A stretch of 36,032 nt of DNA from positions 1 through 36,032 of the forward strand of contig JAIRZI010000096.1 of the NCBI GenBank assembly GCA_031267295.1, in the 5' to 3' direction. The notes beneath the pieces are model-generated. The model searched no databases, was not told the origin of the DNA, and saw nothing but the letters and a program-made list of their open reading frames with translations. This DNA comes from Propionibacteriaceae bacterium (GTDB lineage Bacteria > Actinomycetota > Actinomycetes > Propionibacteriales > Propionibacteriaceae). Positions 1 through 36,032 of this stretch are shown here, one piece after another. Position 1 is the stretch's first letter. Each line of letters starts with the position of its first letter. The position numbers were made by a program, and so were the translations under genes.

Positions 1-878
1 GGTAGATAACCCTGTTCCCTAAACCACAGCAGCCGGGCGGCGGGGTTTTTGCGTTTACTGATCTTTGAATGATCTGCGTTACGTAGTAGTGGCATGTGCG
101 CAAAGGCTGGTGGTTCCCAACCCAGCCAGTTATACAGCAACAGATGTTTCGGGGTGGAACTAATCCATTCTTCGCCGCGTACTACGGTAGTGATGTTCAT
201 CAGATGATCATCCACCACTACGGCTAGGTGGTAGGTGGGGAACCCGTCGGCTTTGAGGATCACCTGGTCGTCTGGACGCGGGCTGTTGACGTAGCCCCGG
301 ATAAGGTCGGTGAACTCCAACGGTGCAGCGTCCGGGATTAACATTCGTATCACCGGAACCTCAGAGAACCCCGGCAGTTGCGCTCGCGCGTCGCGTGCCT
401 TGGCGATGCCGTGTTCTAGTAGCAGGTGATAGCAGAGCCGGTCGTAGCCGGTTTCGGGGGTTTTAGATGCTTCCTGCTCGCTGCGTAGTGCAGCTAATCG
501 TTCCGGTGAACACCAGCAGTAGTAGGCGTGCCCCGCAGCGACCAACTGTTCGGCATAGGGTCGGTAGGTGTCTAGCCGTTCGGATTGCCGGTACGGCTGG
601 TATGCGCCGCCCACTTCTGGGCTTTCGTCAGGAGATAATCCCAGCCAGCGCAAGCTTTGATATATCTGTTGTTCGGAGCCTGCCACTAGCCGGTTTTGGT
701 CGGTATCCTCGATGCGCAGTATGAACTGCCCGCCGGTCTGCGCCGCCCACGCCACATCAAAAAGCGCTTGATATGCAGTGCCGACGTGAGGGTCTCCGGT
801 GGGCGAAGGCGCCACTCTAGTGCGTTGCGGCAACAGTATTTTATGCAATCCGGTTCCGTCATCTGCTACATCATTCAT
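1..878 (-). CDS. gltX: glutamyl-tRNA synthetase, 5' part (cut by window edge)
   Basis: Class I aminoacyl-tRNA synthetase that charges tRNA with glutamate in the cytoplasm. About 292 residues are visible; the anticodon-binding part lies beyond position 1. Translating the minus strand from the ATG at 878 gives the class I HIGH-type signature PSPTGDPHVGTAY near residue 23, then FILRIEDTDQNR, a CWCSPERL segment, the VLKADGFPTYHLAVVVDDH and VVRGEEWISSTPKH blocks, and the KMSKS-type loop as KISKR near residue 275. These are the diagnostic GluRS blocks in the right order. An AGGTG lies a few bases before the start. The alternative, GluQ-RS, is disfavoured because the KISKR region is followed by more sequence in the GluRS style. 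The gene is transcribed away from the ATPase gene at 1274, so both promoters must lie in the 395-bp gap between them. Confidence 0.95.
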   Translation of the reverse strand, partial: MNDVADDGTGLHKILLPQRTRVAPSPTGDPHVGTAYQALFDVAWAAQTGGQFILRIEDTDQNRLVAGSEQQIYQSLRWLGLSPDESPEVGGAYQPYRQSERLDTYRPYAEQLVAAGHAYYCWCSPERLAALRSEQEASKTPETGYDRLCYHLLLEHGIAKARDARAQLPGFSEVPVIRMLIPDAAPLEFTDLIRGYVNSPRPDDQVILKADGFPTYHLAVVVDDHLMNITTVVRGEEWISSTPKHLLLYNWLGWEPPAFAHMPLLRNADHSKISKRKNPAARLLWFREQGYL

Positions 879-990
879 AACGCACCTATTCTAATCGACC
901 TATCAGCTACAACGTTTCATCCGAAAATTTCCGCTGTTCTTGACCGCTGGTTTCAATAGCGCCGCTGAGTACCTGGCAAAATTACGTTGA

Positions 991-1027
991 TTGACGCTTA
1001 GCCAGTGGGATGTGCCCGATAGTTACC
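991..1027 (-). repeat. remnant copy of the phosphoribosyltransferase gene 3' end (left copy)
   Basis: This stretch matches the last codons of the phosphoribosyltransferase gene at 2533-2569 in the same orientation, with 30 of 37 positions identical by eye and a spacing of 1542 bp. Read on the minus strand it encodes TIGHIPLAKR followed by a few extra residues and a stop, against SIGHIPLAKR then stop in the intact gene. The four differences inside the IGHIPLAKR codons are all in third positions, so this copy once evolved as coding sequence. Weak similarity continues to about 1070 with small indels (a DG codon pair is still recognisable). It is either a remnant of a diverged gene copy or the left boundary of an inserted segment carrying the ATPase. 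Confidence 0.75.
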
Positions 1028-1121
1028 CAGCGATACAACCATCTGCTCCGGTACTAACTAAACGTATTTTATGTCGGCGATACCGGTACGAATCGGATTG
1101 AAAGTCACATTTACAAAGGCT

Positions 1122-1192
1122 GCAAGTACTTTTTCATTTCAAAAAGTACTTGCGATAACGGCAAATACTTTTTCATTTCAAAAAGTACTTGC
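1122..1192. repeat. two tandem perfect or near-perfect hairpins upstream of ATPase 1
   Basis: The first unit (1122-1153) is a perfect inverted repeat with 13-bp arms (GCAAGTACTTTTT) around the loop CATTTC. The second (1161-1192) is the same 32-bp sequence with one base changed (GCAAATAC in the left arm). The period is 39 bp. They lie 81-152 bp before the ATPase start. The T-run in the arm and the period close to four helical turns fit either an operator pair or a transcribed structured element. Neither is established. Confidence 0.85.
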
Positions 1193-1273
1193 ATTTTCCG
1201 ATGTTATTAGGCACACTACTTTCAAGGGTAACTGCAACGAATATTGTTGTGGTAGGGAATAACTGAGGTAACT

Positions 1274-2479
1274 ATGGATGAACTCATCGCTCGTAAAGGA
1301 TACTTAGCTCAGCTTGCCATGTGGCGCGAAAAGCAGATGATTAAGGTTGTCGCTGGAGTTCGACGTTGTGGAAAGTCAACGCTTTTTGAACTGTACATCG
1401 CAGCGCTAAAAGCGTCTGGCATAACCGATGAGCAGATCATTAGCATCAATCTTGAAGATGAAGACTATGCGGAACTCCTTGACCACAAGGCGTTATACAA
1501 CTATGTGAAATCTCATTTTGTTGAAGGTAAATGGATGTATGTGTTCATTGACGAGGTGCAGAACTGCCCGGATTATGAAAAGGCGGTATCCAGTCTCTTT
1601 TTGAAACCCCAAGTAGATATCTATCTCACCGGCTCAAACGCTTATATGCTTTCGGGTGAACTCGCTACTAAGTTGAGCGCCAGATACGTTGCAATCGACA
1701 TGCTGCCACTGTCTTTCTTGGAGTATGGCGAAGCTGTCGCTGTTCCTGACAAGCGAGAACGGTTCAACTTGTATCTAAACATGGGGGCGTTTCCCTACGC
1801 TACTCGTTTCGTTGACAACTCGCTTGCTCATAGCCAATATCTGGAAGGGGTTTACAACACCGTTCTTATCAAGGACGTGATGGTACGTAAAAATCTGAGC
1901 GATGTCACGCTGTTGAAAACCATCGTTAATTTCCTCGCTGCGAACGTCGGTAGTCCGGTGTCTGCTAAAAAGATTGCGGACACGATGACATCTAGCGGTC
2001 GCCCTACTGCGGTTGCTACAGTCGAAATGTGTTTAGCGGCTCTCACGGATAGCTACCTGTTTTACAAGGTGCAACGCTATGACATCAAAGGAAAGGCACA
2101 CCTTAGATCGCTGAGCAAGTACTACATCTGTGATACCGGTTTGCGAAATATGATTCTTGGCACTAGGGGAACGGACATCGGGCATCAGATAGAGAACATG
2201 GTGTATCTGGAACTGTTGCGACGCGGATACACGGTGAATATTGGCAAGTCTGGGCGCGATACCGAAGTTGATTTCGTAGCTGTGCGACAAAGCCAACCAG
2301 AGTATTACCAGGTTTCGGCTTCCGTTCTGGATGAGACCACACTGGCGCGCGAACTTGCTCCGCTAAATCAGATTCGTGACAACTACCCTAAACACCTACT
2401 CACGCTTGACGATTTCACCCTCGATCACAACGGAATCCGTCAAACTAACCTGATCGACTGGTTGTTGCAGGATAGTTAG
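1274..2479 (+). CDS. AAA+ ATPase with C-terminal DUF4143 (ATPase 1)
   Basis: A 401-residue member of the archaeal-type AAA+ ATPases with a C-terminal DUF4143 domain; the cellular role of this family is not known. Visible parts: Walker A GVRRCGKST at residues 28-36; Walker B MYVFIDEVQ at about 88-96; the sensor block YLTGSNAYMLSGELATKLS with the following LPLSFLEY; a central winged-helix-like stretch (SAKKIADTMTSSGR); and a C-terminal predicted PD-(D/E)XK-like pattern, TEVDFVAV followed by YYQVSAS. The ATG at 1274 is preceded by GAGGT at a normal distance. The gene looks lower in GC than the ribosomal genes. It is convergent with the phosphoribosyltransferase gene, lies between two copies of that gene's 3' end, and has a hairpin pair upstream. 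It is the same subfamily as the protein encoded at 28165-29388, with which it shares Walker A at identical residue positions. Confidence 0.9.
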   Translation: MDELIARKGYLAQLAMWREKQMIKVVAGVRRCGKSTLFELYIAALKASGITDEQIISINLEDEDYAELLDHKALYNYVKSHFVEGKWMYVFIDEVQNCPDYEKAVSSLFLKPQVDIYLTGSNAYMLSGELATKLSARYVAIDMLPLSFLEYGEAVAVPDKRERFNLYLNMGAFPYATRFVDNSLAHSQYLEGVYNTVLIKDVMVRKNLSDVTLLKTIVNFLAANVGSPVSAKKIADTMTSSGRPTAVATVEMCLAALTDSYLFYKVQRYDIKGKAHLRSLSKYYICDTGLRNMILGTRGTDIGHQIENMVYLELLRRGYTVNIGKSGRDTEVDFVAVRQSQPEYYQVSASVLDETTLARELAPLNQIRDNYPKHLLTLDDFTLDHNGIRQTNLIDWLLQDS

Positions 2480-2504
2480 GGGCGATCAGCGGGTCGCCCC
2501 TAAC
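2475..2504. terminator. stem-loop between convergent genes
   Basis: A perfect 11-bp stem (GTTAGGGGCGA paired with TCGCCCCTAAC) with an 8-nt loop starts inside the ATPase stop codon region and ends 28 bp before the end of the convergent phosphoribosyltransferase gene. There is no T-run on either side, so it is probably a bidirectional terminator of the U-less kind common in Actinomycetota, but this is inferred from structure and position. Confidence 0.6.
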
Positions 2505-2532
2505 ACCAACTACCAAAGTATAAAAGTTAGTT

Positions 2533-2569
2533 TTAGCGTTTAGCCAGCGGGATATGCCCGATAGACACC
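2533..2569 (-). repeat. phosphoribosyltransferase gene 3' end (right copy of the 991-1027 repeat)
   Basis: The last 12 codons of the intact phosphoribosyltransferase gene, which match the remnant at 991-1027 in direct orientation. The ATPase 1 gene and its hairpins lie between the two copies. Confidence 0.75.
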
Positions 2570-3135
2570 AGTGGCACACCATCGAACTCAGTTAGCGCGT
2601 TGTTCTCGGTAAGCACACAAGCCACTAACGCCACTTCGCAATCGTGTGATCGCAAGAACTTAAAGATGGCTTCTAGAGTGGCTCCGGTGGACACTACGTC
2701 GTCGATTACCAGCACTCGTCTGCCGCGCAGTTTCGCAAGGTCTTCCTCTCCGAACCACAACTGTTGCACGCTAGCGGTGGTGATGGATTTCACTTCAACG
2801 CTTGACGGGTTCGTCATGTATGCTTTCGGCCCTTTGCGAGCCACCACAAATTCGTTGAGACTGAGCCGGACTGCCACTTCATAGGCCAGCGTGATCGCCT
2901 TTGCTTCGGGAGTGAGGATGATGTCGATTGTTTCGCCGTCTAAAGCGTCATCGATCTTCTCGATAAGGCTGGTGGCAGCAGCGCGCACCCAATCCACTCG
3001 ATTAAGTAGCACGAATGAATAGATACCGGTGGTGTCGTCGATCCAGGAGAGCGGTAATTCAGCGATGATGCCGCCGCCGAGATCTACGGGGAGGATGTTG
3101 GGGGTGTCAGCTAGGGACACTTCTTCGTGGTTCAC
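2533..3135 (-). CDS. adenine/xanthine-type phosphoribosyltransferase
   Basis: A 200-residue purine salvage type I phosphoribosyltransferase, expected to convert a free purine base and PRPP into the nucleotide and pyrophosphate in the cytoplasm. The PRPP-binding loop VLVIDDVVSTGAT is at residues 141-153, preceded by a TPEAKAITLAYEVA pyrophosphate-loop region near residue 75 and the RKGPKAYM stretch near 100. Length and order fit the APRT/Xpt group, but the base specificity cannot be read from the sequence. The start is a GTG at 3135; there is no strong Shine-Dalgarno, so the start is less certain than the frame. It is divergent from the ribosomal operon and convergent with ATPase 1. Its 3' end is copied at 991-1027. 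Confidence 0.88.
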   Translation of the reverse strand: MNHEEVSLADTPNILPVDLGGGIIAELPLSWIDDTTGIYSFVLLNRVDWVRAAATSLIEKIDDALDGETIDIILTPEAKAITLAYEVAVRLSLNEFVVARKGPKAYMTNPSSVEVKSITTASVQQLWFGEEDLAKLRGRRVLVIDDVVSTGATLEAIFKFLRSHDCEVALVACVLTENNALTEFDGVPLVSIGHIPLAKR

Positions 3136-3520
3136 GACTTGATTCTTTCTTATTGCGGGTCATGTTGCGAATGAGTGCCCACCTTTTGGACACTTATGGC
3201 GCGTCATTGTAAAAACTATTATTTCATTATCAGACAGTGGTTTTGGGTTGACGATTTTGCATCATGGCGTAAGTCATGCAAAGATTTACAGGTTGCTGTC
3301 CGCAAGGTTGGCGTGCCTGTGGGTGATCAGTGCGACGAAACTCAACTCAACAGTTGGGCGACAGGGTTTGACCCCTTCGCAACACACCCGACCTCGTGGG
3401 TCGAGCAACACCATGCTGACAAGCATATATACCGCCCGAAACCCGGGGTTTTGTAAGCGGTTATTTAGCAAGTTAGCTGCCCAACAGGGCGATACGAACG
3501 AGTACGAGTAAGGAAGATTC
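3136..3520. promoter_or_regulatory. divergent control region and leader of the S10 operon
   Basis: This 385-bp gap holds no credible gene; the open frames here lack ribosome-binding sites and family resemblance. It must contain the promoters of the phosphoribosyltransferase gene (minus) and of the ribosomal operon (plus). A TTGACG at about 3247 could be a -35 box, but no clear -10 follows. Closer to rpsJ there is a small stem CGACC/GGTCG (3389-3403) and a near-palindrome centred on the AAACCCGGGGTTTT sequence at about 3440-3453, enclosed by CCGC/GCGG. These could be an untranslated leader structure of the kind through which L4 controls S10 operons in other bacteria. That is inference. Confidence 0.4.
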
Positions 3521-3832
3521 GTGGCGGGACAGAAGATCCGGATCAAGCTGCGGGCATATGACCATGAGGTCATCGACCAGTCCGCGCACAAGATCGTTGA
3601 TACCGTCACCCGTACGGGTGCGAAAGTCGCCGGCCCAGTGCCGTTGCCGACCGAAAAAAACGTGTGGTGCGTCATCCGCTCTCCGCACAAGTACAAAGAC
3701 AGCCGCGAGCATTTTGAAATGCGTACCCACAAGCGGCTTATCGACATCCTCGATCCGTCGCCCAAGACGGTTGATGCGCTGATGCGCCTTGACCTTCCTG
3801 CTGGTGTGGATTTCGAGATCAAAGCACTGTGA
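3521..3832 (+). CDS. rpsJ: 30S ribosomal protein S10
   Basis: First gene of the S10 operon; S10 (103 residues) belongs to the 30S head and in many bacteria also partners NusB in antitermination. The N-terminus [20 protein letters not shown] and the [32 protein letters not shown] ending are classical S10. The start is GTG at 3521 with AAGGAAG about 6 bp upstream. The stop is 11 bp before the rplC start chosen here. Confidence 0.97.
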
Positions 3833-3843
3833 GGGCTGAGGGC

Positions 3844-4503
3844 ATGACCATCGAACATAAGGTGAAAGGTCTGCTGGGTACTAAGCTCGGTATGACCCAG
3901 CTTTGGGATGAGGACAACCGAGTTGTTCCCGTTACGGTGATTCAGGCCGGCCCTTGCGTCGTCACTCAAATCCGTACCCCAGAAACTGATGGCTACTCCG
4001 CCGTGCAGCTCGGTTTCGGTGCCATCAAAGCCAAACACGTCACCAAACCCACCGCTGGGCACTTCGCTAAAGCTGATGTCACACCGCGTAAACATCTTGT
4101 TGAGATTCGCACGGCGGATGCCTCCGAATACACGTTGGGGCAAGAACTCACCGTAGAAACTTTTGCGGCGGGCGATTTTGTCGACGTGATCGGCACCACC
4201 AAGGGCAAAGGTACCGCCGGTGTGGTGAAGCGTCACGGCTTCTCCGGCTTGCGCGCCAGCCATGGTGTGCATCGCAAACACCGCTCGCCTGGTGGTATCG
4301 GTGCCTGCGCTACTCCGTCGCGAGTGTTCAAAGGGATGCGGATGGCTGGTCGTATGGGTAATGATCGCATGACAGTACAGAACCTCAGTATTTATTCAGT
4401 GGATACTGAAAATGGCTTACTGGTTGTGCGTGGCGCAGTTCCGGGCAACAACGGTTCGCTGGTGGTGGTGCGTAATGCAGTAAAGAAGGGTGAGGGAGCA
4501 TGA
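3844..4503 (+). CDS. rplC: 50S ribosomal protein L3
   Basis: L3 (219 residues) is an early-assembly 50S protein whose long loop reaches the peptidyl-transferase centre. [24 protein letters not shown] at the N-terminus and the loop [10 protein letters not shown]...[32 protein letters not shown] are diagnostic. I place the start at the ATG at 3844, preceded by GAGGG, rather than at an in-frame GTG at 3829 that overlaps the rpsJ stop, because L3 proteins begin close to this point. It overlaps rplD by 4 bp (ATGA), which implies translational coupling. Confidence 0.96.
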
Positions 4504-5417
4504 GCGATACCACCAAAGTTGACGTTTTGAGTGCGGACGGCAAAAAGAAAGGTGTTGTCGAACTGCCTGCAGAGTTGTTCGACACCCAGACTAATGTTCC
4601 GTTGATTCATCAAGTGGTTACAGCACAGTTGGCCGCCGCCAGACAAGGTACCCACTCCACCAAAACTCGGGGTGAAGTTTCCGGTGGTGGTGCCAAGCCG
4701 TGGCGGCAAAAAGGTACCGGTCGCGCTCGCCAAGGTTCTCGGCGTGCGCCGCAGTGGACTGGTGGCGGTGTAGTGCATGGCCCCCAGCCGCGTAGCTACG
4801 CTCAGAAAACGCCTAAACGTATGATCGCCGCCGCGCTAGCAGGTGTGCTTTCCGACCGGGCACGTAACGGCTTAGTGTTTGTGCTCGATAGTGTTGTTAC
4901 TGGCGACACCCCGTCCACCAAGCAGGCGCAACAAGCGTTAGCGCTCATTGGCACTTATCCCAATTATCTGGTGGTGCTTGACCGCGACGACTACTCGGGT
5001 TGGTTGTCGATGCGGAACTTGCCCGAAGTGCATGTGATAGCCGTTGACCAGCTCAACGCCTACGACGTGGTTACCGCTGAGGCGATTGTGTTCAGCAAAA
5101 CGGCGTTAGAGATACTCGTAGCCGGTCCCACCAGTGGCAAAGGCGTTGCGGTAATAGTTAGCGAATCGGAAGTTATAGCCGAATCCGAAGCAGCATCTGA
5201 AGCAGCAGTTGCGCTAACCGAACCGGAAGCCAAACCGAAAAAAACCGCAACCAAGAAAGTTGATCCGGAACCCGTTGCTGAGGTTGCACCGCCTGAAAGT
5301 TCCGCTGCTGCGACCATCGAACCCGAGGTTCTCGCCAAATCCGCAACGGCCGCTAAGCCTAAGACGGCTGCTAAGCCTAAGACGGCCGCCAAGAAAACCG
5401 AGGAGAAGGCTAAATGA
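4500..5417 (+). CDS. rplD: 50S ribosomal protein L4 with long Ala/Lys/Glu-rich C-terminal tail
   Basis: L4 lines the polypeptide exit tunnel and in some bacteria represses its own operon. The core (residues 1 to about 212) has the tunnel loop [29 protein letters not shown] and the [13 protein letters not shown] and FSKTALEIL blocks. At 305 residues it is about 90 longer than usual. The extra C-terminus is low-complexity (Ala, Lys, Glu, Pro, Thr) and ends in a repeated AKPKTA hexapeptide encoded by an 18-bp DNA repeat near 5352-5384. The reading frame is open up to the ATGA overlap with rplW, so the tail is genuinely coding rather than a frameshift artefact. Confidence 0.96.
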
Positions 5418-5722
5418 GTGCCATTCGTATTCCTGATCCGCGTGATATTTTGCTCGCGCCGGTTGCATCTGAGAAAAGCTACAGTTTGATTGACGAAGGT
5501 AAATACACCTTTGTAGTCGCCCCGCAAGCCAACAAAACTGAAATCAAGATCGCCGTTGAGAAAGTGTTCGGGGTAAGCGTGCTTTCGGTAAACACATTGA
5601 ACCGCGTGGGCAAAACCCGTCGCACCCGCTACGGCATCGGCAAACGCCCTAACCGCAAGCGTGCGATCGTTACCATCGCCCCTGGCCAGAAGATTGATGT
5701 CTTCACCGCTCCGGCGGCTTAA
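5414..5722 (+). CDS. rplW: 50S ribosomal protein L23
   Basis: L23 (102 residues) sits at the exit of the peptide tunnel and is the docking point for trigger factor and SRP. The blocks [41 protein letters not shown] and [20 protein letters not shown] are typical, and the length is normal. The ATG overlaps the rplD stop by 4 bp. Confidence 0.97.
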
Positions 5723-5745
5723 GACTTAGGAGGCGAGAAACACTC

Positions 5746-6582
5746 ATGGGAATCCGCAAATACAAGCCGACTACACCGGGTCGTCGTGGCTCGTCGGTAT
5801 CCGACTTCGCAGAGGTGACACGCTCAGCTCCTGAGAAGTCGTTGGTGGTTCCGAAACCGAAGACCGGCGGTCGCAACAATCAAGGTCGTATCACCACTCG
5901 TCACATCGGTGGTGGGCACAAACAGGCGTATCGTCTCATAGATTTCAAACGGTGGGACAAGGACGGCGTGCCGGCAAAGGTGGCCGAGATCGAATACGAT
6001 CCGAACCGCACTGCTCGTATCGCTCTGCTACATTATGTCGATGGCGAAAAGCGTTACATCATCTGCCCGTTAGGGTTAGCGCAAGGCGTGCAGGTGGTTT
6101 CTGGCGAAGGCGCTGACATCAAGCCCGGTAACAACCTGCCGTTGCGCAACATTCCGGTGGGCACCACGGTACACGCCGTTGAGATGCGTCCCGGCGGTGG
6201 TGCCAAAATGGGACGCTCAGCCGGTGCCGCTATTCAGTTGATTGCCCGCGAAGGACGCTACGCCACACTACGGATGCCGTCCGGTGAAATGCGCATGGTG
6301 GATGTGCGTTGCCGCGCCACCATCGGTTCGGTGGGCAACGCTGAACAGTCGAACATCAACTGGGGCAAAGCTGGCCGGATGCGTTGGAAAGGCGTTCGTC
6401 CGACAGTCCGAGGCGTGGTTATGAACCCGATTGACCATCCGCATGGTGGTGGCGAAGGCCGTACCTCTGGTGGCCGTCATCCCGTCAGCCCATGGGGTAA
6501 GCCCGAGGGGCGTACCCGCAGTAAGAAGAAAGCCAGTAGCAAGATGATTATCCGTCGCCGCAAGAGCGGTAAGAAGCGCTGA
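5746..6582 (+). CDS. rplB: 50S ribosomal protein L2
   Basis: L2 (278 residues, normal length) is needed for subunit joining and peptidyl transfer. [17 protein letters not shown] at the start, [23 protein letters not shown], and the C-terminal [25 protein letters not shown], which carries the conserved histidine of the L2 family, identify it. A strong GGAGG ribosome-binding site lies upstream. Confidence 0.98.
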
Positions 6583-6603
6583 TAAGGGAGAAGTGACGAA
6601 ACA

Positions 6604-6885
6604 ATGCCACGTAGCCTGAAGAAGGGGCCTTTTGTTGACGACCATCTAATCAAAAAGGTGGGCGTTCAGAATGAGGCCGGGACGCACAACGTCATCAAGA
6701 CCTGGTCACGCCGTTCTATGGTGGTGCCAGATATGCTTGGTCACACTATTGCGGTGCATGACGGTCGGAAGCATGTGCCGGTGTTTATCACCGAAGCAAT
6801 GATCGGTCACAAGCTCGGTGAGTTCGCGCCCACGCGCACCTACCGCGGCCATGTGAAAGATGATAAGAAATCGCGTAGGCGCTAA
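6604..6885 (+). CDS. rpsS: 30S ribosomal protein S19
   Basis: S19 (93 residues) binds 16S rRNA in the 30S head with S13. [18 protein letters not shown] at the N-terminus and [32 protein letters not shown] are family signatures. It follows rplB by 21 bp with GGGAG upstream. Confidence 0.97.
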
Positions 6886-6904
6886 GAGGAGTTGGACTTT
6901 ACTC

Positions 6905-7438
6905 ATGAGTAACGAAGAACGGATCAGCCGTCGCGGCACCCTCTTGGGGGAACGCCCCGGTTCTTACGCCATCGCGCGCCAAGTGCGCATTAGCCCGCTA
7001 AAGGTGCGCCGGGTGATTGATTTGGTGCGCGGTCTGCCCGCCAAAGATGCCCTTGACGTGCTGCGGTTTGCCCCGCAGGGTGCTGCCGAGCCGGTGTATA
7101 AGCTGGTGGCTTCGGCAATAGCTAACGGCGAAAACAATGACGGTCTTAAAGGCGACGATCTCTACATTTCGCAGATATTCGTTGACGAAGGAATGAACTT
7201 ACGTCGCGTGAAAGCTCGCGCCAAAGGTCGGGGTGACCGAATAACAAGGCGCGCGTCGCACATCACCGTGGTTTTGGAACCCAAAGCCACTGAACAGCCG
7301 CAACCTGCTGCGAAAGCTAAAGCGACTGCGGTTGCGCAGAGCAAAGCTGATACCAAAGCAACTAAGCCCGCCCCAAAGGCGGTCAAAGGGAAAGCGGGCG
7401 AGCAGCCTGCCGCCAAGAAGAGCGAGAAGGGGGCCTAA
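6905..7438 (+). CDS. rplV: 50S ribosomal protein L22 with Ala/Lys-rich C-terminal tail
   Basis: L22 lines the exit tunnel; its beta-hairpin tip is a known macrolide-resistance site. The core contains [33 protein letters not shown] and [30 protein letters not shown] chose the ATG at 6905, giving 177 residues, because an upstream in-frame start at 6860 would lie inside rpsS; GAGGAG lies 13 bp before the chosen ATG. A tail of about 55 residues rich in Ala, Lys and Pro follows the core. It resembles the tail on L4 and is longer than in most bacteria. Confidence 0.95.
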
Positions 7439-7443
7439 GCAAC

Positions 7444-8253
7444 ATGGGTCAGAAGATCAACCCCGTTGGCTTCCGCCTCGGAATCACCACCGATCACAAG
7501 TCGCGTTGGTATGCCGGTCGTGGCAAGTACGCCGAGCTGGTGGGTGAAGACAACAAAATACGCGAGTATCTCAACAAAGCGTTAGAGCGTGCGGGTATCA
7601 GTTCGGTTGAAATTGAGCGTCGTTCCGCCCGGATTTCTATCTTTTTACACGCCGCTCGTCCGGGTATCGTCATCGGTCGTAACGGTGTCGAAGCTGAGAA
7701 AGTGCGCGCCGCATTGGAGAAGCTCACCGGCAAGCAAGTGCAGTTAAACATTCTTGAGGTGAAGAATCCTGAGATTGACGCGCAGTTGGTGGCGCAGGGC
7801 GTGGCCGAGCAGCTCGGTGCGCGTGTCGCTTTCCGGCGTGCGATGCGTAAAGCCCAGCAGACGGCGATGCGTGCCGGAGCGCAGGGTATCCGTATTCGTT
7901 GCTCCGGTCGTCTGGGTGGAGCTGAAATGAGCCGCGCCGAAGGTTACCGTGATGGCCGAGTGCCGTTGCACACCCTGCGCGCCGACATCGACTACGGCTT
8001 CCATGAGGCTAAAACAACTTTCGGTCGCATCGGTGTCAAAGTGTGGATTTACAAGGGTGACGTAGTGGGTACCCGCGCCGAGCGGGCCGCGCAAAAGGCG
8101 CTCCGCGATGCGACGCAAGCAGGACGTGGCCCGGCGCGTAGCACTCGCCGGCCGGCGGGAGATCGCGCTAGCGCTCCGCGGGGTGCGGGGCGTAGTCGGC
8201 GTTCAGATGCTGCTGCTCCGGTAGAGACACCAGCAGAGAGCGCAGGTGAGTGA
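7444..8253 (+). CDS. rpsC: 30S ribosomal protein S3
   Basis: S3 forms part of the mRNA entry channel and its helicase activity. [22 protein letters not shown] at the start, the type II KH domain with GIVIGRNG (about residues 74-81), and the C-terminal [34 protein letters not shown] are definitive. The 269-residue length includes a C-terminal extension of about 55 residues rich in Arg, Ala, Ser and Pro. It starts 5 bp after rplV. Confidence 0.97.
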
Positions 8254-8255
8254 AC

Positions 8256-8675
8256 ATGCTTATCCCACGTCGCATAAAGCATCGTAAGCAGCACCATCCG
8301 TCGCGTGACGGTGCCGCCAAAGGCGGTACTAAACTCGCTTTTGGCGAATACGGTATCCAAGCATTGGAGTCGTCCTATCTGACGAACCGGCAGATTGAAG
8401 CGGCTCGTATCGCTATGACGCGCCATATCCGCCGCGGTGGCAAAGTTTGGATCAACGTCTACCCGGATCGTCCATTGACCAAGAAACCAGCCGAGACTCG
8501 GATGGGTTCTGGTAAAGGAACTACTGAATGGTGGGTGGCTAACATCAAACCTGGCCGGGTGTTATTTGAGTTGTCCGGCGTTGCCGAAGATGTAGCTCGT
8601 GAAGCCATGCGATTGGCGATTCACAAGCTGCCATTCAAGGCGCGGTTTATTAAGCGTGAGGCAGGTGAACTCTAA
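8256..8675 (+). CDS. rplP: 50S ribosomal protein L16
   Basis: L16 (139 residues) organises the A-site region of 23S r[18 protein letters not shown] opens the protein and [24 protein letters not shown] is diagnostic. I take the ATG at 8256, with AGGTGA just upstream, rather than the GTG two codons earlier that overlaps rpsC, because the family begins with MLIP. The stop overlaps the rpmC start by one base. Confidence 0.97.
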
Positions 8676-8914
8676 TGGCTAAGGCTCAACCAGTTTCTGC
8701 AAACGAACTGCGGGGGCTTTCCCGCGCTGAACTGAACGATCAAGTCATTCAGTTGAAAGCCGAGTTGTTTGGTCTGCGTTTCCAAGCAGCCACTGGGCAG
8801 TTGGAGTCCAGCGCCCGGCTGCGTGAAGCGCGCAAGGACATTGCGCGCATCTACACCGTGCTGCAAGAACGCAGTCTAGGTATCGTGGTCGACCCCGAGG
8901 CGAAGAAAGGCTAA
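8675..8914 (+). CDS. rpmC: 50S ribosomal protein L29
   Basis: L29 (79 residues) is a small helical protein near the tunnel exit beside L23. [53 protein letters not shown] is the full L29 signature. It has a TAATG overlap with rplP, so translation is likely coupled. Confidence 0.96.
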
Positions 8915-8917
8915 GAA

Positions 8918-9184
8918 ATGAGCGAAACTGAAGCTCGTGTCGGGCGGAAAGTGCGCGAAGGCGTCGTGGTGTCCGACAAGATGGACAAGACGGTTATCGT
9001 GCTGATCGAAGATCGCGTGAAGCATCCGTTGTACGGCAAGGTGATGACTAAGTCGAAGCGTTACGCCGCACATGATGAGGGCAACGAAGCCGGTATCGGC
9101 GACCGCGTACGCATCATGGAGACTCGTCCGTTGTCAGCTACTAAGCGGTGGCGTGTGGTCGAGATCGTCGAGAAAGCTAAGTGA
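8918..9184 (+). CDS. rpsQ: 30S ribosomal protein S17
   Basis: S17 (88 residues) is an OB-fold primary 16S rRNA-binding protein. [46 protein letters not shown] followed by [23 protein letters not shown] is the standard family pattern. It starts 3 bp after rpmC. Confidence 0.97.
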
Positions 9185-9203
9185 GCCAGGGGAGTATTGA
9201 AAG

Positions 9204-9572
9204 ATGATCCAGCAAGAAACGCGGCTGAAAGTCGCCGATAACACGGGTGCGAAAGAACTGCTTTGCATCCGGGTGCTCGGTGGCTCTAAACGCCGCTACG
9301 CCGGTCTCGGCGACACTATCGTATGTACGGTAAAAGATGCCATCCCGGGCGGCAATGTCAAGAAAGGCGATGTTGTCAAGGCGGTAGTGGTGCGCACCAC
9401 CAAGGAGCATCGCCGACAGGACGGCTCATATATCAAGTTTGACGACAATGCGGCCGTCATCGTCAAGCCTGACGGTGAGCCGCGGGGCACTCGTATCTTT
9501 GGGCCGGTGGCTCGTGAACTGCGCGAGAAGCGTTATATGCGTATCGTCTCGCTGGCACCGGAGGTGATCTGA
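9204..9572 (+). CDS. rplN: 50S ribosomal protein L14
   Basis: L14 (122 residues, exact family length) contacts 16S rRNA across the subunit interface. [37 protein letters not shown] and [46 protein letters not shown] are definitive. In many bacteria this gene opens the separate spc operon. Here it follows rpsQ by only 19 bp, so S10 and spc appear to be one transcript. Confidence 0.98.
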
Positions 9573-9573
9573 T

Positions 9574-9948
9574 ATGGCGAAATTTCAACTGAAAAAAGGT
9601 GATCGCGTCAAGGTGATTGCGGGCGATGATCGCGGCATGATCGGCGAAGTGATCGCCGTTTATCGCGAATCGGGTCGGGTAAAAGTGCAAGGCGTGAACA
9701 TTGTGAAGAAGCACGTCGCAGATCGTTATGACCCACGTACCGGGCAACAGACCAAAGGTGGCATGGTGAGCGTGGAGGCGGCAATCAACGCTTCTAATGT
9801 GCAGCTAGTTGTGAAGCGGGGCGGCAAGGATGTAGTAACTCGGCTTAGCGCCACGCGCAAAAAGGGTACCAAGCAGTTGGCGGATGGCACTAAGGTGCCG
9901 ACAACTCGCGGGCAGCGGGTGGCCGTCAAAACCGGTGAGGAGATCTGA
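9574..9948 (+). CDS. rplX: 50S ribosomal protein L24
   Basis: L24 (124 residues) is an assembly initiator with a KOW motif, seen here as [63 protein letters not shown] follows. It is slightly longer than the usual 105-110 residues because of a basic C-terminus. The stop overlaps the rplE start by one base. Confidence 0.96.
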
Positions 9949-10643
9949 TGAGCGACGAAGTGCAAGAAGTCGCGGTAGCTGAAGCTGATACTGGCAAGGC
10001 GGCAAAAGCGAAAAGTGGCACGAAAACTAAAGTTGTTGTTGCGCTAGCTCCACGTTTGAAGCAGCAGTACCGCGATACGATCATCCCGGCGTTGCAGCAG
10101 ACATTCGAGTACACCAACCCGATGCAGCTCCCTGGCTTAGTCAAAATTGTGGTCAACATGGGTGTTGGTGAAGCGGCGCGTGATTCTAAAGTGTTAGACG
10201 CCGCGATACGTGATCTCACCACCATCACCGGTCAGAAGCCGACGGTGACAAAGGCTCGCAAATCAATTGCGCAGTTCAAACTTCGGGAAGGCCAAACGAT
10301 TGGTGCTCACGTCACGTTGCGAGGGAATCGCATGTGGGAGTTCGCTGACCGGCTACTCAGCTTGGCGTTACCGCGTATTCGTGACTTCCGAGGTTTGAAC
10401 AGTAACCAGTTCGATGGACATGGCAACTACACTTTTGGGTTGACCGAACAGGTGATGTTCCATGAAATCGACCAGGACAAGATCGACAAAACTCGCGGTA
10501 TGGACATCACTTTTGTAACCACAGCCGCTAATGATGTCGAGGGGCGCGAGTTATTGAAACTACTCGGGTTCCCATTCAAAGCGGTGGATGATGTTAAAGC
10601 TGTGAAACGTAAGCGTCGTCCGGTGAATAAGAAGAGGAAGTGA
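9948..10643 (+). CDS. rplE: 50S ribosomal protein L5 with N-terminal extension
   Basis: L5 binds 5S rRNA in the central protuberance. The core from about residue 34 ([19 protein letters not shown]) through [31 protein letters not shown] and the C-terminal [25 protein letters not shown] is standard. At 231 residues it is longer than usual because of about 30 N-terminal residues rich in Ala, Lys, Glu and Val and a short basic tail. The start is fixed by its overlap with the rplX stop (TGATG). Confidence 0.96.
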
Positions 10644-10652
10644 GGGTAGCTG

Positions 10653-10838
10653 ATGGCTAAAACTGCGCTTAAAATCAAGCAGGCCAAAGAACCAAAGTTC
10701 GCCGTGCAGGCGTACACCCGCTGCCAGCGCTGCGGTCGTCCCAAATCGGTATATCGAAAGTTCGGTCTGTGCCGTATCTGTTTGCGCGAATTAGCGCACG
10801 CAGGCGCACTGCCCGGCGTAACCAAGTCGTCGTGGTGA
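10653..10838 (+). CDS. rpsN: 30S ribosomal protein S14, zinc-binding type
   Basis: S14 (61 residues) is a 30S head protein. It is the short zinc-ribbon form, with cysteines at 24, 27, 40 and 43 (CQRC and CRIC), followed by [17 protein letters not shown]. This C+ form is normal in the spc operon of Gram-positives; a zinc-independent paralog, if any, is not in the window. Confidence 0.97.
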
Positions 10839-10878
10839 ACGCACGACCCCCTAAACCTAATATGTGGAAGTTCTATCA

Positions 10879-10909
10879 CAGCAGGTCTGGTAGCAATCAG
10901 AAACCGCTG
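10879..10909 (+). promoter_or_regulatory. RNA hairpin in the rpsN-rpsH gap
   Basis: The 93-bp gap between rpsN and rpsH is the largest inside the ribosomal operon. It can fold as CAGCAGG paired with CCGCTG with a bulged A, enclosing a TCTG/CAGA stem and an 8-nt loop, and it ends 22 bp before the rpsH ATG. The bulged stem next to rpsH suggests an mRNA mimic of the S8 binding site on 16S rRNA, or another translational control element. This is inferred from structure and position only. Confidence 0.4.
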
Positions 10910-10931
10910 CGGGAAAGAGGCTAAAACAGCC

Positions 10932-11339
10932 ATGACAATGACTGATCCGATCGCAGACATGCTAACGCGGGTTCGTAACGCCAATCAGGCGTATCACGAC
11001 CAGGCGAGTATGCCGCATTCGAAAATAAAAGCGGAGATCGCCAAGATTCTGAAAGATGAAGGCTACATCGCCGAATATAAGGTAAGCGACCCCGAAGCGG
11101 GTCAGGTTGGCAAAACTCTGAGCATCACTTTGAAGTACACCGATGACCGCCGCCGCTCTATCGCTGGTCTGCGCCGCATCTCGAAGCCGGGTTTGCGGGT
11201 GTATGCAAAGGCCACCAAGCTGCCGAAAGTGCTCGGCGGTATGGGCATTGCAATTATCTCAACCAGCAATGGGCTACTCACTGATAAGCAAGCACACGAG
11301 AAAGCGGTAGGCGGCGAAGTGCTGGCCTACGTCTGGTGA
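10932..11339 (+). CDS. rpsH: 30S ribosomal protein S8
   Basis: S8 (135 residues) binds 16S helix 21 and is a classical autogenous repressor of the spc operon. [45 protein letters not shown] at the start and [37 protein letters not shown] at the end are definitive. The preceding gap contains a hairpin (10879-10909) that could be its control site. Confidence 0.97.
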
Positions 11340-11354
11340 TAAGGGATAACTGAT

Positions 11355-11894
11355 ATGTCACGAATTGGAAGACAGCCCATTCCGGTGCCTACTGGAGTGG
11401 ATGTAAAACTAGACGGGCGCTACGTCGAGGTGAAAGGGCCGAAAGGAACCCTATCGCGTACGATCAGTGAACCAATTGTTATCGAACAGCAGGGAACGGA
11501 ACTGATAGTTACTCGTCCGGACGATGAGCGTAAGTCACGTTCGTTGCACGGTTTAACCCGCACACTGGTCGCCAATATGGTAACTGGGGTGACCACCGGT
11601 TTTGAGCGCAGGCTTGAGATCGTTGGGGTGGGTTATCGTGTTATGCAGAAGAGTCCCACTCAGTTGGAGTTTGCGCTCGGTTTTTCACACCCGGTGATCG
11701 TTGATGCTCCTGAGGGAATCACTTTCACGGTGGAATCTAACACTCGCTTCGTTGTGCAGGGCATCGACAAGCAGGTGGTCGGTGAAGTGGCGGCTAACAT
11801 TCGTAAAATTCGCAAACCAGAGCCGTATAAAGGTAAAGGTGTACGCTACTCTGGCGAGCATGTGCGCCGCAAGGTTGGAAAGGCTGGTAGGTGA
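11355..11894 (+). CDS. rplF: 50S ribosomal protein L6
   Basis: L6 (179 residues) lies near the factor-binding site. [56 protein letters not shown] and the C-terminal [27 protein letters not shown] are the family blocks. Length is normal. Confidence 0.97.
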
Positions 11895-11897
11895 CAG

Positions 11898-12281
11898 ATG
11901 GCTCTCTCACTGACGCTACATAAGCATCTGACTACGAAAACCGCGTCGCGGCTTCGTCGTCAGCAGCGGGTGCGTAAACGCATCTTCGGCTCACCGGCGC
12001 GTCCGCGCCTTGTGGTTACCAAGTCGGCGCGACATACCTTGGTGCAGATCATTGACGACGTTGTTGGTCGCACGCTCGCTTCGGCTTCCACTATGGAAGC
12101 AGACCTACGAGGTATCAAGGGCGATAAAAGCGAGAAGGCTAAAGCGGTCGGCAAGCTGATCGCCAAACGCGCTACTGCGGTGGGCATCACCCAGGTGGTG
12201 TTCGACCGCGCAGGGCATCAGTATCACGGTCGTATCGCGGCACTAGCAGATGCCGCCCGCGAAGCCGGGCTTGGATTCTAA
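11898..12281 (+). CDS. rplR: 50S ribosomal protein L18
   Basis: L18 (127 residues) binds 5S rRNA with L5. [80 protein letters not shown] is the standard pattern. It starts 3 bp after rplF. Confidence 0.97.
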
Positions 12282-12298
12282 GGAAAGTGTGATTATCA

Positions 12299-12892
12299 AT
12301 GAGTGAACAGCCCCGTGAGAGCCGCGGTCGTGGCCGCGGAGATCGCAATCGTGAGCAGGCTCCTGAGCGCGAGAAGAGTCCGTACTTAGAGCGAGTGGTT
12401 ACTATCAACCGGGTGGCCAAAGTGGTCAAGGGCGGTCGTCGGTTTAGCTTCACCGCGCTAGTAGTTGTGGGCGATAGCGACGGGATGGTCGGTGTCGGCT
12501 ACGGCAAAGCGAAAGAAGTTCCTACCGCGATCGCTAAAGGTGTCGAAGAAGCCAAAAAGCACTTCTTCAAGGTGCCCTTGGTACAGCGCACTATCCCACA
12601 TCCGGTGCAGGGTGAAAAGGCGGCGGGCGTTATGATGTTGCGTCCGGCGGCTCCCGGTACTGGCGTGATTGCTGGTGGCGCCGCCCGTGCGGTGTTGGAG
12701 TGCGCTGGTATCCATGATGTGCTCGCTAAGAGCTTGGGTTCCTCTAACGCGATCAATGTTGTGTATGCAACTGTGGCGGCGCTGCAAAGTTTAGAGCGTC
12801 CCGAGGCGATCGCCCAGCGGCGCGGTAAGGCTGTCGAGGATGTTGTCCCGGCTGCCATTCTGCGGGCGCAAAAGGAGGCGTTGCAGGTATGA
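12299..12892 (+). CDS. rpsE: 30S ribosomal protein S5
   Basis: S5 (197 residues) affects decoding accuracy at the mRNA entry channel. It has a basic, Arg/Glu-rich N-terminus of about 28 residues, then [49 protein letters not shown] and [34 protein letters not shown], which are definitive. It overlaps rpmD by 4 bp (ATGA). Confidence 0.97.
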
Positions 12893-13089
12893 GCAAAACA
12901 GAGCAGATCGGCAAAATCAAAGTTACACAGCTCAGAAGTGGCGTTGGTCAGTTGCCCGCAGCCCGAGCGACGTTGCGTGCGTTGGGTTTGAAGCGTATTG
13001 GTCACCAAGTGATTAAGGACGACCGTCCCGAGATTCGCGGTATGGCGAAAGCCATTCAGCACTTGGTGAGTGTGGAAGAGGTGAAGTGA
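12889..13089 (+). CDS. rpmD: 50S ribosomal protein L30
   Basis: L30 (66 residues). [59 protein letters not shown] is the full family pattern. The ATGA overlap with rpsE implies coupled translation; rplO starts directly after it. Confidence 0.96.
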
Positions 13090-13090
13090 G

Positions 13091-13534
13091 ATGACGTTAA
13101 AAGCCCATCATCTGCGTCCGGCACCGGGCGCGCATACCCCGAAAACTCGGGTAGGTCGTGGCGAAGGCGGTCATGGCGGCAAGACCGCCGGACGTGGCAC
13201 CAAAGGTACCGGAGCGCGTAAAAATGTGCCGCAGAACTTCCAAGGCGGCCAGATGCCGTTGCATATGCAGATGCCGAAGTTTCGCGGTTTCCAAAATCCG
13301 TTCAAGGTGAGCTATCAGGTGGTGAATCTAGACCGGCTGGCTGCGCTCTACCCAGAGGGCGGCCAAGTAAGTGTTGACGATCTCATCATTAAAGGTGCCG
13401 TCCGGGACGGACATTTGGTGAAAGTGCTCGGCACTGGTGAGGTAAACGTAGCGCTTCATATCGCCGCTGATGCTTTCTCCGCTACGGCAGCTACCAAGAT
13501 TGTAGCTGCGGGAGGTAGCGTCACGGTGCTCTGA
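13091..13534 (+). CDS. rplO: 50S ribosomal protein L15
   Basis: L15 (147 residues) is a late-assembly 50S protein. [38 protein letters not shown] followed by [18 protein letters not shown] is diagnostic. It is the last ribosomal protein gene here; in most Actinomycetota secY follows directly, but here an opp cluster intervenes. Confidence 0.97.
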
Positions 13535-13724
13535 CAGCGGCTGGCTAAAATCCCCCACTTTCAAGCCAGCTAGCTGCTTAATTACCTGCTAGCGCGTTAC
13601 TGGCAGAGCCATTGGAGTGCAATGTATAAGTTCCTTTTAACGGGTTAATTGTCTGGGAGTAGCTGTTGGAGGTAGGTGGGGTAGGAGTAAAGTATCGGCA
13701 ATGAACACGATTAGGAGGTGAACG
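13535..13724 (+). promoter_or_regulatory. end of ribosomal operon and upstream region of opp genes
   Basis: Two adjacent stem-loops lie just after rplO: GCTGGCT/AGCCAGC at 13540-13570 and GCTAGC/GCTAGC at 13569-13593. They share bases and could be alternative folds or a U-less terminator. Further on, TATAAG at 13625-13630 preceded by TG resembles an extended -10 box for opp, but no good -35 is visible. GGAGGTG at about 13713-13719 is the oppB ribosome-binding site. Confidence 0.45.
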
Positions 13725-14708
13725 GTGACCAAATACGTCATAAAACGCAGCCTTAATTATCTGGTGTTGCTGTTCGTCGCGTGTTCTTTCGCCTATCTGT
13801 TGGCGGCATCTTTCCTCAACCCTTACTCGGTGTATTTCGGTCGGCAACCACCGGTTGACCCGGATGTCATCGAGAGCATCATGCGGGAGTGCAACCTTTC
13901 TAACCAAGTGTCGTTGTGGGAGCGGTACACCACTTGGCTTACAAAAATCGTCACCGACTGGGATTGGGGTTGCTCGCCGTTGCAGGTCAGCGTAAATGAA
14001 CAGATCGGTATGCGGGTATGGGTTAGCCTCCGACTGGTGCTTATCGGCACTTTAGGCGGCGTAATCATTGGGGTGCTGGTGGGCGCTTGGACGGCTACCC
14101 GGCAGTATCGCATTCCGGATCGGGTGTACACGTTCCTTTCGTTGCTTATCATCTGCACTCCGAGTTTCGTGCTTGGTATTATGCTGCAAATCTTGGCCAC
14201 CAAGGCAAATAATGCACTAGGGGTTCGGGTTTTTGAGTTTGTGGGCGAAAAAGGCCCGATGGGGGATTACCCATTAGCGGAGCTTGTTGATCGGTTGCAA
14301 CATTTGTTGTTGCCCACCATCGTATTGATCTTACTCACCGCTGCTAGTCTCTCGCGGGTGCAACGAAATTTGATGCTCGATTCGCTCGGTGCAGATTATG
14401 TGCGTACTGCGCGCGCTAAAGGGTTGCCGAAATCTAAAGCGGTTATGAAACATGCACTGCGTACCGCGTTGATTCCCACCGGCACTTATGTGGCGTTCAC
14501 GGTCGCTACTATGTTCGTCGGCGCTACCTATACCGAGCGAGTATTCTCTTTTCCCGGCATGGGGCAGTATGGGGTCGATACCATTTTGGCGATGGACGTG
14601 AACGGCATCGTCGCCACTACGGCGTTCGCCGGGGTCTGTGTGGTGTGTGGTGCCATCCTTGCCGACATTGTGGTGGCCATCCTAGACCCTAGGGTGAGGT
14701 TGAGCTGA
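13725..14708 (+). CDS. oppB: oligopeptide ABC transporter permease (OppB/DppB type)
   Basis: A 327-residue inner-membrane permease of a peptide importer. An N-terminal membrane helix (SLNYLVLLFVACSFAYLLAASFL) is followed by a long extracytoplasmic segment, then five further hydrophobic helices. The EAA-type loop is seen as DYVRTARAKGLPKSKAVMKHALRTALIP, which contacts the ATPase. Start is GTG at 13725 behind GGAGG. It overlaps oppC by one base. The substrate (oligo- or dipeptide) is not readable. Confidence 0.9.
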   Translation: MTKYVIKRSLNYLVLLFVACSFAYLLAASFLNPYSVYFGRQPPVDPDVIESIMRECNLSNQVSLWERYTTWLTKIVTDWDWGCSPLQVSVNEQIGMRVWVSLRLVLIGTLGGVIIGVLVGAWTATRQYRIPDRVYTFLSLLIICTPSFVLGIMLQILATKANNALGVRVFEFVGEKGPMGDYPLAELVDRLQHLLLPTIVLILLTAASLSRVQRNLMLDSLGADYVRTARAKGLPKSKAVMKHALRTALIPTGTYVAFTVATMFVGATYTERVFSFPGMGQYGVDTILAMDVNGIVATTAFAGVCVVCGAILADIVVAILDPRVRLS

Positions 14709-15760
14709 TGAGTGCCGACTTACTACTTTCCTCCCCCCCCGTCGCCGATAGCGACGATGATGGCGGCACCGCGGTGGCTACTCGTATCGGACGCTCTCGA
14801 CTCATTTTGCGGCGGTTCTTGCGTAACAAGTTAGCGGTTTTTGGAAGCTGCGGCCTGCTGTTGTTGATTTTGATGGCCATCATTGGGCCGTTGTTTACTG
14901 GCTGGGATTTTATGGAGATCGACAAGCGGGCATTCTTGAAACCGCCAAACTCCACTCATTGGCTCGGTACCACTCGGGCGGGGCGTGATGTGCTGGCGCT
15001 CACTTTGCATGGCATGAGCCGTTCGTTAATTATCGGTTTCGTGGCGGCCACACTTTCTGCTTTACTAAGTGCCGTGGTGGGTACGGCATCTGCTTACTTT
15101 GGCGGTTGGACGGAACGCATTTTGTTGTGGATCACCGACTTGATGTTGGTTATCCCTAATCTGTTGATTATCGGTGTGTTGATGCGGGGCGGTGTCACTG
15201 GCAATCTGGCTTGGGTGATGTTGGCTTTCATGCTCGGCCTGTTCGGGTGGATGACCACCGGTCGCGTGGTGCGCTCCTTGACGCTCAGTTTGAAAAACCG
15301 CGAATATGTGTTGGCAGCAAAATACATGGGGTTGCCGGCATGGCGTATCATCATACGGCACATCCTGCCCAACATCTCGTCGTTGATGGTTGTCAACCTC
15401 ACATTAGGGGTGGGTTATGCGGTGCTCGGCGAAACTGGTTTGTCATTTCTCGGGCTGGGGGTACAAGCCCCCGATACCTCATTGGGCACTCTGATAGGTG
15501 AGGGTGCCAGCATGGCGACCACCTACTCTTGGATTTTCTTAACGCCGTCGGCGGTACTGGTATTTCTGGTTTTCTGTATCACTGCAATGGGTGATGGCAT
15601 CCGTGATGCGCTCGACCCATCCAGTCAATCCGGTGGCGTGGTTGGCGGCAAGCGTAAGAAAGCTAACAAGTCCGCTAAGACTACCGATGCTTTGTCGAGC
15701 GATGGTGCGTACTCTGGCGCTGTGGCGGCTGTCGAAGATAACGCCCCTAAGGAGGTGTAA
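14708..15760 (+). CDS. oppC: oligopeptide ABC transporter permease (OppC/DppC type)
   Basis: A 350-residue permease partner of OppB. It has the N-terminal OppC region (RRFLRNKLAVFGSCGLLLLILMAIIGPLFTGWDF), the HWLGTTRAGRDVLALTLHGMSRSLIIGF block, and the EAA loop NREYVLAAKYMGLPAWRIIIRHILPN. It ends with an unusual hydrophilic tail of about 45 residues after ALDPSSQSGG, rich in Lys, Ser and Ala. The start at 14708 overlaps the oppB stop, giving tight coupling. Confidence 0.9.
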   Translation: MSADLLLSSPPVADSDDDGGTAVATRIGRSRLILRRFLRNKLAVFGSCGLLLLILMAIIGPLFTGWDFMEIDKRAFLKPPNSTHWLGTTRAGRDVLALTLHGMSRSLIIGFVAATLSALLSAVVGTASAYFGGWTERILLWITDLMLVIPNLLIIGVLMRGGVTGNLAWVMLAFMLGLFGWMTTGRVVRSLTLSLKNREYVLAAKYMGLPAWRIIIRHILPNISSLMVVNLTLGVGYAVLGETGLSFLGLGVQAPDTSLGTLIGEGASMATTYSWIFLTPSAVLVFLVFCITAMGDGIRDALDPSSQSGGVVGGKRKKANKSAKTTDALSSDGAYSGAVAAVEDNAPKEV

Positions 15761-15762
15761 AC

Positions 15763-17817
15763 ATGAGTTTGCTCAGTGTGCGCGATCTGTATGTATCATT
15801 TCCGTCTGAGGCGGGGGACGTGCTCGCCGTACGAGGAATGTCGTTTGATCTGGAGCGGGGTCGCACGTTAGCGCTGGTTGGTGAATCCGGTTCCGGGAAA
15901 TCGGTTACCAGTTTGGCGATCATGGGGTTGCACCCGGAGTCGGCCACCATTACCGGTAGCGTCATGTTAGACGGTGCGGAACTGCTCAATGAGTCCGATG
16001 CTGCAATGAGTAAAATTCGTGGGAACCGTATCACTATGGTTTTCCAAGACCCGCTGTCTGCGCTTACTCCGGTGTACTCTGTCGGCGAGCAGATCGTAGA
16101 AACTATCCTCATCCATAACCCCGATACCACCAAAAAAGCTGCTTGGGAACGTGCGGTGGAGTTGTTGGCTATCGTCGGTATCCCCAATGCGGCTGAGCGG
16201 GCGCGGGCGTTTCCGTTTGAGTTCTCCGGCGGGATGCGCCAGCGGGTGATGATCGCTATGGCGATGGCGAACCAACCGGACATCATTATCGCCGATGAAC
16301 CAACCACCGCTTTGGATGTCACCATTCAAGCTCAGGTGTTGGAGGTTTTGCAACGCGCCCAAGCTGAAACTGGGGCGGCGATGATACTGATCACTCACGA
16401 TCTAGGTGTGGTTGCAGGATACGCCGACGAAGTGGTGGTGATGTACGCCGGACGTCCGGTAGAACAAGGCAGCATTGCCGACATCTTCTATCGTCCGTCC
16501 ATGCCGTACACGATCGGGTTGTTAGGCACGGTGCCGCGTCTCGATCATAAATCTGGCGAACCGTTACCGGTGTTGGATGGAAACCCGCCGGATGTGGTGC
16601 ATCTACCGCCCGGGTGTCCGTTCGCGTTGCGCTGTCCGTTGGCTAATGCGCAGTGTTCGCAAAGCGAACCGGAACTACAAGAGGTAAGTCCGGGGCACGT
16701 TGCCGCTTGTGTCCGGCTTAGTGAAGTGGTTGGCAAAGAACATGCCGAGATTTTCCCGACACCGCCATTGGAACGTGCCGTACTCGCTAAAGTGCCGCGT
16801 GAGCAGCGCGATACTGTGCTGGAGTTGATGAATCTGCGTAAGCATTTCCCACTGTTTAAAGGTGCGTTATATCGCCGTCAAGTGGGGGTGGTGCGGGCTG
16901 TTGACGGTATCAGCTTGGATGTGAAAAAGGGCGAAACTCTTGGTTTGGTGGGGGAGAGTGGTTCTGGTAAATCAACCACACTATTGGAGATTCTAGAACT
17001 GCTAAAACCGCAGCAGGGGAGCATTGTGGTGTTAGGCCACGATACGGCTACCCTCACTAAAACACAGCGTCGTCAACTGCGCCAACATGTGCAGGTGGTG
17101 TTCCAAGACCCGATGGCGGCGGTAGACCCGCGCATGACGGTGTTCGATATTATCGCCGAACCGTTGCAAGCTTTCGCTTGGGAGAAAGCGAAAGTTGAAA
17201 AACGGGTATTTGAACTATTGAGTCTGGTGGGGTTGCAGCCGGAACACGCTGATCGTTTCCCGCAACACTTCTCAGGCGGGCAACGCCAACGCATCGGCAT
17301 AGCGCGAGCCTTGGCGCTCAACCCTAGCATTTTGGTGTTAGACGAGCCGGTATCGGCGCTAGATGTGTCGATACAAGCCGGCATCATTAACCTCTTGGAG
17401 GCTTTGCAGCACAAGCTGTATTTGTCATATCTGATCGTGGCGCACGACCTCGCAGTGGTGCGTCACATCTCGGATCGGGTGGCGGTGATGTATCTGGGCA
17501 GCATAGTGGAAGTTGGTACGGTAAATGCGTTGTATGACGAACCGGCACACCCCTACACCCAGGCGTTGATTTCGGCGATTCCGATTCCCGACCCGAATAT
17601 TGAGCGCGCTCGACGGCGTATTGTGCTGCAAGGTGATTTGCCGAATCCGTCCGATGAAGTGCCCGGATGCAAGTTTTCTAGCAGGTGCCCAAAGCTGACC
17701 ACATTGTTGGATTCCGAGCGCACCAAATGTTTAACGCAAGTTCCAAGTTTGGAAAAAATCGGTGCGAAAGACCACCAGGTTGCTTGCCATTTTAGTGAGG
17801 CATTGCGGGTTTTCTAA
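15763..17817 (+). CDS. oppDF: fused peptide ABC transporter ATPase (OppD-OppF)
   Basis: A 684-residue protein with two complete ABC ATPase domains, which powers peptide uptake through OppB/OppC. Domain 1: Walker A GESGSGKS at residues 40-47, signature SGGMRQR, Walker B IIIADEPTTALD; its C-terminal oligopeptide-transporter region includes PPGCPFALRCPLANAQC. Domain 2: Walker A GESGSGKSTT near 395, signature SGGQRQR, Walker B ILVLDEPVSALD near 524; its C-terminal cysteine cluster is CKFSSRCP. Fused D-F proteins are common in Actinomycetota. It starts 2 bp after oppC behind AAGGAGG. Confidence 0.93.
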   Translation: MSLLSVRDLYVSFPSEAGDVLAVRGMSFDLERGRTLALVGESGSGKSVTSLAIMGLHPESATITGSVMLDGAELLNESDAAMSKIRGNRITMVFQDPLSALTPVYSVGEQIVETILIHNPDTTKKAAWERAVELLAIVGIPNAAERARAFPFEFSGGMRQRVMIAMAMANQPDIIIADEPTTALDVTIQAQVLEVLQRAQAETGAAMILITHDLGVVAGYADEVVVMYAGRPVEQGSIADIFYRPSMPYTIGLLGTVPRLDHKSGEPLPVLDGNPPDVVHLPPGCPFALRCPLANAQCSQSEPELQEVSPGHVAACVRLSEVVGKEHAEIFPTPPLERAVLAKVPREQRDTVLELMNLRKHFPLFKGALYRRQVGVVRAVDGISLDVKKGETLGLVGESGSGKSTTLLEILELLKPQQGSIVVLGHDTATLTKTQRRQLRQHVQVVFQDPMAAVDPRMTVFDIIAEPLQAFAWEKAKVEKRVFELLSLVGLQPEHADRFPQHFSGGQRQRIGIARALALNPSILVLDEPVSALDVSIQAGIINLLEALQHKLYLSYLIVAHDLAVVRHISDRVAVMYLGSIVEVGTVNALYDEPAHPYTQALISAIPIPDPNIERARRRIVLQGDLPNPSDEVPGCKFSSRCPKLTTLLDSERTKCLTQVPSLEKIGAKDHQVACHFSEALRVF

Positions 17818-17826
17818 GCTATAAAG

Positions 17827-17853
17827 CTGAGATGCTCATGAGAAATCTCTCAG
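17827..17853 (+). terminator. possible attenuating stem-loop between oppDF and oppA
   Basis: CTGAGA pairs with TCTCAG (17827-17832 with 17848-17853), with an alternative GAGAT/ATCTC pairing inside, and TTTT follows. It lies 10 bp after the oppDF stop and could partly terminate transcription or protect the upstream mRNA end. The stem is only 6 bp. Confidence 0.35.
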
Positions 17854-18011
17854 TTTTGGCTTGTCAGAAGCGTTTGTTATTGCTTTTCTGCGCTTTGAGG
17901 TGTTTCATTGTGGGAACGCTACTGTGCGGGTGCGCATGTTTTGTCCCCTATGGGCAAGGCGTTGGCAGCGTGAAAAAGTATGGAAATCTTTTACTTAAGG
18001 AGTTACGGCTA

Positions 18012-19727
18012 ATGAAAAAGCTTATTCCTGTGGTTGCTGGTGCATTGGCTCTTGCGTTGAGTTTGAGTGCGTGCAGTAACGACACTGATAAACCAGAGGA
18101 ACCGGGCGACGTTGTCGTGCCGAGCGAGGGCTGGGATGTGAATCCTAAGGCGTACGAGGAACTAAAGGATGGCGGTACTCTGACCATCCCGATGTCTTCG
18201 GAGTTGGTAACGTTCAACATCTATTCGGCTGTCGGCAATAACGCACAACTGGTGTTTGGCACCAGCCCACTGTCAGAGCCGTGGTACTTCGTAAATGGGC
18301 TGGGGGAACTTATCTGGAACCCGCTGTTCTTGACGGAAGAGCCGAAGCCGGTGATTACTGATGATCAAATGGTGATCACTCTTAAGATCAACCCCGCAGC
18401 GGTGTGGGCCGATGGTGCCAAGATCACTGCTGATGACTGGATCGCTACTTGGAAAGCGCGCAACGGCGAACAGAAAGAATACAAACTTGCCACTTCTGAC
18501 GGCTGGGAACAGATTGAGAGTATCACCTCCACAGATGATGGTGCCACTGCCACCATCACTTTCAAGACTACCTATCCAGATTGGTTGGCAATCGTCTACT
18601 TAGGCCCGCAGCGTGCTGAATCCGTCAAAGATGCCGAAACTTTCAATGATGGCTGGATTGATGCTGAAGTTGTGAAGAACTGGTTGTCTGGGCCGTTCAC
18701 CATCGAGAGTTTCGACAAAGCCACTAGTACGGTGACCATGGTGCGTAACCCTAATTGGTGGGGAGAAACTGCGAAGTTAGATAAAGTCATTCTTAAATAT
18801 GTGGCTGGGGCACAACAAGCTACCGCATTCGCCAACGGTGAAATCGACTACTATGACATCGGTTCTGACGCTGACGGCTACATACAGGCCACTACAGCTA
18901 TCAACTCTGTGGTGCGCCAGTCCAACGGTCCGAATTATCGACACTTCACCGTCAACTCGCAAACTCCAGCGTTGCGCGATGTCAATGTGCGTCAGGCAGT
19001 ACTCATGGGGTTAGATCGAGTAACTATTACGCAATCCGATCTAGTTGGTTTGCCGGTTGATGATGCTCAAATATCGAACAACGTTTTTGTGATGGGGCAG
19101 GAGGGTTACGTTGATCTCTCAGAGCAAACGGGGCTTAAATACGACGTTGCTGCTGCCAAAGCCAAGCTGGAGACTGCCGGTTATGTGATGAACGATGCCA
19201 CCGGTTTCTATGAAAAAGATGGCGCACAGCTAACGCTTTACTTTGCAGTGTTGACTGGTATCGTCGCCTCAGAGAATGAGGCTTTGCTCATTCAGAGTCA
19301 ACTCAAGGAAATCGGTATCGACATCCAGTTCCGGCAGATCAACACCGCTACCGATTGGCCGGGGGTGCTCACTGCGCACAACTTCGACATCATAGCGTTT
19401 TCTTGGATTGGTACGCCGTTCCCACTGCAGAACATCGGTCAGATATACGGTTGTTCTGCTGACGGCACTCCGTCCGATAGCAACTTCCCGCAGTTGTGCA
19501 ATGGAGAGATTGATTCCCTCCGGGAACAGATTGACACCGAAATGGATGTAGCCAAGCGCCTTGAACTTGGCAAGCAACTTGCGGAAAAGATTTGGACGGA
19601 GGTTCACACCATTACACTGTGGCAGCGCCCGACGCTGATCGGTGTGCGCGACACTTTGGCCAACATTGGCGCTGGGGGTATGGCGCGTACGCCTTATACC
19701 TGGGTGAATGTGGGCTACGTCGCCTGA
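18012..19727 (+). CDS. oppA: peptide-binding lipoprotein of the opp importer (solute-binding family 5)
   Basis: Extracytoplasmic substrate-binding lipoprotein that delivers peptides to OppBC. I start it at the ATG at 18012 (571 residues), behind AAGGAG 9 bp upstream. This yields a clean lipoprotein signal, MKKLIPVVAGALALALSLSA, with the lipid-attachment cysteine at residue 21 in LSAC. A longer in-frame start at 17832 would put 60 residues ahead of the signal peptide and is unlikely. Family 5 features include LKINPAAVWADGAKITADDWIATW, FKTTYPDWLAIV, VRQAVLMGLDRVTITQ, and FDIIAFSWIGTPFPLQNIGQIYGC. The 194-bp gap before it may carry its own promoter. Confidence 0.9.
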   Translation: MKKLIPVVAGALALALSLSACSNDTDKPEEPGDVVVPSEGWDVNPKAYEELKDGGTLTIPMSSELVTFNIYSAVGNNAQLVFGTSPLSEPWYFVNGLGELIWNPLFLTEEPKPVITDDQMVITLKINPAAVWADGAKITADDWIATWKARNGEQKEYKLATSDGWEQIESITSTDDGATATITFKTTYPDWLAIVYLGPQRAESVKDAETFNDGWIDAEVVKNWLSGPFTIESFDKATSTVTMVRNPNWWGETAKLDKVILKYVAGAQQATAFANGEIDYYDIGSDADGYIQATTAINSVVRQSNGPNYRHFTVNSQTPALRDVNVRQAVLMGLDRVTITQSDLVGLPVDDAQISNNVFVMGQEGYVDLSEQTGLKYDVAAAKAKLETAGYVMNDATGFYEKDGAQLTLYFAVLTGIVASENEALLIQSQLKEIGIDIQFRQINTATDWPGVLTAHNFDIIAFSWIGTPFPLQNIGQIYGCSADGTPSDSNFPQLCNGEIDSLREQIDTEMDVAKRLELGKQLAEKIWTEVHTITLWQRPTLIGVRDTLANIGAGGMARTPYTWVNVGYVA

Positions 19728-19737
19728 AAATAGTTGC

Positions 19738-19757
19738 CACCTGAGCTATCTCAGGTG
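19738..19757 (+). terminator. small stem-loop after oppA
   Basis: A perfect 8-bp stem (CACCTGAG/CTCAGGTG) with a 4-nt loop, 11 bp after the oppA stop and directly before the stronger terminator. It has no T-run and probably acts together with the next hairpin. Confidence 0.5.
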
Positions 19758-19760
19758 CTG

Positions 19761-19802
19761 CCGTTGGGGTCTCATCTTGATTACTGGGTGAGACCCCAAC
19801 GG
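19761..19802 (+). terminator. strong intrinsic terminator after oppA
   Basis: A perfect 14-bp inverted repeat (CCGTTGGGGTCTCA with TGAGACCCCAACGG) around a 14-nt loop, followed by TTTATTGT. It ends the opp transcript, so secY-adk-map needs its own promoter in 19803-20000. Confidence 0.85.
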
Positions 19803-20000
19803 TTTATTGTAAAAAAAGCGTTGGGGTGTGACGTGATTCTTTATAGGCGATTCCCGAACTTAAGGGAGCGCGCGGTACGCTATGTAGGTTGTCGTTGGTG
19901 TGCTTGCACCCTGGCGTTAGCTGGGGACGCACAGAAACGGGTTGGAAAAGATGTTGTTGCTTGCTCGCAGGAGTAGGCGTGACGTGAGAAGGAGTTCCAA
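19803..20000 (+). promoter_or_regulatory. secY upstream region
   Basis: About 200 bp between the opp terminator and secY, with no credible gene (the open frames lack ribosome-binding sites). A promoter is required by the upstream terminator. A TTGGGG/TATAGG pair near 19824-19850 is the best candidate but its spacing is short. GAAGGAG at about 19987-19993 is the secY ribosome-binding site. Confidence 0.4.
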
Positions 20001-21314
20001 GTGCTTAGCGCTTTCTCCCAAGTATTTCGGGTTCCTGAGCTGCGAAAGAAGCTCTTGTTTACGTTGGGTGTACTGGCACTCTTCCGGCTTGGTACCTCCA
20101 TCCCGTCTCCGAACGTCAATATGGTTAATATTCGAGAATGTGCAGCCATCGCCGAGAGTGGCGAGATGGGCAGTGTCTACCAGTTGATCAATCTGTTCTC
20201 TGGTGGTGGGTTACTGAACTTGACGATTTTCGCGCTAGGTATCATGCCTTACATCACTTCGTCTATCATTTTGCAACTGCTCACTGTGGTGATTCCCCGG
20301 TTAGAGGCGTTGAAGAAAGAGGGTGCGGCTGGCCAACAGACCATCACCCAATACACCCGCTGGCTCACCATTGTGCTCGCGGTGTTACAGGCTACATCGT
20401 TTACCATGCTGGCTGTTTCTGGAAATATGTTCTCCGGTTGCACAGCGCAGGTTGTTTACTCCAAATCAATTTTCCCAATCATCGTAATGATTTTCACCAT
20501 GATAGCTGGCACGTCTATCATCATGTGGCTTGGCGAACTGATCACCGACAACGGTGTGGGCAACGGTATGTCAATCCTGATTTTCACGCAGATTGTGGCT
20601 CAGTTCCCCAGTTCCATGTGGGGTATCAAGGAAACTAACGCCGGTGCGCGAGGCTGGTTCATGTTTTTCATGGTGATGGCCGTAGGGTTGCTGGTGATGG
20701 CGGCGGTTATCTTTGTGGAACGCGCGCAACGTCGTATTCCGGTGCAGTATGCCAAACGTATGGTGGGGAAGCGGTTGCTGGGCGGTACCACTACTTATAT
20801 CCCAATTAAGGTTAACCAATCCGGTGTCGTTCCGATCATCTTTGCGTCGTCCATTCTTTACCTGCCGGTGTTGTATGCGATGTTCCGTCCAGAAACCGCA
20901 GCGGGGCAGTGGATATATCAAAACCTTTCTGGCCAGTCCAACTCTTGGATTTATAACATCAGCTTCTTCACGCTGATCGTCTTCTTCTGCTACTTTTATG
21001 TGTCGATCACCTTTAACCCAGTGGAGATCGCCGATAACATAAATAAATATGGCGGTTCGATACCTAGTGTGCGCGCCGGAAAAGCCACCGCGAATTATTT
21101 GGAGTATGTGTTATCACGGCTGACCGCACCAGGTGCTATCTATTTAGGAATCATTGCGCTTATTCCGATGCTGGCGATTTCGTTAGTTGGTGCCTCTGGT
21201 AAATTCCCCTTTGGTGGCACTAGTCTTTTAATTATGGTTGGCGTTGGTCTTGACACCGTTCGTCAGATTGAGAGTCAACTGCAGCAACGCAACTATGAAG
21301 GCTTTTTGAAATGA
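20001..21314 (+). CDS. secY: protein translocase subunit SecY
   Basis: The 437-residue channel subunit of the SecYEG translocon. It begins with the GTG at 20001 behind GAAGGAG. ELRKKLLFTLGVLALFRLGTSIPSPNVN, INLFSGGGLLNLTIFALGIMPYITSSIILQLLTVVIP, the cytoplasmic loop RAQRRIPVQYAKR and the IPSVRAGKATANYLEYVLSRLT region are diagnostic, and about ten membrane helices are visible. It overlaps adk by 4 bp. Confidence 0.97.
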   Translation: MLSAFSQVFRVPELRKKLLFTLGVLALFRLGTSIPSPNVNMVNIRECAAIAESGEMGSVYQLINLFSGGGLLNLTIFALGIMPYITSSIILQLLTVVIPRLEALKKEGAAGQQTITQYTRWLTIVLAVLQATSFTMLAVSGNMFSGCTAQVVYSKSIFPIIVMIFTMIAGTSIIMWLGELITDNGVGNGMSILIFTQIVAQFPSSMWGIKETNAGARGWFMFFMVMAVGLLVMAAVIFVERAQRRIPVQYAKRMVGKRLLGGTTTYIPIKVNQSGVVPIIFASSILYLPVLYAMFRPETAAGQWIYQNLSGQSNSWIYNISFFTLIVFFCYFYVSITFNPVEIADNINKYGGSIPSVRAGKATANYLEYVLSRLTAPGAIYLGIIALIPMLAISLVGASGKFPFGGTSLLIMVGVGLDTVRQIESQLQQRNYEGFLK

Positions 21315-21892
21315 GATTGTTGCTCATGGGTGCTCCTGGTTCTGGCAAGGGCACCCAAGCGACCGCTATATCCAAGCGGTATGGTATCCCGGCCATATCT
21401 ACGGGAAATATGTTTCGGGCTGCGGTAGCGTCTGGAACGGCGCTAGGCCATCAGGTTAGCGAACTGCTCGCCGCTGGTTTGCTGGTGCCAGACGTTGTTA
21501 CCGATCAAGTGGTGGCGGAGCGGCTCGTTGAACCGGATGCAGTTGACGGCTGGCTACTTGATGGTTACCCGCGGACTCTTGGTCAGGTAAGCGCATTGCA
21601 GGCTTGTATGGCGCATCACGGTGTTGCTCTTGACGGAGTGCTTGCCATCATAGTGCCAACCGAGGAACTGTTAAAACGGCTGTTGCTACGTGCAGATATA
21701 GAAGACAGAGCCGACGACACAGCGGAGACGATCACTCGTCGCTTAGCGGTGTATCACGAGCAGACTGAGCCGGTGATTGAGCAGTATGCCGCAAGTGGTT
21801 TTGTGGTTCGCGTAGATGGGGTTGGTAGCGTGGCGGAAGTTGCTACACGAATCGCTACCGTGCTCGACCCACTGACGGAGTCTGCGGTTTAG
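21311..21892 (+). CDS. adk: adenylate kinase
   Basis: Interconverts ATP + AMP and 2 ADP in the cytoplasm. Walker A GAPGSGKGT at residues 7-15, the AMP-binding stretch STGNMFRAAVASGT, LLDGYPRTLGQ, and RADIEDRADDTAETITRRLAVYHEQTEPV identify it. At 193 residues it is the short type without the zinc-binding LID domain, as is usual in Actinomycetota. It overlaps secY by 4 bp. Confidence 0.96.
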   Translation: MRLLLMGAPGSGKGTQATAISKRYGIPAISTGNMFRAAVASGTALGHQVSELLAAGLLVPDVVTDQVVAERLVEPDAVDGWLLDGYPRTLGQVSALQACMAHHGVALDGVLAIIVPTEELLKRLLLRADIEDRADDTAETITRRLAVYHEQTEPVIEQYAASGFVVRVDGVGSVAEVATRIATVLDPLTESAV

Positions 21893-21894
21893 CG

Positions 21895-22800
21895 ATGGGG
21901 CGTATTCAGTTAAAGACACAAGAGCAGATATTGCAGATGCGAGCCGCCGGTTTGGTGGTCTGTCGCGGGTTGGAAGCTATGAGCGCTGCGGCTGTCGCCG
22001 GTGCTACCACTGCTGATATTGATGCAGTGGGGCGCGAAGTGTTGCTGCGCGCCAATGCGCAGTCAAATTTTCTAGGGTATGGCGGTGAATACGGCGTGAC
22101 CCCATATCCGGGCGTGGCGTGTGTTAGCCCCAATGAAATGGTGGTACATGGCATTCCGGGTTCTCGGGTGCTGGTTGCGGGCGATGTCGTGAGTATCGAT
22201 TTTGGCGCCATCGTGGCGGGTTGGCATGGTGATGCGGCTCGCAGCGTAGCGGTAGCGGCCGTATCGTCTCCGGGGTCAGCAGTTAGTGTGAGCGGAGAAC
22301 CGTCTGGGGGAACAGACGTTAACGGCGTGTCGGCTAAAGTCATAGGCTTGATAGCTACCACCTGCGAGGCTAGCTGGGTGGGGATAACTGCGCTGTGGCG
22401 TGCGGCGCAACTCTCTGACGTGTCGCACGCCATCCAACGCTATGTTGAACGGCAACCGCACCGCTACGGCATTGTGCGCGAATATACCGGTCATGGCATC
22501 GGAACTGAGATGCATATGGATCCAGATGTGCCGAACTATGCTCGCCCGGGACGCGGCCCGCGTATCACTCCCGGAATGGTGCTCTGTATAGAGCCGATGT
22601 TAACTTTAGGGCACCCAGCAGTCACCGAACTGGAAGACGATTGGAGTGTGGTCACTCGGGATGGCTCATGGGCTGCTCATTGGGAAAACACCGTGGCGGT
22701 GTTAGCTGACGGTCTGTGGGTGTTAACTGAACCAGATGGCGGTGCGGCGGAGTTGGCTGCTCGCGGGGTGCCGTTAGCGTCGCTCGCTGTCGGTCGATAA
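21895..22800 (+). CDS. map: methionine aminopeptidase type I with an internal insertion
   Basis: Removes the initiator methionine from nascent proteins. The metal ligands are visible: D102 (SIDFGA), D113 (HGDAARSV), the His in EYTGHGIG near 199, the Glu in CIEPML near 232 and the Glu in WENTVAV near 263; the substrate His is in VVHGIPG near 85. At 301 residues it is longer than the usual ~260. Part of the excess is a Ser/Gly/Val-rich stretch of about 30 residues after the second aspartate (about 121-150), inside the catalytic fold. It starts 2 bp after adk. It is the last gene of this operon here; infA, rpmJ, rpsM, rpsK and rpoA do not follow. Confidence 0.95.
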   Translation: MGRIQLKTQEQILQMRAAGLVVCRGLEAMSAAAVAGATTADIDAVGREVLLRANAQSNFLGYGGEYGVTPYPGVACVSPNEMVVHGIPGSRVLVAGDVVSIDFGAIVAGWHGDAARSVAVAAVSSPGSAVSVSGEPSGGTDVNGVSAKVIGLIATTCEASWVGITALWRAAQLSDVSHAIQRYVERQPHRYGIVREYTGHGIGTEMHMDPDVPNYARPGRGPRITPGMVLCIEPMLTLGHPAVTELEDDWSVVTRDGSWAAHWENTVAVLADGLWVLTEPDGGAAELAARGVPLASLAVGR

Positions 22801-22817
22801 ACGACGGGGAACTGTTG

Positions 22818-22861
22818 TTAACGTTTGCGTTGGAGTAGCGACGGCCCTTTCGGAGATTCTC
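22818..22861 (-). repeat. copy of the DUF1707-like gene 3' end (left copy)
   Basis: Forty-one of 44 positions match 24302-24345 in the same orientation, 1484 bp away. Read on the minus strand it encodes ESPKGPSLLQRKR and a stop, against EAPKGPSLFQRRR and a stop in the intact gene. The three base differences change three residues conservatively. Weaker similarity continues past the stop codon for about 17 bp (GGGGAACT versus GGGAGAACT). It begins 17 bp after the map stop. The ATPase 3 gene lies exactly between the two copies. Confidence 0.85.
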
Positions 22862-22893
22862 GTTATCCAGTGCTCGCAGTAACAGCTAAGCGG

Positions 22894-24165
22894 CTATGTT
22901 GTGAGGTCATTCCAGATTGCGGATATAGGCATGGCTCGGCGACGTGCCCCGAATGGTACGGTATCTGTGCCGGTGTATAGCACAATCCCTGCGATAAAGT
23001 CGTTGCCGAGTCTGCTCTCCAGGTGGGCTATGCCACGAAAATCTTCGGCTCTAGGGGTGGAGGAAGCCTTGACATCAATCGCTACGACTCGTCCGCGGCT
23101 GTCTTCCAGAATTAGGTCTACTTCAGTTTGGTCTTTTGTGCGATAGTGATAGAGAACTGCGGGGGTTTCACACCATGATAGTTGACGGGCGAGTTCCATA
23201 GCTACGAACCCCTCAAGTAACCCGCCCAGTGGGTTACTTTGTTTCGTCAGACCATCGGTGTTATAGCCTAGTTGGCTTGCAGCGATACCGGAATCAACGA
23301 ATGCGACCTTTTCGGTGGTTATCGCTCGTTGGGTTAGATTGCGAGACCAGGCAGGAATGCGTTTGATTAGGAAAACCTCTTCCAGTAAAACGAGATAGCG
23401 ACGGATAGTTGTAACTGGTAGCCCGGTTTCTTTCGAAAGATGAGCTGGAACCAGCAGTTGTCCCGATCTAGCAGCGATCAAGCGTATGAGTTGGCGTAGT
23501 TGCACTGAACGTTCTATCTGAGCAACCTGCATCACATCACGGTTCACTAGATCGGCGACATAGGAGTTATGAAAAACAGTGCGACGACGATCTGCACGAG
23601 CCACTGCTTCTGGAAATCCTCCTCGGACTAGGCGTTCAATGTAGCTGTGTCGGGTATCTACCGATGTGAAGTGCAACTGTGTACCATGCGAAAACAAGAC
23701 ATCTATAAAACTTCTTTGACCGGTTTGATCAATCTCGCCTTGAGAAAGCGGCCATAACTCAATAGTTTCCATTCGTCCAGGGAGGGCATCAGACACTTCG
23801 CGCAGACCCATCAATCGTGCAGATCCGGTAAGTAGGAAAGCGCCAGGACGGGGGTTGGAATCGACTTCGTGTTTTATGCTCAAAAGCAGGTCAGGTACTC
23901 GCTGTACTTCATCAATTACCAGCATTTGGTTACTCAATAAAAACTGGTTTGGATCTGCTGTTGCTGATTCTCGCCATGCGGGGGCATCCAGGCTTCGCAT
24001 CACACCGTTGTATTTGTCAGCCAATTGGGCTGCAAGGGTGCTTTTTCCGCATTGCCGCGCTCCGTTCACCAAAACCACGCGGGTGTCTGCTAGCGCGGCT
24101 TCAACTGTTGCCGCTGCCCGGCGCGGCAACAGTTGTCCCAGTGGGGATTTTGGAATGTTTACCAT
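22894..24165 (-). CDS. AAA+ ATPase with C-terminal DUF4143 (ATPase 3)
   Basis: A 423-residue archaeal-type AAA+ ATPase of unknown role, of a different subfamily from the other two in the window. Walker A is GARQCGKST at 35-43; Walker B is MLVIDEVQR near 85; FLLTGSARLMG is the sensor block; a central winged-helix-like stretch LVPAHLSKETGLPVTTIRRYLVLL precedes the DUF4143 part. The C-terminal TEVDLILED...VAIDVKASS follows the PD-(D/E)XK nuclease-like pattern more fully than the others. The ATG at 24165 has only a weak ribosome-binding site. The gene is convergent with map and bracketed by two copies of the neighbouring gene's 3' end. Confidence 0.9.
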   Translation of the reverse strand: MVNIPKSPLGQLLPRRAAATVEAALADTRVVLVNGARQCGKSTLAAQLADKYNGVMRSLDAPAWRESATADPNQFLLSNQMLVIDEVQRVPDLLLSIKHEVDSNPRPGAFLLTGSARLMGLREVSDALPGRMETIELWPLSQGEIDQTGQRSFIDVLFSHGTQLHFTSVDTRHSYIERLVRGGFPEAVARADRRRTVFHNSYVADLVNRDVMQVAQIERSVQLRQLIRLIAARSGQLLVPAHLSKETGLPVTTIRRYLVLLEEVFLIKRIPAWSRNLTQRAITTEKVAFVDSGIAASQLGYNTDGLTKQSNPLGGLLEGFVAMELARQLSWCETPAVLYHYRTKDQTEVDLILEDSRGRVVAIDVKASSTPRAEDFRGIAHLESRLGNDFIAGIVLYTGTDTVPFGARRRAMPISAIWNDLTT

Positions 24166-24174
24166 GCTCTAATC

Positions 24175-24278
24175 TTACTCTAAATGGTCGTTTGGTCGCT
24201 GTGTTTGTGGTCGTTTGGTCGCTAAGAGCTGCGGGTGGTAAGCAAAAAATACCCTACGATTCAGGCGTTTTAGAGTAA
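24175..24278. repeat. direct repeats inside an inverted repeat, upstream of ATPase 3
   Basis: Two identical 16-bp copies of TGGTCGTTTGGTCGCT lie at 24185-24200 and 24208-24223 (period 23 bp). They are enclosed by a 10-bp perfect inverted repeat, TTACTCTAAA at 24175-24184 and TTTAGAGTAA at 24269-24278. This occupies most of the 136-bp gap between ATPase 3 and the DUF1707-like gene, so it overlaps the ATPase promoter zone. Confidence 0.8.
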
Positions 24279-24301
24279 AGGAAACTCTTAGGGAGAACTA
24301 T

Positions 24302-24345
24302 TTAACGTCTGCGTTGGAATAGCGACGGCCCTTTCGGAGCTTCTC
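24302..24345 (-). repeat. DUF1707-like gene 3' end (right copy of the 22818-22861 repeat)
   Basis: The final 14 codons and stop of the intact gene, matching 22818-22861 in direct orientation. ATPase 3 and its upstream repeats lie between the two copies. Confidence 0.85.
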
Positions 24346-24607
24346 CAGGTGCACCCCCCACCCGATCACCGCCCAGTACTGGGTCGGTGTTGCGCAGACT
24401 GGCTGGTAATACCTGTAGCACTGGAAACAGCGCAGCGCCCGTCTCGGCTGCCCATAACTGCTCAAGCAGTTTGAAAAACTGGGTTGTGTCAATCGCACCT
24501 TCGGTGTATGCCTGCTTTAGGAGTTCTTCTACGAGTTGATGCTCAGATTCGCTAACGGGCATATTTGGGTTGTTAATATAGCGCTGTTCAATTGGTTGTC
24601 CGCTCAT
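24302..24607 (-). CDS. small DUF1707-like protein
   Basis: A 101-residue protein without membrane helices. SESEHQLVEELLKQAYTEGAIDTTQFFKLLEQLWAAETGAALFPVL resembles the DUF1707 module found at the N-terminus of many actinobacterial proteins (the residue pattern of a helix, YxEGxxD, then a second helix). Its role is unknown. The C-terminus is basic and Gly/Pro-rich, ending in LFQRRR. The ATG at 24607 is preceded by AAGGATAGGA. It has the same orientation as ATPase 3 and is divergent from the DUF3467-like gene 50 bp away. The family assignment is by eye. Confidence 0.65.
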   Translation of the reverse strand: MSGQPIEQRYINNPNMPVSESEHQLVEELLKQAYTEGAIDTTQFFKLLEQLWAAETGAALFPVLQVLPASLRNTDPVLGGDRVGGAPGEAPKGPSLFQRRR

Positions 24608-24657
24608 TCCTATCCTTCATGTTCGACTCCAGCTCTAAACTCTACTAGGCTGAGCAC

Positions 24658-24930
24658 ATGGCGGAACAACGATTACAGATCAATATGCCGAATGAACAGG
24701 CGATAGGCGTGTATGCCGACTTTGTACGCGCTTGGCACACTAACGACGCTTTTGTGCTCGACTTTGCCGCGTTGCATGAGCCAGCCACTTCCACCGACGA
24801 CGGCGTGCTGATTAAAGCTGGAGTGGTGTCGCGGGTGCGCATTCCGCCAAGTCAGGTGTTTGAGCTAATGAAAGCGTTAGAGCAACAACTTTCTGCGTGG
24901 GAGAAAGAAACCGGCCGCAACGGCGTGTAG
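24658..24930 (+). CDS. small DUF3467-like protein
   Basis: A 90-residue protein of unknown role. IGVYADFVRAWHTNDAFVLDFAAL, followed by SRVRIPPSQVFELMKALEQQLSAWEKETG, follows the DUF3467 pattern (a YADF/YANF strand, FVLDF, then SRI/VxxxPxxxxxLxxAL). Small genes of this kind are widespread in Actinomycetota. It starts at the ATG at 24658 and lies 27 bp before the aminotransferase gene, so it may be its co-transcribed leader gene. Confidence 0.7.
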   Translation: MAEQRLQINMPNEQAIGVYADFVRAWHTNDAFVLDFAALHEPATSTDDGVLIKAGVVSRVRIPPSQVFELMKALEQQLSAWEKETGRNGV

Positions 24931-24957
24931 AAATATGGGCGCTGATAGTATTTAAGG

Positions 24958-26202
24958 ATGAGTCAAGAGGTTTTCGAGAAGTACGAATCGAACGTTCGCT
25001 CGTATTCCCGCAGTTTTCCCACCATTTTCACTCGGGCTAAAGGGTCGTTGTTGTATGACATCTCCGGGCGTGAGTTCATCGACTTTTTCTGTGGTGCCGG
25101 CGCACTTAACTATGGGCATAACCCCGACTACATCAAAGCTAAGCTGGCGGCGTATCTCGAATCAGACGGTGTCATGCATTCGCTTGACATGTACACCGTA
25201 CCCAAGGCGGAGTTCATTGAATACTTCGAGACGAAAATTATTGAGCCGCGCGGATTCGATTACAAAATCATGTTCACCGGTCCTACCGGCACCAACGCCG
25301 TAGAAGCTGGGTTGAAGTTGGCTCGCAAGATCACTAAACGTCTAGGGGTGTTCGCATTCCAGGGCGCTTATCACGGTATGACGCTCGGTTCGCTCGCCCT
25401 CACTACGGACGCTGGTTCGCGCTCTGGTGCCGGAGTGCCGCTCGGCAACGTCACTCACCTCCCAGCCCCGTACCAATATGGCGAAGAGTTTGCCCTCACT
25501 TATTTTGAAGACCTCATCACCTCCGATCACTCTGGGGTGGAACTTCCAGCGGCACTCGCATTAGAGACGGTACAAGCTGAAGGCGGAGTGCATGTGTTCA
25601 GCAACGCATTCCTGCAAGGGTTGCAGCGTATCTGCAAACGTTATGGCATTCTGTTGTTGGTTGACGACATTCAGGTGGGGTGTGCTCGCACGGGTCGTTT
25701 CTTTAGCTTTGAACGAGCTGGAATCAAGCCGGACATCGTAGTGGTATCTAAATCTATCGGCGGATATGGAATGCCGATGGCGCTCACCTTGTTTCGTCCC
25801 GAGTTAGACATCTGGTCGCCGGGGGAGCATAACGGCACTTTCCGCGGCAATCAGCTAGCTATCGTGGCCGCCAAAGCAGGTTTAGAAGTGCTGCTTAACG
25901 ATCACGTCGAGGACGGTGTCACTGAACGCGAAACCATTGTGCGTGATTTCTTAAACACAAACGTTGCTAACATCCCCGGAGTGCAGGAAGTGCGTGGCCG
26001 GGGGCTAATTTGGGGTATCGATGTTGGAACCGATGCTAAGGCGGCAAAGATCGCTAAGGCGGCATACAACTCTGGGCTGATCATGGAACGTGCCGGGCGT
26101 GATAACTCGGTGTTGAAGATCATGCCAAGTTTAGTGATTCCGCTGGATACGTTGCAGCTTGGATTGGAGATCGTGGCGCAAGTGGTGCAGGAAACTAGGT
26201 AG
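24958..26202 (+). CDS. diaminobutyrate--2-oxoglutarate aminotransferase, EctB-like
   Basis: A 414-residue class III PLP aminotransferase. In the EctB family it converts L-aspartate semialdehyde and glutamate to L-2,4-diaminobutyrate. EctB-specific blocks run through the protein: VRSYSRSFPTIFTRAKGSLLYD, FFCGAGALNYGHN, FTGPTGTNAVEAGLKLARK, LLVDDIQVGCARTGRFFSFERAGIKPDIV, SKSIGGYGMPMALTLFRPELDIW and PGEHNGTFRGNQLA. The PLP lysine is K265. No ectA or ectC is present, so ectoine synthesis is not supported by context. Instead murT-like and gatD-like genes follow after 5 bp, which points to a cell-wall use of diaminobutyrate. The substrate could differ slightly; the family call itself is firm. Confidence 0.88.
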   Translation: MSQEVFEKYESNVRSYSRSFPTIFTRAKGSLLYDISGREFIDFFCGAGALNYGHNPDYIKAKLAAYLESDGVMHSLDMYTVPKAEFIEYFETKIIEPRGFDYKIMFTGPTGTNAVEAGLKLARKITKRLGVFAFQGAYHGMTLGSLALTTDAGSRSGAGVPLGNVTHLPAPYQYGEEFALTYFEDLITSDHSGVELPAALALETVQAEGGVHVFSNAFLQGLQRICKRYGILLLVDDIQVGCARTGRFFSFERAGIKPDIVVVSKSIGGYGMPMALTLFRPELDIWSPGEHNGTFRGNQLAIVAAKAGLEVLLNDHVEDGVTERETIVRDFLNTNVANIPGVQEVRGRGLIWGIDVGTDAKAAKIAKAAYNSGLIMERAGRDNSVLKIMPSLVIPLDTLQLGLEIVAQVVQETR

Positions 26203-26207
26203 CAGCT

Positions 26208-27413
26208 ATGAGGTTTTTGATCGCACTTTGGGCGGCGAAAGCGTCTGCTGTACTGCTGCGGTTGCTGGGACGGAACGCCACACAGTTCCCTGGCGCGTTG
26301 GCGATGCGGCTTTGCCCCGGATTCCTAGCGAAGGTCGGGAAGCCTGCTCGTATCATCGCTATCACTGGTAGCAATGGAAAAACCACCACCACTAACTTCA
26401 TCGTCGCTGCTTTAGAGGCGCTCGGAGTGCGGCTACTGTCAAACAAACTTGGCTCCAATTTGGAAGCCGGTATCGCCACTTCGCTTGCGTTGGGTGCGAA
26501 ACTCACCGGCGCGCCACGCTGCGCAGTTGCCGTTTTTGAAGTGGACGAACGAGCGTCAAAACTTATCTATGCCCATGTCACCCCGGAACTGCTGTTGATC
26601 ACTAATCTCACCAACGACACCATCAAACGCAACGCTCACCCGTCTTACATTCGTTGGATTATTGAACAAGCTTTGCCGTCCAGTACAAAACTGGTGCTCA
26701 ACGCCGCCGACCCGGTTAGTGCGATGCTGGCTGTCGATCATAAACGAGTGTTTTTCGCACTAGACGCAGTAGCTGACTATCGGGCGCTTAGCTGGGGTGA
26801 CGGTGTGTTGCGAGCATCCACTCCGACAGGTGAGCAGGAGTATCCACTGATTCATGACAACCGAGTGAACGTCGCTAATGAGGTTGCCGCCGTAGCAGTG
26901 TTGAGTGAGTTCGGAGTTAGCGAGATTGCTCGGGGGCTAGCTGCGGCAAAGGTTCCGGGTTCGCGTTACCAAAAAGAAATGATCAGTTGGCTTAGCGTGG
27001 TGTCTATGACTGCAAAATCCGCTAGTCCTCCTGCGGTTTCTACGGCGTTGCGCTACGCAGCGGATGCGCCGGGGCGCAAGGCGCTTATTGTGGCCTATGA
27101 CGATATTGGCGAGTTCGATACGGGATGCGAAAACACTTGTTGGTACTACGATGTCGACTTCACAGCGCTTACTGATCCGTCATTTGTTTTCATAGTGTTT
27201 GCTGGGCCGCGACATTTGGACGCTGTTGTCAGGGCACTGCTGGCCGGGGTGGATTCAGCGCTGATTCGCAGCACCCCCGCAGAGGATGCTGCGGCGGATT
27301 TAGTTAAGTTGGACGGCGTTGACAAACTGTTTTTGCTGCACGACTCGCCGCTTGTCAATTCGGAACCGATCATCAAGGCCGGATTACGACGCAGGTTGGG
27401 GGTGAGCGCGTGA
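26208..27413 (+). CDS. murT: MurT-like Mur ligase lacking the zinc ribbon
   Basis: A 401-residue protein of the MurT branch of Mur ligases, which in other Gram-positives uses ATP to activate the alpha-carboxyl of D-Glu in lipid II for amidation with GatD. The N-terminal hydrophobic segment, the P-loop ITGSNGKTT (52-60), the NKLGSNLEAGIATSL block, LITNLTNDTIKR and the C-terminal DVDF signature (D315) are present. The four-cysteine zinc ribbon usually inserted in the central domain is absent; no cysteine occurs between about 105 and 300, and the protein is about 35 residues shorter than typical MurT. The usual DRYGE-type motif is replaced by KRNAHP. It overlaps gatD by 4 bp. A variant acceptor or donor is likely. 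Confidence 0.8.
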   Translation: MRFLIALWAAKASAVLLRLLGRNATQFPGALAMRLCPGFLAKVGKPARIIAITGSNGKTTTTNFIVAALEALGVRLLSNKLGSNLEAGIATSLALGAKLTGAPRCAVAVFEVDERASKLIYAHVTPELLLITNLTNDTIKRNAHPSYIRWIIEQALPSSTKLVLNAADPVSAMLAVDHKRVFFALDAVADYRALSWGDGVLRASTPTGEQEYPLIHDNRVNVANEVAAVAVLSEFGVSEIARGLAAAKVPGSRYQKEMISWLSVVSMTAKSASPPAVSTALRYAADAPGRKALIVAYDDIGEFDTGCENTCWYYDVDFTALTDPSFVFIVFAGPRHLDAVVRALLAGVDSALIRSTPAEDAAADLVKLDGVDKLFLLHDSPLVNSEPIIKAGLRRRLGVSA

Positions 27414-28138
27414 TAATCGAACATTTATATCCGGAAGTCGCCAATCTGTACGGCGATCCGTATAACGTTGAGATTTTACGGTTAAGTCGTCCAGATGCGC
27501 TGGTAATTGAAACGCAGTTAGCTGAAGCGCCAGCCTTTGCTGTCCGGGATGACATCGACCTGGTGTATCTCGGTTCGATGACGGAAGCTGCGCAGCAGCA
27601 GGCGGCGGATGCACTGGAGCCGTACCGGGAGCGCATCGCCTTACTTGTTCGTCTGGGTAAGCATTTCCTCTTCACTGGCAACGCGCTTGATTTGGTGGGG
27701 GAGCGCGTCGTCAACCACGATATGGGTTACGAGTTTGCCGGGTTGGGGTTTTTCCAGTTTGTTACCACACTACGGATGTTTTCTCGGGTACATAATCGCA
27801 TGTTCACTACAGTTAACGGTTTGCCGATGGTGGGGTATCGTTCCACTTTCAGCTACCACGCTTTGCGTGGTGAGCAACGCAGTGTGGACTGGGGGTTCGG
27901 CCATATCGTACAGGGGCAGGGGCTTGCCGCTGGTTGCGATGAGGGGGTGAGGTTGCATAATCTCATCGCCACCGAAATCATCGGCCCGCTGCTGATCACT
28001 AACCCGCTGTTCACCAAGCAGTTGTTAGCGGTGATCGGTGGTGGCGATGCGCCGTTGGCACACGAAGAAGCGTTGCTGGCTGCATATCAAGCTAGATTGG
28101 CTGAGTTCCGCGACCCGCGTCGCTGGGGTGGACATTAA
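27410..28138 (+). CDS. gatD: GatD-like protein with both catalytic residues replaced
   Basis: A 242-residue homolog of GatD, the glutaminase partner of MurT. The family's N-terminus is clear (LYPEVANLYGDPYNVEILRL), as are GLGFFQF and the C-terminal IGPLLITNPLF block. The class I glutaminase nucleophile motif (normally ICGGYQLLG) reads FTGNALDLVG, with Thr89 at the Cys position. The catalytic His of GTYLHGPLL is replaced by Ile191 in ATEIIGPLL. The only cysteine is C176, outside these motifs. Glutamine hydrolysis is therefore not expected. The reading frame is intact and overlaps murT (TGATA context), so the protein is probably maintained as a structural or binding partner. Confidence 0.8.
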   Translation: MIIEHLYPEVANLYGDPYNVEILRLSRPDALVIETQLAEAPAFAVRDDIDLVYLGSMTEAAQQQAADALEPYRERIALLVRLGKHFLFTGNALDLVGERVVNHDMGYEFAGLGFFQFVTTLRMFSRVHNRMFTTVNGLPMVGYRSTFSYHALRGEQRSVDWGFGHIVQGQGLAAGCDEGVRLHNLIATEIIGPLLITNPLFTKQLLAVIGGGDAPLAHEEALLAAYQARLAEFRDPRRWGGH

Positions 28139-28164
28139 AATAAGTTGGTTGCGTAGCGACATTT

Positions 28165-29388
28165 TTACGGTTGAGCCATTAGCCAATCGAGACACGATAT
28201 TTGCAAAATGCCATCGTGCGATATTGGTGGGTTCTGATCGAGGGTAAGCAGATACTTTGGATGGTGGTCTCGTAGTGCGAGCAGCGGTTTCAACTCGCGG
28301 GCTAACGTGGCTGGGTCGCGTAGCGTTTCACACACCTGGTAGTAAACGGTATCCGCCCCGTCGCCTACAACGAAATCGATTTCGCCTGACGCAACTGCGC
28401 CGACACGTACCTTGCCATTACGGCGTACTAGCTCAAGGAATACGATATTTTCCAAGATGTGGCCGGTATCACTCCCGGTAAAACCAACTAATGCGGCACG
28501 CAACCCTGGGTCTACTACATAGTATTTTTCTGACCCGGTGAGGTAACGCAACCCTTTGACATCCCATCGCCGTGCAGGGTAACAGAGGTAAGCGCTGGTC
28601 AGCCCAGAAATGTACTTGTCGATAGTGGTGCTTGATGGGGATCGGCCAGCTGATTCTAAACCAGCGCTCACTCGCCGCAACGACGTTAGGTTGCCAATGT
28701 TATGAAACAGGAAGCGCACCACATCTTCGAGCGCAGCGGCGGTTGACACCTGCTGGCGTATAACAACGTCTTTTAGGAGCACTGTGTCAAGGATGCCATT
28801 CAAGTAATCGCTGACGGCAACGGCATCCGGAATCAAATTGAGCACGAATGGGAATGAACCATAGCGAATGTACTCCGTATAGAGCGCAGTGAGTGATAAG
28901 TCATCGGGGTTTTGTTGCCGACGACCGGTTACAAACTCAGCAAACGACAAAGGCAGTAGCGATAACTCAACATAACGACCAGAAAGCAGTGTGGCTAGTT
29001 CGCCGGAGAGCAGGCTGGCGTTGGAACCTGTTATATAGAGGTCTATGTTGGCTCGCAACAGCAAGCTGTCGGCCATTCGTTCGTAATGCTCCACCAACTG
29101 CACTTCATCGAGGAAGACGTATGTGGTGCCAGTTGGGGCAAGATTTTCGATGATGTAGTCATGCAAGTTTTTGTGATTTGTAACTAGTTCTGCGTTGGCT
29201 AAGTCATCCATTGCGAGTGCAATGATGTTGGCCGCTGGCACTCCTTCGGCAAGTAGTTCGCGTTGAAAGAGCGTTAGCAGCGTCGATTTACCGCAGCGAC
29301 GTACGCCAGTTATTACTTTGATAACTTGGCGATCACGCCAGCGGCGAAGCATAGCTAACCCTTCAGGTCTGCTCAGTAATGCGTACAT
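28165..29388 (-). CDS. AAA+ ATPase with C-terminal DUF4143 (ATPase 2)
   Basis: A 407-residue AAA+ ATPase of unknown role, close to ATPase 1. I use the internal ATG at 29388 instead of one 13 codons upstream, because it aligns exactly with the ATPase 1 N-terminus: Walker A GVRRCGKST then lies at 28-36 in both. Walker B TYVFLDEVQ, YITGSNASLLSGELATLLSGRY and LLPLSFAEF are shared with ATPase 1. The winged-helix-like region and the C-terminal GEIDFVVGD...VYYQVCET nuclease-like pattern are also present. The start codon lies inside a 32-bp palindrome (29384-29415), and no Shine-Dalgarno is visible, so translation may be leaderless or controlled there. It is convergent with gatD (26-bp gap) and downstream of typA. 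Confidence 0.88.
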   Translation of the reverse strand: MYALLSRPEGLAMLRRWRDRQVIKVITGVRRCGKSTLLTLFQRELLAEGVPAANIIALAMDDLANAELVTNHKNLHDYIIENLAPTGTTYVFLDEVQLVEHYERMADSLLLRANIDLYITGSNASLLSGELATLLSGRYVELSLLPLSFAEFVTGRRQQNPDDLSLTALYTEYIRYGSFPFVLNLIPDAVAVSDYLNGILDTVLLKDVVIRQQVSTAAALEDVVRFLFHNIGNLTSLRRVSAGLESAGRSPSSTTIDKYISGLTSAYLCYPARRWDVKGLRYLTGSEKYYVVDPGLRAALVGFTGSDTGHILENIVFLELVRRNGKVRVGAVASGEIDFVVGDGADTVYYQVCETLRDPATLARELKPLLALRDHHPKYLLTLDQNPPISHDGILQISCLDWLMAQP

Positions 29389-29495
29389 ATTGTCCAGTGT
29401 ACTGGACAATATGTATAAATATTCCAATATCGTCTAATAGACTGGACAATATTGATAAACGTACCTATATCGCTCAACGTGCTGAACAATGTGGT
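29384..29495. repeat. three palindromes at exact 40-bp period upstream of ATPase 2
   Basis: Palindrome 1 (29384-29415) is perfect with 15-bp arms around a 2-bp centre and contains ATTGTCCAGT/ACTGGACAAT. Palindrome 2 (29424-29455) keeps 11 of 15 arm pairs and palindrome 3 (29464-29495) keeps 9 of 15. The right half RCTGRACAATRT is well conserved in all three. The centres are at 29399.5, 29439.5 and 29479.5, exactly 40 bp apart, or close to four helical turns, which suits a protein bound on one face of DNA. Palindrome 1 overlaps the ATPase 2 start codon, which favours autoregulation. Confidence 0.88.
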
Positions 29496-29533
29496 TAGAG
29501 TTGCTCGGCGCGTACTCGAAAGCTGGGGGATCG
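29495..29533 (-). repeat. degenerate copy of the typA 3' end
   Basis: Read on the minus strand this encodes RSPSFRVRAEQL and a stop, resembling the TypA ending GRSKLRVRAKQG and stop at 29538-29576. Twenty-five of 39 positions match, and 16 of 19 match in the core TGCTYGGCGCGTACYCGRA. The copy lies only 43 bp from the real gene end and directly next to the third palindrome of ATPase 2. Confidence 0.6.
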
Positions 29534-29537
29534 CCGC

Positions 29538-31403
29538 TTAACCCTGCTTGGCGCGTACCCGGAGCTTGGAGCGTCCTTGTGCAGGTAACACGTTTTTACG
29601 CACCCGCACTACGACCGGGGTTACTTCCAAACATTCGTCTGGCGCGCAGTACTCCAACGACTGTTCTAAGCTCATCGAGCGGGGAGGAATTAGCCGTTCC
29701 AACTCTTCGCCAGTAGAGGAACGCACATTGGTGAGGTGCTTCTCTTTGGTGGGGTTTACATCCATGTCGTCGGGGCGGGCGTTTTCACCCACTACCATGC
29801 CTTCGTAAGTGTCGTCGCCCGGTTTCACAAATAGCACCCCGCGTTCTTGCAGGTTGAACAGCGCGTACGAGCTTACTTTGCCTTGCCTATCGGCCACCAG
29901 CGACCCGGTGTTACGGTTGCGTAGTTCGCCCACCCAGGGAGTGTAACCCTCGAACAAGTGGTTAGCGATGCCAGTTCCCCGGGTGCCGGTTAGGAACTCG
30001 GTGCGGAATCCAATCAACCCCCGGCTAGGCACCACATACTCTAACCGCACCCAACCAGTGCCATGGTTTACCATCTGTTCCATAACGCCTTTCCGAGCGC
30101 CCAGCAGTTCAGTTACCGGGCCAAGGTGCTCTTCGGGCACGTCGATGGTGAGCCGTTCGGTTGGTTCATGTACCTTGCCGTTGATAAGTTGAGTGACCAC
30201 CTCCGGTTTGCCAACCGTCAACTCAAAGCCCTCTCGGCGCATCATCTCTACCAACACTGCAAGTTGCAGTTCGCCGCGTCCCTGCACTTCCCAAGTGTCT
30301 GGGCGGTCGGTGCCCAACACGCGAATGGAGACATTGCCGATCAGTTCAGCGTCAAGACGGTTTTTTACTAGTCGGGCGGTGAGCAGTTTTCCGCTGCTAC
30401 CTGCTAGTGGCGATGTGTTAATGCCGATCGTCATTGAGATAGATGGTTCGTCTACGTGGATGAGTGGCAGCGGGCGCGGGTCGGCGGGGTCGGCGATAGT
30501 TTCACCGATAGTGATCTCAGAGATACCGGCTACCGCGATGATGTCTCCGGGGCCAGCTTGATCAACCGGCACTCGCTCCAGAGCTTCGGTGAGCAGTAGT
30601 TCGGAGAGCCGTACCACTTGCACTGAGCCATCTCGACGACACCAAGCCACTTGTTGACCGCGGGTGATATTGCCTTCTACGATGCGGCAGAGCGCTAGTC
30701 GTCCCAGGTATGGCGACGAATCAAGGTTAGTGACATGGGCTTGTAGCGGCGCACCGTCGGTATAACTTGGGGCTGGGATAGCTTCGGCAATCAGGTCGAA
30801 AAGAGGTTGCAAGTTTTCCGAATCGGGCATCTCGCCATCGCCGGGGCGGGAGAGCGACGCACGCCCCGCTTTTGCGGCGCAGTACACCACCGGAAAATCG
30901 AGCGCTGTGGTGTCGCTATCGTCTTCGATGAGATCCATAAACAGGTCGTAAGTTTCATCCACTACTTCGGCGATACGAGCGTCGGGGCGGTCTACTTTGT
31001 TAATCACCAAAATGATAGGTAGTTTCTTGCTGAGCGCTTTGCGTAACACGAAACGGGTTTGTGGCAACGGCCCTTCGGAAGCGTCCACCAGCAGCAGCAC
31101 ACCGTCCGCCATCTCTAGACCGCGTTCCACTTCGCCGCCGAAATCGGCGTGTCCGGGGGTGTCAATGATGTTGATGGTGAGCGCCAGACCGTCACTGGTG
31201 ACGTGGCGCACTGCGGTATTTTTCGCCAGAATGGTGATGCCTTTTTCACGCTCTAAATCCATCGAGTCCATAACCCGGGTATTCACGTCTGCGCCTTCGC
31301 GGAACGCCCCAGACTGCCACAGCATCGCGTCGACCAGCGTAGTTTTGCCATGGTCTACATGCGCGACTATGGCGACGTTACGTAAGTCAGAGCGGGTTGA
31401 CAT
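29538..31403 (-). CDS. typA: ribosome-associated GTPase TypA/BipA
   Basis: A 621-residue translational GTPase that binds the ribosome and assists growth under stress. P-loop AHVDHGKTT at residues 14-22, switch region REKGITILAKNTAV, DTPGHADFGGEVER, NKVDRPDAR, and the TypA-specific C-terminal half (GRGELQLAVLVEMMRREGFELTVGKPEVV, TRGTGIANHLFEGYTPW, RNTGSLVADRQGKVSSYALFNLQERGVLFVKPG, NARPDDMDVNPTKEKHLTNVRSS) are definitive. I start it at the ATG at 31403, preceded by GGAGG, rather than 10 codons upstream. The last codons are duplicated just beyond the stop (29495-29533). Confidence 0.97.
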   Translation of the reverse strand: MSTRSDLRNVAIVAHVDHGKTTLVDAMLWQSGAFREGADVNTRVMDSMDLEREKGITILAKNTAVRHVTSDGLALTINIIDTPGHADFGGEVERGLEMADGVLLLVDASEGPLPQTRFVLRKALSKKLPIILVINKVDRPDARIAEVVDETYDLFMDLIEDDSDTTALDFPVVYCAAKAGRASLSRPGDGEMPDSENLQPLFDLIAEAIPAPSYTDGAPLQAHVTNLDSSPYLGRLALCRIVEGNITRGQQVAWCRRDGSVQVVRLSELLLTEALERVPVDQAGPGDIIAVAGISEITIGETIADPADPRPLPLIHVDEPSISMTIGINTSPLAGSSGKLLTARLVKNRLDAELIGNVSIRVLGTDRPDTWEVQGRGELQLAVLVEMMRREGFELTVGKPEVVTQLINGKVHEPTERLTIDVPEEHLGPVTELLGARKGVMEQMVNHGTGWVRLEYVVPSRGLIGFRTEFLTGTRGTGIANHLFEGYTPWVGELRNRNTGSLVADRQGKVSSYALFNLQERGVLFVKPGDDTYEGMVVGENARPDDMDVNPTKEKHLTNVRSSTGEELERLIPPRSMSLEQSLEYCAPDECLEVTPVVVRVRKNVLPAQGRSKLRVRAKQG

Positions 31404-33106
<1,703 letters not shown>

Positions 33107-33126
33107 CCCTTGGGTAAATCTTTAGT

Positions 33127-34002
33127 TCATCGCCGATCGAGGTACGAGATGATGCGTAGTATTTGGGTGTAGAGCCACACTAACGTTACTGACAATCCGA
33201 AAGCAGCTATCCATCCTTGGCTGGCGGGTGCTCCCATCTTGACTCCCCGTTCAATGTAGGTGAAGTCATCCACTAGCGAAATGACGGCCAAGGTGACACC
33301 TACCAGCGCGGCCAGCCAAGCCAAACCATTTACCGTCCCGGTGGCTCCAGGAAACAAACCGGTGTTGAACCCCAACAGAGCGGCGATCAGTGAGAATAAA
33401 GCCACTCCAGCGTAACCCAGCAGGCAGAGCCGGACGATGCGCGAGATTTTGCTGGAAGTGCGTATTCCCCCGAAATAAAAGGCCGCCAACACTAATGCGG
33501 CAGCCACAAAAGTGCCAAAGATGGCTTGCACAATGATGCCAGGGTAATACATCTCAAAAGCTGTCGAGATAGCTCCGATGAACACCCCTTCAAAAACTGC
33601 GTATGCGAACGCTAACGGCGCTCCCATACTGCGACGAAACGCCGCCACCAGCGGGAAGATGATGGTTACTAAGCCGCAGACTAACGCTGCCGGCATCAGC
33701 AACTCAAGTGGGATTAACTGCGCTGAGAAGTACGCCACTGCGGCTAACGTCACCAGGATGCCGGCGGTCTTTTGAATCACGCCGTCATAAGTCATCAGGT
33801 CAGCGGTGTTCTGGGAAAGGTATGGGGGCTGTTGCACTGCAGGGGCGCTCTGCTGCTCATAAGGGTTGTAGCCGGAACCTTGAGCGTAGGGTTGCTGGTA
33901 GTCGCCACGTTCACCGTAGTAGTTCGGTTGTTCGGTGTAGGGCGCGTAGGTTTGCGCGGGAGTAAAAGTATTGGAAGCGGAAAATACTGGGTTGTTCGCC
34001 AT
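33127..34002 (-). CDS. Bax inhibitor-1/YccA-family membrane protein
   Basis: A 291-residue integral membrane protein. Residues 1 to about 65 are hydrophilic and rich in Tyr, Gln, Pro and Asn, and probably cytoplasmic. Seven hydrophobic helices follow from about residue 80, including AFAYAVFEGVFIGAISTAFE and the C-terminal SLVDDFTYIERGVKMGAPASQGWIAAFGLSVTLVWLYTQILRI, typical of the actinobacterial BI-1/YccA group. The function (possible calcium-leak channel in related proteins) is not established here. AAGGAGA lies upstream of the ATG at 34002. Confidence 0.88.
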   Translation of the reverse strand: MANNPVFSASNTFTPAQTYAPYTEQPNYYGERGDYQQPYAQGSGYNPYEQQSAPAVQQPPYLSQNTADLMTYDGVIQKTAGILVTLAAVAYFSAQLIPLELLMPAALVCGLVTIIFPLVAAFRRSMGAPLAFAYAVFEGVFIGAISTAFEMYYPGIIVQAIFGTFVAAALVLAAFYFGGIRTSSKISRIVRLCLLGYAGVALFSLIAALLGFNTGLFPGATGTVNGLAWLAALVGVTLAVISLVDDFTYIERGVKMGAPASQGWIAAFGLSVTLVWLYTQILRIISYLDRR

Positions 34003-34149
34003 ATCGTTTTCTCCTTAAAGTCGCTGTGCATAGTCTACTTAAAATAAGGGGCGTGTGAAGCTATTGGCGAGACTTAAGGGAACATTGGTTTTCTTATTTA
34101 AGCCGAGCTGAGAATAAACGGCAGGCGAGTTCACTATTAAACTAGGGGC

Positions 34150-35484
34150 ATGAACGATCTTTCTAGCAAAGTTGCTGCCGCGCTCGACGCGACGTTTGAC
34201 GACTACCGAGCCTTTGTAAACATCCCTAGCGTCTCTTCACAGCCTGAACATGCTGCTGACGTTGCACGCACCGCTGAAACGCTGGCGGCGTGGTTGCGCG
34301 ATTTGGGAGGAGAGGTGCGTGTGGTACGGGAGGGCGGGCAGCCTGCGGTGCTCGCCCATTTTCCGGCTCCTGCGGGAAAACCGACGGTTTGTTTGTATGC
34401 CCATCATGATGTGCAACCGACGGGGGAGTTGTCCCAGTGGACGACACCACCGTTCGCAGCCGAAGAGCGGGTCGGTAGACTATACGGTCGCGGCGCAGCT
34501 GATGACAAAGCTGGAGTTATGAGTCATCTGGCGATGCTGCGAGCTTTTGACGGGAAACCTCCGGTAGGGGTGAAACTTTTTATAGAAGGTGAAGAGGAGT
34601 GCGGGTCAGTTTCATTACTTAATGTGATTGAACGGCACCGCGAAATGCTGGAAGCCGATATGTTCCTCATCGGTGATGGCGGCACTTGGGAGGTCGGCAC
34701 CCCCGCATTGGGTACTTCGCTACGAGGTGTAGTGAGTGCGGTGTTCACCGTCTCAACGCTTAGCTATGGGGTGCATTCTGGTGAATATGGCGGCGTGGTG
34801 CCGGATGCGCTTACCGCACTGGTACGGTTGCTGGCTACGTTGCATAACGACGACGGTTCAGTGGCTATCAAAGGGTTGGTGTCTCGGCCGGGATCGGTGG
34901 TGGATTATCCGCTAGATCGGTTAGCAGACGAAGCCGCGAAGTTGCCGGGTACTGAATGGATTGGCAACGGTTCTGTCACTGATCGGATGTGGACGCAACC
35001 GGCGTGCGCTACGCTCGCTATCGACACCACCAGCGTGGCGAATGCGTCTAATACGCTGATTCCGAGCGCTACTGCGAAAGTGAGTGTGCGTATCGCCCCA
35101 GGGGACAACGGCAAGAGCGCGCTGAATGCTTTGATTGAACACCTCAAAACACATGTTCCGTGGGGCGCGCAGCTTGAGTTTGGTGAACTTGATTCCGGTG
35201 ACCCTTGCACGGTGGCGGCTGACGGCCCGATCAACACGCTTTATCGCGCGGCGTTAAGCGAAGCGTTCGGAGTGTCACCAGTGGAGATGGGCACGGGCGG
35301 CTCAATTCCAATGATCGCTGATTTCCAGCGCGCATTTCCCGGTGTCGAGATTGCCGTCACTGGAGTATGCGACCCTACGTCACGGATGCACAGTACTGAC
35401 GAGTCGGCCTCCATTGCTGACTGGCGTAAATACACCCACGCTACCGCGCTATTTTTAGAAAAACTCGGGCGCAGTGGGCAATGA
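34150..35484 (+). CDS. M20-family metallodipeptidase
   Basis: A 444-residue zinc peptidase of family M20, likely a cytoplasmic dipeptidase. The di-zinc centre is visible: YAHHDVQP (H86, D87 region), GRGAADDKAG (D118/D119), FIEGEEECGS (E148-E150), a conserved GDGG, and the late His in SRMHSTDE. A dimerisation (lid) domain occupies the middle (about 180-330), with the conserved YGVHSGEYGG. It may complete use of peptides imported by the Opp system, but the two are far apart and that link is speculative. The start is ATG at 34150 in a 147-bp gap divergent from the BI-1 gene. Confidence 0.9.
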   Translation: MNDLSSKVAAALDATFDDYRAFVNIPSVSSQPEHAADVARTAETLAAWLRDLGGEVRVVREGGQPAVLAHFPAPAGKPTVCLYAHHDVQPTGELSQWTTPPFAAEERVGRLYGRGAADDKAGVMSHLAMLRAFDGKPPVGVKLFIEGEEECGSVSLLNVIERHREMLEADMFLIGDGGTWEVGTPALGTSLRGVVSAVFTVSTLSYGVHSGEYGGVVPDALTALVRLLATLHNDDGSVAIKGLVSRPGSVVDYPLDRLADEAAKLPGTEWIGNGSVTDRMWTQPACATLAIDTTSVANASNTLIPSATAKVSVRIAPGDNGKSALNALIEHLKTHVPWGAQLEFGELDSGDPCTVAADGPINTLYRAALSEAFGVSPVEMGTGGSIPMIADFQRAFPGVEIAVTGVCDPTSRMHSTDESASIADWRKYTHATALFLEKLGRSGQ

Positions 35485-35535
35485 ATTGAACTGACGACGA
35501 GTAGGCGGGTTATCGGGAAAGGTTGACAGTACCGA

Positions 35536-35754
35536 ATGGATGAGCCGGTTTCAGTGTATGAGGGTTTCGTGGAGCGTAAGGTGCGAGAAGCTATTGCAGC
35601 TGGACACTTTGACGAGTTACCTGGTGCCGGAAAACCGTTGCGGATGCGGCATTCCCGGGATGCTAACTGGTGGTTGCGGTGCAAAATTGAAGACGAACAG
35701 TTAGACGTAGCCGAACTCTTTTACCAAATGCGCTGCTCCCAGCACGAAACTTAA
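35536..35754 (+). CDS. DUF1992 (DnaJ-homologue C28-like) small protein
   Basis: A 72-residue protein. VERKVREAIAAGHFDELPGAGKPLRMRH followed by ANWWLRCKIEDEQ matches the DUF1992 pattern (VExxIxxAxxxGxFDxLPGxGKPL...WW). The domain is usually followed by a longer C-terminus in some homologs, but a short stand-alone form is common. The function is unknown. It lies 51 bp after the M20 gene and may be co-transcribed. Confidence 0.8.
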   Translation: MDEPVSVYEGFVERKVREAIAAGHFDELPGAGKPLRMRHSRDANWWLRCKIEDEQLDVAELFYQMRCSQHET

Positions 35755-36032
35755 GTTAGAGAGTTTAATCTTATGAGTGGAGTTTCGGTTTTTAATCGTA
35801 TGTAGTTTGACCCTGTTCTCCGGGCATATGACTGATTTTGGGGTGCATTTTGGGTGCTGTTGGTTGTTGCGTGAGTTTGGGACCCGAGTTCGCCGCCTTT
35901 GGGTGGTTTTGGGGGTTGGATACGGGTTTGGTTAGGTATTTTGCTGTTGTTTTGGTGTGTTTTTCTGCACTAAAGTGGAGTAATCGTTTTCGGATTAGTG
36001 ACGTTCATTGCGTACTTTACTTGGGATGTGTC
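35755..36032. other. gene-free right end of the window
   Basis: These 278 bp are T/G-rich on the plus strand and hold no open frame with a family resemblance or ribosome-binding site. No strong hairpin was found. It may contain a promoter for a gene beyond the window edge. Confidence 0.5.

Follow-up and report, generated by a model that had tools for sequence, protein, structure and literature searches.

The window, which is the whole stretch of 36,032 nucleotides that was analysed, comes from an uncultured Propionibacteriaceae MAG (96% complete) whose named congeners include termite-gut MAGs. It carries ectB, murT and gatD as a tight three-gene operon, all on the plus strand (Table 1). The gap between ectB and murT is 5 bp, and murT and gatD overlap by 4 bp. 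The gene for a DUF3467 small protein ends 27 bp upstream of ectB and is possibly on the same transcript; in the congener G006 it directly precedes murT. Terminator-like hairpins, including the one downstream of gatD, are not more frequent than in shuffled sequences.

Table 1. Features of the ectB-murT-gatD operon and its flanks (positions in the window)
Feature	Position	Strand	Basis and remarks
DUF3467 small protein	24658..24930	+	PF11950, 42 bits
EctB-like diaminobutyrate--2-oxoglutarate aminotransferase	24958..26202	+	414 aa; NF006733 match
PLP Lys265 codon of EctB	25750	+	
MurT-like ligase, without zinc ribbon	26208..27413	+	401 aa; PF08353, PF08245; AlphaFold model
MurT ATP motif GSNGKT, intact	26367..26384	+	alignments, codons
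MurT Glu308 and Asn309 (Asn309 in place of triad Asp349)	27129..27134	+	PDB MurT alignment, family alignment, codons
GatD-like subunit, glutaminase-dead	27410..28138	+	242 aa, GTG start; PDB profile matches, model
GatD Gly90 (in place of nucleophile Cys94) and invariant Asn91	27677..27682	+	alignment, codons
GatD Ile191 (in place of catalytic His189)	27980..27982	+	alignment, codons
Terminator-like hairpin and T run 3' of gatD (weak)	28148..28160	+	consensus match only

The product of the first gene passes the NF006733 cut-off in a profile search (570 bits against 438), falls 1.1 bits below that of the ectoine-pathway equivalog TIGR02407 (551.1 against 552.2), and retains the PLP lysine K265. 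Membership in the EctB family could mean that the enzyme works in the synthesis of ectoine, compatible solutes or siderophores and lies beside murT/gatD by chance. However, no ectA or ectC neighbour of EctB is present in the window. The ectoine synthase profile PF06339 had no match in seven genomes of the genus including the host, a search in which the controls gave no match either. In the trees the MurT-linked EctBs form one clade apart from the ectoine EctBs (support 99/100), and this single clade is joined to three separate MurT lineages. The linkage is found in five genomes, those of the window, G005, the congener G003, a Clostridiaceae (locus L045) and a Coriobacteriales (L047), in two gene orders. 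The separate clade, the recurrence of the adjacency across phyla and the lack of ectoine genes in the EctB neighbourhood make a chance neighbour very improbable.

MurT scores above the cut-offs of PF08353 (41.3 bits) and PF08245 (37 bits), and its AlphaFold model matches PDB MurT chains with Z of 28-31. GatD scores below the cut-off of PF07685. Its profile matches in the PDB are GatD chains only, and its model (pLDDT 95.5) comes closest to GatD chains taken from MurT/GatD complexes (Z 24-25). The pair lies far under the NCBIfam equivalog cut-offs (102 against 800 bits and 29 against 450). The ATP site of MurT is intact, with GSNGKT and FEVDER kept. The glutaminase triad is replaced in full, with Cys94 and His189 of GatD changed to Gly90 and Ile191 and Asp349 of MurT changed to Asn309, the MurT change being read from an alignment to the PDB sequences 7q8e and 6gs2; this Asp is lost family-wide. 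No CxxC pair of the Cys4 zinc ribbon was found in the window MurT. The ribbon is present in a second pair of the host and in most homologues, and it is not universal even in true MurTs.

These results uphold much of what an earlier note had read from the DNA. The ORFs were confirmed at the coordinates it gave, an EctB-like gene followed after 5 bp by an altered MurT/GatD pair, and ectoine genes are missing beside EctB, as it had said, and from the rest of the window. Its view that EctB is tied to the ligase gains from the joining of one EctB clade to three MurT lineages. The alteration is stronger than was claimed, since the whole inter-subunit triad is gone, in agreement with a ligase that has dropped glutamine-derived ammonia. 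In S. aureus glutamine-dependent amidation is lost or severely impaired with the C94G, C94S and D349N substitutions (PMC6113224, PMC3266927). The S. aureus MurT/GatD_C94G complex condenses external NH3 at pH 8.5 and still requires GatD (PMC3266927); the ligase thus works with a dead GatD. The loss of three catalytic residues could also mark a degenerate or purely regulatory pair that catalyses nothing. This is hardly credible, since the ORFs are intact, every member keeps the ATP motifs, invariant residues have newly arisen, and the MurT-GatD pairing is conserved over a wide phylogenetic range.

The Cys is missing in 65 of 65 GatD homologues among the matches listed in Bacillota and Actinomycetota, from a scan that covered up to 80 loci, used patterns drawn from Cys-less sequences and is therefore not an unbiased census. 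In Mogibacterium pumilum ATCC 700696 a single MurT was found, and its GatD is Cys-less. Local decay into a pseudogene is ruled out by the intact ORFs and the fixation of the loss in the 65 homologues. The GSNGKT and E-D-E-R motifs of MurT are kept while the triad is lost in both subunits. Asn91 of GatD and Glu308 of MurT are new invariant residues, the latter in 46 members. A lipid II-type flippase is fused to MurT at three loci (L097, L103 and L105) and adjacent at others, and an Alr-like racemase gene lies 3' of gatD at L080, L086 and L098. Gut or rumen MAGs are the source of many of the homologues. Most family members have no EctB nearby, which makes the general function wider than diaminobutyrate (DAB). 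The sharing of glutaminase loss by a large, overlooked family suggests that its members attach amino acids to the wall, at the position from which an unusual type of cross-link starts in some bacteria. A published survey treats clostridial murTgatD as an amidotransferase (PMC6085368).

The earlier note had named an intact second murT/gatD pair as evidence against its proposal. The host has a second pair (C53:49575), and this too lacks the Cys and His of GatD, which rules it out as a real amidase. The congener G006 (88% complete) has the pair at the same site as the window, between secY-adk-map and bipA-purA, without ectB, and G005 repeats the ectB-murT arrangement. Misassembly or contamination is therefore unlikely. 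The host MurE carries GTKGKT, with ASPR in place of the DAP motif DNPR, and DapB is present. The MurEs of G061 and G062, the EctB-linked Clostridiaceae and Coriobacteriales genomes, have the DAP-type DNPR. No racemase gene lies in the window operon, and the host genome gave only a single Alr-like match; gene absences from the host are read from single-family searches of its 96% complete MAG.

Group B peptidoglycan, reportedly described by Schleifer and Kandler in 1972 and a taxonomic marker since, carries an amino acid, often DAB, on the alpha-carboxyl of D-Glu. The Microbacteriaceae are the classical group B family, in which this carboxyl carries the cross-bridge. An example of a group B wall is that of Rhodoluna lacicola, of type B2beta with diaminobutyrate (PMC4156110). 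Cys-less GatD occurs in 39 of 45 murT-bearing Microbacteriaceae genomes, as one would expect of enzymes that start group B cross-bridges; in the other genera of Propionibacteriaceae the count was 0 of 23. The remaining six of the 45 have only Cys-bearing GatD, and no MurT was shown in 15 of the 60 Microbacteriaceae. The Cys loss in this family is a second event, independent of that in the family of the window. EctB is matched in 9/60 Microbacteriaceae and has no match in 51/60 at E 1e-60. Classical DAB walls thus mostly do not use this EctB, and it is ruled out as their general DAB source. The Erysipelothrix group, a known group B taxon, was uninformative because MurT is present in only one of three genomes. 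The group B link drawn in the earlier note is thus strengthened by the independent Cys loss and weakened by the rarity of EctB.

The best reading of the operon, which we judge about evenly balanced between right and wrong, is that it encodes an ATP-dependent ligase adding an amino acid to the D-Glu alpha-carboxyl of lipid II. The two-subunit ligase would derive from the lipid II isoglutaminyl synthase MurT/GatD, and EctB would make 2,4-diaminobutyrate. MurT would still activate the D-Glu alpha-carboxyl of the stem peptide, while the GatD-like subunit would hydrolyse no glutamine and would be kept as a structural partner. Its remodelled pocket, with Glu308 of MurT, may let in an amine from outside. 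The likeliest is L- or D-diaminobutyrate from EctB, which the Alr-like protein may racemise in G003. The product would be lipid II whose D-Glu bears an amino acid, and a transpeptidase could turn this into a group B (2-4) cross-bridge. Reaction, amine donor and cross-bridge are all inferred from the genes. The added amino acid in the window is probably diaminobutyrate, and a group B cross-bridge in its organism is plausible. The earlier suggestion that DAB is the substrate and the wall is group B is not supported as worded, given the pair without EctB in G006 and the DNPR MurEs of the EctB-linked Clostridiaceae and Coriobacteriales. The same observations count against the best reading, as do the many family members without EctB, the 9/60 Microbacteriaceae with it, the six with only Cys-bearing GatD and the 15/60 without MurT shown, the racemase missing from the operon, the single Alr-like gene of the host, and the survey. 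In its favour stand the loss of the triad beside an intact ATP site, the new invariant residues, the independent loss in the Microbacteriaceae, the EctB, racemase and flippase associations, and the ASPR motif of the host MurE.

The ASPR motif, being of non-DAP type, also fits a ligase that places a different amine on D-Glu (glycine, a polyamine or some other amino acid) while EctB feeds a separate step, such as stem position 3 via the unusual MurE or the synthesis of a polyamine from DAB. So do G006 and the other family members without EctB, and the polyamines found on this carboxyl in Negativicutes (PMC10628300). However, in five genomes, spread over three MurT lineages, the partner genes of EctB are murT/gatD and not murE or that of a DAB decarboxylase, and EctB-linked G061 and G062 have a DAP-type MurE; we consider this alternative unlikely. 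The same MurEs weaken the idea that L-DAB at stem position 3 accounts for everything. We are equally doubtful that the Cys-less complex works as an isoglutaminyl synthase dependent on ammonia and using free NH3, which is plentiful in guts, with a role for EctB elsewhere. The gut or rumen origin of many homologues and the activity of the C94G complex at pH 8.5 agree with such an enzyme, yet at pH 7.5 that complex uses neither NH3 nor NH4Cl (PMC3266927). It would also leave unexplained the repeated linkage to EctB and racemase genes and the independent loss in the Microbacteriaceae, where the D-Glu carboxyl bears the cross-bridge.

To our knowledge no enzyme is known that attaches the group B bridge to D-Glu, and no report of Cys-less GatD or group B ligase genes was found in the open-licence literature. 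Because the bridge starts at a carboxyl, its attachment requires an ATP-dependent carboxyl-activating ligase and not a Fem-type transferase; the ligase known to work on the D-Glu alpha-carboxyl is MurT. The data offer a gene pair as a candidate, a signature of residues by which it can be told from amidating MurT/GatD, and strains for testing. More broadly, and tentatively, since we rate it somewhat below an even prospect, glutaminase-dead MurT/GatD may be the ligases that found group B cross-bridges. They would have arisen at least twice, in the Microbacteriaceae and in the Bacillota/Actinomycetota family that includes the window, by giving up glutamine hydrolysis and taking an amino acid instead. 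In EctB-linked operons this would be DAB (the D-isomer in some taxa), and a genome with two pairs would attach two residues one after the other. If true, cross-bridge type would be readable from genomes, and many clostridial and microbacterial murT/gatD genes would be misannotated as isoglutaminyl synthase.

Among the closest known systems is the MurT/GatD lipid II isoglutaminyl synthase (S. aureus 6gs2/6h5e, S. pneumoniae 6fqb, S. pyogenes 9sq9). The window pair shares its two-gene operon, Mur ligase middle and MurT_C domains, both folds and the ATP/Mg motifs, and differs in the replaced triad, the missing zinc ribbon and the scores under the equivalog cut-offs. The window EctB resembles the ectoine EctB in family, length, PLP lysine and NF006733 score, but belongs to a separate clade (99/100) and is tied to murT/gatD and not to ectA/ectD. 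In Negativicutes D-Glu carries cadaverine or putrescine (PMC10628300), a non-ammonia amine on the same carboxyl as proposed here; unlike the proposed DAB, these are decarboxylated diamines that tether the outer membrane. With group B walls the window pair has in common the Cys-less GatD of most Microbacteriaceae, although the main clade of that family lost the Cys separately and most of its genomes lack this EctB.

The operon of ectB with an altered murT/gatD pair that the earlier note had proposed was borne out and enlarged by the open reading frames, profiles, structural models and loss of catalytic residues. A profile built from five close homologues of the GatD-like protein matches only GatD chains in the PDB. 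Its AlphaFold model (pLDDT 95.5) reaches Z 24-25 against the GatD chains of MurT/GatD complexes, and approximately 16.7 against the next family. The MurT model (pLDDT 90.2) has MurT chains as its best matches (Z 28-31). Three AAA_14/DUF4143 ATPase genes are also present in the 36 kb window, two of which flank the operon region. The ribosomal protein cluster is interrupted between an rplO-like gene and secY by the genes of an entire oligopeptide ABC transporter, made up of two permeases, a double ATPase and SBP_bac_5.

Coordinates of the operon and of other features discussed
Feature	Location	Arrangement	Basis
EctB-like aminotransferase	window 24958-26202	co-directional with murT and gatD	Pfam and NCBIfam
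MurT-like ligase	window 26208-27413	5-bp gap after ectB	Pfam and NCBIfam
GatD-like protein	window 27410-28138	GTG start, 4-bp overlap with murT	profile and model; below Pfam cut-off
AAA_14/DUF4143 ATPase genes	window 1274-2479, 22894-24165, 28165-29427		
Oligopeptide ABC transporter	window 13725-19727		
Second host murT/gatD region	L033 5247-11361	ATPgrasp_ST - lysC - murT - gatD - murJ	
Host MurE	C15:23387-24883 (L174/L219)		
Flippase-MurT fusions	L097 2852-6004, L103 373-3453, L105 233-3298	Oscillospiraceae and related MAGs	
Racemase-like tandem pair	L273 5124-6910	opposite strand to murT/gatD	

The glutaminase triad of S. aureus is spread across both subunits (GatD Cys94 and His189, MurT Asp349), and amidation is abolished by C94S and C94G and abolished or severely reduced by D349N (PMC6113224, PMC3266927). 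The window counterparts are GatD Gly90, GatD Ile191 and MurT Asn309. Because the GSNGKT ATP motif and the FEVDER motif of MurT are intact and the triad residues are replaced, the pair is predicted to have retained its ligase half and lost its ammonia supply. Both the retention of a dead GatD and the entry of an external amine would be explained by the S. aureus C94G mutant, which still condensed free NH3 at pH 8.5 and still required GatD (PMC3266927).

A GatD-alignment scan of genome contigs returned at least 80 loci, a count that describes the Cys-less family and not GatDs overall, as the patterns were derived from sequences without the nucleophile. Oscillospiraceae, other Clostridia, Erysipelotrichaceae, Mogibacterium, Coriobacteriales, Microbacteriaceae and Propionibacteriaceae are represented among the matches listed. 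The Cys is absent from all 65 GatD sequences recovered from these matches, in which TGNA or variants replace CGGYQ, and the His is missing from nearly all of them. In the MurTs of this family, SEN/VEN-x-x-W or a similar motif takes the place of ADGxDxSW. The site appears to be rebuilt rather than eroded, because GatD Asn91 (53 aligned members) and MurT Glu308 (46 members) are invariant and adjoin the positions of the lost Cys and Asp.

The five MurT-linked EctBs form one clade (support 99/100), apart from the EctBs of Microbacteriaceae and other Propionibacteriales, and the MurTs of these loci fall in three separate subclades. EctB of the congener G005 matches that of the window at 86% and again directly precedes murT. 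That of G003 matches at 66%, in the order murT - gatD - Alr-like racemase - ectB; such a racemase is also found 3' of gatD at loci L086 and L098. One Clostridiaceae genome (L045) and one Coriobacteriales genome (L047) likewise have ectB directly 5' of murT. Since one EctB clade has been joined repeatedly to different members of one ligase family, gene order and phylogeny provide good evidence for a functional link. No EctB of the window type was found in congeners G001 and G004, whose GatD keeps the Cys. Two of the compared EctBs not linked to MurT have ectD- or ectA-like neighbours, and a search without positive control gave no match to ectoine synthase in the host's genus. EctB is a removable module, because the 88% complete genome G006, where ectB was not found, keeps the pair at the same locus (DUF3467 - murT - gatD; L037/L041). 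This locus is a natural comparison for the contribution of EctB.

The host genome is a 1.69 Mb MAG. Among the matches listed, the named loci closest to its own are from 'Propionibacteriaceae bacterium' MAGs, and those of them that bear the labels Emb289 and Lab288 were obtained from the guts of higher termites (PMC7024585). An intact second murT/gatD pair in the host, with the first one dispensable, would have counted against the proposal of the earlier note. The second pair, on contig C53, has a zinc ribbon and also lacks Cys and His; no intact pair was found in this 95.65% complete genome, both pairs being glutaminase-dead. The lysC gene beside the second pair encodes the enzyme that opens the aspartate pathway, which feeds diaminobutyrate synthesis. 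In the host and in G005, the two Cys-less pairs might attach two successive residues or serve two acceptors.

Three Cys-less MurTs carry a MOP flippase of the SpoVB/MurJ type as an N-terminal fusion. At L083 a gene for such a flippase lies 30 bp upstream of murT, and murJ follows the second pair in the host and G005. Because a flippase is fused or adjacent to it, Cys-less MurT very probably has a lipid-linked wall precursor as its substrate. The group B bridge starts at the D-Glu alpha carboxyl, and a two-residue bridge continues from the carboxyl of the first residue. Because of this start, Fem-type transferases, which extend from an amino group, are unable to build it and a Mur-type or ATP-grasp ligase is able to. 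An ATPgrasp_ST ligase, encoded directly 5' of murT in six loci, could extend the bridge.

Host MurE carries GTKGKT, with ASPR at the position of the DAP-adding DNPR motif, a combination common to G000 (the host), G002, G006, G063 and G064. The Cys-bearing relatives G004 and G009 have DNPR, and in Microbacteriaceae that carry divergent pairs the motif is mostly HHPR or YHPR. ASPR in place of DNPR suggests that stem position 3 of the host would be a non-DAP residue. A diaminobutyrate-based B2gamma wall is not generalisable across EctB-linked genomes, because DapB is present in the host and MurE has DNPR in G061 and G062, the EctB-linked Clostridiaceae and Coriobacteriales genomes.

The classical family for group B walls is Microbacteriaceae. 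MurT was found in 45 of 60 sampled genomes; GatD is Cys-less in 39 of these 45 and Cys-bearing in seven, one of which has both kinds. In other Propionibacteriaceae genera, GatD has the Cys in all 23 genomes that bear murT (Fisher p ~2e-12 for the contrast, the genomes being related and the real weight being two loss events). These two losses, required by the MurT tree, fall in the TGNA/THNA family and in one Microbacteriaceae clade with Cys-bearing enzymes as its sister group. If the carboxyl on which MurT normally acts is also its target in group B cells, the reaction would have to yield the bridge and not the amide. A Cys-bearing GatD subtype, CGLYQ...HGS/HGP, is common to Microbacteriaceae genomes (loci L137-L142) and the congeners G004 (L004) and G001 (L005), which suggests gene transfer between the two families. 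In the Microbacteriaceae genome G125, tandem alanine-racemase-like genes lie beside a Cys-less murT/gatD.

The best available reading, to which we give an even chance, is that the ligase takes an amino acid in place of glutamine ammonia, with diaminobutyrate the likely donor here. The full group B claim is plausible, with the balance tilted slightly against it. The loss of glutamine ammonia, the EctB tie and the independent Cys loss in Microbacteriaceae stand in its favour; against it are the G006 locus, the DNPR of G061 and G062, and the lack, at the search threshold, of an EctB match in 51 of 60 Microbacteriaceae. No prior report of Cys-less GatD or group B ligase genes was found in the open-licence literature. 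One survey counts murTgatD as widespread in Clostridiales, in passages that make no mention of a missing triad (PMC6085368). The group B claim is now directly testable in cultured Mogibacterium and Microbacteriaceae; among the latter, Rhodoluna lacicola has a B2beta wall with diaminobutyrate (PMC4156110).

Follow-up and report, generated by a model that had tools for sequence, protein, structure and literature searches.

The window, by which we mean the whole 36,032-nt contig of a Propionibacteriaceae bacterium that was analysed, encodes a MurT/GatD-like pair in which the residues corresponding to the Staphylococcus aureus glutaminase triad are replaced in both subunits. Both folds and the ATP site of MurT are intact, the two genes form an operon with ectB, and related pairs lacking the nucleophile cysteine recur across families with a conserved set of replacement residues in the former glutamine pocket. 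We propose that the pair is an ATP-dependent ligase which would couple the alpha-carboxyl of D-Glu to a free amine, probably diaminobutyrate, and thus start a type B cross-link, a reading to which we give a probability of slightly under one half (about 0.48). The original prediction of a GatD that does not hydrolyse glutamine holds in its core, but it missed the concerted loss in two subunits, the second pair of the source genome, the pocket shared by the family and ectB as a potential source of the amine.

Glutaminase residues and ATP site of the window pair

The gatD-like gene (27410..28138, plus strand) begins with GTG, overlaps the murT stop codon by 4 bp and encodes 242 aa, the reading frame being uninterrupted up to the stop at 28138, as originally described. 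Curated NCBIfam models of GatD matched the product weakly (29 bits with NF052463, whose cut-off is 450, and 27 bits with NF045636, whose cut-off is 400), and a sequence search of the PDB retrieved S. aureus GatD with an E value of 2e-5. The AlphaFold model (pLDDT 89.3, pTM 0.89) has a GatD fold: the closest solved structure is S. aureus GatD (6h5e_A; Z 24.5, rmsd 2.8 over 229 residues, 21% identity), and six entries of MurT/GatD complexes rank above all other GATases, followed by 7ac8 at 17.2. The nucleophile elbow reads FLFT-G-NALDLVG in the window versus GLTI-C-GGYQFLG in S. aureus, which aligns Gly90 (codon GGC, 27677..27679, plus strand) with the nucleophile Cys94; in the model, Gly90 sits in the strand-to-helix elbow. 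The absence of the catalytic cysteine was thus correctly recognized, but the residue in its place is Gly90 rather than the neighbouring Thr89 that had been named. Ile191 (27980..27982, plus strand) aligns with S. aureus His189, in agreement with the replacement of the catalytic histidine reported earlier. Asp16, the GatD aspartate of the YGD/YSD motif, which has been proposed as the third triad residue in Streptococcus pneumoniae (PMC6085368), is retained. Cys176 is the sole cysteine of the protein.

The preceding gene, encoding a MurT-like Mur ligase of 401 aa (26208..27413, plus strand), keeps the ATP site. The P-loop GSNGKTTTT (residues 54-62; 26367..26393, plus strand) is intact, and Glu111 (26538..26540, plus strand), which is invariant in the alignment, takes the position of S. 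aureus Glu108 of the Mg2+/ATP site, an equivalence read from the FEVDE/IEIDE alignment. NCBIfam MurT models scored 102 and 83 bits against a cut-off of 800, and the structural model (pLDDT 86.8) resembles 9sqj (Z 31.1) and 6h5e (Z 27.9). The Cys4 zinc ribbon is missing, but it is not family-defining, given that only 10 of the 37 canonical MurTs in the alignment set have it. Asn309 (27132..27134, plus strand) aligns with S. aureus Asp349, the third member of the GatD triad; residues 301-309 of the model have pLDDT under 50, so that Asn309 cannot be placed in it.

According to an S. aureus in vitro study, GatD C94S abolishes amidation and MurT D349N severely reduces it (PMC6113224), the latter mutation being the same change as the natural Asn309 of the window MurT. 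Because all three mutation-proven S. aureus triad residues are gone, the inability of the window GatD to hydrolyse glutamine, as originally predicted, is well supported, and the loss of the triad is concerted across GatD and MurT. Chance or sequencing error is unlikely, because the same pair is present in two independent MAGs, L007 and L008.

Immediately upstream, with its stop codon 5 bp before the murT start, lies an ectB-like gene for a diaminobutyrate-2-oxoglutarate transaminase (24958..26202, plus strand, 414 aa), which scored 570 bits with NF006733 (cut-off 438) and 551.1 with TIGR02407 (cut-off 552.2) and is itself preceded by a gene for a DUF3467 protein (24658..24930, plus strand). 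The order of ectB and murT is the same in L008. The window-type pair of L007 has no ectB alongside, and there a DUF3467 homologue (91% identity) directly precedes murT. Neither ectA nor ectC adjoins ectB within the window. Three AAA_14/DUF4143 ATPases are also encoded in the window (1274-2479, plus strand; 22894-24165 and 28165-29427, both minus strand), and the latter two genes flank the DUF3467-ectB-murT-gatD island.

Distribution and conserved pocket of Cys-less pairs

The source genome (1.69 Mb, 95.65% complete, 0.09% contamination) is close to the termite-gut Propionibacteriaceae MAGs L007 and L008. It contains one further MurT/GatD pair, on C53, and the two pairs are divergent from each other. 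The C53 GatD reads FLFT-H-NAMEVLG and TSL-L-GP, and its MurT VE-N-TCW, i.e., His replaces Cys, Leu replaces His and Asn occupies the MurT position of the triad. The C53 genes are arranged in the order ATP-grasp (PF14397), aspartokinase, murT, gatD and murJ, with gaps of at most 10 bp or overlaps. Aspartokinase is the first enzyme of the route from Asp to diaminobutyrate, so that this enzyme is encoded at C53 and the transaminase beside the window pair.

GatD was found in 12 of 13 named relatives. Neither Cys nor His is present in L007 and L009-L013 (Propionibacteriaceae, Oscillospiraceae, Bacilli, Crickella and Bacillota), all three triad residues are present in L014-L018, and the elbow is masked in L019. 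The GatD of L007 is 61% identical to that of the window and has the same Gly and Asn, and the MurT of L008 is 76% identical over the fragment available; in Vescimonas fastidiosa, the triad-less pair is carried on an 861-kb replicon. Across the Propionibacteriaceae, 108 of the 117 genomes searched gave a match, and the best-matching 30 of these 108 yielded 28 GatDs besides that of the source genome, 20 with the triad and eight without Cys, one of the latter (G487) having kept the His. One genome of the same genus as the source (G529) encodes a canonical GatD. Of the 125 genomes of the class survey with no match or a weak one, 80 were covered by a follow-up search. Separately, two actinobacterial MAGs of family f26 (L058 and L059, from G061 and G024) have Asp where GatD normally has its Cys (AVDAGMAAL) and keep the His, in what looks like another independent loss of the cysteine.

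The Cys-less form is widespread in family f37, identified as Microbacteriaceae by plasmid contigs that are 100% identical over 20 kb to plasmids of five named genomes (Mycetocola zhujimingii, Glaciihabitans sp. INWT7, Gryllotalpicola protaetiae, Clavibacter californiensis and Herbiconiux sp. L3-i23). Among 150 genomes of this family, 120 pairs were typed in 115 genomes; 103 pairs lack the Cys, which is replaced by Gly (67 pairs), Ala (18), His (nine), Ser (four), Asn (three) or Thr (two); the remaining 17 carry Cys, His and Asp. None of the 120 typed pairs keeps the Cys while losing another triad residue. Counted by genome, 98 are Cys-less only, including all five named through their plasmids, none of which has a canonical pair; 14 are canonical only, three have both kinds, 30 have no MurT beyond other Mur ligases, and five remained untyped despite a match (G322, G333, G348, G385 and G388). 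Not every member of the family has the Cys-less pair, since it is missing from 44 of the 145 classified genomes (30 plus 14). The coexistence of canonical and Cys-less pairs in three genomes (G349, G361 and G416) suggests that the two kinds make different products. For nine Microbacteriaceae genomes, the only match is an HN-type pair, which belongs to the wider clade of the window. In each of three genera (g152, g157 and g163), the HN type was sampled in one species and the Gly type in another; one type displaces the other, and the two thus probably do the same job. The rpoD gene adjoins murT-gatD, at the site that the canonical pair occupies, in 47 of the 60 Microbacteriaceae stretches examined. 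One 1.4-Mb genome of the family (G300; L156/L296) encodes a very divergent GatD with Asn for Cys (FIAFNNALDIL, EALGN; MurT ERTPGW).

In a tree built by a quick method from 55 rows of joined MurT and GatD, the triad-less pairs fall into two clades, each with an SH-aLRT of 100. One, which spans Actinomycetota and Bacillota, comprises the pairs of the window, C53 and Bacillota, the HN type and Crickella-like pairs; the other, the main Microbacteriaceae form, is nested among canonical pairs. Two changes of the Cys map onto this tree, and the separation of the clades implies that the triad was lost at least twice. In an 80-row alignment (37 canonical pairs, 19 of the window's clade, 19 of the main Microbacteriaceae form and five Crickella-like), all 37 canonical GatDs have the Cys, Gln97, the Glu-Asn-His-x-Gly motif and the His, which are replaced in the window's clade. 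There, the former glutamine pocket carries Thr89, Asn91 and Glu59 in 19 of 19 members and Ser148 in 95%. The NPxG motif of MurT is altered in every Cys-less class of the alignment. The combination of new invariant residues and replaced canonical ones indicates that the pocket was rewritten and did not decay, and, judging from these alignments, the Cys-less pairs are a family with a conserved pocket of its own, not a single decayed copy.

Diaminobutyrate genes and the type B wall

In type B walls, a textbook chemotype, the cross-bridge is carried by the alpha-carboxyl of D-Glu. The chemotype was reportedly described by Schleifer and Kandler in 1972. Within the Microbacteriaceae, published reports assign type B walls with diaminobutyrate (DAB) to Subtercola and Rhodoluna (PMC5945732, PMC4156110). 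Clavibacter michiganensis is described as having type B2-gamma peptidoglycan in which D-DAB links D-Glu to D-Ala, with D-Glu amidation among its muropeptide modifications (PMC9603630). The occurrence of Cys-less pairs in Microbacteriaceae such as Clavibacter would fit a role in type B walls, with 30 of the 150 genomes lacking MurT. A literature search covering few subscription papers returned no enzyme named for the type B linkage bond and no report of a Cys-less GatD.

The DNPR motif of MurE goes with diaminopimelate. The MurE of the source genome has ASPR where DNPR is expected, and DNPR is likewise missing from 11 of the 11 Microbacteriaceae MurE proteins compared. The gene (L207, 1495-2985, and L208; C15 and C56) is located outside the ftsI-murF-mraY cluster, stand-alone beside murI; an IS-like transposase (PF13936, rve) is encoded just past it. 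FemAB (PF02388), tried in 49 genomes as a marker of side-chain-linked (type A) bridges, was missing from seven of seven genomes of the same genus as the source, irrespective of their GatD, and was present in two triad-less relatives, G537 and G545.

An ectB gene need not mean ectoine: when one ectB per genome was examined in the Microbacteriaceae together with 1.5 kb on each side, ectC was missing near 20 of the 29, among them the ectB genes of Clavibacter and Herbiconiux. The EctC model PF06339 had no match in the source genome (0/1), nor in 14 control genomes (0/14), though it recognizes the EctC of L177. Stand-alone ectB showed no significant association with Cys-less pairs in the Microbacteriaceae (16 of 20 genomes; Fisher p = 0.31), so that EctB as a general companion of such pairs is unsupported in this family, and ectB scored above the cut-off in none of the nine HN-type genomes. 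Another recurrent neighbour is the ATP-grasp protein PF14397, encoded next to HN-type pairs at C53 and in five of the nine Microbacteriaceae; murT-gatD of the HN-type genomes lies between rpoD and this gene. Two genomes that lack MurT (L202 and L203) have it beside ectB. The first of these, a Microbacteriaceae genome (G315), carries rpoD, ectB, a CofE-like gamma-glutamyl ligase gene (PF01996) and the ATP-grasp gene together (L202, 3-4257), and it is possible that another ligase replaces the MurT/GatD pair there; the CofE-like gene, situated between rpoD and the ATP-grasp gene, is a first candidate for this role. A second CofE-like gene (PF01996, 30 bits) is found in Gryllotalpicola (G415; L135, 3895-4755) between rpoD and a Crickella-type triad-less pair. 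Two ectB-type genes above the cut-off are present in each of G138, G378 and G439, Microbacteriaceae without MurT.

Proposed reaction, alternatives and known systems

A study of the S. aureus enzyme (PMC3266927) reports that the wild-type MurT/GatD accepts as nitrogen donors only glutamine and, at high pH, ammonia, that MurT alone is inactive and requires its GatD partner, and that with GatD C94G glutamine-dependent amidation is lost and the NH3-dependent reaction kept at pH 8.5, not at 7.5. Hence, direct supply of the amine lets a GatD with Gly for Cys support the synthetase, and the structural or substrate-binding role originally envisaged for the window GatD fits this behaviour. In the mechanism that we favour, GatD would be an obligate, non-glutaminase subunit of a Mur-type ATP-dependent amide ligase, MurT would still activate the carboxylate with ATP, and the nucleophile would be a free amine rather than NH3 released from glutamine. 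As in canonical MurT/GatD, the acceptor would most likely be the D-Glu alpha-carboxyl of the lipid-linked precursor of peptidoglycan. The amine would most likely be an amino acid, in the window probably 2,4-diaminobutyrate from the neighbouring EctB; the bond between them would be the start of a type B (2->4) cross-link, and the source species would have type B peptidoglycan. DAB is suggested by ectB next door (also in L008), by the aspartokinase at C53 and by the frequency of ectB without ectC. The unusual motif and location of MurE also speak for this reading, whereas the narrow donor range of the wild-type S. aureus enzyme and the L007 pair without ectB speak against it. That the pair works like an amino-acid-adding Mur ligase has moderate support. 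More tentatively, the Cys-less MurT/GatD pairs as a whole could be the long-missing type B cross-bridge ligases; the glutaminase subunit would have become one that handles amino acids on at least two occasions, and the ectB-murT-gatD operon would both make and attach diaminobutyrate.

The same S. aureus complex lends itself to the main alternative explanation, namely, that the window pair is an ammonia-dependent amidase which produces D-isoglutamine from free NH3, plentiful in termite guts, its glutaminase having been lost as superfluous. MurT with GatD C94G does precisely this at pH 8.5 (PMC3266927), and amidated D-Glu is reported among the muropeptides of Clavibacter (PMC9603630), for which a Cys-less pair was the sole match. 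However, the former source gives no use of NH3 by this complex at pH 7.5, ammonia-rich habitats do not explain why families from soil, plants and fresh water have lost the glutaminase, the pocket shows constrained rewriting and no drift, both kinds of pair coexist in three genomes, and the linkage to ectB and aspartokinase is left unexplained. We regard an ammonia-driven amidase as unlikely, yet give it appreciable weight because of the 44 of 145 genomes without a Cys-less pair, the p value of 0.31 for ectB, the lack of ectB with the HN type and the D-Glu amidation in Clavibacter. Ligation of an amine or amino acid to a target other than D-Glu, for instance, another wall polymer or a second bridge amino acid, is improbable: it would be consistent with the altered MurT NPxG motif, with the ATP-grasp protein at C53, which could handle another step, and with two divergent pairs in the source genome, but the ATP site and the fold, closest to MurT (9sqj and 6h5e), and the position beside rpoD in the Microbacteriaceae argue against it.

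Two further explanations deny the pair the chemistry proposed here. The loss of all glutaminase residues and the scores of the curated GatD models far under their cut-offs might point to a degenerate or regulatory pseudo-enzyme with no catalytic role, which the intact frames, the cross-phylum conservation of motifs, the tight operon and the conserved ATP-site residues make very unlikely. A hidden glutaminase, rebuilt around Cys176, the only cysteine of the window GatD, or another residue, is scarcely credible: Cys176 is present in only two of the 19 clade members, no His is conserved (the best one of the window GatD occurs in nine of 19), and Gly90 occupies the strand-to-helix elbow of the model. 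The original prediction had named a working site of this kind, or a second intact GatD, as what would overturn it; no intact GatD was found in a search of the 95.65% complete genome, the only other GatD found, that of C53, being triad-less as well.

Under the favoured reading, an amine-to-D-Glu ligase, the fact that MurT/GatD pairs have repeatedly and concertedly lost the glutaminase would be a concrete lead to the enzyme of the type B bond; if the ammonia-dependent amidase were true instead, the pairs would constitute the first sizeable collection of natural MurT/GatD enzymes driven by ammonia. Under either reading, pipelines that annotate lipid II isoglutaminyl synthase should first check for the triad.

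Compared with the MurT/GatD lipid II isoglutaminyl synthase of S. aureus, S. pneumoniae and S. pyogenes (6gs2, 6h5e, 6fqb and 9sqj), the window pair has the same gene order and overlap, both folds, the MurT P-loop and Glu, the MurT_C domain and the pairing of GatD with MurT; it differs in that Cys94, His189 and MurT Asp349 are all replaced, as are the glutamine-pocket and NPxG motifs, and in that ectB is part of the operon. By its defining residues, the pair appears to lie outside the glutamine-dependent MurT/GatD family. The ectoine cluster ectABC shares with the window the EctB-type transaminase, but neither ectA nor ectC adjoins it here. MurC, MurD, MurE and MurF act alone on UDP-linked precursors and have an N-terminal UDP-binding domain. 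The window MurT shares with these ligases the fold for ATP-dependent carboxylate activation (Z 27.2 to Acinetobacter baumannii MurF, 4qf5, and 23.5 to Mycobacterium tuberculosis MurE, 2wtz) and, as we propose, the same chemistry, whereas, unlike them, it has a GatD partner.
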